This document shows, piece by piece, positions 1 through 64,000 of a stretch of DNA of 64,000 nt. The notes under the pieces are model-generated. The model was not told the DNA's origin. It was given only the letters and a program-made list of their open reading frames with translations, and did not search any database. The number at the start of each line of letters is the position of its first letter. Positions within the stretch are counted from its first letter, which is position 1. The position numbers were made by a program, and so were the translations under genes. This DNA comes from Spirochaetia bacterium (GTDB lineage: Bacteria > Spirochaetota > Leptospiria > Leptospirales > Leptonemataceae): contig JAIOPQ010000027.1 in NCBI GenBank assembly GCA_021413825.1, positions 25,087 to 89,086 of the forward strand, given 5' to 3'.

Positions 1-188
1 AAGCACGATGCAAAGACAGGTGCCCCTGCTTCATTTCTACGTCAGCTTGAGAAACCAATGAATGATATTGAGCGGAAAATCCGCAGTGAATTTGGTGCCA
101 GGCAGGTGTGACGCGGAGAAATACAGTCGAAACCCGAGAACGATTCGCACGATAGGCGAACAATCAAGAGGGATTGTGCGAAAAGGTG

Positions 189-662
189 CTATGAAATCTT
201 TTTACTGCCTTGAATTGCCATTACACTTAGTACAAATGCGCCTAACCCGAGAAACACCCTGAACCACTGCCAGTTTCCCCAGGTCATGATTGCCAAACTT
301 AATTTTCCCTCTTCAATTGATCGGGCATTGAACGCAGCATTGGCATCCTTGAAGAAAACGAAAAACGTGGCTATTACAAGAATTGATAATATTGCCGACC
401 CAAGCATAACCCATTTTTTATCCTCGTTCCTGGTAAAAAACAGAATCGAAAGGACTAAGGCCAGAACCATACTCGAAATTTCCAGGGGACTATAAAAGTT
501 AACCAATGCCGCCTGGTTCTTGGCATACCAGGTATAAAATTCTGTAGGGGTGAGACCTAACCAGAAAGGTACGATTATTACGGCTTCCGTCAGCATTGCC
601 CCGGACGTTAGGCCTAACACAGCTACAGTCAAGATTCCCAAAATGCGCATTATTGGTTTCAT
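189..662 (-). CDS. DUF1772-like small integral membrane protein
   Basis: ORF 189..755 (-); likely internal start MKPIMRILGIL at 662; four predicted TM segments, overall DUF1772/anthrone-oxygenase-like pattern. Confidence 0.6.
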   Translation of the reverse strand: MKPIMRILGILTVAVLGLTSGAMLTEAVIIVPFWLGLTPTEFYTWYAKNQAALVNFYSPLEISSMVLALVLSILFFTRNEDKKWVMLGSAILSILVIATFFVFFKDANAAFNARSIEEGKLSLAIMTWGNWQWFRVFLGLGAFVLSVMAIQGSKKIS

Positions 663-761
663 TTTATACCTGGCCAGCCACTCCAACTTCAAAATGCCCA
701 GAAGGGACGAGCCGGAGCAACATTGCCACAGAAGGCCGACGCCGTCAATACTCAAAAGGAA

Positions 762-784
762 TCAGGTTCCGGCTTTCTGGGAAG
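762..784. repeat. 23-bp direct repeat copy A (TCAGGTTCCGGCTTTCTGGGAAG)
   Basis: Identical to 2706..2728. Confidence 0.95.
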
Positions 785-1000
785 CCAGCATGACAAGGAG
801 GCTGCGCTTCCCGTGGCATCGGTGTCCCCTGTTTATCAATCACAGACAAATAACGTCGCCTAACGGTATCAAGTGCTCCTGGCGATACTTGAAACGCATT
901 AAACCAGGTAGTTGCGACAACGTTCTATAAATTTTACCAGAGATGCTACGTTATGCGTTATTATCATTGACTCGATGTTCCGAACCGGGGATTCCCAGCT

Positions 1001-2203
1001 ATGATGCGTTTGTATCTGCTGATCCTTCTGTCATTCCTGGCCTGTTCCTCGGAGGCCGGTCCGACGGATCCAGACAAACTCGCTTATTTTAGGGAAACCT
1101 ATGAAGAAAGTAGAAGCGATTTTCGAAAGGAATGCGAGCTACGCAGCACGGCCGGAGCGAACCTAACAACTCTCCCAGTTGCTTCACAATCTGATTCCGA
1201 TCTGACGATTGATCTATGCTACTTACCTGCAACGGACCATCAGGATCGTATCCTGATCATAACATCCGGTGTCCATGGAATCGAGGGCCTCGCTGGCAGT
1301 ACCATCCAACGCTTTTTCATGGCGCAGTTGCTACCCGGCAATCTTTCTCGAACTGGAATCCTGCTGATTCATTCGGTCAATCCATTCGGATTTAGAAACG
1401 AGCGTAGAGTCACAGAGAATAACGTAGATCTAAACCGCAACTTCGCCACATCGCCCGCACTCTTCTCCACCCGCAACGAAGGGTATGCGGACATAAACGA
1501 ATTCTTGAATCCGGAGGAACGGGTTTCCACCAGTACGCTTGCCGATTGGTCTTTTGGCATCCGAGCACTCCTCAATATCGCGCGACATTCAATGCAAACC
1601 CTCCGGCGCGCTGCCCTGCAGGGCCAATACGACCATCCCAGGGGCGTCTTCTTCGGAGGGTCAACGTTTGAACCGCAGAAAGCGATTCTCGAACCGGTGC
1701 TGAGAAAATTCACTGCAAATGCTACGTCCGTCATGCTGATCGATCTGCACACGGGATACGGTACGCGAGGAAAAATGCACTTGCGAAATGCTCATCCAGA
1801 TCAGTCACAACTGAAAGCTATTGAAACGGTCTATTCTGGTTTCCAGATAGATTACGGTGCTCAGAATAATTTCTACGCGCCCACGGGTGAGTTTGTTGTT
1901 TACGTTGGCCAATTATTAAAACCCGGGGTCACGTACGTCCCCATGCTTTTTGAATTCGGGACGCTGGACAGCCAGACAATGACTGGATCTATCGCCTCAA
2001 TTCATAACATGATCCTTGAGAATGCCGGATTCCATCACAATTATGCACACGAAGGGGATAGAATTAACGTTAAGCGACGCTTTCGAGAACATTTCTATCC
2101 CGAATCAGCGATCTGGCGGACTTCTTTACTCACGTCTTGCGAAGAAATCTTACCAAGAATCATCGACCGTTTTAACTCCCTCGAAACAGGGGAAAGGCCT
2201 TGA
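1001..2203 (+). CDS. DUF2817 / M14-like zinc carboxypeptidase family protein, secreted
   Basis: Signal peptide; SGVHGIEGLAGS, NPFGFRNERRVTENNVDLNRNF and LFEFGT motifs typical of DUF2817. Confidence 0.8.
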   Translation: MMRLYLLILLSFLACSSEAGPTDPDKLAYFRETYEESRSDFRKECELRSTAGANLTTLPVASQSDSDLTIDLCYLPATDHQDRILIITSGVHGIEGLAGSTIQRFFMAQLLPGNLSRTGILLIHSVNPFGFRNERRVTENNVDLNRNFATSPALFSTRNEGYADINEFLNPEERVSTSTLADWSFGIRALLNIARHSMQTLRRAALQGQYDHPRGVFFGGSTFEPQKAILEPVLRKFTANATSVMLIDLHTGYGTRGKMHLRNAHPDQSQLKAIETVYSGFQIDYGAQNNFYAPTGEFVVYVGQLLKPGVTYVPMLFEFGTLDSQTMTGSIASIHNMILENAGFHHNYAHEGDRINVKRRFREHFYPESAIWRTSLLTSCEEILPRIIDRFNSLETGERP

Positions 2204-2643
2204 GTGAACCGATTATCGCAAAGGGAGCGTCTAAACCACTGGGGGCCTATCCACATGCAAAAACGGTGGGGAACCTTGTGTTCCTTTCCGGAATAGGCCC
2301 ACGCAGGTCGGTAGACAACTCCATCCCCGGTCTCGAATTGGACGCAGATGGCAACATAATAAAGTATGACTTCGAAGCAGAATGTCATGCAGTGTTCGCA
2401 AATGTAAAGGCTGTCCTCGAGGCCAGCGGCAGTTCCTGGAATCGGATGGTAGACGTGACCGTCTTTCTGACAAACATCAAGCGCGATTTCGATGTTTACA
2501 ATCGGATCTACGGTGACTATTTCAAGGATGTTCAACCAGCGAGAACAACGATTGAAGTGAGTAGATTACCGGCACCCATGGCGATCGAGCTAAAAGTTAC
2601 CGCCAGTCTTTTAGACGTCGAACATTCACGATCTCAAGACTGA
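2200..2643 (+). CDS. RidA/YjgF/YER057c family protein (2-aminomuconate deaminase-like)
   Basis: FLSGIGPR...VFANVKAVLEASGSSWNRMVDVTVFLTN...PARTTIEVSRLP...IELKVTA; 4-nt overlap with upstream CDS. Confidence 0.88.
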   Translation: MSEPIIAKGASKPLGAYPHAKTVGNLVFLSGIGPRRSVDNSIPGLELDADGNIIKYDFEAECHAVFANVKAVLEASGSSWNRMVDVTVFLTNIKRDFDVYNRIYGDYFKDVQPARTTIEVSRLPAPMAIELKVTASLLDVEHSRSQD

Positions 2644-2705
2644 GACTCCCTTTCAATCTCACATACCCGTCTGAGCCAAATTCCTGCCGAGCCCGCCGTG
2701 AAATC

Positions 2706-2728
2706 TCAGGTTCCGGCTTTCTGGGAAG
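2706..2728. repeat. 23-bp direct repeat copy B, overlapping the last 7 codons and stop of the SDR gene
   Basis: Identical to 762..784. Confidence 0.95.
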
Positions 2729-3614
2729 AACTCACTCGCGCATGGTACTCAGCGAAATAATCTTCCAGACGATTTACTCCATACGCCGGAGCAATAATAT
2801 CGATAGTATGCGCCACAGTAGCGAATTTCATGAACTGATAAATTCGTTTGTTGAACGGTCGCAGGAGCGTTACAAAAAATCGTTCGAGCACGATTGGAAT
2901 GCGTAGCAGCCTGGAAGAACGTCCAGTAGCCCTGAGCGCCAGTTCGGTAATCTGATCCCGCGAAAATACTTCGGGTCCACCTACATCAAGGCTCGCTTCC
3001 TGCGAGGCAATTCCCTGAACAATTGCGCGGGCCACGTCCTTCTCATGAATTGGATTGATCCTTGGTTTGCCGCTTCCAATTACCGCACCCAAACCCTTCT
3101 CAGCAAATTGTAGAAAAAGCAAGAGCAGCGAAAAGAATGCAGTAGGACGAATAATTGTGTGCGGGAGTCCTGATTCCTTGAGAGTCTGGACGAACCTTTC
3201 GTGTGCATCAAAGTATTCTGTTTTTTCCAACCCTTGCACAAAATAGAACGACACGTATACAAACTTCTTAATCCGAGCGAACCCTTTCGATTTTAGCGCC
3301 GCATTGAGGAAGTTGCAGTTCGCTTGAAAGTCCACTTCGTAGAAGCTTGCCCGATCGCTGAACTTCAACAGATCGAGACTTGCTCCAACGCAAGAGATAA
3401 TAACATCTACACCCTCGAACGCTTCCGGGGAAATCTCGGCTGTCATTAGATCACCTATTGCATGACTGTCGTACAGTCCTTGAATGCTCTCAAGCCTGGA
3501 ACTCGATCGAGTGAGGGCACGTACGCTGTATCCCTTTGCTTTTAATTCGCGCGCTACATGTTTCCCCAGCGTACCCGATGCCCCGGCCAATAGAACTGTT
3601 TCCATAGTTTTCAT
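2706..3614 (-). CDS. NAD(P)-binding SDR / NmrA-like family protein
   Basis: N-terminal VLLAGASGTLGKHVARELKAKGYSVRALTR Rossmann motif; atypical-SDR pattern. Confidence 0.85.
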   Translation of the reverse strand: MKTMETVLLAGASGTLGKHVARELKAKGYSVRALTRSSSRLESIQGLYDSHAIGDLMTAEISPEAFEGVDVIISCVGASLDLLKFSDRASFYEVDFQANCNFLNAALKSKGFARIKKFVYVSFYFVQGLEKTEYFDAHERFVQTLKESGLPHTIIRPTAFFSLLLLFLQFAEKGLGAVIGSGKPRINPIHEKDVARAIVQGIASQEASLDVGGPEVFSRDQITELALRATGRSSRLLRIPIVLERFFVTLLRPFNKRIYQFMKFATVAHTIDIIAPAYGVNRLEDYFAEYHARVSSSQKAGT

Positions 3615-3658
3615 CCTGCACCGAGACTGATTGCCAGCGGTAGCCTACGAATCCAAAA

Positions 3659-3674
3659 TAGACGCAATCGTCTA
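3659..3674. promoter_or_regulatory. Candidate TetR operator 1: TAGACG-CAAT-CGTCTA
   Basis: Perfect 6-bp inverted repeat in the divergent SDR/TetR intergenic region. Confidence 0.7.
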
Positions 3675-3692
3675 CTTTTTTTGTCCAGAAAA

Positions 3693-3708
3693 TGGACGCC
3701 TGTGTCTA
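3693..3708. promoter_or_regulatory. Candidate TetR operator 2: TGGACG-CCTG-TGTCTA
   Basis: Same architecture as operator 1 with two mismatched arms; starts 34 bp downstream. Confidence 0.6.
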
Positions 3709-3752
3709 TTTTTTTCTTTCTGAGTAAGGGCCTTACTAGGGGTAATCCAGTT

Positions 3753-4367
3753 ATGAAGGCCAGAGAGCGGATTTTAAAGGCTGCAGCGGAACAATTCTAC
3801 AAGACTGGATACCCCGCAACGGGGGTGGGCGATATCCTCAAGGTGGCCGAGGCTCATAAGGCCAGTTTCTACAAATACTTTAAGAACAAGGAAGAACTGG
3901 GCCTGGCATATATTACCGCCAAACGCCGGCTCTATGCAAACCTCTTTCGTTCTTTGATGAAAGCATATCCCCGCTATGCTGATTTTGTAAATCAATGGAT
4001 CAATATCTTAAAGGCTGAGGCCGGCAAAGGAAACGTTTCGGGTTGTGCGTTCGCCCTATTGTACAATCAGACTCTTATATCACGCTCAAGAAGTACGGAG
4101 GCCATTTTCCTTCCTGAAATCCAGGGGGGAATCCAGGACTGGGAAACCATTTTTTTTGAGTATCTTATGGAGAATCTGAAACGAAAGCGAAAGGCTAGAA
4201 GGATTTCGTCGCGCGAGGAAACCTCACTTCGTCAATGGGCCCGACGCATGGTGCTTCTATATGAAGGTGCGCTGCAGGCCTACGCTATGACAGGAAAGGA
4301 AATCTATTTTGAAGACCTGCGCGATTGCCTTCTTATGGCGCCCATACTTTCAGGCAGAGCTGCCTGA
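3753..4367 (+). CDS. TetR/AcrR family transcriptional regulator
   Basis: MKARERILKAAAEQFYKTGYPATGVGDILKVAEAHKASFYKYFKNKEELG HTH; ORF-track start at 3681 is probably too far upstream. Confidence 0.9.
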   Translation: MKARERILKAAAEQFYKTGYPATGVGDILKVAEAHKASFYKYFKNKEELGLAYITAKRRLYANLFRSLMKAYPRYADFVNQWINILKAEAGKGNVSGCAFALLYNQTLISRSRSTEAIFLPEIQGGIQDWETIFFEYLMENLKRKRKARRISSREETSLRQWARRMVLLYEGALQAYAMTGKEIYFEDLRDCLLMAPILSGRAA

Positions 4368-4463
4368 TACTCTTTCTTGATGAAAAGGAGAGATTCTGGA
4401 GCTTCAAGCAAATGACCAAATATGACCTTTGAAAAAGCTTGGGTCGGGGAAAATCCCTGAATA

Positions 4464-4546
<83 letters not shown>

Positions 4547-4628
4547 AATGGCTCTTAAAATCAGAGCAAAGCAAGAAAAGTTTTGACCGAGCACCTGGTC
4601 CAGCGATTTTTTAATTTGGCCTTCATGC

Positions 4629-6029
4629 ATGTCACATCACGAACTTAAAGCAAATCAAAACCTGATGATTTCTGTCTCTGGAATTCGAGGAACCATTCCG
4701 GAGGGTCTCAATCCCAGCTTGATTGCTGACATTGCGCTGGGCTTTGCCGCAACCACTGGCAAACGCGTTGTCCTGGGAATGGACAGCAGAAACACCGGCC
4801 CGCTGATTCGAGATCTCATCGCATCTACGCTGATAGCATGCGGGAAGCAGGTTCTGGACGCAGAACTTGCGCCCACGCCTACGGTTAAGGCGGCTGTGAA
4901 ATTACACAATGCTTCGGGTGGGATCATGATCTCTGCCTCGCACAATCCGCCACAGTGGAATGGACTCAAGCTGATAGCGAACGAGGGTTTCTTCTTTCAG
5001 AAGGAAGACCTCAACTCCATGCTCGCTGCAATCAAGTCGTCTAAATTTCCTCTGGTGGACTACAAGAATCTTGGATCATACAAAAAAGTGGAAGCGGTTC
5101 AGGATCACATAAAATCAGTTTTAAAATTAATAAGTAATACAGAGCAAATCAGAAGTAAGAAATACACCGTAGTAGTAGATGCGGTTGCTGGGGCCGGGAG
5201 AAACGCACTCCCGCTTCTATTAGCCGAGCTCGGTTGCAAGGTAATACCTTTGTATTGCGATGCGGACACTTCGGGCGAATTTCCTCGTCCTCCAGAGCCT
5301 ACTCCAGTTGCCCTCAAGAAGTTCAGCGAAACGTTGCGCAAATCAAAAGCTGCCTGCGGCTTTGCTCTCGACCCGGATGCCGATAGAATTGTACCCGGTA
5401 GTCCGGCGAAGGGTGCAATCAATGAGGAGTATTCACTTCCACTCAGCTTCCTTGGCTTGCCAGAAGTCAAAGTAAAACCCAAAGCCAGGCCACGCGGAAA
5501 AATTCCTTTTGTAGTTAATCTTTCCACTTCCACGTTATTGGATCAGATTGCAGAACCCTATGGCTATGCAATTCTACGCAGCGCTGTCGGCGAGGCCAAC
5601 GTAGTTGCTATGATGCAAAAGAATTCATCCTTCTTTGGTGGAGAAGGTAATGGTGGGATCATTCATTCAAAGGTTCCATCATTTGGTAGAGATTCGCTGC
5701 TGGGTGCTGCACTCATGCTTTCTGCAATGGCACGACACGATGCGAGGAGTCTAGATGATTTAATGGGAATGCTTCCTCCGCTTTTTATGGAGAAGCGCAA
5801 ATTCGATTTAAAGCAAGGTGCCGATGTGCGCGAGGTGTTCACCCGAATAGAAAATCTATTCTCCGGGATGAATGTCGATCGTCGAGACGGACTTCATCTT
5901 GCAAACGCCGATTGCTGGATTCATGTGCGAGCGAGTAACACTGAGCCCGTGCTCCGCGTCATCGCTGAAGCCAGGAATACTACAGATCTCACTCAACTTC
6001 TATCACGCGCTGCGCGCGCTATCAAGTGA
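4629..6029 (+). CDS. Phosphoglucosamine mutase / phosphohexomutase family
   Basis: SASHNPPQWNGLK active site, DPDADR metal-binding loop, GGEGNGG sugar loop, RASNTEPVLRV phosphate loop. Confidence 0.9.
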   Translation: MSHHELKANQNLMISVSGIRGTIPEGLNPSLIADIALGFAATTGKRVVLGMDSRNTGPLIRDLIASTLIACGKQVLDAELAPTPTVKAAVKLHNASGGIMISASHNPPQWNGLKLIANEGFFFQKEDLNSMLAAIKSSKFPLVDYKNLGSYKKVEAVQDHIKSVLKLISNTEQIRSKKYTVVVDAVAGAGRNALPLLLAELGCKVIPLYCDADTSGEFPRPPEPTPVALKKFSETLRKSKAACGFALDPDADRIVPGSPAKGAINEEYSLPLSFLGLPEVKVKPKARPRGKIPFVVNLSTSTLLDQIAEPYGYAILRSAVGEANVVAMMQKNSSFFGGEGNGGIIHSKVPSFGRDSLLGAALMLSAMARHDARSLDDLMGMLPPLFMEKRKFDLKQGADVREVFTRIENLFSGMNVDRRDGLHLANADCWIHVRASNTEPVLRVIAEARNTTDLTQLLSRAARAIK

Positions 6030-6230
6030 GTCTTTTTCCGGGATCAGTTTCCGTATTTGGAGACTAACTGCGCGGTGAATTTGTCCTGTGAGTGGTCTGG
6101 TGCAGGAAGGGCAGAGGGTGCGGGTCTCAAGATGCAGTGGCTGCATCCATAAGAATATAGTATGACCGCAGGCTTTGCACTGGATCTCCACTTCGAAAGG
6201 ATCAAATGCGATTTCTTCCGGCCCGGCCAT
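6003..6230 (-). CDS. Small zinc-ribbon-like protein
   Basis: CKACGH-x(n)-CPSC four-Cys motif; 75 aa; overlaps 3' end of the mutase convergently. Confidence 0.55.
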   Translation of the reverse strand: MAGPEEIAFDPFEVEIQCKACGHTIFLWMQPLHLETRTLCPSCTRPLTGQIHRAVSLQIRKLIPEKDSLDSARSA

Positions 6231-6341
6231 ACACTCAGCTAATCGGCAGAATATTCAAAATCTTGAGAAATGCTGGCTTCGCGTAGCGATCAGCGGATCA
6301 AAAAACCTTGCCGTCGCAAGTCGCTTTGGTCTATTGAAAAA

Positions 6342-6914
6342 ATGAAAATCTATACAAAGCTGGGCGATGATGGAACGACTCGTTTGGCAAACGGGACAAA
6401 GACCGGAAAAGACGATCCGCGCGTCGAATTATACGGCACGGCCGATGAACTCAATTCGACAATTGGCGTAGTCCTGGCCCATGTTGGAAATGATCTGGCT
6501 GACGTTCGCACGCACTTGATACTAACTCAGCACGTACTATTTGAACTGGGGGCTGAGCTGGCAGGATATTATAAAGATAAAGAGGGCAGCGTAATTCGCG
6601 AAGAGGATATCAGCTATTTGGAAAACGCGATTGATGGATTCCAAAGCCAGCTTCCGGAATTGCGTGCTTTCATTCTTCCAGGTGGCTCAGCGGCCGCATC
6701 TTTCTTGCACATATCACGAACAGTTTGCAGAAGGTTGGAAAGAAAGATGGCTAGTGGCCTGGCTGCAACCGGAAGTGACGGCAGACCGCAGGTATATCCG
6801 GCGGCCTTGCGCTACATTAACCGCTTGTCAGACTATCTCTTTGTTGCTTCACGTTATGCGAATTTGAAAGCAGCACAAAAAGAAATAGAATGGCAATCGC
6901 GCGAGAAGCGCTAG
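6342..6914 (+). CDS. Cob(I)yrinic acid a,c-diamide adenosyltransferase (PduO type)
   Basis: KIYTKLGDDGTTRLANGTKTGKDDPRVELYGTADELNSTIG and RTVCRRLER...INRLSDYLFVASRY. Confidence 0.92.
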   Translation: MKIYTKLGDDGTTRLANGTKTGKDDPRVELYGTADELNSTIGVVLAHVGNDLADVRTHLILTQHVLFELGAELAGYYKDKEGSVIREEDISYLENAIDGFQSQLPELRAFILPGGSAAASFLHISRTVCRRLERKMASGLAATGSDGRPQVYPAALRYINRLSDYLFVASRYANLKAAQKEIEWQSREKR

Positions 6915-7348
6915 GATTCACGATCTGCCATTAAATCGAGAGTTACCGGAGAAACCCCGGTTTCTTCGGGGATACATTCACAACTTTCAGAATATAAATC
7001 GGTCACACAAACGATCGAATGAACCGGATGGGTGGTTTCTGCGCCCTCACGTTCTTGTCTAATTCCATCTTCATGAATCCAGGCCGTAGATGTAACCCCA
7101 GCGGTGCTTCGTAGCTCGGCAACAATGGAATACACAAACCCACCCAGATCACGGAGGAAGACACGCAGCTTTGCGGGATCGGCCACTGCAATTGCTCTGC
7201 GCATGAAATGTGTTTCAGGATCGTTGTATTTCAAATAACGTCCAGTCTTCTCATCAAACTCGACCAATAGTCGAATGATCTTAGAGAACTCTTCTTTCTT
7301 TTGGGTTAATTCACGCCAACCGGCGATGGAAATGTCTTTGGTTTTCAT
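6911..7348 (-). CDS. Hypothetical protein (145 aa)
   Basis: Uninterrupted ORF filling the gap, convergent with the adenosyltransferase gene; no recognised domain. Confidence 0.6.
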   Translation of the reverse strand: MKTKDISIAGWRELTQKKEEFSKIIRLLVEFDEKTGRYLKYNDPETHFMRRAIAVADPAKLRVFLRDLGGFVYSIVAELRSTAGVTSTAWIHEDGIRQEREGAETTHPVHSIVCVTDLYSESCECIPEETGVSPVTLDLMADRES

Positions 7349-7421
7349 AGGCCTCTAAGAACAGGCGTATAAAAATCGTTTAACGTACCGGAAAAAATAA
7401 TCGGTAAATCACCGAATCCGG

Positions 7422-7437
7422 GCAGAGAATTCTCTGC
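7422..7437. promoter_or_regulatory. 16-bp perfect palindrome GCAGAGAATTCTCTGC
   Basis: Divergent intergenic region; preceded by TCGGT-AAATC-ACCGA (7401..7415). Confidence 0.45.
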
Positions 7438-7561
7438 AGAGGAATCGATCGGCGCGAATCTTCACCTAAACTGGTGAGCAATTTCAAATCGTTTGAAAGA
7501 ATTTCCGGCGCACGCGAAAAAAATGGGAGAAAATCAGGACTCAGTAGTTATATACAGTAGT

Positions 7562-8863
7562 ATGAGTCTCAAAGCCAGTTCTACTATCGTAACTTCTTTC
7601 ATTATCCTCGCTCTCATGAGCGCGGTCGATTGTGGATCAAAGGCGCAGGGGAATACCCTGGGAATGCTGGCCTTACTCGCAGGAGGAGCAACAGACGAGA
7701 ATGAAATTACCTCTCTAAATATCGAACACGGTAATAGCTCGTTTGTACTCAGCGATTCTTCCCTGGCCCAGCTTTCGCAATCCGGCGCAGGTAGTCCGAA
7801 CTCGATTACAACTGCAACTGATACAGCAAGGATCACCACCGATTCCGAAGGGAATCACCTGAATCTTAGCTCTGCGATCAAAGTAAACAATCGCTATGTC
7901 TTCCTGGCTGGTTTGAGACGAATCAATTCGACTAGACCCCCCGGGCATTTTGTCATCGATCTTATCACCGGCTCAATACGAAAATTACAATACTTTCCCA
8001 GCTACCCTGCTAAAATCTTTGCCACTGATGATATGGCCTACTACGTTTCAGGTTCTACGATTGTTGAAACGGACCTTGCATCGGGACGATCGACCATCGT
8101 TTCCAGTAGATACAATTACTGGCGACAAACGGCGCAAGGATACAACAACGAATTGATCACCGGGTGGAATGGTTCGACCTGGCTATTCTTGGATGGCACT
8201 GGATATCTCTATGCTGTCCAGGTTGACAACTTTTCAAACAGCTACACGCAAGGAATGGGCGCGAGGTTTCTGAAAGTCGGCGGAACATGGAATCCTGACT
8301 CCAGTTTTAATCAGACGTTCCTTCCTTCTATGCCTATGCAGGTAGCGGATCAATTCCCCGGATCGTTACTAGCGAACGATACCTGGATTCTCACAGACCC
8401 GGCAAATCGCAACGTCTACAAGGTTCGCGCTTCGGGCCAACAAATCACTGTGAAGGAATTCAATATCGCAACCTGGTCAGATGGCTCGCAAGTCGCATCA
8501 CTCACTCTTCAGAATGCATTACCGGCACTCGGCACCACGTTCCTGGGATACCAACCGAACCTTCAAGCGTCTATCATTACAGATGGACATGAAATCGTGC
8601 GGTTGTCAGTGGGAACGTCGGGATTTCAGATTGTGGAAATCATTGCACCCGCAAGTATTCCTGTAACAACATCAATCAACTGGCCAGGCGCTGCGGTCTC
8701 GGCCTGGGGCCCCGGTGCTGTGACTAACTGGCGCTTCCTGAATGATAGAATATACTTCCTTAAGCCCTCTGATGGACTGATCTATGCATGGGATATGGAT
8801 CCTGCGAATCCGCCTACAGCCCAGCCCATCGGTACAACCAGTAAAATCAAATTCCTGTATTGA
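7562..8863 (+). CDS. Putative lipoprotein, beta-propeller-like
   Basis: Signal peptide with lipobox-like MSAVDC; repeated short strand-rich segments; secreted character. Confidence 0.7.
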   Translation: MSLKASSTIVTSFIILALMSAVDCGSKAQGNTLGMLALLAGGATDENEITSLNIEHGNSSFVLSDSSLAQLSQSGAGSPNSITTATDTARITTDSEGNHLNLSSAIKVNNRYVFLAGLRRINSTRPPGHFVIDLITGSIRKLQYFPSYPAKIFATDDMAYYVSGSTIVETDLASGRSTIVSSRYNYWRQTAQGYNNELITGWNGSTWLFLDGTGYLYAVQVDNFSNSYTQGMGARFLKVGGTWNPDSSFNQTFLPSMPMQVADQFPGSLLANDTWILTDPANRNVYKVRASGQQITVKEFNIATWSDGSQVASLTLQNALPALGTTFLGYQPNLQASIITDGHEIVRLSVGTSGFQIVEIIAPASIPVTTSINWPGAAVSAWGPGAVTNWRFLNDRIYFLKPSDGLIYAWDMDPANPPTAQPIGTTSKIKFLY

Positions 8864-8913
8864 TATAAAGCGCCTAACGTCACACGCACCAGGAATAGGA
8901 TTCCGTCCAAGCC

Positions 8914-9837
8914 CTACCAGCTACCTGAGGATCCGCCTCCGCCAAAACTTCCTCCGCCACCACTAAAGCCGGAGCTTGAGCTCGAACCGGACGAACTCCA
9001 ACCGGAGCTACCGCCACTCGAGCTGCTCCTGATTCCAAATAGCGAAAGAATTCCCGTACCCAGGACCGTTATCACAATACCCACGAAAAACGTTACCCAG
9101 GCCATTGCAAACATTGCGAGAATCCAGACAGAGGTAAGCTGATAGGAAACCACCGCTGCCACGGCACCAACCAGGGGCGGGAGAATGGCGAGGTACTTAT
9201 GAACCGTCAATGGCACCAGGGTGCCTACAATAATGAAAATACTTAGAAAGGCAACGACTCCCAGTGTAGCTGGCCAACCCATGCTTTCTAGATCACCTGA
9301 AGAAGATACAGCAGCGGGAAGTTGCTCACCGTTGATTAATTGAATAATTGCATCAATTCCTGCATTGATTCCCAGATTGAACTCGTTAGCCTTAAAATGC
9401 GGAACGATCTGCTCATCAATAATGCGCTTGCAAATCACATCCGGCAAAACCCCTTCAAGGCCATAGCCAACTTCAATTCGCAGCTTCCGATCATCCTTTG
9501 CGACAATCAAAATAACGCCGTCGTCTACTCCCTTGCGTCCAATTTTCCATGCTTCAGCAACACGAATTGAATACTGTTCTATCGTTTCCTGGCCAGTGGT
9601 TGGTAGTATAAGAACAGCGGCCTGCGACCCTTTTTCTTTTTCAAGGGCCGCTAATTTTCCTTCAATGGCGGACAATTCTTCAGGTGATAGAGTTTGCGTT
9701 AAATCTGTGACGCGCCTCTTCAGTTCTGGAATTTCAATGTCATGAGCAACTAACGTTGTAAGCGCGAACAGAGTTGAAAACAGAACAATAGATAATTTGA
9801 GTCCGTGCTGAAACATGTTAACTAGCCCGGAAGACAA
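8914..9837 (-). CDS. TPM domain (YgcG family) membrane protein with Gly/Ser-rich C-terminus
   Basis: VTDLTQTLSPEELSAIEGKLAALEKEKGSQAAVLILPTT...DDGVILIVAKDDRKLRIEVGYGLEGVLPD; SSSGGSSGWSSSG...GGGGSFGGGGSSGSW tail; start may be 9816. Confidence 0.9.
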   Translation of the reverse strand: MSSGLVNMFQHGLKLSIVLFSTLFALTTLVAHDIEIPELKRRVTDLTQTLSPEELSAIEGKLAALEKEKGSQAAVLILPTTGQETIEQYSIRVAEAWKIGRKGVDDGVILIVAKDDRKLRIEVGYGLEGVLPDVICKRIIDEQIVPHFKANEFNLGINAGIDAIIQLINGEQLPAAVSSSGDLESMGWPATLGVVAFLSIFIIVGTLVPLTVHKYLAILPPLVGAVAAVVSYQLTSVWILAMFAMAWVTFFVGIVITVLGTGILSLFGIRSSSSGGSSGWSSSGSSSSSGFSGGGGSFGGGGSSGSW

Positions 9838-11148
9838 TCACTTTAGCTCGCGGAGCACACCTTCGAGAATCTCAAGACCATCCGCCGCAGACTCCAGGGA
9901 GATGTTCAAAGGAGGGACCAGGCGAATCGTAGTTTCGTTTGTGCAGTTCACAAGCAGCCCACGATCACGACAGGTATCCACAACCGCCGCCCCCGGGCGA
10001 TCCAATTCGATGCCAATGTGCAGACCCATTCCGCGAACCTCTTTTATCACCGGAATTGCAATCTGCGCTGCCTGTAAACGACGGAAGAAATAGTCAGAGA
10101 GTGCAACCACATTATCTAGCAGATCGCGCGTAACAATAATCTTCAGCGTCTCGTATGCCACACGTGCTGCAAGATGATTCCCGCCAAACGTTGTTCCATG
10201 AATACCAGGATGGATCAAATCACAATGCTTCTCCGCAATAATCATTGCGCCCACGGGAAACCCGTTCCCCAGGGCCTTAGCCAGAGTGATGGCATCCGGG
10301 ATAATCCCGAAATGCTCATATGCAAATAGTTTTCCGGTACGTCCCATTCCTGTTTGAATCTCATCCAGGATGAGTAGAATATCATTTTCCTGCGTGAGTT
10401 TGCGGGCAAGTCGCACGTATTCCAAATCCAACGGCTTTACGCCGCCTTCACCTTGAACCAGCTCTAGAACCAAAGCGCAAATTTCATGCCCGTTCTGGTC
10501 GATTTCTTTCTCGAGCATATCCACATCGTTGGGTGCTATGTAATGCATATGATCCAGGAGTGGTCCAAACCCTTTGTGAATTTTTGCCTGACCTGTCATT
10601 GACATGCCTGCCACGGTTCTTCCATGGAAGCTATTTTCCAGTGTGACTATTCTATTAGCGTTTCCCTTTTTCTGACCGTGGAGACGTGCCAATTTGAATG
10701 CCGCCTCGTTGGCTTCCGTACCGGAGTTGCACAGAAAGGCGCGACCAGGAAACGAATACGTTACGAGCGCCTCGGCTAGTAGAGCAAGTTCCTGGTTATA
10801 AAATAAGTTGGAAGTATGAATTACGCGGTCCGATTGTTCGCGCAAAGCTTCAACGAAATCTGCATCGCCATGTCCAAGGGATGTGACAGCAACACCAGAA
10901 AGAAAGTCCAGATAACGTTTATTATTTGTATCGTATAAGTATTCACCCTGGCCAAAGTAGAACGCAACTGGAGCGCGCTTGATATTGTTAACCAGGAACT
11001 TGTCCGATTTCTCTTTGATTTCTTCAAAAGAAAGAGGTTGTGAGAATTGACGATCCGGCTTATCGCCGGGAGCTAAATCGCGGGACTGATCTACGTCTTT
11101 TAGCCTCGATTCTTTCTGACTTTCTGTTTCCGGAACTTTCCATTTCAT
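9838..11148 (-). CDS. Class-III aminotransferase (acetylornithine/ornithine aminotransferase family)
   Basis: YLDFLSGVAVTSLGH, SGTEANEAAFKLAR, SFHGRT, LILDEIQTGMGRTGKLFAYEHFGIIPDAITLAKALGNGFPVGA. Confidence 0.92.
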   Translation of the reverse strand: MKWKVPETESQKESRLKDVDQSRDLAPGDKPDRQFSQPLSFEEIKEKSDKFLVNNIKRAPVAFYFGQGEYLYDTNNKRYLDFLSGVAVTSLGHGDADFVEALREQSDRVIHTSNLFYNQELALLAEALVTYSFPGRAFLCNSGTEANEAAFKLARLHGQKKGNANRIVTLENSFHGRTVAGMSMTGQAKIHKGFGPLLDHMHYIAPNDVDMLEKEIDQNGHEICALVLELVQGEGGVKPLDLEYVRLARKLTQENDILLILDEIQTGMGRTGKLFAYEHFGIIPDAITLAKALGNGFPVGAMIIAEKHCDLIHPGIHGTTFGGNHLAARVAYETLKIIVTRDLLDNVVALSDYFFRRLQAAQIAIPVIKEVRGMGLHIGIELDRPGAAVVDTCRDRGLLVNCTNETTIRLVPPLNISLESAADGLEILEGVLRELK

Positions 11149-11154
11149 TTATGA

Positions 11155-12963
11155 TTAACCTGCGAGTCCTGTCTTGGCAATAAAAACGCCTGACACACTG
11201 GCCAGTTCGTTTTCGAGATCTACGCGCCCTTTTTCTAGTTCTTCAAGGCTGGTGGGCGAACCAGAACTCTTTAGACTTACGTAGAGTTTGACTTTGGGTT
11301 CAGTCCCGGAAGGACGAATCGTAAGCTTCCCTTCCGGCTCAAGAATCATCTGGATTACATCTGCGGGTGGCAATTGTCCAAATACAGCGGCGGACTTCTT
11401 TCCGTCTTTGGTTTGATTCAGATAATCCAAAACAGAAACGATTTTACGTTCACCAACGGCAAGCCCCGTCCAATCTTCGCTGCGTAGCCTGAGCATGATC
11501 TCTTTGATCTTTTTCTGGCCATCGGCGCCCTTCATCGTTACTGACTTAAGATCTTCCAGGTACAGACCGTACTTCAGATAGACCTGGTTCAAGTAACCAA
11601 GAAGATCGCCTCTTTGCGCTAAAATTTCACATAAAAGCAGAGCGGAAGAAAGAGAATCTTTATCGCGCACAAAATCAACCGGAAGATACCCGTAGGATTC
11701 TTCCCCGCCAAATAGATATATCTCTTTGCCTTTTTTGTAGTTCATCTCCTTGCTGCCAGTGTCCAGAAGACGCATCTGCTCGGCGATGTATTTGAATCCA
11801 GTTAGAACGTCGTGAATCTTGATTCCGTTTGCTTCAGCGATGCACTTCTGCAAGTCCGTGGTAACAATTGTTTTATAGACGTGATAATTGCCCGGAGTCT
11901 TTTTTTCTGCGGCGATTTTCTCGCAGAGATGCGCGCAGAGTACGCTGCCTATCTGATTTCCGTTCAGAAGCGCATAATTGCCTTTGTCGATCTTAACGCC
12001 AATCCCCAGTCGATCTGCATCTGGATCAGTTGCCATGAAGAGATCTGCGTCTTTTTGAATTGCAAGTTCGCGGGAAAGTCTGAGGGCTTCTGCTTCTTCT
12101 GGATTTGGATACTTGACAGTTGGAAATTCTCCATTGGGTTGCTCTTGCTCCGGAACCACGCTAACCTGGAAACCAAAATGACGGAGTAAATCCGGAACCC
12201 ATTTTCCGCCAGTCCCATGCAATGGTGAATATACCAGATGGAACTTTTTTTTCTCTGGCCTGGCTGGAGTTGCAAAAGGCGTCTTTGCTATTTCTTGAAA
12301 GTATGTCTTACGAATCTCACTTCCAATTCGCTTAACGTTCTTCTTGAAAATTGGGTCTGTCTCCGCGAGGAAATGTATCTCTTCCCACCGAATGCTTGCG
12401 ATCTGCTTTTCGATTTCCTTTTGATCACTTCCTACAATCTGTGAACCATCCGATCCATATACTTTATACCCATTATACTCTGGCGGATTATGGCTTGCTG
12501 TAATCACGACTCCACCTGTCCCAGCCAGTTTCCGCACAGCGTAAGAAAGCATTGGAGTTGGGGCAACATCATCGAACAAGAAGACCTGAAAGCCTTGACC
12601 CGCTGCAATTCCAGCCGTTACAATGGAGAACTGGTCGCTTTTTCTGCGTGAATCGAATGCAATTACGAGGGCAGGCTTGCGTGATCTTCCCTTCATCACT
12701 CGACAGATGGCAAGCGTGGCACGTCCCACCGTGTATGCGTTCATTCGGCCACTGCCATTGCCCAGAACACCGCGTAAACCGCCAGTTCCGAACTCTAGCT
12801 CGCTTGAATAAGCCTCGATTTCTTCCGATTGTTTGCCCGAAACGCAATCCCCGTAGACCCGCGCAGCTTCTTCGCGGGTTTCGAGCGGGAACGCCGGACC
12901 GGCCCAGTCAAGGATTCGCGTACGTATTGCTTCTGATATGGTTGATTTGGAGGCTTCAGGCAT
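11155..12963 (-). CDS. Phospho-sugar mutase (PgcA-like phosphoglucomutase/phosphomannomutase)
   Basis: FGTGGLRGVLG, TASHNPPEYNGYKVYG, ATDPDADRLG, GGEESYGYL, RPSGTEPKVKLY. Confidence 0.93.
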   Translation of the reverse strand: MPEASKSTISEAIRTRILDWAGPAFPLETREEAARVYGDCVSGKQSEEIEAYSSELEFGTGGLRGVLGNGSGRMNAYTVGRATLAICRVMKGRSRKPALVIAFDSRRKSDQFSIVTAGIAAGQGFQVFLFDDVAPTPMLSYAVRKLAGTGGVVITASHNPPEYNGYKVYGSDGSQIVGSDQKEIEKQIASIRWEEIHFLAETDPIFKKNVKRIGSEIRKTYFQEIAKTPFATPARPEKKKFHLVYSPLHGTGGKWVPDLLRHFGFQVSVVPEQEQPNGEFPTVKYPNPEEAEALRLSRELAIQKDADLFMATDPDADRLGIGVKIDKGNYALLNGNQIGSVLCAHLCEKIAAEKKTPGNYHVYKTIVTTDLQKCIAEANGIKIHDVLTGFKYIAEQMRLLDTGSKEMNYKKGKEIYLFGGEESYGYLPVDFVRDKDSLSSALLLCEILAQRGDLLGYLNQVYLKYGLYLEDLKSVTMKGADGQKKIKEIMLRLRSEDWTGLAVGERKIVSVLDYLNQTKDGKKSAAVFGQLPPADVIQMILEPEGKLTIRPSGTEPKVKLYVSLKSSGSPTSLEELEKGRVDLENELASVSGVFIAKTGLAG

Positions 12964-13046
12964 AATTGATAGCTTTCCTGTCCTTTCTCGCCGGTAAATT
13001 TTTATTTGACCGTGAGGACCCAGGAGCCAGAATTTTATTAATCACT

Positions 13047-13373
13047 ATGATCACTGCCGAGCCGCGCAATCATACCCTTATTTTACACGTTATGGAGCCC
13101 CGCGTGGACATGGTTGTCGCACGCAAATTTCGTGAAGGCCTCACAGCATATTTGAAGGACAAACCCCAACGAATCGTGCTGGATTTGAAAGAAACAGAAT
13201 ATTTTGATAGCTCCGCTCTTGGCGCACTGGTGGCGTTCATGAAGGATGTAAAAGGCTACGGTGGACAACTCGTTCTCTGCAATCTTTCACGTTCGCTGCT
13301 CACTCTTTTGAAGCTCTCAAAACTGGATCTTCTCTTTGAAATCTCAGAAGATCTAGAAAAAAGCATCGTTTAA
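13047..13373 (+). CDS. STAS-domain anti-sigma factor antagonist
   Basis: RIVLDLKETEYFDSSALGALVAFMKDVKGYGGQLVLCNLSRSLLTLLKLSKLDLLFEI. Confidence 0.9.
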   Translation: MITAEPRNHTLILHVMEPRVDMVVARKFREGLTAYLKDKPQRIVLDLKETEYFDSSALGALVAFMKDVKGYGGQLVLCNLSRSLLTLLKLSKLDLLFEISEDLEKSIV

Positions 13374-13421
13374 AGAAGCACTCAACCCAATTCCGGCCCT
13401 CCCCGGGTCGATCTTATACCT

Positions 13422-14699
13422 ATGCAAGGCCCGGCCACATACTCGGACTCGCTGATTGAATCGCTGCGTGAGCTCTCTGGCTCACGATCAGAGGACTTTA
13501 CAGAAGAAACGATCATCGGATCAGACATAAATCAGATCAGACACGTCTTCTATTTCCTGCGTTCAGAACGACAACAGGTCCTGATCAATTACATGGGCGA
13601 GTCGTATCGCGCTGTAGTTGAGCGCGTGGACAATAATCGAATTATTCTCTCAACCCCTGACTTGATTGAAGGAACTGGTCGACGCTGCAGAATCAAATTT
13701 GAAATCATAAACATTCTTTATCAATTCGAAGTACCGATCCTGGACTTGAGCCGCGATAAGATCGTGATTCGCATGCCGGCGTACGTGCAATCTGCCCGCC
13801 ATCGTAAAAACGTTCGCGTGTATCCCCGTGATCTATTCATGCGATTTAACCTTTTGTATCTACCTATGTTTGGTCGACGTGGCGTTGGACAGATTGTGGA
13901 GAATCGTTATCCAAAAATTGTCCGTGAACTTGAGAAAGACATTCCAGATCTCGCACTACTCGTTAGGATTGTAAACGAGGCCGTAGGAGAAATCAGCACT
14001 GAATACGAATTTAGAATCTACGATCCAAATGTAAAACGAACGTTCCTCGAACGCGTGATGACCAGCGAAAAGAAAACTCTGTACGTAAAGGACACATCGC
14101 GTAAGGACAGCTACTATTCGCCGCTTGGGTTGTACGGAATCATCAATTTTGAAAAGGAGTTTAGACGAATTGCTCGCGAGGAATCCCTTGAAGAGGCTGA
14201 GAATTTCTTTGAGAAATATAGAAGGGAAGAGCTAACTCAGTTCCTGGCCAACTACATCTGCGCGCCACTGGTAGTCCTGGATAAAGTAGTAGGACATATT
14301 CTGATTTATTCTACGGTTCTAGATAAGAAGACAATTATTCCTGAAGATGCACAGAAGATCGATCTATTAGTTCAACTGTTGAACTACGCTCTTAGCAAAC
14401 GATCTCTTGCGGATACATACTTCCGCACGCACAATACACGAGTGGTTAACCTTAGCATGAACGGACTTCTGTTTGAGATTCAGGATCAAAACGTATTTAA
14501 TTATCTGATCGATCACGATCGACTCAAGATTCGCATTCCAATTCACAGCCATGAAGTTGAAATGCGGGCCGAGATCACTCGTCTGCTTCCGGCAGAAAAG
14601 GGATTTCGCGTTGGAGCTTCATTCTTTCACGGCGGTCCAGACGATTTCCGTGAGCTCGAATCGTTTGTATTCGAGCGCGTTCAGAATATGTTTCACTAG
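13422..14699 (+). CDS. PilZ-type protein with inserted GAF-like segment (DUF1577-like)
   Basis: YcgR-like N-domain, RKNVR (13803-13817), GAF-like middle, NLSMNG (14448-14465) and PilZ barrel GASFFHG. Confidence 0.75.
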   Translation: MQGPATYSDSLIESLRELSGSRSEDFTEETIIGSDINQIRHVFYFLRSERQQVLINYMGESYRAVVERVDNNRIILSTPDLIEGTGRRCRIKFEIINILYQFEVPILDLSRDKIVIRMPAYVQSARHRKNVRVYPRDLFMRFNLLYLPMFGRRGVGQIVENRYPKIVRELEKDIPDLALLVRIVNEAVGEISTEYEFRIYDPNVKRTFLERVMTSEKKTLYVKDTSRKDSYYSPLGLYGIINFEKEFRRIAREESLEEAENFFEKYRREELTQFLANYICAPLVVLDKVVGHILIYSTVLDKKTIIPEDAQKIDLLVQLLNYALSKRSLADTYFRTHNTRVVNLSMNGLLFEIQDQNVFNYLIDHDRLKIRIPIHSHEVEMRAEITRLLPAEKGFRVGASFFHGGPDDFRELESFVFERVQNMFH

Positions 14700-15770
14700 T
14701 TATTCGCCGTCTCGTTTTTGGCCTGCGGGTTTCCATGGACTGACTGATTCTTGCTGATCGGGCTTTACCTCTTCAGTTGGACCGGGCTGTTGAGCCTCTC
14801 CATCTATAAAGGTTACCGAATAACGTTGCGTAGTAGTCTGGCCGCTGATCTTCACATTTCCAATCTCCACGTTACAAGCGGTATCAACTGGAACTCCGGC
14901 ACTAAATGTGGGAACCCAGACTAGAGTATTCTCTCCGTATCCTGCTTTGTACTGCTCCTGGCGAACGGGAATATTTTTTCCGCCACACGAGAGCTTCACG
15001 CTGCTCCCTTGAAAATCTCCTTTTGAAATTGAATACGACCAGCGATAGTCTCGTGCCGTAAACAATTGCCTGGGAGTAAATCCTGCGTTGGGCCAGGCAA
15101 CAAATGGAACATTTGGAGCTTCCTGCTTATGCTCACCAAAAACCCACAGCGCGTTTGCGCGCGCAGTGGAACCGCTTCCCATAACCAGTTGCCTTGGATA
15201 GAAAATCCAACGGCGATGACCTACGAAATAGTTTCCGCTTCCGGGGTCGTATACATACAGATCGATTGCATTGGGGCCGGAGGCACCGAGTGCGATATTG
15301 GAATTTGCCGCCGCTTCCGCGCCATCCTTACTGTAGCAAGTCCAGGAGGCTGGAGGGCCATGCGACAAACTATTGTTAGCCTCAAACATCAACGCGGCTT
15401 TTGTGTCCTTGTCACTCAGGTCTGATTTTAAAGTGACATCAGCAGGCAGGCCAGCCATGGCCCGAAAATAATTAATCCGAAGGGCCGTTGCATCCTGGTA
15501 AGCAGAACTATTTGCCCCGGCACGACAGGATGAAACGTTGCCGGTCCAGCCATTGGACGCTGCGGATTTCTTATACACCTCCCGGTAAAATTGAGCCACG
15601 GACGCCCGATTTTTTGTATCAACTGTCAGACCCATCGCCCGGGTCTTGACAGAACTTATACGAGCGGGCTCCTGTGCTGGAGGTGCATCGCTCAGATTCT
15701 GCGCGAAAACCGCCCCATCCAGAACCAGAATTATAAACAAGGAAATCGCAAAGCCAAAGAATAAACGCAT
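14700..15770 (-). CDS. CAP/SCP (PR-1-like) domain secreted protein
   Basis: Signal peptide; LRINYFRAMAGLPADV, SLSHGPPASWTCYS, VGHRRWIFYP pattern. Confidence 0.8.
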   Translation of the reverse strand: MRLFFGFAISLFIILVLDGAVFAQNLSDAPPAQEPARISSVKTRAMGLTVDTKNRASVAQFYREVYKKSAASNGWTGNVSSCRAGANSSAYQDATALRINYFRAMAGLPADVTLKSDLSDKDTKAALMFEANNSLSHGPPASWTCYSKDGAEAAANSNIALGASGPNAIDLYVYDPGSGNYFVGHRRWIFYPRQLVMGSGSTARANALWVFGEHKQEAPNVPFVAWPNAGFTPRQLFTARDYRWSYSISKGDFQGSSVKLSCGGKNIPVRQEQYKAGYGENTLVWVPTFSAGVPVDTACNVEIGNVKISGQTTTQRYSVTFIDGEAQQPGPTEEVKPDQQESVSPWKPAGQKRDGE

Positions 15771-15831
15771 AGGGACTCAGACTGACGCCAGACCCGAAAA
15801 GTTCAAGCAATTGCCGGAATGTGGACCGCAA

Positions 15832-16731
15832 TCAAACGTGCGTGCTTCTGGCTTTCCATTTAACAATTTGTCCGGCCAGAGTAATCACACCAACTCCGGC
15901 CATAACAAGTAGGGCCGCCTGGATTTTCCAGACAGGCAACGACTCACCCAGGACAATGGTAGAGGCTCCCATGCCAAAAACGGGAATCATGAGCGCATAC
16001 GGTGTAACGGTGGCTGCGTCGTAGCGAGCTAGCAACCAGTTCCACGCACCATAACCAAACAGGGTGTTAGCGGCTACCTGCCAGGCCAGGGCAAACCAGG
16101 AATAAAAATGGGCGCCCTGTACCGCTTGAACATCCAGAGCCTCGCCCTCAAATAGCAACGAAAGAATGAGCAGGGGCGGCACAGCAAAGATGCAAGACCA
16201 GACCATGAATCCAAGCATATCAATACGCACCTGTGACTCTGCTGCAGCTTTCTTGACTACCAGATTGGAACAGGCCCAGGAAAATGCTGCAAACAACACA
16301 GTTACAATCCCAGTTGCTGTAACCGCTGCATCTATGTTGCGCGCGATGAGGGCTAGACCCGCTGCCGCAAGAACAATCCCGGCAATTACAACGGGCTTGA
16401 TGCTCTCCCGGAACAAAAGGACTGAAAGACCTATGGTAAAGAAAACTTGCATTTGAACCACGAGTGATGCAAGTCCAGGGGAAATAGAAGACCGCATCGC
16501 AAGAAATAGAAATCCAAACTGTCCGCCAAGGCAAAGCCCGTACAGTATCAACCATTTCCAGCTAACGTTAGGCCGTTTAACAAAGAAAAGCCAGGGGAGC
16601 GCGCTGAATGCGAAGCGCAGGGTAGCAAAGAACAACGGAGGAAAGTCCCCAAGGGCGATCTTGATGACAACAAAGTTTGTTCCCCAAATCGCAATGATTG
16701 CCAGAGTCAGCAGGACATGGCTGGGCGCCAT
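15832..16731 (-). CDS. EamA/DMT family transporter
   Basis: About 10 TM helices, duplicated EamA fold (IWGTNFVVIKIALGDFPPLFFATLRF). Confidence 0.9.
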   Translation of the reverse strand: MAPSHVLLTLAIIAIWGTNFVVIKIALGDFPPLFFATLRFAFSALPWLFFVKRPNVSWKWLILYGLCLGGQFGFLFLAMRSSISPGLASLVVQMQVFFTIGLSVLLFRESIKPVVIAGIVLAAAGLALIARNIDAAVTATGIVTVLFAAFSWACSNLVVKKAAAESQVRIDMLGFMVWSCIFAVPPLLILSLLFEGEALDVQAVQGAHFYSWFALAWQVAANTLFGYGAWNWLLARYDAATVTPYALMIPVFGMGASTIVLGESLPVWKIQAALLVMAGVGVITLAGQIVKWKARSTHV

Positions 16732-18179
16732 CAGGCCGGAGTTTTTGCGCGAGTCAGATGCTTATGAACCTGCGCTGCACACTTTCTGCCTTCTGAAATT
16801 GCCCAAACAATCAGCGATTGTCCACGTCTAACGTCCCCGCAGGCATAGACACCAGGAAGTGTAGTTGCAAAACTCCCTTCTTCCAGGCCAAAAGTGGCCT
16901 TCACACTTTTACGCTCATCGAGCTGCATACCCATCTGAGACAGTTGTGCAAGCAATCCATCCTGAATTGGATTTACAAATCCCATCGCAAGCAACACAAG
17001 ATCTGCATCCCATTCAAATTCAGAACCAGAAATATCTACAAACTTGCCGTCTTTGAATTCAGCTTTGCAGCCCTGGATCGCCGCAACCTGACCCTCAGCA
17101 TTTCCTTTGAAATTCTTTGTGCTCACAGCCCATTCGCGAATCACGCCCTCTTCATGACTGGAAGATGTGCGAAGAATTCTTGGATACGTTGGCCATGGCG
17201 TTGAAGCCGGACGCTCTTTAGGTGGTTCATCGAAAATTTCGATCTGACGAATCGACTTTGCGCCATGACGATTTGAAGTTCCCACACAGTCGGATCCAGT
17301 ATCACCACCACCGATTACGATAACGTGTTTCCCTTTTGCAGAAATCAAATCTGGAACGTGATCGCCTGCATTAACTCGGTTTTGACGGGTCAGGAATTCC
17401 ATTGCAAAATGGACACCTTTAAGCTCACGCCCTGGCAACGGAAGATCACGAGGTTGCTCTGAACCAAGTGCGAGCACTACTGCATCAAAGCTTTTTACGA
17501 GCTCGTCTGCCTGGATGTCTTTTCCAACATGCACAGATGTCTTAAAGGTAACCCCTTCCATTTTCATCTGTTCCATGCGCCGATCGATCAGCCATTTTTC
17601 CATTTTGAAATCTGGAATTCCGTAGCGCAGCAGTCCACCCACGCGATCGTTCTTTTCAAATACGGTTACACTATGGCCTGCGCGCGCAAGCTGTTGTGCA
17701 CATGCAAGACCGGAAGGACCTGAACCTACAATGGCAACTTTCTTCCCTGAAAGTTTTGAAGGTGGCTGTGGAGCCACCCATCCTTCAGAAAACCCACGAT
17801 CAATGATTGACCTTTCGTTGTACTTGATTGTTACAGGCGGCTCAATGATTCCAAGAACACAGGCGCTCTCGCATGGGGCTGGACAGAGTCTGCCGGTGAA
17901 CTCAGGAAAGTTATTGGTTGAATGCAAATTCTCAAGTGCATCCCTCCATCTTCCCTTATAGATCAGATCATTGAATTCAGGAATTAGATTATCCACCGGA
18001 CAGCCGTATTCGCCGTGGCAGAACGGAATTCCACAATCCATGCAACGGGCTCCCTGGCTCTGCGCCAGTTCAGTATCCATTGCTTTCTCAAATTCTTTGT
18101 AGTGCTTGATGCGTTCGGCTGGAGCTTCTGCGGCAAGCGACGCGCGGGTAAATTCTCTAAATCCAGTAGGCTTACCCAT
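16731..18179 (-). CDS. gltD: Glutamate synthase small subunit
   Basis: [54 protein letters not shown]; adjacent to gltB. Confidence 0.96.
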
Positions 18180-18414
18180 GCGTGACTCCCTTCTCAGTAG
18201 GCTCAGTCAGGAGCTGATGTTCTTCTTCCAGCTTCTTGAGAGCGATTTTGTAATCCCCTGGAATTACTTTTACAAACTTACGACGCAGTCTTTCCCAATC
18301 GCCCAGAATGAACTCAGCGAGGAGTGATCCTGTGTACTGCTTGTGACGCGTAACCATCTGAAGAATTTCATCTTCATCGCGTGAATCCGGTTCTTCCAGA
18401 TCTACCCGAATACG
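18172..18414 (-). pseudogene. gltB: Out-of-frame C-terminal remainder of gltB
   Basis: Alternate frame gives [64 protein letters not shown], a GltB C-terminus; its stop overlaps the gltD start. Confidence 0.85.
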
Positions 18415-21400
18415 TAAGCGATTCCACCTGACATACCCGCAGCAAAGTTGCGTCCAGTTTTTCCAAGCACAACTACACGGCCACCAGTCATGTATTCGCA
18501 CCCATGATCACCAAGCCCTTCTACAACTGCATACGCCCCGGAGTTTCGCACAGCAAAACGTTCGCCTGCAAGGCCGTTGATATATGCTTCTCCGCCCGTT
18601 GCCCCGTATAGACAGGTGTTTCCGGCAATTATGTTCTTGCCTGGGTCATACGTAGTTCCTTCCGGGACGCGGGCTATCAGACGTCCGCCTGAAAGACCTT
18701 TGCCTACATAATCGTTTACCTGCCCCATGATCTCAAGCGTGATGCCTTTGTTTACAAATGCACCAAAGCTTTGACCTGCTACGCCATGGAACTTAATATG
18801 AATGGTACCGTCTGGCAGCCCGTTTTCACCGTAACGCATGGCGCTTTCACCGGCAAGCATAGCGCCTACAGTACGATTGGTATTGCGAATCGTAATATCG
18901 AATGCTACTTTCTCACCGCGCTCCAGCGCAGGCTTGCAACGCTCAATCAGTTCACGATCAAGCTGGGTTTCCAGTCCGTGATCCTGTTTCTTGGTGCAAT
19001 ACAAATCTGTTGGGAAGTTCGGCTTCACGCGAGTCAGAATGCGGGAGAAATCCAGGCCGCGCGCCTTCCAGTGCTTAGTAGGGCGAACGAACGTTAGGCG
19101 GTCAATCTGTCCCACCATTTCATTAAATGTGCGGAAACCAAGCTGCGCCATGTACTCGCGTACTTCCTGGGCAATAAATGTCATAAGGTTGACAACGTAT
19201 TCAGGTTTTCCGTGAAATTTCTTGCGAAGCTCCTCGTCCTGCGTTGCAACTCCAACCGGGCAGGTATTCAAATGACACTTGCGCATCATGATGCAGCCCA
19301 CAGCAACGAGGGCAGATGTACTGAATCCAAACTCCTCTGCACCCAAAAGCGCCCCGATCACAACGTCCCGACCAGTCAGAAGCTTGCCATCAGTTGCAAT
19401 CACTACACGATCGCGCAGCCCGTTTGCAACCAGGGTTTGATGCGTTTCTGCGAGCCCAAGCTCCCAGGGTGATCCTGCATGATGAATCGAAGAAATCGGA
19501 CTGGCGCCGGTTCCACCGGAATCCCCGCTGATCAAGATATGATCTGCATGGCATTTTGCAACACCCGCCGCAACCGTTCCAACGCCAACCTCGCTCACTA
19601 GCTTCACACTGATGCGGGCTTTCGGGTTAACGTTTTTCAGATCAAAAATCAATTGTTTTAGATCTTCAATTGAATAGATGTCATGGTGCGGTGGTGGGCT
19701 AATCAACGTTACGCCTGGTGTGCTATAACGCAGACGACCAATATGCTTATCCACTTTATGGCCTGGAAGCTGGCCGCCCTCGCCCGGTTTTGCACCCTGC
19801 GCCATTTTGATCTGGAGCTCGTTTGCATTGACAAGGTAGTTTGTGGTCACACCAAAGCGCGCGGAAGCCACCTGTTTGATTGCACTGCGCATGCTATCGC
19901 CGTTCTCAAGGGGAACATAGCGAATCGGATCCTCTCCACCTTCGCCAGTGTTGCTCTTTCCACCTGTACGGTTCATAGCAATTGCAAGAGTTGTATGTGC
20001 TTCCCATGAAATTGAGCCAAAGCTCATGGCTCCTGTGGCAAATCGTTTGATGATATCAGCTACAGACTCAACCTCTTCGATTGGAACAGGGGTTGCTGTT
20101 TTATCAAAGTCAAAAAGACTGCGCAGCGTAATGCGGCGCTTTGTCTGGTCGTCGATGAGCTTACTGAACTGCTTGAAGATTGAGTAATCACCCGTTGATG
20201 TTGCACGCTGAAGTGTATGAACTGCAGTTGGCGAATACAGATGAGCCTCGCCTTCCTTTCTCCAGTAGTGGACTCCACCTGGATCAAGCAAGCCAGGATG
20301 AAACGTTTCATCATAAGCCTGGGCGTGACGGCGAAGCACTTCTTCCTCAACCATCTCAGCGCTGCATCCTTCGATGCGACTGGCTGTTCCGGTGAAATAC
20401 GAGTTGATCAGTTCTGAATCAAGACCAACAGCCTCAAAAATCTGCGCACCACAATAAGATTGCAAGGTGGAGATTCCCATTTTACTGAAAATCTTGAACA
20501 GACCTTTGCCCACTGCCTTAATGTAATTCTTGCGAGCATCTTTGAAACTCTTGATCTCCGGCAGGCCGCCTTCTTCAATCATATCAGCCAGAGTTTCAAA
20601 TGCAAGATACGGATTGATTGCATTTGCGCCGTATCCCAGAAGCAATGCAAAATGAGAAACTTCACGCGGCTCACCTGATTCAATTACGATTCCCGTTTTT
20701 GTGCGAAGCCCCGCGCGAATCAAGAAATGGTGAACTGCGGCAACTGCAAGCAAGCTTGGAATTGGCGCGACGCTTGGACCTACGCCCCGATCTGACAGAA
20801 TGATGAGGTTTACGCCACCGCGTACTGCGGTTGCTGCTTCATCGCAGACCTGATCGAGACGATTGCGCATGCCGCTCTTTGCGTCAGGATCAAAAAGAAT
20901 ATTCAGCGTAATCGCCTGGAAATGGCCACGGGCAATTGTTCGGATTTTTTCCAGATCGTTGTTGCTCAGAACTGGATGTTCAAGCTCAAGGCGATGTGCA
21001 TGGCCTGGTGTTTCATCGAGAAGATTCCCTTCTGGCCCAATGTATGCGGTGAGCTCCATAACCAGCTCTTCGCGGATTGGATCTACCGGTGGGTTAGTTA
21101 CCTGCGCAAACAACTGCTTGAAATAACGGAAGAGTGGTTGTGGCCGATCTGAAAGCACAGCAAGCGATGCATCGACACCCATTGAACCAATTGCTTCTTC
21201 ACCTGTGACGGCCATCGGGCGCATCTGGCTATTAATGTCTTCAGACGTGTAACCAAATACGCGCTGACGTTCCAGAATGGTCGGATGATCCGGCTGATGC
21301 ACAAACGTTGGATCCGGAAGCTCACTCATCCGAATCATGTTTTCATTCACCCACTGATGATAGGGTTTTTGAGTGACGATTGTCTTCTTCAGTTCTTCAT

Positions 21401-22685
21401 CATCAATGATGCGACCCTGCTCCAGATCGATCAGGAACATTTTCCCGGCAGTAAGCTTTCCGCTCTTAACAATAGAAGAAGGTTCAACTGGAAGTGCTCC
21501 GGCTTCTGAGGCCATGATGCACAAATCATCTTTGGTTACCACATAACGTGCCGGTCTCAGTCCGTTACGATCGAGCGTGGCACCAATCTGAACACCGTCC
21601 GTAAATGCAACCGCAGCAGGTCCATCCCAAGGCTCCATCATTGTTGCATGGTATTCATAGAAAGCGCGACGATCTGGGTCCATGTCGGGATTTTTGGACC
21701 ACGCTTCTGGAATCATCATCATCATGGTATGCGCAAGGCTGCGCCCGCCCATGACCAGGAGTTCGAGTACCGTATCGAATGTTGCAGAATCGCTCTGACC
21801 TTCCATAATAATAGGAAGCATGCGCTTGAGGTCTTTCCCGTACAGAGGGGATTCCATAACCATCTGGCGTGCCGCCATCCAGTTCATGTTTCCGCGAAGC
21901 GCATTGATTTCGCCGTTATGCGCGATCATCCGGAACGGGTGGGCCAGATCCCAGGTAGGGAATGTGTTGGTTGAAAACCGCATGTGAATCAGCGCAAGCG
22001 CAGACTCAACGTCCGGAGACTGGAGATCCGTGTAAAACTTTGGAATCTGATCCGCGAGGAGCATTCCTTTGTAAATGATTGTTCTGGAGGAAAACGATGC
22101 TACGTAATACTTACTTCTGTCCAGCTTGTGTTCTGCGCGTACGCGACGGTCAATTACTCGTCTGATTAGATAAAGCCGGCGCTCAAAGTCATCACCGCTC
22201 TTAACGTCAGGCGAAGCACCTATGAAGCATTGGCGGAAATGGGGCGAGGTTGAACGAGCGGCTTCTCCAGTGAACTCCGCCTGGATTGGCACGTCGCGCC
22301 AGCCCAGGAATTCCTGGCCTTCGTCTACGACTACCTTCTCAATTATAGTTTCAACGGCTTTACGCTGCGTTCTATTCTGAGGCAAATACATGAAACCTAC
22401 AGCATACCGCCCTGCAGGCGGCAATTGGACCCCAGATTCGCCCATAACCCGACGGAAAAACTTGTCTGGCATCTGAATCAAGATCCCAGCACCATCTCCC
22501 GTGAGCGGATCAGCGCCTACAGCACCTCTATGTTCGAGATTATGAATGAGCTGAAGCCCCAGCTCGACGATGCGGCGGCTCTGACGGCCCTTTATGTCTA
22601 CGACGAAGCCTACGCCGCAGGAGTCTTTGTCCAATGCCGGGTCGTATAAACCCTGTGCACGGTTAGTTGGTTGCATCGAGATCAT
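18402..22685 (-). CDS. gltB: Glutamate synthase large subunit, truncated by frameshift at the 3' end
   Basis: [14 protein letters not shown] glutaminase, FMN/3Fe-4S domain, GXGXG domain ending [11 protein letters not shown]-stop; probable start MQPTNRAQG near 22676. Confidence 0.95.
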
Positions 22686-22958
22686 CTTACCCGCCCCGGA
22701 TTGTCAAAAAAGTGTACTATCGCCTGTACTCAAAGCAATTTTGGTACCGGCAACAGAAGGTTTTGCAGCGTTTTTTTTTGGCCATTGGTGGCAGGACCTG
22801 GATTCCGGGTCAGCATCTGGGCTGAATTACAACCTTGGTACTATGCGCTACGGCGAGATGGTTTATGTTTATCAAGTGTTTTTGATTTTTGATTTCGCAA
22901 ATGACCGTCCTGAGTTTTTGTATTTGACTCAGGGCCCCATTTTGAATTTCATGAACAC

Positions 22959-23390
22959 ATGGCATCCAACGATTTAATTTTGTCAATGGGCTCCGCTTTT
23001 CGCGGTTCTATGGATATTGTCCGCGAAGGAATGGCTAAAAAAGAGAAACAGTCAACACTTGCATTGTCTATACTAATTCATGTAGAACGTCAGCCTGGTG
23101 TTTCACAGGGGACGCTTGGAAAGATCCTCAGAAGAGACCCGATGACTATGAGTCAGGCTGTTCGAGCGTTACAGTCTGCTGGACTTATCTCAAGTCAGCC
23201 AGATCAAGAAGATCGCAGAATCAAAAGACTGACTGTGAGCAAGAAAGGCAAAGCCCTTGGGCAAGCAATGTCTCAAGGTGAAGGAAAATTATTGGGGGCG
23301 CTGTCACGTAACTGGGGTAAGGCGCGGATCAATCAGTTCACAAAAGATCTGGCAGAATACAATCAGTTCCTGACTGAGCAAGCATCTTAG
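22959..23390 (+). CDS. MarR family transcriptional regulator
   Basis: QPGVSQGTLGKILRRDPMTMSQAVRALQSAGLISSQPDQEDRRIKRLTVSKKGK. Confidence 0.9.
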   Translation: MASNDLILSMGSAFRGSMDIVREGMAKKEKQSTLALSILIHVERQPGVSQGTLGKILRRDPMTMSQAVRALQSAGLISSQPDQEDRRIKRLTVSKKGKALGQAMSQGEGKLLGALSRNWGKARINQFTKDLAEYNQFLTEQAS

Positions 23391-24169
23391 GCCCGGGCCA
23401 GATTTCTTTCAGACGGCTCGCTCTTGATTTCGCGCGAGCCTTTGAATCTCAAAATGTAATAATCCATTCCTTTGAATCGGAACTTTCCACGCACCAGCGG
23501 ATGTGAGACTCCGGGGGATCCAACCTGAACCCGATTCTCGCGCGCTATAATCGGTGGCATGAGCTCTTCAAACCAGATCGCATGCAACTCGTCGTTATTT
23601 CCCTCAAAGATTGCCACGTTCAGTTCGTCCCGATGCGGTGAAAAGAATGCGATACTCTCATCGCCGGGAAAAAAATCCATCCGCGCAAAATCCTCGCCGC
23701 GACGATGCACGGCAACATTCCGCCTGACTTCAGTTGGTTTATCAAAAATACAGAAACGCATTGTCCCAAGCCGCAGGAGCGTGTAGTCCGCGTTGCGATA
23801 GAGTGGACTCATTTCTGATTCCATGCCAGTTTCAGCGCCAGGCTCTTCATCTGGTAAAGGCGGCGGCGCGGGCGGCAGAAAAACTGCCTCGGCATCGCGA
23901 CGAATTTTGGCTAACTGCTTCTGCATAATGCCACAGTCGCGTCTGAAGTTTGCAAAAATTTCGTGAAGGCCCATGGAGTTACGAGTCAAACGCAGGGCGC
24001 GTTCCCTTGCGAATCCACGAGGGGGCAAGAGCTTATGCATCTCACCAGCGCTCGATGCAAGTTCCGCAACAAGCGACTCGGGTTCCTTTAGCAGGCGTTC
24101 AATCTCAAGCAGCTTCTTTTCAAACTGGCTGCTCAAATCATGCATCTGGACAAGTCGTTCGGCGCTCAC
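23387..24169 (-). CDS. Hypothetical protein (260 aa)
   Basis: Long ORF; helical N-terminus and strand-rich C-terminus; no recognised family. Confidence 0.65.
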   Translation of the reverse strand: MSAERLVQMHDLSSQFEKKLLEIERLLKEPESLVAELASSAGEMHKLLPPRGFARERALRLTRNSMGLHEIFANFRRDCGIMQKQLAKIRRDAEAVFLPPAPPPLPDEEPGAETGMESEMSPLYRNADYTLLRLGTMRFCIFDKPTEVRRNVAVHRRGEDFARMDFFPGDESIAFFSPHRDELNVAIFEGNNDELHAIWFEELMPPIIARENRVQVGSPGVSHPLVRGKFRFKGMDYYILRFKGSREIKSEPSERNLARA

Positions 24170-24232
24170 ATCAAATTATCGGCCGATCAAGGATTTCAGG
24201 CCAAGCCTAATTCGAGTCCGAAGCCCGGCAAA

Positions 24233-26728
24233 TCAGGGTTCGGTTGCGGAAAGAAGCGTTTTGAGCTTCTGCACACCGGGGTGAGCCGGGTCAATGCTCC
24301 GAGCTCGAATCCAGGTTTCCTGGGCTCGCCCTGCATCGCCCAGGCGACGGTAAACATCGGAGAGATTGATCAGGTTGCGGACATGAAGCGGATCACGTAA
24401 CTTGCAGCGCTCAGCATACGCTCGTGCAAGCGACAACATGCGAGGATCAGAAGGAGCGGCCTGCTTGATTAGCCCGGAGGCAAGGAAGAGCGCATCTGTA
24501 TCGGCAGGAAAGCTTTCGCAGATTTCCCTGGCAATCTCCTGTGCCCTAATGTAGTTTTTTTCATCGCGCGCTCGAGCAAGGGCTGCTTTGAGTTCCCCTT
24601 CGGACGTTATGCGACTATTGTTCGACAATGGAGCATCTTCCAGATATCCCATGCGCATCAAGGAAAGATCATCAATGACCGTTCCCTGCTCATAGATTTC
24701 CTTAACGATCAAAGACAATTCCCCTGCGGCATTTTCAACGATTCGCAGGAACAGCGTCTCGTCTTCATTTATGGTACGCTCACCGGCCGGTGTAATGCGC
24801 TCCAAATCATCTCTGCCGTCAGAACCCAGAACAAGAATATCCCCCGGTTCCAACTGCAAAGTATTGATGCGAAGGTTTCCCTCAATGGCAGGCGTTCCAA
24901 TTTTCCTGATCTGCTCTACCGTATCTGGGAATGATGCACGGGAATTCCTATAAAGTACGGGTGCTGGATGCTCTGCCAGGAGATAATATACAAATCCATT
25001 TTTTTCATCGAGCAAGCCAAGCATGCAAGAAACCAGCATACTACCGTCAAAGGACACGAATACATTCTGGAGCTCCGCCAGACATGCCTTCAACCAGAGC
25101 TCAGGAAATTGATTTGTGGATGAAGTATTCTCCTGCGTGCGAGTAATAATCATTTTGAAGACAGTTCCGAGCACGAGGGCACCACCAGCACCCTGCATCG
25201 ATTTACCCATGGCATCTCCGTTCAGGAAGCAAACATATTGCACGCCGCCGAGTTCAATGCGATGCGCCGCACATAAATCTCCACCTATTTCAGAATCCCA
25301 TTTGCGAAAGTGAAACTGTTTCTTGGCACGGGAAAAGATTTCAAGCGTCAGAGGACCACCAGAAACAAAGCTCCCGTTGAGCGGTTTGGTGAGAAGTGAC
25401 GTTAAGAAATAGTCACCATCCTGCTGATTCTTAAGTTCCTGGATTTTGTCGTGGCTGTTTTGTAATTCCCGCGTTCTATCAATTACCTTTTGTTCGAGCG
25501 ATTCATTTAGCTCTTCTACCTGGTTTCGAGTCCGCACGAAGTCATTCGCCAGAACAAGCGCAATGCTAAACAGCAACGCAGGAAACGAATAGCCCATGAG
25601 AAAAAGTCCACCGCGCGCATCGGATAAAATGATTATCAAATCGTTTACGGTCATGATTGCTATGATCAAAAATGAGGCGGAGATCAGTTTAGCATTTCTG
25701 TCCCCTGCTCGCCAACCCTGAACAATGCAGGCACCCACGTAAAAGATTACCAGTGCGCCAGCTGGCATGATCATGTTGTACTTCACGCGAATCGACTGTA
25801 GATCGCCCGAGAAAATAATAACGAACACGGAGGGCAGGAAAAATGCAGCGAAAATCCCCGTTACAACCTTGTGAAACGTAGTATGTAGTTTAAAGAAGTA
25901 TCTGAAAAACAAGGCGAAACTTAACGGAATGAGGGGGCCATTGCCCATGATGATTTGCTCTTTAGTCAGGTAATCCATGGGGAATGACGGGGGAAGTGCG
26001 AAGTTCAAGCTTTGCAGGCCCCAGACAACGCATAGAAAAGCAAAGAACAAATTCTCACTATCCTGACGCCTCCGGATATACAGAAGCATGTGATAGATTG
26101 CGACCGCCAATAATATGAAAGCAAGTATGCGATTCAAATCATTCCGCAAGAAGCTCTGCTGTGCAAACAGTTGGCTTAAACCTTGCTCCGGCCCGATCAG
26201 TACATCATCGTTTATCCATCCCTCATTGTTATAGTAAAGGCGCACCGAGATATGATTGGTTCCGGCTCGTAAGAGGTTTTCAGGAATCTGGTATAAACGC
26301 GGTGTATTCCATCCGGAAAAGAAATCAGTCGTGTTGACCTTCCCTCGCGGTGGCCATCTACCACCAGTTCCAATCCGCACACCGTTAAGAAAAACTTCCT
26401 CCGCAATTGCTACGCGCCCCATATACAGAGCATTCTGACCATCGAGCAGGCGCGACGGCACTTCGAACTCTCGCGCAACCCAGACGATTCCAAATTTCTC
26501 GGGAAAATCGTGTATTACGGATCCAGGAACATGAACACTTTCCCAGGCAGTAATGTCAGTCTTTGCATCAAATTGACCGGAGTCGTCTAACTGTCTTTTC
26601 CAATCCCCTGCAAGATCGATATTGTCCATGTTTGCATTGGTACAACTGAGCATGCACAGCAAACTGAGAGGCAACAGACATTTCCAGGCCCTGCGCACGA
26701 CCCCATGAGTTTCAAAAGTGAGGCTCAC
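24233..26728 (-). CDS. 7TMR-DISM receptor with SpoIIE/PP2C phosphatase and TPR-like C-terminus
   Basis: Signal peptide, GH2-like jelly-roll sensor, 7-TM block, coiled coil, GDLCAAHRIELGGVQYVCFLNGDAMGKSMQGAGGAL and LVLGSDGRDDLE PP2C motifs, helical repeats. Confidence 0.88.
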   Translation of the reverse strand: MSLTFETHGVVRRAWKCLLPLSLLCMLSCTNANMDNIDLAGDWKRQLDDSGQFDAKTDITAWESVHVPGSVIHDFPEKFGIVWVAREFEVPSRLLDGQNALYMGRVAIAEEVFLNGVRIGTGGRWPPRGKVNTTDFFSGWNTPRLYQIPENLLRAGTNHISVRLYYNNEGWINDDVLIGPEQGLSQLFAQQSFLRNDLNRILAFILLAVAIYHMLLYIRRRQDSENLFFAFLCVVWGLQSLNFALPPSFPMDYLTKEQIIMGNGPLIPLSFALFFRYFFKLHTTFHKVVTGIFAAFFLPSVFVIIFSGDLQSIRVKYNMIMPAGALVIFYVGACIVQGWRAGDRNAKLISASFLIIAIMTVNDLIIILSDARGGLFLMGYSFPALLFSIALVLANDFVRTRNQVEELNESLEQKVIDRTRELQNSHDKIQELKNQQDGDYFLTSLLTKPLNGSFVSGGPLTLEIFSRAKKQFHFRKWDSEIGGDLCAAHRIELGGVQYVCFLNGDAMGKSMQGAGGALVLGTVFKMIITRTQENTSSTNQFPELWLKACLAELQNVFVSFDGSMLVSCMLGLLDEKNGFVYYLLAEHPAPVLYRNSRASFPDTVEQIRKIGTPAIEGNLRINTLQLEPGDILVLGSDGRDDLERITPAGERTINEDETLFLRIVENAAGELSLIVKEIYEQGTVIDDLSLMRMGYLEDAPLSNNSRITSEGELKAALARARDEKNYIRAQEIAREICESFPADTDALFLASGLIKQAAPSDPRMLSLARAYAERCKLRDPLHVRNLINLSDVYRRLGDAGRAQETWIRARSIDPAHPGVQKLKTLLSATEP

Positions 26729-26776
26729 AATTCTCTATTCTCGCCTTAACGTCTAAACGATGATTAGCCTGACTAG

Positions 26777-27253
26777 TCAGGCAGCTTTCAAGCGTCTGGC
26801 CTGGAGGACTGCACCTAGAATGAACAACAGGAACAAAAGACCAGTTGCGGCTTTGAGCGCTGGCTCCTCCGGTCCTGCGGCAAGTGGCGCGCCATACGGC
26901 AGTCTAGTGGCTGCTTCTGTAATTCCCGGGATCATGTGAAACAAAAATGTAGCTGAATAACAAATGGTCTCAATGTAAGGGGATGCTTTTCCAAACATAT
27001 TCCTACCTGCAACAAATGCGACACCCAGAACAATGAGAGTGAGAATTGCCAGGACATGGGCCCGACCAAATCCACCGTGTTGATAGATTCCCAGGGCAGA
27101 GATGCACGTTACTATGGTTGTTAAGATATAGACCTGTCCCAGGCGATTCCCTGAAACAATCGCTTTGTCACGAATCAATAGAATAGCACCGCTTGCAAGG
27201 GCTACAATGCTAACGGCTAAATGGAAAATACCGAGCGGGCTGAGTCCGTACAT
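26777..27253 (-). CDS. Membrane protein, unknown function
   Basis: Several TM segments; likely start MYGLSPLGIFHL. Confidence 0.65.
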   Translation of the reverse strand: MYGLSPLGIFHLAVSIVALASGAILLIRDKAIVSGNRLGQVYILTTIVTCISALGIYQHGGFGRAHVLAILTLIVLGVAFVAGRNMFGKASPYIETICYSATFLFHMIPGITEAATRLPYGAPLAAGPEEPALKAATGLLFLLFILGAVLQARRLKAA

Positions 27254-27374
27254 AGTTACTCCTGGAGAAATTATAACATTATGCATACCTTCTGTCAGAA
27301 GCAAGAACTTTGTATGGGAACGCGAGTTCGACTTGCCAAAATTGCATGGGAATCTTCGGATACTATGCACATAC

Positions 27375-28283
27375 ATGAGCCATCAGGAATCTTCATCTAA
27401 AGCTATATTCTATGCCTTAGTTGCCAACCTCGGCATTGCCATCGCCAAGAGCGTCGCAGCATTTCTCACCGGTTCAGGGAGTATGCTGGCTGAGGCAGTG
27501 CATTCGTTCGCTGACTGTGGAAATCAGCTTCTCCTATTCTTTGGATTGCACAGATCCAAAATGCCGCCGACTCGCGAGCATCCGCTTGGTTTTGGAAAGG
27601 TAGTCTATTTTTGGAGTTTCCTCGTTGCGATCTTGCTCTTCAGCGTTGGCGGATTGTTCTCGGTCCAGGAAGGGATACATAAGCTAGTGCATCCTGAACC
27701 TCTGCAGCATGTTCCTATAGCAATCGGAGTTTTGTTCTTCTCCGCCGCTCTCGAAAGCTTCAGCATGTACGGATGCATACGAGAAATAAACAAGATCAAA
27801 GGTAGAAAGACGTTCTGGCAATGGCTTAAGAGCTCGCGGAACGCAGAGTTTATTGTAGTTCTTGGCGAAGACACGGCAGCCCTGATAGGACTGGTTGTTG
27901 CATTGTTCTTTATTGTCCTGAGTTACATTACCAACAACCCGGTGTTCGATGCCCTGGGGTCACTCGTAATTGGAGTTATTCTTGTGATCGTTGCATTCTT
28001 CATCTCTATGAGAGTAAAAGCCTTGATGGTTGGAATGTCCGCAGACCCGGAACTGGAAGATAGGATTGAAAGCCTGATAGAAAAAGATAAGGCTATCGTT
28101 CGTGTTTTCAACATCATCACGCAACAATTCGGACCTCATCTAATGCTGGCCGCAAAGATAGAAATGAAACCGGACCTAACCATAAAGAAGGCGAGCATCA
28201 AAATCAACGAACTTGAGAAAAATCTCAAAGCCGAGTTTCCGGAGATTCGCTGGTGTTTTATTGAACCCGACGTAGCTAAATAA
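27375..28283 (+). CDS. Cation diffusion facilitator (CDF) family transporter
   Basis: GSGSMLAEAVHSFADCGNQLLLFFGL, TREHPLGFGKVVYFWSF, EDTAALIGLVVAL. Confidence 0.93.
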   Translation: MSHQESSSKAIFYALVANLGIAIAKSVAAFLTGSGSMLAEAVHSFADCGNQLLLFFGLHRSKMPPTREHPLGFGKVVYFWSFLVAILLFSVGGLFSVQEGIHKLVHPEPLQHVPIAIGVLFFSAALESFSMYGCIREINKIKGRKTFWQWLKSSRNAEFIVVLGEDTAALIGLVVALFFIVLSYITNNPVFDALGSLVIGVILVIVAFFISMRVKALMVGMSADPELEDRIESLIEKDKAIVRVFNIITQQFGPHLMLAAKIEMKPDLTIKKASIKINELEKNLKAEFPEIRWCFIEPDVAK

Positions 28284-28299
28284 CCGTTTCGGGTTATCG

Positions 28300-29826
28300 T
28301 TAGTTGGCGAATCTACGCCGCGAAATGCTCAAGAGTATTCCCAGCGCCATCATAGACGTGAGCAAATGCGATCCACCATAGCTCATGAAACTCAAAGGTA
28401 GCCCTGTCACTGGAAGAACGCCTACGCAAATCCCAATGTTAAAAAACATATGAAAGAAAAACATAAACGAAATTCCAGCTGCAAGCATGGCACCAAATCG
28501 ATCCCTGGCATCAAAACTGAGCACCATACCGCGAAGGGGAATGCTCATAAGAATCATCAGCATGAGCACAGAACCGAGAAATCCAGTCCGCTCCGACCAG
28601 GAGGTAAACATGAAATCCGTAAAGGCTTCCGGAACCAGTGGCCTATCGCCTGATGTCATTTCTCCCTGAAAGATTCCGCGGCCGCTCATCTCGCCCGATC
28701 CTATTGCAGCGCGCGAGGCGCGTGTTTGATATGCAAGATCTCTTGGAAATTTGTCCGGATTTATGAACGCTGTAACGCGCGCTATCTGATGATATTTAAA
28801 AGAAAAGGTTACATGAACTGCAACCGCAGACAGAAGAGAAATTCCAATCACACCAAATGGAATGTAGAGTTTTCTCAAGTTCGCGAGCGGTGTCCCTTGC
28901 GTAAGGCGCAGAATCAAAAGAACCAGCGCGCTTAAGGAGAAGAAAATTCCAAGCGCCAGCAGCAGTGTATCGTTTTCAAGAATGCGTAGCAGCAACCCAC
29001 CACTGTCAGAGCGAACTGTGGTCACGGCCTCTACCAGACTGGACTTTAGAGTAGGATTCGTTAGAATTCCTGCCAGGTAATCTTTGTCTGCGCCCTCGAT
29101 GCCAGAAGGGATTTTCCCTTTTAGTGCAAACTTCCAAATATCCAACTTCAGAACGCGCACTGCGGGGATCAACTCTGACTTGCCCAGGTCGGCCAGATGA
29201 CCGGCTAACGGGTCCACCAGGGTAATATTGTGGTACTCTATATAGAGGGGTATGGTTATAGCCAGACCAAAAAATAGAACGACGGAGCCAATATGGTAAA
29301 AGTCCGCACCACCGATAAATAGCAAACAGAGCAGAATTGGAATAAATAGAAACGCATCACCAAAGGCAGGCTGAACCACAATTAAGACCATGGGCACAAG
29401 GCAAATTCCGAAGGCTATCAGTAGTGTTGGAATGCGATCCATCTCTCTTTCTTTGATCTGAAGATATTTTGCCAGCAGCAATACCGTGGCTAAGCGCGCG
29501 AGTTCGGATGGTTCCACACTAATCGGCCCAAGCCGGAACCAGGATTTGGCACCCTTAATTGTTGCACCAAAAACTAGAACTGCCAACAGAAGAAAACAGG
29601 CGAATCCATAGAAAGGCAGAGCATAAATCTCTAACACCTGATAGTTCACGCGGCGAATCGCTAGACACAGAATCAATCCGATTCCAAAAAATATGGACTG
29701 TCTAATCCATCGGCCTGAAGGATCGGCCGACTGATATTCCTGTGTGTAGAGTACGAAAATTCCACCAAGCACAGCGGCAACGGCGGCGCCAAGAAGCAAG
29801 AAGTCTATTTTGTAGCGACTGATCAC
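28300..29826 (-). CDS. rodA: Rod shape-determining protein RodA (SEDS glycosyltransferase)
   Basis: SEDS motifs GAKSWFRLGPISVEPSELARLA, DFMFTSWSERTGFLGS, GLPLSFMSYGGSHLL; downstream of mrdA. Confidence 0.94.
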   Translation of the reverse strand: MISRYKIDFLLLGAAVAAVLGGIFVLYTQEYQSADPSGRWIRQSIFFGIGLILCLAIRRVNYQVLEIYALPFYGFACFLLLAVLVFGATIKGAKSWFRLGPISVEPSELARLATVLLLAKYLQIKEREMDRIPTLLIAFGICLVPMVLIVVQPAFGDAFLFIPILLCLLFIGGADFYHIGSVVLFFGLAITIPLYIEYHNITLVDPLAGHLADLGKSELIPAVRVLKLDIWKFALKGKIPSGIEGADKDYLAGILTNPTLKSSLVEAVTTVRSDSGGLLLRILENDTLLLALGIFFSLSALVLLILRLTQGTPLANLRKLYIPFGVIGISLLSAVAVHVTFSFKYHQIARVTAFINPDKFPRDLAYQTRASRAAIGSGEMSGRGIFQGEMTSGDRPLVPEAFTDFMFTSWSERTGFLGSVLMLMILMSIPLRGMVLSFDARDRFGAMLAAGISFMFFFHMFFNIGICVGVLPVTGLPLSFMSYGGSHLLTSMMALGILLSISRRRFAN

Positions 29827-31766
29827 GGTTTTTTCTCTCCCGCTGCCGCAGGCGGAAGCGGATCCGCCGGACCGGCGTTACCCGGCTGCATAATTTCACT
29901 ACCCTTCATGGCGGGCTTGACGTTAGGCGTCCAGTCTGGAACAGCCGCATCGAGAATTTCTCCGGCAATTGGAGCCGCGGCCGCCGAACCGCCCATTCCA
30001 TATTCAACAAACACTACAACTACAACCTGCTCTTCAACGGGAGCATTGTACGGAGCCCATCCGGCAAACCAGGCGTGATTCGCCGCCTGACGGTGACTTC
30101 TGGTCTGGACTGTTCCGGTTTTGCCAGCAATTGGAGGATAGTCCGGTCGATTCAGATTCTGCGCGGTTCCGCGCGAAACCACAGCACGCATTCCTTCCAA
30201 TGCTATATCAACGCTGCTTTGTGCCATTGGAACTTCATGCATCAGATCAGGCCTGATGCGTCGCAGAGGCCTGTTACTCACAGGATCGCGAATTTCTTTT
30301 ACAAGATACGGGCGATATATTTTTCCCTTGTTCACCATTGCAGAATACAGTACGGCAAGCTCGATTGGAGTTACTTCCAGAAATCCCTGACCGATTGCAA
30401 GGTTAACAGTATCGCCATCATACCAGCGACTTGACCAGGTGATTTGCTTCCAACGCTGATCAGGAACAAATCCTTGAATCTCACCCGGGAGATCAATTCC
30501 CGTTTTTTTATCCAGACCCATCGCTCTTGAAAAATGGATCATGGCATTGGGGCCAATTTTGTAACCCAGCTGATAGAAATAAACGGTACACGATTGAGCC
30601 AGCGCACCAATCATATTGTTAGTGCCGTGGCCTGAATTCCAGCAATTGAAACGCGCCGGAGGCACACCTGCCAGCGAAGAAGGAAGCAACCAGCTCCCAG
30701 AGCAATAGAATGAAGTTTCCGGACTGGTGTGATTTTCCTGCGAGTTTTCCAGAGCAGCAATGGCGACTAACGGCTTGAATGTGGACCCGGGCGGGAACTT
30801 TGCCTGGATTGCTATATTTAGGAAGCCCTCGTAATCCTGGACAGTTTTGTTGTGCTTTGACCTCTGTTCAGACGACCCGCTTGCAAGAATGTTTGGATCA
30901 AAGGAAGGATACGACACCAGTGCCAGAACCTCTCCGGTGGCAGGACGCATCGCAATAGCTGCACCTCTCCTTCCCGATTTCTTTAGCGCAGTGTACGCAG
31001 CGGCCTGAACCTTTCTGTCAATTGAAAGTACAACATTATTGCCCTGTTCCGATTCTGCTAGTTGCTCTTCCTCATCCAGAAAACGATGCCGGACGCGAAC
31101 ACCGTCTGTTCCTCGGAGATCCGCATCGTAGCGCGATTCGATTCCGCCTTTTCCAAGCATCTGATACGGTAATGCGCGACCTTTATCGAGCTCAGAGCGA
31201 CTCGGCAAACCAATGTAACCAGTAATGTGAGCTGCTGCAGGGCCCATTGTGTAATAGCGAATATGATTCGTTAGAAAAGATCCGTACTCGGTTACCATGC
31301 GAAGCTCGCCGAGTCTTTCATGCTCAGCAGTGCTCATGCGTGAAAGCAGTGTTACCGATTCATTGCGACGAACCAGAAGTTTCCATGTGGCCGGCTCAAA
31401 GGAATCAGCATACTGGGCAAATTCGCGCCCCATGATTTTGCAGAAATCACGCACAAATGCGAGCCCCTGATCACGATCGCGGAATCGTGAGGGAAAAATT
31501 ACAAAGTCTGTAGTAATCAGATTCTTGACGAGAGGGCTTCCTGGATCAAGCGTCCGATCCAGTAAAAGTCCGCGCGGTGCAACCGTGAACTCCTGACGGC
31601 TAACAAAGCGCTTGGCCATCTTACGATTCTCTGTTCCGTGCAATAGCTGGAGCGTGCCGAGCTGAATTACAAGAACTGCGAAGACGATTGCTGCAAAACC
31701 GGCGAAGACAAATGTTCGCCTTTGAAACTGTTGCTCTAATCTAAATTCTGATGCGGAACGACTCAT
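29823..31766 (-). CDS. mrdA: Penicillin-binding protein 2
   Basis: STFKP, SCTVYFYQLGYKIG, AGKTGTVQ transpeptidase motifs. Confidence 0.95.
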   Translation of the reverse strand: MSRSASEFRLEQQFQRRTFVFAGFAAIVFAVLVIQLGTLQLLHGTENRKMAKRFVSRQEFTVAPRGLLLDRTLDPGSPLVKNLITTDFVIFPSRFRDRDQGLAFVRDFCKIMGREFAQYADSFEPATWKLLVRRNESVTLLSRMSTAEHERLGELRMVTEYGSFLTNHIRYYTMGPAAAHITGYIGLPSRSELDKGRALPYQMLGKGGIESRYDADLRGTDGVRVRHRFLDEEEQLAESEQGNNVVLSIDRKVQAAAYTALKKSGRRGAAIAMRPATGEVLALVSYPSFDPNILASGSSEQRSKHNKTVQDYEGFLNIAIQAKFPPGSTFKPLVAIAALENSQENHTSPETSFYCSGSWLLPSSLAGVPPARFNCWNSGHGTNNMIGALAQSCTVYFYQLGYKIGPNAMIHFSRAMGLDKKTGIDLPGEIQGFVPDQRWKQITWSSRWYDGDTVNLAIGQGFLEVTPIELAVLYSAMVNKGKIYRPYLVKEIRDPVSNRPLRRIRPDLMHEVPMAQSSVDIALEGMRAVVSRGTAQNLNRPDYPPIAGKTGTVQTRSHRQAANHAWFAGWAPYNAPVEEQVVVVVFVEYGMGGSAAAAPIAGEILDAAVPDWTPNVKPAMKGSEIMQPGNAGPADPLPPAAAGEKKP

Positions 31767-31768
31767 CG

Positions 31769-32287
31769 CTATTCCTGCATTTTATAAACCCAGCCCAATA
31801 CAAAGAACCAGATTGGCGAAAGGAGTGCCGTATAGACTGCGGGGCCAAGGAAGGAATACGATTTGTTGAAATCCTCGAGTACTCCAACCAGAAGCCAGAC
31901 CAAAATTCGCTCAGCGAGAGTTGTTCCAAAAACCAGGAGAACAATGGTTGGGACGCGGTCCTTATCCATCAGGCGATTGATTTTTCCCAGGATGAATCCA
32001 GTCAGACAGTAAATCAATGCATGCGTTCCAATTACGGGAAGAAACTCTCCCGTTTTGTCTGAGAAACTGAGCAACCCCGAATCCTCAAGAAGGCCTGCAA
32101 TAAATCCAATCCACAGGCCTGAAAACTCGCCCCGGCGGAGGGCAAAGAATATCACATAGATTAATAGAAAATCAGGATAGAGAATTCCACCACCCATGAA
32201 TTCAAAATTCAAGCTAAGGAAATTAATTCCTTTCAAGAAGAAGGAAAGTAGAATTCCAACGGCAACAACTGCAATATTAAGAACCAT
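31769..32287 (-). CDS. mreD: Rod shape-determining protein MreD
   Basis: Small polytopic membrane protein between mreC and mrdA. Confidence 0.85.
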   Translation of the reverse strand: MVLNIAVVAVGILLSFFLKGINFLSLNFEFMGGGILYPDFLLIYVIFFALRRGEFSGLWIGFIAGLLEDSGLLSFSDKTGEFLPVIGTHALIYCLTGFILGKINRLMDKDRVPTIVLLVFGTTLAERILVWLLVGVLEDFNKSYSFLGPAVYTALLSPIWFFVLGWVYKMQE

Positions 32288-32288
32288 T

Positions 32289-33374
32289 TTACCGTACGCC
32301 TGGCACTACATTCTGAATTCTTCGGGGCTCGTTCTCTGGTTTCACTGGTTGTTGCGTTTCCGTTTCCGGAGCAGTATCAGGCGTTGAGTCCGTCTGGGGC
32401 TTCTGTGGCCTGGATCTGCCCTGATCGAGGCGGATCAACGTTTCTGGATATTCAGGATCACCAAATTCCGTGCGAAGATAGTCTTCCAATTTCTCTTCAC
32501 CGACTCTGCGCGACCATGTGTCCGGCCGTTTGAGAATCACAGAAACACTGTCAAGCTGGGCAATCGCAGCAAATGGGCGAATCAAGAATGTACGCGATTG
32601 ACCCTGGCGAGGACCTTCCGTGATGATTGTGCCTACTGGAATTCCTTTTGGAAATACTCCACCGTCGCCGCTTGTGATAACCGTTTGACCCAATGGTTTC
32701 TTTCCTTCCATAGAACCGTCACCAGAAATGACTGTAATCAACGCTTGCAATGGATTGCCAGAATTCCCGGATAACATGGCCCATTCGCCTGAGTCTGGAA
32801 GGCGCACCCCAAGCTGAAACCCTGGGTGAATGAGCGGCTGCACCACGGACGTTGTGTTCTCAACTGAAACTACGATTCCAACTACTGCGCGAATCGTGTT
32901 TCCGTCTTTGTCGAATGCGCGGGCAACAACTGGCATGAATGGCTTGAGCCCTGCATCAGCACCTTTACCAATAATAACGCGCGGGCTGATTGAATTTAGA
33001 CGAATGCCGAGCACTTCTGCGCGAACTTCAGGAAATTCGGTTGGAACTGAAAACCCGAGAGTCTTGCGAAGTGTTTCATTTTCCTTCTTGAGGGCATCGA
33101 ATTTATCCTTCTCAAGACGATACTCTTCAATCATCTTCTCAGCTTGCGCATAACGTTTCTCAAGCTCGCGGAATTTGTCGATCTCAACCCAGAATCGGCC
33201 AGTGGCGGATAGCCCTGAGTTCATTGCACCACCGGCACGATCCGCCAGCTTTCCAAAAAAACCAACCATACCTGCAAGGGGATTGCGCTGCCAGACCATA
33301 CACAGGAGGGAAAATAGAATACAGAAAGTGAGACTGAAGGAGTTCTTATTTCTCCAGAGTACGTCCCACAGCAT
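32289..33374 (-). CDS. mreC: Rod shape-determining protein MreC
   Basis: N-terminal TM, coiled coil, VRAEVLGIRLNSISPRVIIGKGADAGLKPFMPVVA..., GDGGVFPKGIPVGTI. Confidence 0.93.
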   Translation of the reverse strand: MLWDVLWRNKNSFSLTFCILFSLLCMVWQRNPLAGMVGFFGKLADRAGGAMNSGLSATGRFWVEIDKFRELEKRYAQAEKMIEEYRLEKDKFDALKKENETLRKTLGFSVPTEFPEVRAEVLGIRLNSISPRVIIGKGADAGLKPFMPVVARAFDKDGNTIRAVVGIVVSVENTTSVVQPLIHPGFQLGVRLPDSGEWAMLSGNSGNPLQALITVISGDGSMEGKKPLGQTVITSGDGGVFPKGIPVGTIITEGPRQGQSRTFLIRPFAAIAQLDSVSVILKRPDTWSRRVGEEKLEDYLRTEFGDPEYPETLIRLDQGRSRPQKPQTDSTPDTAPETETQQPVKPENEPRRIQNVVPGVR

Positions 33375-33382
33375 GACTTACT

Positions 33383-34405
33383 TTACTTTAGGCCGCGATT
33401 AATGTTCTTCAGCTCGTCCAGATATTTGCCCGTGCCTAACGCGACGCAAATCAAAGGATTGGGCGCTCTGAAGACGGGAACACCGGTTTCCTTGCTGATG
33501 TATTTATCCAGCCCTTTTAACAGGCATCCACCACCAGCCAGAACAATTCCACGCTCAACAATGTCAGCAGCCAACTCTGGAGGAGTCTTCTCAAGAGTAT
33601 TCTTAACTGCTTCAAGAATCTGCTCAATAGGCTCTTGCAATGCTTTACGAATCTCGTTTGAATCGATCTCAAGAACGCGTGGAAGACCACTGATAGCATC
33701 ACGGCCCTTCAGTTCGCGAACTTCCGTCTTCTTCTCTGGAAATGCATTTCCAATTGTGATCTTAACATCTTCAGCGGTCCGATCTCCGATCACCAGGTTG
33801 TACTGAGTACGAAGGTAACGAACAATAGCCTCATCAAACTCATCTCCGCCAATGCGAATTGAGTCAGAAATCACCATTCCACCAAGTGAAATCACAGCAA
33901 TCTCAGTTGTTCCACCGCCGATATCCACAATCATGCTGCCGGCTGGCTCATGAATTGGAATATCTGCGCCAATTGCCGCAGCAAGCGCCTCTTCAATTAG
34001 AAAGATTTCACGCGCCCCGGCCTGCTCTGCCGATTCACGCACTGCACGTTTTTCTACTTCCGTAATTCCGGAAGGAACACCGATTACCATGCGCGGCTTA
34101 ACAAACGTTGTGCGCTTATGAACTTTTTGAATAAAATAGCGGATCATTTTTTCTACAGTTTCAAAGTCCGCAATCACACCGTCGCGCATTGGACGAATTG
34201 CAACGATGTCCCCTGGAGTTTTTCCAAGCATGCGCTTGGCTTCATTTCCAACCGCAAGAACCTTACCGGTAGAAGATTGAACCGCAACGACAGACGGCTC
34301 CGAAAGAACGATACCCTGGCCCTTTACATAGACCAGCGTATTTGCTGTGCCAAGGTCAATGCCCATATCGTTTGAAAAGAATGAAAAAAGACGATCAAAA
34401 ACCAT
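33383..34405 (-). CDS. mreB: Rod shape-determining protein MreB
   Basis: [47 protein letters not shown]. Confidence 0.97.
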
Positions 34406-34482
34406 GATTGGTAACTAGTGACTGATTTAGAAAGTGCCTGATTTTTGGCCATTTCTATTTGAATTATTGGTAAAAAACTGGT

Positions 34483-35544
34483 TCAGGGGGCTTGTTTGAC
34501 CGTATTGACAGGCCCGAAAATCTGCTGAATCCGTTCCTCAACGAATTTGTCCTTACCCTCGCTCAGCTTCAATGCCTCATCCAGATACGGTTTAGCCGCA
34601 AGCGGTCCGCTCTGTGCCAGGAAGATTTCACCTTCCACACGGGCTGCATCGATTTTCCATATGGGTTCAGTGGCAGCGTTATACTTTACGAGCCGAGCAA
34701 AGTTCAACGCACGAATATAATCACGGCCAACCAGACAGGCATGACTCATCAAGAGTCGCGATTCATTTACATCCAAAGATATGTGTTCTATTGTCCTGCT
34801 TTCTGGCGTGGGTGCTGGCGCAAAGTCCTGGAGCATTTTGCGATCGTTTAGCTCTTGTTCGAGTTCGACTGCTTTTCCCTGTAGAGCAAAAAGCGCCCAA
34901 CGTATCCAATCATTGGAATCCGTCATGGATTTGGTTAGATCTTCGCGCTTAATTGACATGGTAACAGACAATAGATGCGGGTCTGTGCGACCGGTTGAAA
35001 GCAGTTCCCCCAGCGATAAGGCAGCCTTCAGGCGCGAGGCGAATGCAGGCTCGGGCTCAATTGCCAGAGATTTACGAGCAAGCGAGGCTGTTTCCTGAGC
35101 CAGTGCAGAAATCGAAACCGGTGGGAGATTGAGTCCAGGCGGAGAATCCGGCAGATAGCCCCGGCCTGTTAGCCTCAAAAGTGACGGACCATCGAGCGGG
35201 ACTCGGATCAATATCTCGTAATAGTTTAGTAAACTATAGTAATAGTAGACTTCTGCACTTGCTGGCTTCTCCCGCTCCATTAATTGCACAATTTTGCGCG
35301 AGGATTCAACCAGATCGAGCAGCTCAGCCGGGCTCCGGCCTGATTTATTGTATTCACTTTCAAAAACCGCAATGCGCTTTTGAATCCTGGAATCGGCTGA
35401 CCCCAGTAGTTTGCCCGATGCAAAGGCAACTACCTGATCGCCGTAAAAGAGGCCAACGATTCCAGCCCCGATCAAGAATAGGGTGAGGCTTGCCAGTACG
35501 ACAGGGCGGCGGCCGCCAGTCTGGGACTTATCATAGTGTTTCAT
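34483..35544 (-). CDS. Hypothetical membrane-anchored helical-repeat protein
   Basis: N-terminal TM; TPR-like helical content; upstream of mreB on the same strand. Confidence 0.7.
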   Translation of the reverse strand: MKHYDKSQTGGRRPVVLASLTLFLIGAGIVGLFYGDQVVAFASGKLLGSADSRIQKRIAVFESEYNKSGRSPAELLDLVESSRKIVQLMEREKPASAEVYYYYSLLNYYEILIRVPLDGPSLLRLTGRGYLPDSPPGLNLPPVSISALAQETASLARKSLAIEPEPAFASRLKAALSLGELLSTGRTDPHLLSVTMSIKREDLTKSMTDSNDWIRWALFALQGKAVELEQELNDRKMLQDFAPAPTPESRTIEHISLDVNESRLLMSHACLVGRDYIRALNFARLVKYNAATEPIWKIDAARVEGEIFLAQSGPLAAKPYLDEALKLSEGKDKFVEERIQQIFGPVNTVKQAP

Positions 35545-36171
35545 TCAGACAGAGTTTTCCCGAATGAATGCCTTCACCCGGTCCGACTCATCCGTCAAGA
35601 AAATGGCAATGGGCGACTTCACTGATGCGGGCAAAAGTGCAACACCCGTTTCCAGGAACACAATTTGCTCTAAATCCCCTACAGGGTACTGGTAGCTTGC
35701 ATGCCCGGATTTGAAGAAAAATCCCGTTCCCTCACAGACCAGGCTACCCTTGCCGACTCGCTTGAAATCGGAGAAAACTCGGGCTGGCAATTCCTCCGGG
35801 TTTCTGGTGTTAAAAATTGAAAGATTCCGTGCATGATCTAAGTAGAGCGCGCCAAATACCACAATTTGCTCCGGCTCCACGCGCCGAATTGGTCTACCCT
35901 CAGTAAGAATTGGGGCGGGCGAGGTTGCCGTTGCAACCGACGCCTGGGCAAGAGCTTCAGACATTCTGGATTCGGTATGGGGTTCAGGCTGAGAGGCAGT
36001 TACTACTTCCGGGCGGGCCTGATGCGCAGAAACTGGAGCAGCATACGCGCCTGTCGCTTCGCCTGCCCCTTCCACTCGCTTTTCCAGCGAGACAGCAAAG
36101 AAAAGCGCCAGCAGGCTGAGCAGCCCAATCAGTATAAGGCCTAGGCCGAGAAAATACATATCCGATTTCAT
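35545..36171 (-). CDS. Hypothetical membrane-anchored protein
   Basis: N-terminal TM; directly abuts the downstream CDS. Confidence 0.7.
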   Translation of the reverse strand: MKSDMYFLGLGLILIGLLSLLALFFAVSLEKRVEGAGEATGAYAAPVSAHQARPEVVTASQPEPHTESRMSEALAQASVATATSPAPILTEGRPIRRVEPEQIVVFGALYLDHARNLSIFNTRNPEELPARVFSDFKRVGKGSLVCEGTGFFFKSGHASYQYPVGDLEQIVFLETGVALLPASVKSPIAIFLTDESDRVKAFIRENSV

Positions 36172-36245
36172 TATCTGGGCTGCTGCCTCTGACCTTGAGG
36201 ATTATTTTGTGTGGCGAGAATCTTTCTTAACACAAAGGTGGCCCC

Positions 36246-37415
36246 ATGATCAAGCGAATCGGTGCTGGCCTCATCATTGCAATTCTGGCTGGTATGTTGA
36301 TATTAACTTTTGGTCGCGTTCCGCCCTCGCAACTGGCAGAAATGATCTCCGGCCGTATGGGCAGCTTTGACGGGGAAGAAATTACGCCGGCAATGTACGT
36401 AATGGCGCAAGAGAACTGTAAGCGGAACATGGGCGGGATGGGTGAAATTCCTGAGTTCATCCTTACAAACTGTGTAACCAATCAACTCAAACAGCTATAT
36501 ATCCTCCCTAAAATAGCCACAAGACTTGGCGCACTGGTTTCAGAAGAATCCCAGCAAGTAGATTTGCTCAAGCAATCTGAGCAAATCTTCCAACAACAGA
36601 AAGATGCTTCTGCGGATGATCGCCTGACGGTTCGCGAAATCTACAATCGTCAATTATTGAACTATCCAATGGATCTGCGCATACGCATGCGAGCCGCACA
36701 GAATGCCGGTGAAATCATAACCAATGTAGGCGACAGTCTACCCGAGGCCCGCGCGCAAGCTGCAGCGGAAAGTATCACAATGAGTCTTAGAATTCTGAGA
36801 TTCACAAACACGGATCTTCAGGGCAAGACTGGAAACTTCGATGTAACTGAAGAGGAAGTCAAAGCAAAGCATGAGAAAGAGCAATCTATCTTTGAACCTC
36901 CACAGCGTAAGTCCTACGAAAGCCAGCGCGAATTCGTAAAAAATAGACTCATCACCGAAAAGAAACAAACAGCTGTATCTGGACTCAAACAGCAACTCAG
37001 TGCACTTGGAGCAGACTTTAAGATTGAGGATCTAGAGCGCATAACGGGTCGCAATGCAATTGCAAAAAGTGCAAAACTGCAGGAATTGAAGGGCCTTACC
37101 TTGCCTACGGGTGAAATCGTTCACCTGGACAAACCGGAATTCTTGTTGGCACTCTCTGGAAAAGGAGTCCACAAAGTTGGTCCAATCCAGGATGGAGAAG
37201 CTACCATTTACGTGGAAATTTCAGGAATTCAGGCAGGCGCGGTGGCCGATCTGCCGCCAGCAAAAGCAGAGAAAATGGTCGAAGAACAAAAGAACGCTGC
37301 CGGTCGTTCCTATTATGAATTGATTGTAAAGACGGAAGGGAAGCGCGGTAACTTCAGACTGCGAACCAATTCAAAAACCGGTAACGCTCCGGTGCCCGCT
37401 CCAGATGTCTTTTAA
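36246..37415 (+). CDS. SurA/PpiD-like membrane-anchored periplasmic chaperone-type protein
   Basis: N-terminal TM, SurA_N-like helical region, C-terminal VHKVGPIQDGEATIYVEISG. Confidence 0.55.
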   Translation: MIKRIGAGLIIAILAGMLILTFGRVPPSQLAEMISGRMGSFDGEEITPAMYVMAQENCKRNMGGMGEIPEFILTNCVTNQLKQLYILPKIATRLGALVSEESQQVDLLKQSEQIFQQQKDASADDRLTVREIYNRQLLNYPMDLRIRMRAAQNAGEIITNVGDSLPEARAQAAAESITMSLRILRFTNTDLQGKTGNFDVTEEEVKAKHEKEQSIFEPPQRKSYESQREFVKNRLITEKKQTAVSGLKQQLSALGADFKIEDLERITGRNAIAKSAKLQELKGLTLPTGEIVHLDKPEFLLALSGKGVHKVGPIQDGEATIYVEISGIQAGAVADLPPAKAEKMVEEQKNAAGRSYYELIVKTEGKRGNFRLRTNSKTGNAPVPAPDVF

Positions 37416-37437
37416 GGTTTAGTTCAGGAACAACAAT

Positions 37438-37896
37438 TTGAAAGCAGAGTATGTAAACCCGTTCCTTCAGGGCGCCGTACTCGTCTTCCGTGATTTGCTC
37501 AATGAAGAAATCATTCGAGGCAAAACGTCGGTAAAACCAGATGCTACTCCGTCGCACGAAATAGCAATCCTGTTAAACGTCACTGGTTCAGTTCAAGGTC
37601 AGGTGGTCTATTCCCTGAATGCGGAAACAGCGTACAAGCTCGCAGAAAAATTAATGCCCGGAACAGATCGTGCCACAATTGAAAAAGAATATCGCGATGT
37701 ACTTGGTGAGCTTGGAAACATGATTACTGGAAACGCTTTGAACATTTTTCTAAATAGCAAGAAGGATCTCGATCTTAGCGTGCCTTATGTCGCGGACACG
37801 CGTTCGCAACGTATTGATATTCCAAAACGCACAGCGCTCGGTTTGAATCTTTATTCAAAACCTGGTTTGATTGAATTAAATATAGCACTCGAGTGA
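37438..37896 (+). CDS. cheX: CheX-like chemotaxis phosphatase
   Basis: TTG start; NVTGSVQGQVVYSLNAETAYKLAEKLM, DVLGELGNMITGNALNIF (ExxN CheX motif). Confidence 0.88.
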   Translation: MKAEYVNPFLQGAVLVFRDLLNEEIIRGKTSVKPDATPSHEIAILLNVTGSVQGQVVYSLNAETAYKLAEKLMPGTDRATIEKEYRDVLGELGNMITGNALNIFLNSKKDLDLSVPYVADTRSQRIDIPKRTALGLNLYSKPGLIELNIALE

Positions 37897-37957
37897 ATTT
37901 TTTCACGGGCGGATTTTTGTGTCCTGCCGAACATATAAATGTCATTCGTGTAACTCC

Positions 37958-37992
37958 GCGGGCTCCCCGTAAAACGGGAGACCCGCATTTTT
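37958..37992 (+). terminator. Rho-independent terminator after cheX
   Basis: GCGGGCTCCCCGT-AAAA-CGGGAGACCCGC followed by ATTTTT. Confidence 0.85.
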
Positions 37993-37996
37993 CTTG

Positions 37997-38581
37997 TTAC
38001 AACCCTATTGGCATTCTCACTCCGTAACTGACAAAGTTCGATCCGCACGTGGGTGGGCAGAGCAAACCAAAAATTCCGGACCTGTGGTGAATTCGCAGAA
38101 ATGTTTCCACGGGATAGCTGGAAGGAAGACTGAATCCAATTTCAAACATCAGGTAATTCAAAACCTGACTGGATTTCTGCGAATGTAAAACCCAGGGCCA
38201 TTGGATTGGATCAAAGTTTCGATTCTCTAAACGGGGATTTTCTGTTGCAATTGAGATTCCCTCGCCCGCACGCAAGAACAACGGAGTTCGCGGGAGATTG
38301 AGACGTGCGATAGCCACTCCACAGGCCTCCGCGTTATGCATCAGACCTGTGTGTTTTGCAGCTATTACCTCACCCTCAATTTGAAATGGACCCCGCGTAG
38401 CAATTTCACGATTCAAACCAAGGGCCCAGATATTTGAATTTCTGTAGTTCGTTCGCTGGCGGACAAGAATTGGAATCAAATCCGTCTCAGTCCATTGCCC
38501 ACCATACATTACGGCAGAAAGTTTTTCCGCATGGAGATTCGCAGCAAGGAGCCCAAGTAACACCCAGCAAAGGAGTTTCAT
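37997..38581 (-). CDS. Hypothetical secreted protein
   Basis: Signal peptide; 4-nt overlap with upstream CDS. Confidence 0.7.
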   Translation of the reverse strand: MKLLCWVLLGLLAANLHAEKLSAVMYGGQWTETDLIPILVRQRTNYRNSNIWALGLNREIATRGPFQIEGEVIAAKHTGLMHNAEACGVAIARLNLPRTPLFLRAGEGISIATENPRLENRNFDPIQWPWVLHSQKSSQVLNYLMFEIGFSLPSSYPVETFLRIHHRSGIFGLLCPPTCGSNFVSYGVRMPIGL

Positions 38582-39387
38582 GGTACGCTTCCAAGATCGG
38601 CGCCCATACCTATCAAAATGTTGTAGGTTCCGAGCGATCTTGAAGAGAACAGATTCGATTTCAGATTCTGTCGAATATAGTCAACCTGGACCTTCAAGAA
38701 AACAGGATCGGTTACATGAATATTCGTACCGAGTGTTGCTCCATACAGCGCCGAGGCCCCGTTTCGAATTCGATTCGATGGACGGAACGGATCTGGATCA
38801 AGAGATGAATGCGCGTGACCCGAAAATCCACCTCCACCAATTCTTAGTCCACCATATGGATCGACTCTGCGGGTCGGGAGCGGATGAAAGAAGAGCGAAA
38901 CGCCGCCAACGTTACCGCGGTATAGAATTCGAGTAACAGGCAACGGCTCAACGACCGGTCGAACAAGTTGCGTGGACAATGGCAGGATATCCTGTCGCGA
39001 AATATCAATGCGTGAATACATTCCAAAGAATCCGAGTCCCAGATAGTTCGATAGGCCGTATTCAAACTCAAGTGCAACTGTTTCACGCGGAATAATCTCA
39101 GAAGCAAAGACCAGGGGCTGTGGGGTAGGCAGAATGGGAACAAATCCTCCAGATGCCACGCGATAGCGCACTGCCTTGTCGTACTCTTTCTCTTGCGAGA
39201 TAAGACTTCCAGCAGGTGCTAGAGATTTTCCGTTAAGCAGGCTCAGGCCCAGAAACCCTTCGTGAAATCCCATGGTGGATTTCTTCTGGCTTCTTTGAGG
39301 AGCCACAGTCGGTGCTTCCTCCGGCAAAGGCTCGGCCCATCCCTGGCTACTAATAAGCAAACATACGATCAATAGAAAATGTCTCAT
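38578..39387 (-). CDS. Putative outer-membrane beta-barrel protein
   Basis: Signal peptide; alternating-hydrophobicity strands (VALEFEYGLSNYLGLGFFGMYSRIDI, GGLRIGGGGFSGHA). Confidence 0.7.
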   Translation of the reverse strand: MRHFLLIVCLLISSQGWAEPLPEEAPTVAPQRSQKKSTMGFHEGFLGLSLLNGKSLAPAGSLISQEKEYDKAVRYRVASGGFVPILPTPQPLVFASEIIPRETVALEFEYGLSNYLGLGFFGMYSRIDISRQDILPLSTQLVRPVVEPLPVTRILYRGNVGGVSLFFHPLPTRRVDPYGGLRIGGGGFSGHAHSSLDPDPFRPSNRIRNGASALYGATLGTNIHVTDPVFLKVQVDYIRQNLKSNLFSSRSLGTYNILIGMGADLGSVP

Positions 39388-39397
39388 AGTTCTCTCC

Positions 39398-39422
39398 TGA
39401 TCTTGTGCATATCACAAGATCA
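39398..39422. promoter_or_regulatory. 10-bp perfect inverted repeat TGATCTTGTG-CATAT-CACAAGATCA next to the SD of the barrel gene
   Basis: On the minus strand: TGATCTTGTGATATGCACAAGATCA-GGAGAGAACT-ATG. Confidence 0.65.
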
Positions 39423-39477
39423 AGAGTCGCACCATCATTCATTGGTGAAATGCATCTGGCCGGGGTGGATGTGAGAT

Positions 39478-40158
39478 TTATTTCTTGAAACGAGAATAAA
39501 ACGATCTGCTAACGGGCAATTCGATTCCACCGGCAAGGGAAAGGGTGTATTTACCTCCGGAAGCGACTTGAATCGATTGGAGTTCAATTGACGCAACTAG
39601 ATAGCGCCGATGAATTCTGACAAAGCTATCAGTTAGAAGCTTTTCCAGGGAATCCAGGGTCTTTCTATGTTTGAAGGTTGCTCCATTGCGGCAGTGGATT
39701 TGAACATGGTTATCATCTCCTTCAAGATATATTACATCAGTAAGAGGAACCAGGTGGACTCGATCGTCCTCGCGGACAGAAAGGTATTTCAGGGGCTTCT
39801 CTGGACCAGACGTTAGGCGATCTATTGCGCGCTGCAAGCGTGTTTCTAAAACTGGTTTTGGCACAAAGTCAATTACACCGTAGTCAAAGGCCTCCAGGGC
39901 ACGATCCGTGTTGGCTGAAACTATAATTGTGTGAAATGATCCCGCGGCTGCCTCCTCGAGAAGCAAGAATCCATCGTCTCCATTCAAATCTAGATCCAGA
40001 AATAGAACATCAATGCTTGAATCCTGAATAAAACACTCAGATCCGATCAGGGTTCGTTCAATTCTCAGGCTCTGAATTCTTGTTCCAAGAATACTACGGA
40101 GTTTGCGCTCCAGACCCCGCGCCGCAACCGATTCGTCTTCAACGATTAGAATTCGCAT
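39478..40158 (-). CDS. LytTR-family response regulator
   Basis: Receiver MRILIVEDESVAARGLERKL...DVLFLDLDLNGDDG; LytTR YLEGDDNHVQIHCRNG...FVRIHRRYLVA. Confidence 0.93.
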   Translation of the reverse strand: MRILIVEDESVAARGLERKLRSILGTRIQSLRIERTLIGSECFIQDSSIDVLFLDLDLNGDDGFLLLEEAAAGSFHTIIVSANTDRALEAFDYGVIDFVPKPVLETRLQRAIDRLTSGPEKPLKYLSVREDDRVHLVPLTDVIYLEGDDNHVQIHCRNGATFKHRKTLDSLEKLLTDSFVRIHRRYLVASIELQSIQVASGGKYTLSLAGGIELPVSRSFYSRFKK

Positions 40159-40184
40159 ATCGACATCATGGCAGGCAATTGCCC

Positions 40185-42086
40185 TTACTTCAAGGCGTCT
40201 GGGGTGAACTGCATCGGGCTCGGGTCAACTGGAATCCAGATGCTCGTTCTGTAACCGCCGGATTCGATGGGTCCATGGTCCAGCTTCCATTTCCCGGGAT
40301 AAGCCTCGTCAAGCCTCGATGCTACGTATTTCATGCCAGTTCCTGTGCCTTTTCGATTCGAGATTTCTCCATCGTTGCCAATGTGAAAAACGTCAAAGCC
40401 TGACTCCGAACACTTCTCTATTGAAAAAACTCCACCTGAACGTCCATGGAGGCCATGGGTTAATCCGTTTTCGATCAATGTATGGAACACCAGAGGGGGG
40501 ATTGTTTCGTTTCCGGAAATGCCGATGACGTTTAGCGCGTACTGTTTTTCAAGTCGCAGCCCCATCACATCGAGATGAGCCCGACATAGCGCAATTTCAT
40601 CCGAGACTGGAATGACTTTCTCCGGAGAAATTCGCAAAAGCAGCCGCATTTCCTCAGAGAGCGCTTCGATTAGCCTGCGGGCAGTTCCTGGATCCTCTTC
40701 CAGCCAGACCGTGGCCGCATTAAGCGAGTTCATAAGAAAATGCGGCTGAATGTTCTTCTTGAGTAATTCAATCTCGAGACGCGCCGCTGTCAGTTTGGCA
40801 GCCTCCTTTTCGCGTGAGCTCTCCATTGCGGCCTGGCTAGCCTTCTGACGCTCCTCTTCGTTTACCCGAATGCGATCTGCAAGTCCAAGTGAAAGCAGGC
40901 ACATCTCAAGCGCAGAGCCCATCTGCAAGACATACTCCGTAAAGAAATTCGCAGGCAGGATTCCCAGTCCTTTGAGTGCATAAGCCGTTACACCAACCAG
41001 AAGGGAAAACCAGGCAACAAGGAAATAGCGAGCAGGCCCATAGCCGCGCATTACGCAGGCAAAAGCAGTCAGAAAAATCGATCCGGTAAATAGCAAAGCA
41101 AGCACAGCAGCCGCGCGAATACTAAGATTGTACGGAAGAATAAATGCCGCTGGCATCAAGAAGAATAGCAGGAGCATCAACAAGTATAGAAATTTATCCA
41201 GCCTGGGTACCAACCTTCCGGAACGCAGAAACTCACGAGCAAACATTATTCCAAAGAAGAATGCCCAACCAATTGCAAAGACAAGACTCTTGCTATTCCA
41301 GTAAGGTGATCCGGGCCAGAAATACTCGTATGCGAAACCGTTCAGGACCGTTTGAATCAAACCGTATCCTAGCACATACAATAAGTAGTAAAGATAACCC
41401 GGGTCACGTACCATAAAAAATAATATGAGATTGTATACTATCAGGACCGTTAGAATTCCATAGTACAAGCCCAGCACAAGTTGCTCTTCATGAATTCGAT
41501 CACGAAACGTATCTGCAGTCATTGCCAGAATTGGAAACTCGAGCGTACCCTCGCTCTCGAATCGAAATAGAATAGTACGCGCTTCACCAGGGGGAATATG
41601 AACTGGGAACACAAAAGTTCGATGCGGCACAGGACGCGAATGGAATGGTAACGCCGCACCCGTCTGAACCAGTTTCTTTTCCTCAGGAATATAAAAGTCA
41701 ATGCGCTGAAGCGGAGCATAGTCTACCTGGATCATGAAGTCTGCATACTCGCCAGGGTTAGAAATTCTGAATTTTAGAAAGTAGACCTGATTGGAAAACC
41801 CAAAGTTGGGCGTAGGATTGCTGATTTCAGTAAACGAGATTCCGGAGAATGAATCAGTCACCTTCAAGGTCTTTCCCGCATCCATATGGATTGCGCATCC
41901 AGTGGAACAGGGAGTAGCCGTGTGTCCGTGCACAGGAGCTTTTAGGAGCGGTTCCGCACGCGTCACGTTTACAGGAAGTGACAGTGCCAGGAATAATGCG
42001 GACATGAGACCGCCTGCCTTGACTTTGGTGCACCTCTGAAATGACCCGGTACGTTCTCTTAAAAACCTCAACGCATTACCCTGCAC
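40185..42086 (-). CDS. 7TMR-DISM sensor histidine kinase (LytS/YehU-type His_kinase)
   Basis: DISM extracellular domain, 7-TM block, KKNIQPHFLMNSLNAATVWLEEDPGTARRLIEALSEEMRLLL. Confidence 0.92.
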   Translation of the reverse strand: MQGNALRFLRERTGSFQRCTKVKAGGLMSALFLALSLPVNVTRAEPLLKAPVHGHTATPCSTGCAIHMDAGKTLKVTDSFSGISFTEISNPTPNFGFSNQVYFLKFRISNPGEYADFMIQVDYAPLQRIDFYIPEEKKLVQTGAALPFHSRPVPHRTFVFPVHIPPGEARTILFRFESEGTLEFPILAMTADTFRDRIHEEQLVLGLYYGILTVLIVYNLILFFMVRDPGYLYYLLYVLGYGLIQTVLNGFAYEYFWPGSPYWNSKSLVFAIGWAFFFGIMFAREFLRSGRLVPRLDKFLYLLMLLLFFLMPAAFILPYNLSIRAAAVLALLFTGSIFLTAFACVMRGYGPARYFLVAWFSLLVGVTAYALKGLGILPANFFTEYVLQMGSALEMCLLSLGLADRIRVNEEERQKASQAAMESSREKEAAKLTAARLEIELLKKNIQPHFLMNSLNAATVWLEEDPGTARRLIEALSEEMRLLLRISPEKVIPVSDEIALCRAHLDVMGLRLEKQYALNVIGISGNETIPPLVFHTLIENGLTHGLHGRSGGVFSIEKCSESGFDVFHIGNDGEISNRKGTGTGMKYVASRLDEAYPGKWKLDHGPIESGGYRTSIWIPVDPSPMQFTPDALK

Positions 42087-42140
42087 GGGAAATGCGCGCT
42101 TCTAGAACCGTGACAATCTATTTTCCGTTAAGCGGCAAAC

Positions 42141-44222
42141 TCAATAGTCGATTGCCAATTCCCTAATCTTCTTATCGAGCGTATTTCGATTGATTCCCAG
42201 ATACCTTGCAGCCTGGGTTTTGGTGTATTTGAATTTCTTTAGTGCGTGAAGAATCAATCGGCGCTCAACTTCGGCAATAACCGTATCATATACCTGTCCG
42301 TCCATATCGCGGAAGCTCTCTTCTTCGGGTAGGTCAAACGTCCGCGGTTGGCTGTTTGCAATTGCCGGAGTTGCCTGAACGACAGCCGCCTGAGGATGGG
42401 TAAACGGCAGGGTTGTATCTACAAAATCGTCCACGTCCAAAATCTTGTTGCGGCTCAGTACAATAGCTCGCTCAACTGCATTCTCAAGCTGCCTGACATT
42501 CCCTGGCCATTCATAGTCCTCAATCATTTTAAGCGCGCCGTGGGAAATGCCGCTAATCTCTTTTGAATTTTCCTTGTTATATTTTTCTATAAAATGAGTA
42601 ACCAGTAACAGAACATCTTCTTTGCGTTCGCGCAAGGGTGGAATCTTTAGATTGATTACGTTCAGGCGATAAAACAAATCCGCTCGAAACCGTTTTTCGG
42701 CGATTGCAACTTCGAGATCTGCATTTGTAGCTGCAATGATTCGAATGTCAACCTGGCGAGTTCTTCCACCTACTGGTTCGATCTCACGCTCTTGTAGTAC
42801 TCGCAGCAATTTGCTTTGCAGGTTCAGGTCCAGTTCGCCAATTTCATCGAGGAATATGCTTCCCCCATCTGCAGTTTCAAACTTTCCTTTCTTATCTGCA
42901 ATTGCACCTGTGAACGATCCTTTTCTGTGTCCGAAGAGTTCACTCTCAAGGAGGTTCTCAGGAATTGCAGCGCAGTTGATTTTTACAAATGGTTGATCTT
43001 TGCGCGGACTATTATAGTGAATTGCAGATGCAATCAGCTCCTTTCCAGTACCCGATTCACCAGTGAGCAAAACGGATGCGCGCGAATCTGCGATAATTCT
43101 GACCTTTTCAAACAGCCGCAACATTGGAGGAGCACGTCCAATCAAACTTCCGAATTTGTATCTAGCGGAAAGTTCACGCTTGAGTTCAATATTCTCAGAG
43201 GCTATTACACGTGTTTCTTCTTTAACGAGACGCTGGATCGTAATCGCCTGGGAAATCATGCTTCCGAGAATTTCTAGAAATTCAATCATCGAGTCAGCAT
43301 CGAGCCCCTGCTGACGCGTAAACGTCGAGAATACACCCACAACATCTGCGCCCGAAAAGATCGGACAGCAGAAGAAGCCCATGTCACCTGTGCCTGCATA
43401 CGTCTTCATGCGATTCAGGAATCCCGGTTCGTTGGAAACGCTTGGGATATACACGGGCTTTTTGTTCAAGAAGACCGAACCGGTAATGCCTTCACCGGGC
43501 GCATATGTGACATCTACGAGTTCGTCCTTGGTAAATCCAACGCTTGCTACAATCTTCAACTGATCCAGTGAACGATCGTATAACAAGAGCGTACTGCGAT
43601 GAAGACGAAACGCTTTCTCAGTGATTGTCATCACTTCGCGGAACACATCTTCCAGGTTCAGCGAGCCAGAAACCACGCGGGAGATTTCATGAAGAACCAG
43701 GTGAAAGCGATCGCGATTCTTTAGGATCTGGTTGTCTTTGAAATCGACAAAGATCCGTGTCGCCAGGTTAGACATGATTGAGAGGAATTGTTCGTGGTCG
43801 CGATCGAAAGCCTCTTTAGCAGTTGAATCGACCGAGATTACTCCCATAACGATTCCGCTGACGACCATCGGCACAGCCAGCTCCGAACGCAGCCCCTCTT
43901 TGAGCGGAATGTAATCCGTTTCTCCGGCCGCATCCCCAACAATCCTGGCTTTGCCTGTCCTTGCCACCTTGCCCGTTACACCCTCGCCCATCTTCAGCTT
44001 GAGGTGTTTGAACTCTGGAGGAAGGCCTTGCGAGACTCGGATGGTGAGATTTTCCCCATCCTCATCAATAAGCATAATGCTTCCAGATTCAGCATACGTG
44101 GTCTGGATACATGCTGAAAGAATACGCTCTAATATGCCTTCGGGATCGCCGCCTTGATTTACGGCATGCGTTATCTCGCTAATAAAGCGAAGTGCTTCGG
44201 TTTTTGTGATCTGATTGGACAA
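42141..44222 (-). CDS. GAF-GAF-sigma-54-dependent Fis family regulator
   Basis: Two GAF domains, GESGTGKE, GSFTGA, GGSIFLDEIGEL, C-terminal Fis HTH. Confidence 0.96.
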   Translation of the reverse strand: MSNQITKTEALRFISEITHAVNQGGDPEGILERILSACIQTTYAESGSIMLIDEDGENLTIRVSQGLPPEFKHLKLKMGEGVTGKVARTGKARIVGDAAGETDYIPLKEGLRSELAVPMVVSGIVMGVISVDSTAKEAFDRDHEQFLSIMSNLATRIFVDFKDNQILKNRDRFHLVLHEISRVVSGSLNLEDVFREVMTITEKAFRLHRSTLLLYDRSLDQLKIVASVGFTKDELVDVTYAPGEGITGSVFLNKKPVYIPSVSNEPGFLNRMKTYAGTGDMGFFCCPIFSGADVVGVFSTFTRQQGLDADSMIEFLEILGSMISQAITIQRLVKEETRVIASENIELKRELSARYKFGSLIGRAPPMLRLFEKVRIIADSRASVLLTGESGTGKELIASAIHYNSPRKDQPFVKINCAAIPENLLESELFGHRKGSFTGAIADKKGKFETADGGSIFLDEIGELDLNLQSKLLRVLQEREIEPVGGRTRQVDIRIIAATNADLEVAIAEKRFRADLFYRLNVINLKIPPLRERKEDVLLLVTHFIEKYNKENSKEISGISHGALKMIEDYEWPGNVRQLENAVERAIVLSRNKILDVDDFVDTTLPFTHPQAAVVQATPAIANSQPRTFDLPEEESFRDMDGQVYDTVIAEVERRLILHALKKFKYTKTQAARYLGINRNTLDKKIRELAIDY

Positions 44223-44407
44223 TGGGGGTACCTGTGCCTAAGATAATAGCAATAATGGTACCCGGGAAGCAGGTGTTTTCCCGTCGATTGGAATTTTTCG
44301 CGTGTATGGGAGCCATCGGCCCGCACCGCTCGAATCAGCCAGAAAGACAGCAGGCCGCCCTGGGGCGCCTAACAATTCGTGGGCGACATAACCAGCGCGG
44401 TTTTCAA

Positions 44408-45274
44408 ATGCTCATTGCACCAATGGACATGATTCATTCGACAGAGAGTTTCACATTTCGCAATCTCAAGCTGCTTTTCAGGTCATATGGCCGCGGTAAG
44501 AAACTTCCGATTCTATTTTTTCATGCGACAGGATTTAGCGCCGATTCCTATGAACCCCTCCACCGCCTTTTAAATGATCAAGGACACCCTGTCTTTGCTT
44601 TAAACTTCATGGGACATGGTGGTTCAGATTCGACCCACGATTTTAAGAACTGGGCCTTCTTTGGCGATCAAGTAGAAGCATTCGCTCAACATCTTGGATT
44701 TTCTGAGGCGATTGCTGTTGGTCATTCGATTGGCGGCGCTTCTGTTCTCCATGCAGCCGCGCGACCAGGAAACCCTTTCAAGAAAATCGTACTGCTCGAC
44801 CCAACAGTATTTTCTCCATTTAGTTCCTGGTGGGTGCCTTTGTTTCCCAACCCACTTGCAAAGGCCGCAGAGACAAGGCGCTCCACCTTTCAGAATCTAA
44901 GGGTAGTTGAACGGAGTTTTAGAATGCACCCGCTCTTTAAGAGTTGGAATCCTGAATCATTCAAGGGCTATCTGAAAAGTGCCTTCACCGAGGACGCCGA
45001 CGGGTTCAGATTGCAGCTCGATCCCCTACTTGAGGCCAAAATTTTTCGGAGCTTCCACCGAGGACAGTGGCACATCTTCAAGAAGGTAAAACAGCCAACA
45101 TTGCTGATTACGGCCAGGGCTTCCAGTGTTACACCACCCTCTGCCGTAAAACGTCTGATAGCCCAATCTAATCACTCTCTATGGATTGAACATCCCGGCA
45201 GCCATTGTTTTCCCATGGAAGATCCAGCGGGAGTCACATTTGAAATCGAACGATTCACGCGCCCTGGTTATTGA
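44408..45274 (+). CDS. Alpha/beta hydrolase
   Basis: FFHATGFSADSYEPL, GHSIGG nucleophile elbow, LLDPTVF, HPGSHCFPMEDP. Confidence 0.9.
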   Translation: MLIAPMDMIHSTESFTFRNLKLLFRSYGRGKKLPILFFHATGFSADSYEPLHRLLNDQGHPVFALNFMGHGGSDSTHDFKNWAFFGDQVEAFAQHLGFSEAIAVGHSIGGASVLHAAARPGNPFKKIVLLDPTVFSPFSSWWVPLFPNPLAKAAETRRSTFQNLRVVERSFRMHPLFKSWNPESFKGYLKSAFTEDADGFRLQLDPLLEAKIFRSFHRGQWHIFKKVKQPTLLITARASSVTPPSAVKRLIAQSNHSLWIEHPGSHCFPMEDPAGVTFEIERFTRPGY

Positions 45275-45533
45275 AATCTTCCTTCATGACACTCTGTCGA
45301 GACCAAGGCCGATTGAAACCTCAAAAATCGCCATACCCGGAAGCAAGTATATTGAAAACCGCATTTAGCCCGTGTACCTTCTTGACGCTATTCTCAGTAT
45401 TTTGAAAATTTGGTGAGAATATCTGAGACCTTGTTAGTATTACTCAGGCCTGGCTTGGAAGCGAGGCACAGAAAGGTACGTATCTAGGTTAAGAAGAAAC
45501 CAATTTTGGTTCTTCAGAAAACGGGGAAGAATC

Positions 45534-47249
45534 ATGAATGCCAGGTTATTACAAGTCAGCATACTTCTGGGGGGGTTGATTTTTTTCGGAGCCTGCCCGG
45601 CATCAGGTGGGGGAAGCGACTCCACGGGGCTACTTGTCCTCCTGGGTCTTGGCGGAAGTAGCAGTGGCCCTACTCCCGTATACACGGTGTCTGGCACTGT
45701 CACAGGCCTTGCCGGTGGTGAAACCGTAACCGTTCAATTGAATGGAAGCGCGGCCAAAACCCTTTCCTCAAATTCATCGTTCACATTTGCCACGGAACTC
45801 AAGAACGCACAAACCTATTCAGTCCAGGTTTCAGGTGTTACGGGCGGCACCAACTGCATGGCCTCAAACAATACAGGAACAATTGCATCGTCTAACGTGA
45901 CAAATGTAAACGTGCATTGCAATGTCACAACAGCTCAATTGCGCGTCAACGTAACCGGCCTCTATGGAGGCAACACCGTAGTTTTTCAAAATAATGGATC
46001 AAACAATCTCTCGGTCACAACCAACGGGGTATCTAACTTTACAACGCTCGTCCCCGTAGGAGCAGGTTATAGCGTAATGGTAAGCACCCAGCCTGGGCCA
46101 AATTCGCAGACATGTACCCCGTCGGCGAATACCGGAACAATGGCCGCCGCCACCACAACGATCGCAGTAGCCTGTTCGCCAGATTACTTCACGATCAGTG
46201 GAACGTATTCGGGTCTCGCCGGTAGCGGCTTGCAGATTCGCGTCAACAATACGGGAGAGACTTTGACAAAAAGCGTTGGAACAACCGGCGCCTCAAATAC
46301 GATTACTTTCTCAACACCAGTAGCTGCAGGAACGAATTACGCAGTCGTCGTTTCGCAAAACCCATCCGTACTCAACCAGACATGCACAGTAACAAATGGA
46401 AGTGGAACAAATATCGCGGCCAATGTAACGAATGTGTCAGTTGCCTGCGTTACGAGCGCAATGAGCGTTGGCGGATCGATTTCCGGGATGTCTTCCGGTG
46501 ATTCAGTCGTGCTGCTACTCAATGGCGGAAGCAATCTATCCGTCCTGCAAGCATCTCCATCGTTCTCATGGAACGTTACGGATGGCACAGGGTATACCGT
46601 AAGCGTTATGACGCATGCAGCGGGCAAAACCTGCTCCGTTACAAACGGAACCGGAACCGTTGCCAGTGCAAACGTTACTAACATAACGGTAAGTTGCGCA
46701 TTCAATACGTATACTGTTGGCGGAAATGTTTCCGGGCTTTGCACAGGCCAATCGATTACCGTCCTGAACAATTCTGGAAACGGTCAGACTGTAAGTGGCA
46801 GCGGCTCATTTACCTTCCCGGCACAAAACGACCTGTCTAGCTACAGCGTAACGGTTTCTTCTGGATCGGTTCCGAGCGGGGTCTCGTGTAACGTCACTAG
46901 CGGCTCTTCAAACGTTGCAGGTGCCAATGTTACAAATGTGGCAGTTGCATGCAGCGGCTGTATGTCCTGTGCTGGTTCAGCCACAATGACAGTGAATTGG
47001 AGTGCAAGTAGATCGTATGATGTTACAACTGCTTCAGGCGGCGGTCATAAGATTTACTTTGCAACCAGTACCGGCGTAACCACGTCGAGCGCTGGCTTTA
47101 AAGATATTCCAAATACAACTTCAACTACCCAGGGCGTGATCACTGGAAGAAGCACAGGTTGTACCTACTTCGTTAAAATTCTACCTTACAGCAGTATCAA
47201 TTCAACCGGAGGCACACTCTCAGGAGAGAGTTCCATCACAATACCTTGA
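45534..47249 (+). CDS. Putative lipoprotein with five tandem ~85-aa beta repeats and a C-terminal Fn3-like segment
   Basis: Lipobox-like FFGAC; repeats of pattern (Y/F)TVxGxVxGLxxGxxVxVxxN...TCxVTNGTGTVAxANVTNVxVxC. Confidence 0.8.
   Translation: MNARLLQVSILLGGLIFFGACPASGGGSDSTGLLVLLGLGGSSSGPTPVYTVSGTVTGLAGGETVTVQLNGSAAKTLSSNSSFTFATELKNAQTYSVQVSGVTGGTNCMASNNTGTIASSNVTNVNVHCNVTTAQLRVNVTGLYGGNTVVFQNNGSNNLSVTTNGVSNFTTLVPVGAGYSVMVSTQPGPNSQTCTPSANTGTMAAATTTIAVACSPDYFTISGTYSGLAGSGLQIRVNNTGETLTKSVGTTGASNTITFSTPVAAGTNYAVVVSQNPSVLNQTCTVTNGSGTNIAANVTNVSVACVTSAMSVGGSISGMSSGDSVVLLLNGGSNLSVLQASPSFSWNVTDGTGYTVSVMTHAAGKTCSVTNGTGTVASANVTNITVSCAFNTYTVGGNVSGLCTGQSITVLNNSGNGQTVSGSGSFTFPAQNDLSSYSVTVSSGSVPSGVSCNVTSGSSNVAGANVTNVAVACSGCMSCAGSATMTVNWSASRSYDVTTASGGGHKIYFATSTGVTTSSAGFKDIPNTTSTTQGVITGRSTGCTYFVKILPYSSINSTGGTLSGESSITIP
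45681..46961 (+). repeat. Five degenerate tandem repeats within the lipoprotein
   Basis: Recurring NxTGTxAxxNVTNVxVxC blocks in the supplied translation. Confidence 0.85.
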
Positions 47250-47275
47250 TGGAACGCCTCGGAGGATTACAGAAT

Positions 47276-49144
47276 ATGAAACAAATTGCTAACAAAACCA
47301 CACTCTTGAGAATACTCTTCGTCCTGATTCTTTCCGGGGCAGCACTCTGGGCACAGCCGCAGCGTGATATGCGCGCCGGTGCACCTCTTCCGCAGATGGT
47401 TGCGGATGAAGTTATCGTAAAATACAAATCGCATGTCTCTCAATTCGCTGCAGAAGTTCAAACGCAACGAATTGCAAATTCAGCGGTTCGTGTTTTGCAG
47501 CATACTCCGGATGAGCAAGGACCTATGGTCGTAGCCAAAATCCAGCCTGGGCAAAGTATCCCCGAGGCAGTATACATGATGTCGCGCAGCTCTGACGTCG
47601 AATACGCTCAGCCAAACTACATCTACCATGCAACAGCAGTTCCAAACGATACCGAATATGGAAAACTCTGGGGACTAAAAAACACGGGACAATCGGTTTC
47701 TGGCGCAACCTACTCAACGAACAACCCTGGTACGTCAGGTCGTGATATTGATGCACAATCTGCCTGGGATATCATTACCGATTGCAGCTCAGTTACAGTC
47801 GCTGTGATTGATAGTGGTGTGAACTATAACAATGAAGATCTAACTGCAAATATGGTAAACGGATCGTTTACATGTCCGGGTGGCACAGGTTCACGTGGAT
47901 GTGATTTTGTGGGAACAGGAGACAATGATCCGATGGATTTTAACGGACATGGGACTCATGTTGCCGGAACCATTGGTGCGGTCGGAAATAATTCAACAGG
48001 GATTGCAGGTGTCTGTTGGGGCGCCAGGATTCTGGCCGTGCGTGTGCTCGATGCATCGGGCAGTGGAACCACTGCAGATATTGTAGAAGGGGTCAATTTC
48101 GCCGCTGCAACTGGCGTTGGAAATGGGAACGCAAAAGTGATCAACATGTCTCTTGGCGGATCAACTTCTGACTCCGCATTCAATACAGCACTTACCACGG
48201 CACAAACTAACGATGTGGTCGTTGTAGTTGCCGCCGGAAACTCCACGCAAAATCACAATACAACCGCTGGCTACCCTTGCGATTACACACAAAGCAACAT
48301 ACTCTGCGTTGCAGCTGCCGATCAAACATACGGGATTGCTTCGTTCTCTGACTTTGATTCTAACTCTACGGCAGCGAGTCGCAAAGTAGACATTGCAGCA
48401 CCGGGCGTGAATATCCGGAGCACTTACTTTGGGACAACAACTACAATCACAGATACATTTTCATCTGGATGGACGTATTCCGGCGGTGGCTGGACAGCGG
48501 GCACGTGCTCCAGCGTAAGCGTATTAACTGATCCAGGAACATGGTGCTCAAGTACTACGCCAGTCGGCAACAGCCGTGACGATAGAGCGTACAAAGTATT
48601 TAACCTTTCCGGATACAACGCCGCAACACTTACGACGTATCTCTACATCGATCTTACTCATGCAGGGGATATCTTTAAGACAGGCTACAAGGCCGCAGGT
48701 GGTGATCCATTTGCTGGCGGTGGCGCAGGAAACCAATTCACAGGATCCACACACGGAAGTGGATCCATAACAAGCGACATTTCCACATGCAACGCCTCTA
48801 CATGTACGGTTGGATTTCAACTTGTAACAGACGGGACCACCAACACCAGCGGCGATGGTATTGCAGTTGCATCGTTTTCGATCAACGGACAGACGGTTAC
48901 TACAAATGCATATGCAATAGAGAATGGAACATCGATGGCTTCGCCGCATGTTGCGGGAATTGCAACCATGCTTCGAGCCAGAAATCCTAACTATACCTAT
49001 ACGGATGTAATCAATGCAATCATGAACGGTGGAGACGCTGCCAGTGCATTCGCGAGTAACACGAAGAGCGGTAAAGTGGCCGATGCAATGGGCTCGCTAA
49101 AGTACATCCCGACTCCTGCGACGCCAAGTCTGAGCAGTCCATGA
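47276..49144 (+). CDS. S8 family (subtilisin-like) serine peptidase, secreted, with inserted domain
   Basis: Signal peptide, propeptide ending VEYAQPNYIYHA, Asp (VAVIDSGVN), His (NGHGTHVAGT), Ser (NGTSMASPHVAG). Confidence 0.95.
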   Translation: MKQIANKTTLLRILFVLILSGAALWAQPQRDMRAGAPLPQMVADEVIVKYKSHVSQFAAEVQTQRIANSAVRVLQHTPDEQGPMVVAKIQPGQSIPEAVYMMSRSSDVEYAQPNYIYHATAVPNDTEYGKLWGLKNTGQSVSGATYSTNNPGTSGRDIDAQSAWDIITDCSSVTVAVIDSGVNYNNEDLTANMVNGSFTCPGGTGSRGCDFVGTGDNDPMDFNGHGTHVAGTIGAVGNNSTGIAGVCWGARILAVRVLDASGSGTTADIVEGVNFAAATGVGNGNAKVINMSLGGSTSDSAFNTALTTAQTNDVVVVVAAGNSTQNHNTTAGYPCDYTQSNILCVAAADQTYGIASFSDFDSNSTAASRKVDIAAPGVNIRSTYFGTTTTITDTFSSGWTYSGGGWTAGTCSSVSVLTDPGTWCSSTTPVGNSRDDRAYKVFNLSGYNAATLTTYLYIDLTHAGDIFKTGYKAAGGDPFAGGGAGNQFTGSTHGSGSITSDISTCNASTCTVGFQLVTDGTTNTSGDGIAVASFSINGQTVTTNAYAIENGTSMASPHVAGIATMLRARNPNYTYTDVINAIMNGGDAASAFASNTKSGKVADAMGSLKYIPTPATPSLSSP

Positions 49145-49479
49145 TGCGCAGAATTACAACGGGAGTGTTAATGTTGATTTGTCTGGCAGGTTGTGTGGAA
49201 GCACGGCCGGAAAGAACTCCAAACAATAATCGTAACAATCCATTGCAACAGGATCGCGTTCCAGGTGAATACATTGTAACTACAATGGGTGACTGTGCTG
49301 AAGCGTGTGTGCGAACACTGGCCACTGAATTTTCAATTTCAGAAATAGAAAAAATCAGTGTTGATTCTTATCGAATCAAACTGGGAAAGGATCCTGGACT
49401 GGAAATTCTGAGTCAGAAGCTGATGGCCTCAAAACGCATCAAGGCTGTGCAGCCAAACTTTCGGTATCGAATGAATTAG
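49141..49479 (+). CDS. Small lipoprotein-like protein resembling a stand-alone subtilase propeptide/I9-type inhibitor
   Basis: Signal with lipobox LICLAGC; VPGEYIVTTMG...LATEFSIS...IKAVQPNFRYRMN parallels the propeptide in 47276..49144; 4-nt overlap. Confidence 0.65.
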   Translation: MMRRITTGVLMLICLAGCVEARPERTPNNNRNNPLQQDRVPGEYIVTTMGDCAEACVRTLATEFSISEIEKISVDSYRIKLGKDPGLEILSQKLMASKRIKAVQPNFRYRMN

Positions 49480-50108
49480 GAATTGAATCGAAAGATTGGA
49501 TCAAGGTCGTTGATCTCATGCATCATGACGTTTAGATCCGTGATGATTCCGTTTTCCAGTCCGTATGCCCAACCGTGAATTTTAAGTCCCCGATTTTTCC
49601 AGGCTTTTTGAACCATACTGGTTTTGGCAAGATTGTGCACCTGTTCCATTACATTTAATTCTACTAAACGATTGGCCCGCTTGTGCGAATCTTCAATATT
49701 ACCCAGCTCCGTGGCGTGCTTTGCATAGACTTCTTTGATATTGCACAGCCACTTATTTACCATGCCATGATCTTGATTGTCCATGGCATAACGCACTCCG
49801 CCACAACCATAATGTCCACAGACGATTACGTGCTTAACCTGAAGAACTTCCAGGCTGTACTGGAGCACGCTGAGCATATTCAAATCCGTATGTACAACCA
49901 TGTTTGCAATGTTACGATGAACAAAAATCTCTCCGGGTTCCGTTCCGGTGATTTCATTGGCGGGAACTCTGCTGTCTGAACAACCTATCCAGAGAAATTC
50001 CGGATTCTGCAATTCTGCTAAATGGCTGAAGTAATTGGGGTTCTCTTCAACGCGGTGCCGCGCCCAATCTTTATTATTTTGCAAAAGCTTCTGGTAAGAA
50101 TCACTCAT
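49476..50108 (-). CDS. can: Beta-class carbonic anhydrase
   Basis: WIGCSDSRVPANEITGTEPGEIFVHRNIANMV, HVIVCGHYGCGGVRYAM. Confidence 0.95.
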   Translation of the reverse strand: MSDSYQKLLQNNKDWARHRVEENPNYFSHLAELQNPEFLWIGCSDSRVPANEITGTEPGEIFVHRNIANMVVHTDLNMLSVLQYSLEVLQVKHVIVCGHYGCGGVRYAMDNQDHGMVNKWLCNIKEVYAKHATELGNIEDSHKRANRLVELNVMEQVHNLAKTSMVQKAWKNRGLKIHGWAYGLENGIITDLNVMMHEINDLDPIFRFNS

Positions 50109-50172
50109 TCAAATGTACACTTCAAAAAAAATTGGATGGCCAAGGAACGGGGGACCACTGTCCAATCGTCAA

Positions 50173-51222
50173 ATGGTTCAATTTTCTCGCACCAACTTTC
50201 TTATCTCAATCGTCGCAATCGCCCTTCTCGCGCCAGGATGCAAGAAGAAGCCACGCGATCTTCAGGGCCTTGTACTCACGGCGATCCGCGGTACCATTGA
50301 AGTCACTGATAACAAGAATATCAAAAAGGCACTGGAGTCGGCTGCTCTCTACACGCGGGATGCGATTCTGATGCCAGGGTATTCCATCAAGACAGGGGAC
50401 GATGCACAGGTAGATATGGATTTTTCAGAGAGCATTCGCCTTCGCATTGGCGAAGCCACTTCCATGCGGCTTGAAGCTGCTAAGTGTTTGAAACACAAGG
50501 GCTACACACGTTTACAACTACATCTTGACAGCGGCAAAGTATTCTCAGTCGGCAAAAAGCTCTCGTCTAACTCCCGCATTACTATCGTCACGCCAACATC
50601 AGTGGTGGGAGTTCGTGGAACTGAATTCATGGTGCGGGAAGAAAATGGCAAGAGCGTTACACTTGTCCGGGAGGGATCCGTTGAAGTTTCAGATGAGGCG
50701 CTAAACGTCATTAAGATCGTAGAAGCAGATCAGAAAGCAGAGATCGATTCCAATGGAGAAATCCGGGTTGTTGCACAAACGGAAGAAGACCGTAAGGAAG
50801 TGCAGAGCCTTGGAACGGATATCGCATCGATTACCGAATCTGGACGCCAGGGGATTCAAGACTTGATCGATCAGTTCGAAGAACAGAAAATTCTAATTCA
50901 GCAAACAATTGAAGAACAGAAGCAATCTGATGCAGAGACCATGCAAACGCAGAAAGATCAAGATAAGGATCTAATCAAGAATCAGGTTGAAAGCGACAGG
51001 CAGCTCCTCAAGGAACAGATCGAACGTGATCGCGCCAGTATGGAAGAAATGCGGGGCAAAATCCAGGCCGAAGCCAGCCAGCTGCAGGAAACTGGCAAAC
51101 AAGATCAAAGCAAGATTCAAAGCGAAGGGAAGCAAGGAATCGATCAAATCAAACAGAACTCCCCTGCTCGCACGCAGGATGCTACCAAAAGCGAACTAGA
51201 GAAACTCAAGAATCCGCAATGA
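50173..51222 (+). CDS. FecR-domain lipoprotein with long charged coiled-coil C-terminus
   Basis: Lipobox LLAPGC; SSNSRITIVTPTSVVGVRGTEFMVREENGKSVTLVREGSVEV; Gln/Lys/Glu-rich tail. Confidence 0.85.
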   Translation: MVQFSRTNFLISIVAIALLAPGCKKKPRDLQGLVLTAIRGTIEVTDNKNIKKALESAALYTRDAILMPGYSIKTGDDAQVDMDFSESIRLRIGEATSMRLEAAKCLKHKGYTRLQLHLDSGKVFSVGKKLSSNSRITIVTPTSVVGVRGTEFMVREENGKSVTLVREGSVEVSDEALNVIKIVEADQKAEIDSNGEIRVVAQTEEDRKEVQSLGTDIASITESGRQGIQDLIDQFEEQKILIQQTIEEQKQSDAETMQTQKDQDKDLIKNQVESDRQLLKEQIERDRASMEEMRGKIQAEASQLQETGKQDQSKIQSEGKQGIDQIKQNSPARTQDATKSELEKLKNPQ

Positions 51223-51434
51223 CGGGTTTTCCCATCGTCATAGTAACACAAAGCTGTGACATGATCGGTTGACAATTTTGCGCTTTCTGCTAGCGATGGC
51301 CTCGGTTCGGGGCCGGCAATCCGTCGCGCAAAATCCTCTGTCACCTTTCTCCCACCTCCGGAAAGAAGAAACCACCCACGGGGGTGGGAAAATCATGTCC
51401 AAATTCGGACGCGAGGGGCCGGATGAGACAAAAA

Positions 51435-51460
51435 AAACCCCGGGGATTAAGCCGGGGTTT
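51435..51460 (-). terminator. Rho-independent terminator downstream of the lipL21-like gene
   Basis: AAACCCCGG...CCGGGGTTT hairpin followed by T8 on the minus strand. Confidence 0.85.
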
Positions 51461-51479
51461 CTATTTGAATCTGAACTAA

Positions 51480-52076
51480 TCAGGGAGTAGCTTCGGCAGA
51501 TGCTTTCTCAGCACTTGCTTCGAAACCTTTTTGTCCACCTGGATATTTCAGAACACCAACGCACTGGCACTGATCCCAGGTTTCAGCCTGGCCTGCAACA
51601 GTACAAACGCCTGTGCCTTGATCAAGTGAGCAGCAGTTGTAGATTGAAACACCGCGAATCAAACCTTTGTTTTGTGCGATGATCACCTGGCCAGTAGACT
51701 GACCATTCTTTACACCAGAAGCTTGTTCCAGATATTCACCGAGGATCTTAGCAAGACCGTCAGATGAGATCTGATCCTTGGCTGCTTTACGGCAAGTCGA
51801 CTGCTTCATGGCTACCATGCCCTTGTCGATTGCGTCTTGCGCTGCTGCAGCACTGAACTTCATGTAAAGATAGTCTTTTGGCTTGTCGTCCAGGCAATAT
51901 TGAGCAGGGCTCTGCCGTTGCAGTGCCTTTGCAGCATCCGGAGCGCACGCCCAACCTTCAAAGATCCATCCATCTGGACCTGTGCTTGTAGCATCGTTAC
52001 GTGCATCACCGCGCGCCGTGCAATAAACAGTCAGGCCAGATAGGGCGATCGCACCGATCAAAAACCATTTCTTCAT
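51480..52076 (-). CDS. lipL21: LipL21-like lipoprotein
   Basis: Lipobox LTVYC; GWIFEGWA...KPKDYLYMKFSAAAAQDAIDKGMVAMKQSTCRKAA...QCQCVGVLKYPGG matches the remembered Leptospira LipL21 pattern. Confidence 0.8.
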   Translation of the reverse strand: MKKWFLIGAIALSGLTVYCTARGDARNDATSTGPDGWIFEGWACAPDAAKALQRQSPAQYCLDDKPKDYLYMKFSAAAAQDAIDKGMVAMKQSTCRKAAKDQISSDGLAKILGEYLEQASGVKNGQSTGQVIIAQNKGLIRGVSIYNCCSLDQGTGVCTVAGQAETWDQCQCVGVLKYPGGQKGFEASAEKASAEATP

Positions 52077-52135
52077 AGACTTCTCCTGTCCCCTAAAATT
52101 GTTGTGATGGAAAGCCTCGAGGGATTTCCCCGTCC

Positions 52136-53701
52136 TTGATCAGACGAACCATTCCACGCCTGCGTTCAAGAAAAATTCATTTTGCGCGCGCGCTTTTTGC
52201 GCCATTATCGGGGTTTTGCCTCGTTCTGATGCTTTTTGCCCGGCCGCTCTGGGCAATGCCAGATGAATGCAGGCTCTCAGCCAGCGATTGCCACTATCCA
52301 TTTCCTGATGATCGCTGGATGCAGAAGTCGGACAGAAGTCCAACCGGCCGAATTTGGCGGAACAAAGACAAAGAGGGCTACACCGGTCTCTGGGCTATCG
52401 CTCGCGCTGACGGATTCAGTCCTGATTCACATATCTGGGTTGAAACGCCCTGCGAGGTAACTGGCACTTTTCCAATGCGAATGGCCGGGTCCGCGGATGC
52501 ATTTCTTCTATGGAACAGTTCCACGGAAAAAAGCGCGCCCATGCTCGTAAGATTGCATCGCGGAGAGCTCTGTTTGTTTGAAGTTATCCCGGAACACATA
52601 TTGAGACCCGGTGACGTTTACTTGTTAATAATTCGGGACCTGCGTGATAAAAAGGGCAGAGCGCTCGAGTTATCCCGTACGTTCGAAGAACGCGATGCTC
52701 GCGAGGCTATCTTTGCTGAAAGAAATCAAGCTGTGCCAGGATTTGTGAATCGTTATGCGATTCAAACGATTGTCCAGGTTACTGTGCGATCGTTCGAAAA
52801 CCTATTGGGCCCATTGCTTCATTTGAGAAACTCCGTTCTTGCTTACACAGAAGGCGAAGACCTTACCCCAGATATCACGGAAGTAACCAGAACTGGAAAT
52901 GAGCTGATGGTGCATGGAACCGTGAGCTTGCCTTTGCTTTGTGAGAACGATTTATTCGGTCATTGCAGATTTAAACCGGATGCGTCCGGAAAAATCGAAT
53001 ACAATCGCAGCACAGTCAAACGACCTTTCTTTGTGCGCCTGCCCTCCTCTTCAGTAGAACGTGGGCTTTTCATTCCAGCGGGATCATTTCATGACGCCCT
53101 GAATGCCGCGTCTATTAGTGGCTCCGAAAAAATCATGCGTGAAAGCAAAACAGCGCTCTTTGGCTTTCGCGATCAACAAACATTTCTTGATTCCAACCTT
53201 AAGCCGCTCCAGGGATTATCTAGCCCAATTCCTGGGTTTGCACTTGGAGCCAGTGATCAAAATCGCCTGACGGCCATGCCAGATAGAGATGCTGTGCGAA
53301 TCATTCATGGCATACTCCTGACACGGATGATGCAAATACGATTTTCTCAATCTTTGAATTCAAAATACCACACAAACGTTCATATCAGCCGACTCAATGG
53401 TCTTGCTTTAGAGCAAGAGAAGGATGCCCTTGCCCTGGCTATGAACCCGTTTATTAGATCGCTAGTAATCATTCATTCTGAACCGATTAAACGCGCACCC
53501 CCATTCGGGCAGGCTGGCTCTTTTCCAGAGAAGGAATATGTCCATTTGTTCTGGGATGGCTTGCATTTCCCAAACTACGAGCCCCTACTTCGTGAGCGAA
53601 AGGCAATTCCTGATACGCCAACCCAGAAGATACTTCGCGTGCAAAGTATTCTCTTTAAAGAGGATCTGGAGACTATCGTAAACTTTCTGAGGGAAAGGTG
53701 A
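52136..53701 (+). CDS. Secreted protein with bacterial virulence-factor-lipase N-terminal-like pattern
   Basis: TTG start, signal peptide ending LWA; CHYPFPDDRWMQ...TGR...ADGFSPDSHIWV...ILRPGDVYLLIIRDLRDKKGRALELS. Confidence 0.55.
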   Translation: MIRRTIPRLRSRKIHFARALFAPLSGFCLVLMLFARPLWAMPDECRLSASDCHYPFPDDRWMQKSDRSPTGRIWRNKDKEGYTGLWAIARADGFSPDSHIWVETPCEVTGTFPMRMAGSADAFLLWNSSTEKSAPMLVRLHRGELCLFEVIPEHILRPGDVYLLIIRDLRDKKGRALELSRTFEERDAREAIFAERNQAVPGFVNRYAIQTIVQVTVRSFENLLGPLLHLRNSVLAYTEGEDLTPDITEVTRTGNELMVHGTVSLPLLCENDLFGHCRFKPDASGKIEYNRSTVKRPFFVRLPSSSVERGLFIPAGSFHDALNAASISGSEKIMRESKTALFGFRDQQTFLDSNLKPLQGLSSPIPGFALGASDQNRLTAMPDRDAVRIIHGILLTRMMQIRFSQSLNSKYHTNVHISRLNGLALEQEKDALALAMNPFIRSLVIIHSEPIKRAPPFGQAGSFPEKEYVHLFWDGLHFPNYEPLLRERKAIPDTPTQKILRVQSILFKEDLETIVNFLRER

Positions 53702-55248
53702 ATCGATTTCTTTATTTCCTTTCAGGGGCAACGACCCTTCCGTTTCTGCTTGCAGTAATCCTTCCGGATCCAGAGCACCTAACGTCCAGCATTGAACGAG
53801 GAATCTGCTACTCTTTTTTATTGGCGGGGCTTTGCGCGTTTTTTGTTCGCAGTCATTCTAATCCGTTTGTCCCGGCCGCTCATCTCATCATTGCAGCTGT
53901 TCTTATAGTCGCAATAGGTCACCTGATTCTATACACCTGGTCTGCGCGAACATCGCTGTTTCTTGCAGATCAGGATATTACCAATATCTCTTCTGCAATT
54001 GCAAACACTGCTTCAGGATTTGGTTTATTGCCTACGGCTTACGTTCGAACCGGCGACGCTGGCAGTTACCTGGGACACCATTTTGCGCCTGCGCTACTTC
54101 TGATTCTACCGGAATACATCCTGGGAAACGTCCTGGGCCTGGACCATTTTGTCTATCCCGCGAGTGTTCTGGTTTCTTACGCGCTCGGCTTGATCATCTG
54201 GATCCGTTTGATCATGCGTCGATTTTCACACAGCGTAAAAGCTGCGTTGTTCGCCTCGTGTTTGATCCTGTCTTCATTTCCCTTAATTCGACTCGGGCAA
54301 TCATTTCACAACGAAGCGTTCGTGATTTTCTTCTCAGGTTTGCTGTTTACGGGACTTGAGGGACAGAGACCAATACTCTTCTTCACGGGGGCTATGCTGT
54401 GGATGATGGTAAAGGAAGATACATCAGTCTATATTGGGTTGCTTGGACTTTTTCTATCTGTTACTGGAAAACAACGGCAGGGAATCCCTTTGATTTTGAT
54501 TTCCGGAATGTATTTTGTTTTATCACATTTTATCCAGGCAACTCTGGGCGGAAAGACGGGGCCTGACTGGACGATTTTCTTTTACGGTTCATGGCCACAG
54601 GTAACGACACTTCCCCTTTCCACGGCAAAGCCCCTTGCGTTGTTTGCTGTTCTTGGCTCCTTTGCATTCCTTCCGCTGGCGCGTCCGCTGTTCGTGCTCA
54701 TTACGATCGCGCCACTCGCATTGTTGCATCTGTTTTCGAATCATCCATGGCATAGCACATACTACGGTCATTATGTTTATGCAGTTCTTCCATTTCTGAT
54801 GTATGGGACTTTGCTTGGGATAGATCGCGTGCTAAACACATCACCCCGAATTCAAACCGCCTTACTTTCTTTGACTATGTGTGTTGCGTTCTATTTCAAC
54901 GCAGGAGACAGACAAACACCGGGTGCTTTGTTTGCGGCCGATCCAGAATTTTCGGAACTGACTAAACTCATCGATCAAATTCCTGATAAATACTGCATCT
55001 ATGCGGAGGCAAACCTGAGTCCGCTTGTCCCAGTAAATCGTGTTGTATTTCCCCTGAATGAAGTCGAAGGGAACCCAAATACGCAGGAATCATATAGAAA
55101 CGCAAAAGGACTGGCTTCGCATTGCAGAGGAAAGATACTACTCTCCGGCTACGATAAAGCCGGGTTACATGCCAATTCGCCGTCTCTGACCCATAAGGGC
55201 AAGCTGCTCAAGGAAGCCGGACGATTCAGTCTTCACGAGATCGAATAA
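53698..55248 (+). CDS. DUF2079-like polytopic membrane protein
   Basis: Many TM helices; GHHFAPALLLILPEYILG; 4-nt overlap with upstream CDS. Confidence 0.7.
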   Translation: MNRFLYFLSGATTLPFLLAVILPDPEHLTSSIERGICYSFLLAGLCAFFVRSHSNPFVPAAHLIIAAVLIVAIGHLILYTWSARTSLFLADQDITNISSAIANTASGFGLLPTAYVRTGDAGSYLGHHFAPALLLILPEYILGNVLGLDHFVYPASVLVSYALGLIIWIRLIMRRFSHSVKAALFASCLILSSFPLIRLGQSFHNEAFVIFFSGLLFTGLEGQRPILFFTGAMLWMMVKEDTSVYIGLLGLFLSVTGKQRQGIPLILISGMYFVLSHFIQATLGGKTGPDWTIFFYGSWPQVTTLPLSTAKPLALFAVLGSFAFLPLARPLFVLITIAPLALLHLFSNHPWHSTYYGHYVYAVLPFLMYGTLLGIDRVLNTSPRIQTALLSLTMCVAFYFNAGDRQTPGALFAADPEFSELTKLIDQIPDKYCIYAEANLSPLVPVNRVVFPLNEVEGNPNTQESYRNAKGLASHCRGKILLSGYDKAGLHANSPSLTHKGKLLKEAGRFSLHEIE

Positions 55249-55256
55249 CGTAAGAA

Positions 55257-56099
55257 CTAGTAGCTTTGCTGAATTCCGAATGCGCCCCGACCTGCAATCG
55301 CCTGAAATTCATAATTTGGAAAAAGTTCCTTAAGCGCTTCGGTAACCATTTCCGCCGTGGGCAGTGAAGTGTGAATGCCGGCGCCCAGAAAGTTTGATCC
55401 CGCATCTGCTATGAATCGCTTCTTGTCTGTGCCTTCGCTTAGAATTTTAATGTGTCCGGCATGCGTGGGTTTGAAAGCAAATTGTTCCCGGTTAAGCGCC
55501 ACAATTGTTTCTTGATGCGGCTTGGTTCCGATTGTATAGAATAGTGGTTTGTGATTCTGTTCGCCTGGAATGAACGCAACATATGTCATGTGAGCGCCTT
55601 CCGCCAGTGCTTCTATGGCGGCGACGAACTTCTCATCCCTGATTTTCTCCCAATCAATCTTCTCCTTGAACTTTCCGATTTTGAATTTTTGCTGAACAGG
55701 CACAAATACTTCGCGCATGTTACCGGCTTTGTTGAGCTCGATGATTTGGATTGGAAAATATACACTCTTAATGAATTGAAGAATCGCTTTCTGATGCTCC
55801 GGATGCTCTCTGAATAAGGACCAATTCAAAACGATCTGCGTTGCTTCCTGGCTGCGTTTGCCATCATCAAAAGGTCCGGTAGCAAGCAGGATCTTGTCTT
55901 CTGGTAAAGGCCTGATTACAGCAGCCTCTGCGGCAAATGTGCATTCCAGTAGATCCACTACGTCGCACAGAATAAGCCCGCCTTCCGGGTTATGTTTTAC
56001 AAATACACCTTGCTGTTTGCGCGTTGGAGACTGGCGCCGCAATATGTCGCCTTCTTTCAATGTCTGAAGATCTGAAACCTCTTGAAGCAGCTCTTCCAT
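55257..56099 (-). CDS. Hypothetical protein (280 aa)
   Basis: Long uninterrupted ORF; no recognised family. Confidence 0.7.
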   Translation of the reverse strand: MEELLQEVSDLQTLKEGDILRRQSPTRKQQGVFVKHNPEGGLILCDVVDLLECTFAAEAAVIRPLPEDKILLATGPFDDGKRSQEATQIVLNWSLFREHPEHQKAILQFIKSVYFPIQIIELNKAGNMREVFVPVQQKFKIGKFKEKIDWEKIRDEKFVAAIEALAEGAHMTYVAFIPGEQNHKPLFYTIGTKPHQETIVALNREQFAFKPTHAGHIKILSEGTDKKRFIADAGSNFLGAGIHTSLPTAEMVTEALKELFPNYEFQAIAGRGAFGIQQSY

Positions 56100-56167
56100 G
56101 GCTCCAACCTGAATCAGGTGCTAAAAAATGCAAAGTCTTCTAGCGATCTGAGGATAAAAAATTTCGG

Positions 56168-57109
56168 TCAGGGGCCGCGAACGGTCTTCAGGAATTTACG
56201 TACTTCTTCAAGGAATTCCTTGTTCTGTTCCACAAAGCTGTAATGCCCATTGTCCTTCATTATGACCAGAGTTGAACGTGGGATTGTATCGTTCGTTTCC
56301 TCAGCCACGCTTTGGGGAATTACGTCATGATCCGAATGCAGAATAAGAGTGGGAGCGCGAATCCGTGAAGCCTGCGGTCTCAGATCGTATTGCAACAATT
56401 GTCGCCAGATCCATGTTCGTACCTGTTCGTTATTCTTGACAGTCAGCGGGCTAACTTCGTAGGCAAGTTTTGGGAGTTTTTCAAGATCAAAGAAATACGG
56501 CTTAATCTGTAGCTCGCTTCGACGTTTGTATAAATCTAGATCACCAGCGATGTATGCGGGATCTTTATCAATTGCTTTGATTTCTTCTTTTTCTTCGTCG
56601 CTTCGCATGCTGTCCAGGTTCTTGAAGAATTCCTGCTGTGCTTCGCCCGTTAATCCGGATGAATTTATGAGCATGAGCGATCGCACATTCAATGGATGAC
56701 GAACCGTATAGTGCACCGCTAAGAGTCCACCCCAGGAATGCCCCAAAATATTGATGCGATTGATACCGAGGTGACGACGAACAGCATCGATATCGCTCAC
56801 AAATTGTTCGATAGTAACAGTCTTGTCTGTGAGCTTAACCTGTGAGGCTCCGGTTCCCCGTTGATCGTAGAAAATCAGACGATGATCGCGCGCAAGATCT
56901 ACCAGATGCGGGTAAAGGTAGCGATGATCCATTCCTGGACCGCCGTGAACAATCAGAATGGGCTGTCCTCTTCCCACTGTCTTATAGTAGATGGAACCTT
57001 TGGGCACAAGGACCGTAGCTTCGCGCACAGGAACGGTTCTAACCTGGGCTATGAGTGAGACACCTAATATAGTACCGGATAGGGTTGCAATCGCCAGGTG
57101 TCGGAACAT
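56168..57109 (-). CDS. Alpha/beta hydrolase, proline iminopeptidase-like
   Basis: Signal peptide; VHGGPGMDHRYLYPHLVDLARDHRLIFYDQRGTGAS, GHSWGG. Confidence 0.92.
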   Translation of the reverse strand: MFRHLAIATLSGTILGVSLIAQVRTVPVREATVLVPKGSIYYKTVGRGQPILIVHGGPGMDHRYLYPHLVDLARDHRLIFYDQRGTGASQVKLTDKTVTIEQFVSDIDAVRRHLGINRINILGHSWGGLLAVHYTVRHPLNVRSLMLINSSGLTGEAQQEFFKNLDSMRSDEEKEEIKAIDKDPAYIAGDLDLYKRRSELQIKPYFFDLEKLPKLAYEVSPLTVKNNEQVRTWIWRQLLQYDLRPQASRIRAPTLILHSDHDVIPQSVAEETNDTIPRSTLVIMKDNGHYSFVEQNKEFLEEVRKFLKTVRGP

Positions 57110-57112
57110 CTT

Positions 57113-57640
57113 TCAATTGTGTCCAGGTACAGCACTGTAAACTGGAAAGCTGGCGCGCTCACCGCGCCCTTTCAATGGATAGTCTTTGCGCAGAGGATAG
57201 CCCTCGTAGTCTTCCGGAGTTAATAGCCGTTTCAGCTCTGGATGCCCGCTAAAGACAATTCCGTACATATCAAATACTTCGCGTTCACCCCAGTTTGCCC
57301 CGGTGAAAAGATCAGAAATAGTTGCCACGGATGGATCGCTTTCCGGAAGAAATACCGTTATCTGCAAACGCACTCCGTTTGAAACAGATAGAAATGAGTA
57401 GATAACTGCGAATCTTCCTGGCTGCGGAATCGAATACTTTGAATAATCAGCACCTGTAACATCAGTGAAAAATCTAAAATCCAGTGCTGGCTCATCGCGC
57501 ACAGTTTTTACGAATTGATGGAGCTGCTCGCGCGAAACCTGGCAGAGTACAGAATCGTTTTGAATCTGCACGTCCTCCGCGCCCAGAGCCACGAGCCTGG
57601 TTTTTACTACTTCGAGTTTGGCCGGTTGAAACTGTAACAT
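57113..57640 (-). CDS. nuoC: NADH-quinone oxidoreductase subunit C
   Basis: FTGANWGEREVFDMYGIVFSGHPELKRLLTPEDYEGYPLRKDYPLKG; probable start MLQFQPAKLE. Confidence 0.95.
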   Translation of the reverse strand: MLQFQPAKLEVVKTRLVALGAEDVQIQNDSVLCQVSREQLHQFVKTVRDEPALDFRFFTDVTGADYSKYSIPQPGRFAVIYSFLSVSNGVRLQITVFLPESDPSVATISDLFTGANWGEREVFDMYGIVFSGHPELKRLLTPEDYEGYPLRKDYPLKGRGERASFPVYSAVPGHN

Positions 57641-57641
57641 A

Positions 57642-58136
57642 TCAGCTGGCTTTTGTTTGAACAAAGTCCTGGGATTTTGCAATTCCCTTCTTCGCTTTTT
57701 CCTGGATCATCATGATTGCATCTATGAAGGCTTCCGGGCGTGGTGGGCAACCAGGAATATATGCATCCACCGGAATGAATTGGTCTACTCCCTGGACCAG
57801 CGCATATGTATCGAATACTCCACCGCTGGAAGCGCACGCACCCATTGAAATGCACCACTTTGGTTCTGGCATTTGTTCCCAGATGCGAGTCAACACCGGC
57901 ATCATCTTCAGAGAAATTCTTCCGGAAACAATAAGTAGATCAGACTGCCTTGGAGAAAACTTAAGAACCTCTGCACCGAATCGCGACGTATCATATTTGG
58001 GCATGTACGATGCCATCATCTCAATAGCGCAGCATGCAACGCCAAAAGGCATAGGCCAGAGACTGTTTGCGCGCGCCCAGTTAACGACTGCATCCATGCG
58101 CGAAGTTGCAAAATCGGGGCTGGTATTTATTCCCAT
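57642..58136 (-). CDS. nuoB: NADH-quinone oxidoreductase subunit B
   Basis: [48 protein letters not shown]. Confidence 0.96.
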
Positions 58137-58504
58137 TCAAAAACCTTCAACTTAACAACGTACCATAAACCAAACACAACGATTCCAGAAAATATTACGA
58201 CCGCTACAAGGCTCTCCCATCCAAAAGAACGAAAGCCGATTGCCCAGGGCAATAGAAATATTGTTTCAATATCAAACAACATGAAGAGCAAAGCCACAAC
58301 GTAGAACTTAATAGCGAAGGGCTTGTGCGGAGAGTCCGCCTGGTCCAGCCCGCATTCGTATGGATCAAACTTGTGTTTGCTGGAAAGCCGTGGCCCCAGA
58401 AACGATGCAAGTGTAAGTCCCCCTGCCGCCACAGTGAGGGCCAGAAGGAAGAACACGGCCATTGGCATGTATTGCTCAACGATTGGGTTCACAGACGACA
58501 TCAC
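58127..58504 (-). CDS. nuoA: NADH-quinone oxidoreductase subunit A
   Basis: [37 protein letters not shown]. Confidence 0.95.
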
Positions 58505-58596
58505 GGCTCGCTCAAGATGATTGTAAATAGAAAAAAGATGGTTGATGGCCTCTGTAGATTGAGGCGCCTCTGTATTAGATTTGGACCGGAAAAGGG

Positions 58597-59646
58597 ATGA
58601 TAATGCAAAATACGACTAAATACGCAATCCTTTCGATTGCAATGTTTCTGGGGGCCTCGGGCAGCGTGGTGGCCGATTCCCCTGGCGAAGCTCTGGCCTA
58701 CTTGAAAGAACTATCATCTCCTTCGCAGAAGATCTCAAGCGATATGTGGGAATATATCAAGGCCCTGGCCCACACGCAGGGCGCAACGCTCGCGGAAAGC
58801 AAACGGAAGACTGTCCTGCAATCCATTGAGGCTGCCGTGGCAACTACGAACCAGGCAAAACCATATCATGATGACGATGGCTATAAACAGGCAGTACTGA
58901 AATTTCTGAGCACAATGCATGCAGTACTCAATCGTGACTATGCGAAGATCGTAAGCATGGAAGGAATTTCTGAACAATCGTATGACGCAATGGAAGCGTA
59001 TCTCGTGGCAAAGAAGAAAGCCAATGAGAAACTAAACGAAGCGTCGCTTGAACTTCAGAAAGAAGAGCAGGCATTCGCCAAAGCAAACAAAATCAATCTG
59101 GTTACCCAGGACAGTGAGATCGCAAAGAAGCTTAAGAAAGCTGGTGAAGTGCTAGACTATTATAATTCTATTTACCTTGTAACATTTAAGTGCTACAAGC
59201 AAGAACGCGCGTTGCTTGACGCAATCGGCAAGGAAGATGTAAGCCAGATTGAACAAACGCGCGTAACGCTGCTGAAGGTTGCAGAAGAGGGTCTGGATAT
59301 TGTTTCCAGGGCTTCCCCGTTCAATAACGATCCCTCTCTCATCAACGCATGCCGCAAGAATCTGGAATTTTACAAAAAGGAAGCCTCAGAAAAGATACCC
59401 ACGCTTTCCGCGTACCTATCAAAAAAAGAAGAGTATCTGAAAATGAAGAAGGACCTGGACTCAAAAAAAGAGCTGGAGCGGACAAACGCTGAAATCGACC
59501 AGTTCAACGCAAAAGTGAAAGAAATGACCAAACTGAGCGAGACCTACAATACAATATCGATCGAACTCAACCGCAATAGAACTTTGCTAATCAAAGAACT
59601 AAATGCCACAGCTGATGCATTTTTCAACCGCCAGGTGCCGAAATAG
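58597..59646 (+). CDS. Secreted, largely helical/coiled-coil protein
   Basis: Signal peptide; charged heptad-rich sequence. Confidence 0.7.
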   Translation: MIMQNTTKYAILSIAMFLGASGSVVADSPGEALAYLKELSSPSQKISSDMWEYIKALAHTQGATLAESKRKTVLQSIEAAVATTNQAKPYHDDDGYKQAVLKFLSTMHAVLNRDYAKIVSMEGISEQSYDAMEAYLVAKKKANEKLNEASLELQKEEQAFAKANKINLVTQDSEIAKKLKKAGEVLDYYNSIYLVTFKCYKQERALLDAIGKEDVSQIEQTRVTLLKVAEEGLDIVSRASPFNNDPSLINACRKNLEFYKKEASEKIPTLSAYLSKKEEYLKMKKDLDSKKELERTNAEIDQFNAKVKEMTKLSETYNTISIELNRNRTLLIKELNATADAFFNRQVPK

Positions 59647-59664
59647 AAAATAGTCGGCACAAAC

Positions 59665-60936
59665 GTGGAATTAGTAAGAAACATCCCTCAGCCTTTTATA
59701 AACTTCTTGCTGGTCGGGCTATTTTCTCTCCTTATAGGATTGGAACAGCGTAGGCATCTGAGCAAGGACGGGCCGGAAAGCCTGTTTGGAACCGATCGCG
59801 CGTTCACGTTAACTGGAATCCTGGGTTATATACTCTATGTTATTAGCCCGCTAAATCTCACCCTTTTTATAGGCGGGGGGATCGTCTTATCCGCGTTGCT
59901 CGGTGTTTACTATTACCAAAAAATCTCAGCGCAAAAGTCGTTTAGCCTGACATCGATCATAACGATGCTTGTGACATACTGCCTGGCTCCCTTAATATTC
60001 ACCCAACCTCAATGGCTTTCCTTGCTCATAATTGCAAGCTTGCTAATCATAACAGAGCTCAAAGAAAACCTGGTTCAGGCATCCGCGCAATTCGATCATG
60101 CTGAATTCATAACCCTTGCTAAATTCCTGTTACTTGCAGGCGTGGTGCTTCCTCTTTTGCCTGAGCAACCCCTCTCTGCAACGATCGACGTGTCGCCCTA
60201 TAGAATCTGGCTGGCTGTTGTTGTGGTCTCAGGAATTTCCTACTCCAGTTATCTGATTCAGAAATTCGTTTTCCCCGGCGCCGGAATTCTTGTTACTTCG
60301 ATTCTTGGCGGACTCTACAGCAGCACGGCGACAACTCTTGTTCTGGCGCGTAAAAGCCGCGAGGAACCCTCGCTAAACATCAGCCCAGCAATTCTCCTGG
60401 CCACGACTATGATGTTCGTGCGAATTCTGTTGCTTGCTTTTTTCTTCAACAAAGAAGCAGGCTGGGCGCTTCTGCCGCGCGTGGCAGCCCTCATAGTATT
60501 GTCTTTGATTGCGGCCGGGTTTTTTGTTCAGTTCGGAAAAGCTAAAGGACAACTGCGCGGCCAGGCAAGTCTCACAAGAAATCCCCTGGAGTTCAGAACT
60601 GCGCTCGTGTTTGCGGCTCTATTTGTATTTTTCGTAGTGGCAATTCCATACGTTACCCGACTTTACGGAAACAAGGGCTTTACCATTCTATCCCTACTCG
60701 TAGGCTTCACTGACGTAGATCCGTTCGTTATTACTCTTTTTCAGAATGTCACAATGAATCCAGCGTTCATCGCCTTCGCAGTATTATGCGCTACAACAAG
60801 CAATAATCTTCTCAAAATGATTTACTCGCTAGCACTGGTGGGTACACGCGTTCGCATTGAGCTCGCCATTTCATTTGCTTCGCTAATTGCAGCGGGCGTA
60901 GTAGTGTCATTTTTCTTCTGGCAACCCGCCACCTGA
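59665..60936 (+). CDS. MgtC/SapB N-terminal plus DUF4010 membrane protein
   Basis: GTG start; LVGLFSLLIGLEQRRH...FGTDRAFTLTGILGYIL; DUF4010-like C-terminal helices. Confidence 0.88.
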   Translation: MELVRNIPQPFINFLLVGLFSLLIGLEQRRHLSKDGPESLFGTDRAFTLTGILGYILYVISPLNLTLFIGGGIVLSALLGVYYYQKISAQKSFSLTSIITMLVTYCLAPLIFTQPQWLSLLIIASLLIITELKENLVQASAQFDHAEFITLAKFLLLAGVVLPLLPEQPLSATIDVSPYRIWLAVVVVSGISYSSYLIQKFVFPGAGILVTSILGGLYSSTATTLVLARKSREEPSLNISPAILLATTMMFVRILLLAFFFNKEAGWALLPRVAALIVLSLIAAGFFVQFGKAKGQLRGQASLTRNPLEFRTALVFAALFVFFVVAIPYVTRLYGNKGFTILSLLVGFTDVDPFVITLFQNVTMNPAFIAFAVLCATTSNNLLKMIYSLALVGTRVRIELAISFASLIAAGVVVSFFFWQPAT

Positions 60937-61027
60937 CGCGATTCGTTCCGCTGCCGGAATCCCATAACTTCCAAAATACCGAGGCCAGGTGCCCTGCCTG
61001 TGTCGGGAGACACATATTTTATTCTTG

Positions 61028-61047
61028 ACTATTCCGGTAGGAATAGT
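61028..61047. promoter_or_regulatory. Candidate operator ACTATTCC-GGTA-GGAATAGT in the peroxiredoxin promoter
   Basis: Perfect 8-bp inverted repeat; overlaps the putative -35 TTGACT (61025-61030). Confidence 0.7.
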
Positions 61048-61082
61048 TATGTTTCAAACATCCAATATGAGGAGAAAAATAT

Positions 61083-61718
61083 ATGGCAGTACGACTTGGT
61101 GATATTGCACCGGATTTTACAGCGGAAACCACGGAAGGCCCGGTAAAGTTTCACGACTGGATCGGTGATAAATGGGCAGTCTTGTTTTCCCATCCAAAGG
61201 ATTTTACCCCTGTTTGCACTACAGAACTGGGCACGGTGGCCAAACTCAAACCAGAGTTTGACAAACGAAACGTGAAGGTAATTGGACTTTCTGTGGATCC
61301 ACTTTCAGACCACAAGGAATGGACCAAGGATATAAATGAAACTCAGAACACTACGGTGAATTTTCCACTCATTGCTGATCACGACAAAAAGATAGCCGAA
61401 GCATACGACATGATTCATCCGAACGCTCTCGACAATCTGACAGTTCGGTCTGTGTTCGTTGTGGGACCTGACAAGAAAGTGAAACTCACTCTGACCTATC
61501 CCGCATCCACAGGAAGAAACTTTGACGAGATATTACGCACAATCGATTCATTGCAGCTAACGTCTAAATTTCAGGTTGCAACACCAGCGAACTGGAAAGA
61601 CGGAGAGGATGTGATAGTGTTAAACTCAGTGAAGGACGAAGAAATCCCCGCAAAATTTCCCAGGGGAGCAACTAAAATCAAACCTTACCTGCGCATTACT
61701 CCGCAGCCGAACAAGTAG
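61083..61718 (+). CDS. 1-Cys peroxiredoxin (Prx6 type)
   Basis: VLFSHPKDFTPVCTTELG; Prx6-type C-terminus LRITPQPNK. Confidence 0.95.
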   Translation: MAVRLGDIAPDFTAETTEGPVKFHDWIGDKWAVLFSHPKDFTPVCTTELGTVAKLKPEFDKRNVKVIGLSVDPLSDHKEWTKDINETQNTTVNFPLIADHDKKIAEAYDMIHPNALDNLTVRSVFVVGPDKKVKLTLTYPASTGRNFDEILRTIDSLQLTSKFQVATPANWKDGEDVIVLNSVKDEEIPAKFPRGATKIKPYLRITPQPNK

Positions 61719-61735
61719 TCAAACCGTCCACCTGG

Positions 61736-61758
61736 CGCGCCCTTCGGGGCGCGTTTTT
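61736..61758 (+). terminator. Rho-independent terminator after peroxiredoxin gene
   Basis: CGCGCCC-TTCG-GGGCGCG followed by TTTTT. Confidence 0.93.
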
Positions 61759-61776
61759 CTCACTCAATTTCACTAA

Positions 61777-62466
61777 CTATAGCCTAACCGCATACTCGAG
61801 CCCGCTACTAAATGGCAGTGTCATTGATGCAAATCCGTTCCTGGGATTTTGCATGTGAGCTACAAACGGAGCAAGTTCCTTCTTGAATGTATATATGTTA
61901 TCTGCCATGACAACCGCACCTGGGCGCAGCCTGGGAAGCAGCAAGTTTAGAATCGGCAGGTAAAGGTCTTTCCATCCGTCCAGGAACAATATATCAATGG
62001 GACCTTCGACCTGAGCGAGGGTGACCATTGCGTCACCTTCTCGAATCTCAGAAACGTCTCCTAGCCCCGCGTCTGCCAGATTCCTTCTGGCTCTCAGGAC
62101 CTTATTCGGTTCGCGTTCGGAACCGATGAAGCGACCTCCTGGCCGCAAGCCGGACGCAAGGTATATTGCAGAAACTCCAAAGGAACTGCCAAACTCCACA
62201 ATCGTTTTTGCTCCAACCAGCTGAGCGGTAATCCGCAAAAACTTACCCAGATCTGGCGCCACAGGTAAGTATGCGTCTTTGAGAAACGGGGCTGCCGCAG
62301 CAAGCACGGACTTGCCGCGCAACCATGCACCCAGAGCTACCGGAGCAGTTCTAAAGAATACCTTCCTATCGTTGCGAGCGTCCAAATGCAGTTTATCCAG
62401 AACATTCTGCACGCTCGGACTCAAAACGGAAAGAGCTTTTTGATTTCTCATGACTTCACCTCTCAT
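61777..62466 (-). CDS. Class I SAM-dependent O-methyltransferase
   Basis: KTIVEFGSSFGVSAIYLASGL, IDILFLDGWKDLYLPILNLLLPRLRPGAVVMADN. Confidence 0.9.
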   Translation of the reverse strand: MRGEVMRNQKALSVLSPSVQNVLDKLHLDARNDRKVFFRTAPVALGAWLRGKSVLAAAAPFLKDAYLPVAPDLGKFLRITAQLVGAKTIVEFGSSFGVSAIYLASGLRPGGRFIGSEREPNKVLRARRNLADAGLGDVSEIREGDAMVTLAQVEGPIDILFLDGWKDLYLPILNLLLPRLRPGAVVMADNIYTFKKELAPFVAHMQNPRNGFASMTLPFSSGLEYAVRL

Positions 62467-62478
62467 TTACTTTGCTAT

Positions 62479-62491
62479 GCTTATAGTAAGC
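62479..62491. promoter_or_regulatory. Candidate MarR-type operator GCTTA-TAG-TAAGC
   Basis: 13 bp upstream of the O-methyltransferase ORF; MarR gene next upstream. Confidence 0.4.
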
Positions 62492-62575
62492 CTACCTAAC
62501 TACCTTGTCCACCATTTTCCTGGCTGCTTATGTGCTACTTCTCCGCTGTTCTCTACGACTGGACAGAATGGAAGA

Positions 62576-63214
62576 TCAGGTTTTTCTATTTGGCTGCTTA
62601 CTTGCGGATCTGCGCCTGGCCGCAATAATCCCGGTCTTCCCCGATTTAGCTTCTGTCGGGCGAGCTGCCGGCTGAGCCTGACTAGACGGGCTGCGCTTTT
62701 TTACGGCCAACAGCATTGTTTCTGCTAGCTTGCTCAAAGCATTTTGCTCTACAGCGGTCAAATCACCAACCAGATCCGCGCACGATTTCCAATATGTCTT
62801 AAGAATCGACTCATACTCTTTCTGGCTTCTGCTGTTCAGAGAAATGGTAACCTTGCGGCGATCGACAGGGTCGGGAATCCTCCGGATGAATTTTCGGTTT
62901 TCCAGCCAGTCCAGAATGCCTGTCACAGACGCTCGCTCAACTCCAACTAGATCTGCCAGTTCAGACGGAGTAATGTCCGTACTGAACTGATCTCTTGCGA
63001 GATGAAGTAGGATCAACATTCCAAGTTTATTCTCTGAAATCCCATGTTGTCCCAGATCCTTATTTACCGCGGCTTGCCAATCATCTGCGAGCCAGAGCAA
63101 CACCATGCCGAGCGTAGCAGCAGGTACGGACGTGGCCGGTGATCTGGTCTTCTTGATCAGTTGCTCGTGATATTTGGTAGTTATTTCCGGTAGAGGATGG
63201 CGTTTCTTTTTCAC
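62576..63214 (-). CDS. MarR family transcriptional regulator
   Basis: ITPSELADLVGVERASVTGILDWLENRKFIRRIPDPVDRRKVTISL. Confidence 0.9.
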   Translation of the reverse strand: MKKKRHPLPEITTKYHEQLIKKTRSPATSVPAATLGMVLLWLADDWQAAVNKDLGQHGISENKLGMLILLHLARDQFSTDITPSELADLVGVERASVTGILDWLENRKFIRRIPDPVDRRKVTISLNSRSQKEYESILKTYWKSCADLVGDLTAVEQNALSKLAETMLLAVKKRSPSSQAQPAARPTEAKSGKTGIIAARRRSASKQPNRKT

Positions 63215-63288
63215 GGCGCGGCGACTCGATCAAGTGCAATGATACTAAAACAGTTGCCCGCATGCAAGCCACTTCCAAATTCTCTTGA

Positions 63289-63987
63289 ATGAAGTTGTTC
63301 ATCGGCACAAGCGGATTCTCTTATCCTGCGTGGAAAGGCCCGTTCTATCCTGAGAAAATGAAACCTCCGGAGATGCTGGGTTTTTATTCACATCAGTTCA
63401 ATACAGTTGAGATCAACAATACGTTTTACAGAATGCCTAATGCCAAAGTGCTCGAATCGTGGTGCCAGCAGACTCCTGAAACATTTTCATTTTCAATCAA
63501 GGCTTCGCGCCAGATCACGCATCAACTGCGCCTAAAGGGCGCGGAAGATTCCGTTAAATATTTGTTCACCCAGGTACGCGCGCTCGGCGCACGTCTCGGG
63601 CCTGTTTTGTTTCAACTTCCTCCTTTCCTCAAGAAAGACACTGAACGCTTGAGAGTTTTCTTGCAATTGCTGCCAAAAGATGTGATGAGCGTCATTGAAT
63701 TTCGAAATCTGGAATGGTTTTGTGACGAGATATACGATCTCCTCAAAGCGCATAACGTTATACTGGGGTACGCCGACGGTGAAGTTGAAGGAGAACCCTT
63801 TGTTTCCACGGGGAAGCGCGGATATGTTCGACTGCGTCATGAAACCTACGATGATGCTAGTTTGAAATCCTGGGGGGATAAAATCAAAAGCCAGAATTGG
63901 GATGAGGTTTACGTGTACTTCAAGCATGAGGACGAGGGATTTGCACCCAGGATGGCCAGAGCATTCCGTGAAGTGCTGGAGAAATAA
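63289..63987 (+). CDS. DUF72 family protein
   Basis: IGTSGFSYPAWKGPFYPEKMKPPEMLGFYSHQFNTVEINNTFYRMP; VYVYFKHEDEG. Confidence 0.93.
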   Translation: MKLFIGTSGFSYPAWKGPFYPEKMKPPEMLGFYSHQFNTVEINNTFYRMPNAKVLESWCQQTPETFSFSIKASRQITHQLRLKGAEDSVKYLFTQVRALGARLGPVLFQLPPFLKKDTERLRVFLQLLPKDVMSVIEFRNLEWFCDEIYDLLKAHNVILGYADGEVEGEPFVSTGKRGYVRLRHETYDDASLKSWGDKIKSQNWDEVYVYFKHEDEGFAPRMARAFREVLEK

Positions 63988-64000
63988 CAATGCTCTCGTT

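Follow-up and report, generated by a model that had tools for sequence, protein, structure and literature searches.

Two genes near the left end of the window, a DUF2817 gene and a RidA-family gene, are enclosed by two perfect copies of a 23-bp direct repeat. One copy is the 3' end of the neighbouring gene, which codes for an SDR-type oxidoreductase. The model that we hold with moderate confidence is that a pre-formed DUF2817-RidA pair came to lie at the SDR stop codon through a single insertion. In this model, 23 bp were duplicated in the process, and the pair now forms an inert genomic islet. The window is the whole stretch of DNA that was analysed, 64,000 nucleotides long (C27:25087-89086). 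It comes from an assembly of 134 contigs that is estimated to be 93.7% complete.

The two-gene unit is composite, because RidA is of a type found in Bacteroidota and DUF2817 belongs to a family of the lineage's own, whose orthologues stand without RidA. The pair was found nowhere else: RidA of this clade is absent from 392 other genomes of the host phylum, and DUF2817 is absent from 60 loci of related RidA genes.

The 23-bp direct repeat

The repeat, TCAGGTTCCGGCTTTCTGGGAAG, occurs exactly and in direct orientation at 762-784 and at 2706-2728. The preliminary description had placed the two copies there and had taken the right one for the end of the SDR gene, and both observations hold. The right copy contains the last codons and the stop of the minus-strand SDR gene, whose product ends in ..SSSQKAGT*. 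The left copy is a non-coding duplicate of this gene end.

Such a repeat is not expected by chance. In shuffled sequence, zero 23-mer pairs are expected even if 3 mismatches are allowed. By arithmetic, chance would produce about 1e-4 pairs of identical 23-mers no more than 1,944 bp apart in the whole 4.49 Mb. The next longest direct repeat in the complete 89-kb contig is 16 bp. A search for further genomic copies, suggested in the preliminary description, found none: only these two occur in the whole assembly (4,486,342 bp, 134 contigs) at up to 3 mismatches, so the repeat is not a dispersed one. Likewise, no copy was found in viral contigs.

Similarity between the two copies stops sharply at each end of the 23 bp. 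No extension of the repeat into the flanks was found; anchored extension gives a score of 0, and local scores of the flanks equal those of random pairs. No relic of the SDR gene is recognisable beside the left copy, in the intergenic stretch 5' of DUF2817 (785-1000), and in-frame sharing is limited to ASQKAGT. The 23-mer can fold into a short, imperfect hairpin of too little strength to carry an argument.

Gene content of the locus

The DUF2817 gene lies on the plus strand at 1001-2203 (Pfam PF10994, E=3.7e-67), followed on the same strand by the RidA gene at 2200-2643 (Pfam PF01042, E=1.6e-25). The two overlap by 4 bp, such that the TTG start of RidA lies on the stop of DUF2817 (TTGA). A stretch of 62 bp (2644-2705) separates the RidA stop from the right repeat. 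At the right border, a weak HxlR-like match of 16 residues scored E=0.001 against a tiny database; estimated for the whole search space, it was put down to chance.

The proposed target is a full-length gene for an NmrA/NAD(P)-binding SDR-type oxidoreductase on the minus strand (2706-3614). Its end looks natural by comparison, since homologues align with it over almost their whole length and have similar lengths. A TetR-family regulator is encoded divergently from it, on the plus strand at 3753-4367. Between these two genes, at 3655-3712, lie the imperfect boxes AAAATAGACGCAATCGTCTACTTT and AAAATGGACGCCTGTGTCTATTTT in inverted relation, which are plausible as putative TetR operators. A tRNA-Leu(GAG) gene follows at 4463-4547 on the minus strand, and then a phosphohexomutase gene on the plus strand (4629-6029).

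To the left of the repeat, a minus-strand gene at 189-662 codes for a membrane protein resembling Anthrone_oxy, which we take to be the DUF1772 family. Most of the gene identities given in the preliminary description are confirmed by Pfam: DUF2817, Ribonuc_L-PSP (RidA), NmrA/NAD_binding_10 for the SDR, and TetR. The DUF1772-like gene has homologues, and its match to Anthrone_oxy is sub-threshold (24.1 bits against a cut-off of 27.3). The start listed for it, a TTG at 755, is probably too long. The TGA of the left repeat copy shares its frame with some 33 open codons that lead into the ATG of this gene at 662 (window 662-764).

Origin of the RidA gene

The Ribonuc_L-PSP domain that characterises the RidA group of the Rid family is present in the window protein, and its match to TIGR00004 falls under the cut-off (91 against 106 bits). 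The nearest solved structure is 6izh, the 2-aminomuconate deaminase AmnE.

A scan of named genomes gave 60 close relatives at 59-77% identity, nearly all from Chitinophagaceae or other Bacteroidota. Nearly all of these (57 of 60) adjoin genes of the kynurenine pathway. An aminomuconate-semialdehyde-type dehydrogenase is found at 57 of the loci and a kynureninase at 54; homologues of ACMSD, 3-hydroxyanthranilate dioxygenase and kynurenine monooxygenase occur at 49 each. These names were assigned from the sequences of the neighbours in one locus, L106. The kinship with kynurenine/3-hydroxyanthranilate cluster genes that is expected of a 2-aminomuconate deaminase is thus present among the relatives.

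Within the host phylum, no relative of the protein at E<=1e-25 was found in 392 other genomes. The best RidA found at any other locus, in 100 relatives of the host, reaches about 40% identity. In a tree, the window protein falls inside a Bacteroidota clade with support of 99/97. Because these 392 genomes lack a comparable relative, and given the Bacteroidota matches at 59-77% and the position in the tree, RidA is most likely a xenolog, transferred from a Bacteroidota-type source. The transfer is not fresh, since the best DNA identity to Bacteroidota is 72-73% and the GC content of the gene (49.1%) equals that of the rest of the window (48.4%).

In its present host, RidA is probably no longer part of a kynurenine pathway, because a search of the host genome gave no match to kynureninase. 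A search of the host for 3-HAO gave no signal, and the controls likewise gave none, so this search says nothing about the host.

Origin of the DUF2817 gene

The DUF2817 protein is related to metallohydrolases of the AstE/AspA type, and by eye its N-terminus resembles a lipoprotein signal. All three genus members have a DUF2817 orthologue elsewhere, in conserved gene order (contig C99 of the host, C5 of G001 and C71 of G002). These orthologues share 63-75% identity with each other, and no RidA gene was found beside any of the three.

The window copy is 54-58% identical to the genus orthologues, with 55% to the host's own copy on C99 and 58% to that of G001. In a tree it branches outside the pair formed by the G000 and G001 orthologues, and support for this is moderate (82/81). 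Judged by these comparisons, it is an additional, divergent copy, which may have arisen by an old duplication or been acquired from a relative. A pattern scan of named genomes for DUF2817 found nothing. A selenoprotein reading of in-frame stops in DUF2817 homologues was considered and rejected; the one that is read through, in G001, is the terminal stop.

As a whole, the unit has an ordinary tetranucleotide composition, at the 79th percentile. Between the repeats there is no transposase gene and no recombinase or transfer gene. The best match for terminal inverted repeats is 10 bp with two mismatches. No match to the DNA of the unit was found in plasmids or phages.

Surroundings and relatives

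The unit lies in a variable region. Synteny with G001 reaches C27:14800 on the left and resumes at the tRNA-Leu (C27:29549) on the right. In place of the intervening 14.7 kb (C27:14801-29548), G001 has about 8 kb of unrelated genes, such as adenylate cyclase-like and histidine kinase-like genes. The region is bordered by a conserved SDR-family gene and by the tRNA-Leu, whose 3' end faces it, and the part inside the window runs from the start to 4462. With G002, DNA is shared only from the tRNA-Leu rightwards. No second copy of the tRNA-Leu 3' end, as the far end of a larger island, was found on the part of the contig that was searched.

A side observation concerns the DNA left of the window. 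At L073:5088-7249 (C27:22087-24248), a gene for an MbnB/TglH/ChrH-type RiPP enzyme is followed by genes for a DUF2063 protein and a small Cys-rich lipoprotein-like peptide. These genes adjoin an ECF sigma factor and an NrsF-type regulator. Presumably this is a bufferin-type modified-peptide cluster.

The whole TetR-SDR-DUF2817-RidA-DUF1772 block is absent at this place from both genus-mates, G001 and G002. An empty site is not visible in them because the entire block from TetR to DUF1772 is missing, not just the two genes. The preliminary description had proposed that collapsing the repeats restores an ancestral TetR/SDR/DUF1772 order. Homologous loci do not support this: SDR and DUF1772 are adjacent in none of five SDR loci from the phylum, three SDR loci from plasmids and four DUF1772 loci, several of which covered only one or two kilobases per side. 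A TetR/SDR/DUF1772 ancestor is possible.

Models for the origin of the repeat

In the insertion model, a DUF2817 copy of the lineage's own and a RidA gene of Bacteroidota type would first have come together as a pair. A single insertion would then have placed this pair at the stop codon of the SDR gene, inside the 14.7-kb variable region beside the tRNA-Leu. The insertion would have duplicated 23 bp of the SDR 3' end, leaving the SDR gene intact. Fill-in of a staggered break could account for the duplication, as could integration of a circle sharing the 23 bp.

Several observations agree with this model. The repeat is perfect, unique and not extendable, and neither genus-mate has the block here. 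We infer that the two copies of the repeat lie at the two ends of a single insertion. The still perfect state of the non-coding copy points to an insertion that took place long after the transfer of RidA. Insertion with duplication of the SDR end was already the first proposal of the preliminary description; its undispersed repeat, preserved SDR end and composite, partly foreign pair stand, and its collapsed ancestral order is unsupported. Against the insertion model are the lack of an empty site in the genomes compared, the unsupported SDR-DUF1772 arrangement in relatives, the ordinary composition of the unit, and the absence of transposase, integrase and terminal inverted repeats. The 23-bp copies may also not mark the borders of one event.

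This last point leads to the strongest rival, so ranked because only position connects the repeat with the pair. A short templated duplication could have copied the SDR 3' end once, while a break some 1.9 kb away was being repaired, with the pair already present. A copy made in this way would look identical to an insertion scar. The abrupt halt of homology on both sides of the 23 bp fits such an event, as does a unit with neither recombinase nor terminal inverted repeats. Since the whole block is missing from the genus-mates, the pair could have come with its neighbours. However, two coincidences would be needed: that the copies enclose exactly the oppositely oriented pair, and that one of them is exactly a gene end. 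We regard this origin as unlikely, though it deserves serious consideration.

Another possibility, which we consider doubtful, is that the 23 bp are the attL and attR sites of an element resembling a CIME, either decayed or mobilised in trans, in the SDR 3' end. Elements integrated by tyrosine recombinases are flanked by direct repeats of 8-60 bp and often sit at the 3' end of a gene without disrupting it (PMC5704250). The geometry seen here fits this description, and the genome has five tyrosine-recombinase matches. However, all five are off this contig, and the unit contains neither a recombinase nor a transfer gene. The absence of a third 23-mer from the assembly means that there is no resident element with a matching att site. 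Moreover, the SDR is an accessory gene and not a conserved housekeeping target.

The repeats may also matter for the present stability of the unit. They could now allow its deletion at low frequency, by replication slippage or RecA-independent recombination. There is precedent in E. coli, where RecA was not needed for recombination between perfect 46-bp repeats separated by 886 bp, and where PCR detected the excision of an island with no perfect repeat longer than 20 bp (PMC5426353). However, such deletion is a general property of short repeats. PCR across repeats can yield chimeras, and for the E. coli island with perfect repeats of 11-20 bp only PCR products were seen, a deleted clone being unobtainable (PMC5426353). 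We think it improbable that the repeats act in this way here.

The preliminary description had suggested, as an alternative to simple insertion, that the unit is excisable through its repeats. The data do not bear this out: there is no recombinase in cis, none of the five tyrosine-recombinase matches is on the contig, and neither a circle nor an empty site was found. Active excision is possible. A more specific version, in which a 1.94-kb, recombinase-less islet of two genes excises and integrates via a 23-bp gene-end site using host recombination in trans, is quite improbable. Most likely the insert is static.

Finally, a false join or loop at a shared k-mer might be imagined in a fragmented assembly (134 contigs, 93.7% estimated completeness), but it would require the 23-mer at both ends of a foreign stretch, and DUF2817 and the composition fit the lineage on a contig that is otherwise syntenic with G001 on both sides, which makes an artefact highly improbable.

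Comparison with known systems

The unit shares two features with a CIME (PMC5704250). Short direct repeats stand at both borders with no recombinase inside, 23 bp falling in the known range, and the end of the target gene is kept by one repeat, the right copy supplying the SDR C-terminus and stop. In contrast, the unit measures only 1.9 kb and carries two metabolic-type genes with no relic of an integration or transfer gene. The genome holds no matching att site or resident element elsewhere, and the target is an accessory gene. CIME ancestry would be recognised by integrase or transfer genes, or by att sites common to such an element, and none of these was found. Likewise, the transposase and terminal inverted repeats of a transposon or IS element are both absent.

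An example of a recombinase-less island is the Microcin H47 island of E. coli, which is flanked by short imperfect direct repeats (PMC5426353). Like the unit described here, it lacks a recombinase in cis, and its perfect repeat stretches of up to 20 bp are comparable to the 23 bp. However, it is 13 kb long against 1.9 kb, and its att sites are about 147 bp at 77% identity. PCR gives evidence that the H47 island excises, and empty sites occur in natural strains; for the present unit no empty site was found in the genomes compared.

For RidA, the closest comparison is AmnE (6izh; PMC6742747). It is the best match among solved structures, and the nearest relatives of RidA sit in kynurenine/3-hydroxyanthranilate clusters. 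In contrast, the 2-aminomuconate-deaminase-like gene of the window adjoins DUF2817 in a host with no detectable kynureninase, where its product is a putative deaminase.

Taken together, the unit behaves most like a passive genomic islet with the border geometry of a CIME. If excision were demonstrated, the few mobile islets that lack a recombinase would gain a further member; failing that, the case is one of routine genome plasticity beside a tRNA gene. The repeat looks like a scar left by an ordinary and probably one-off insertion, not like the sign of a new kind of mobile element. As such it is a clean scar, an illustration of how a small gene pair, brought together by horizontal transfer, can settle beside the end of a gene without breaking that gene.
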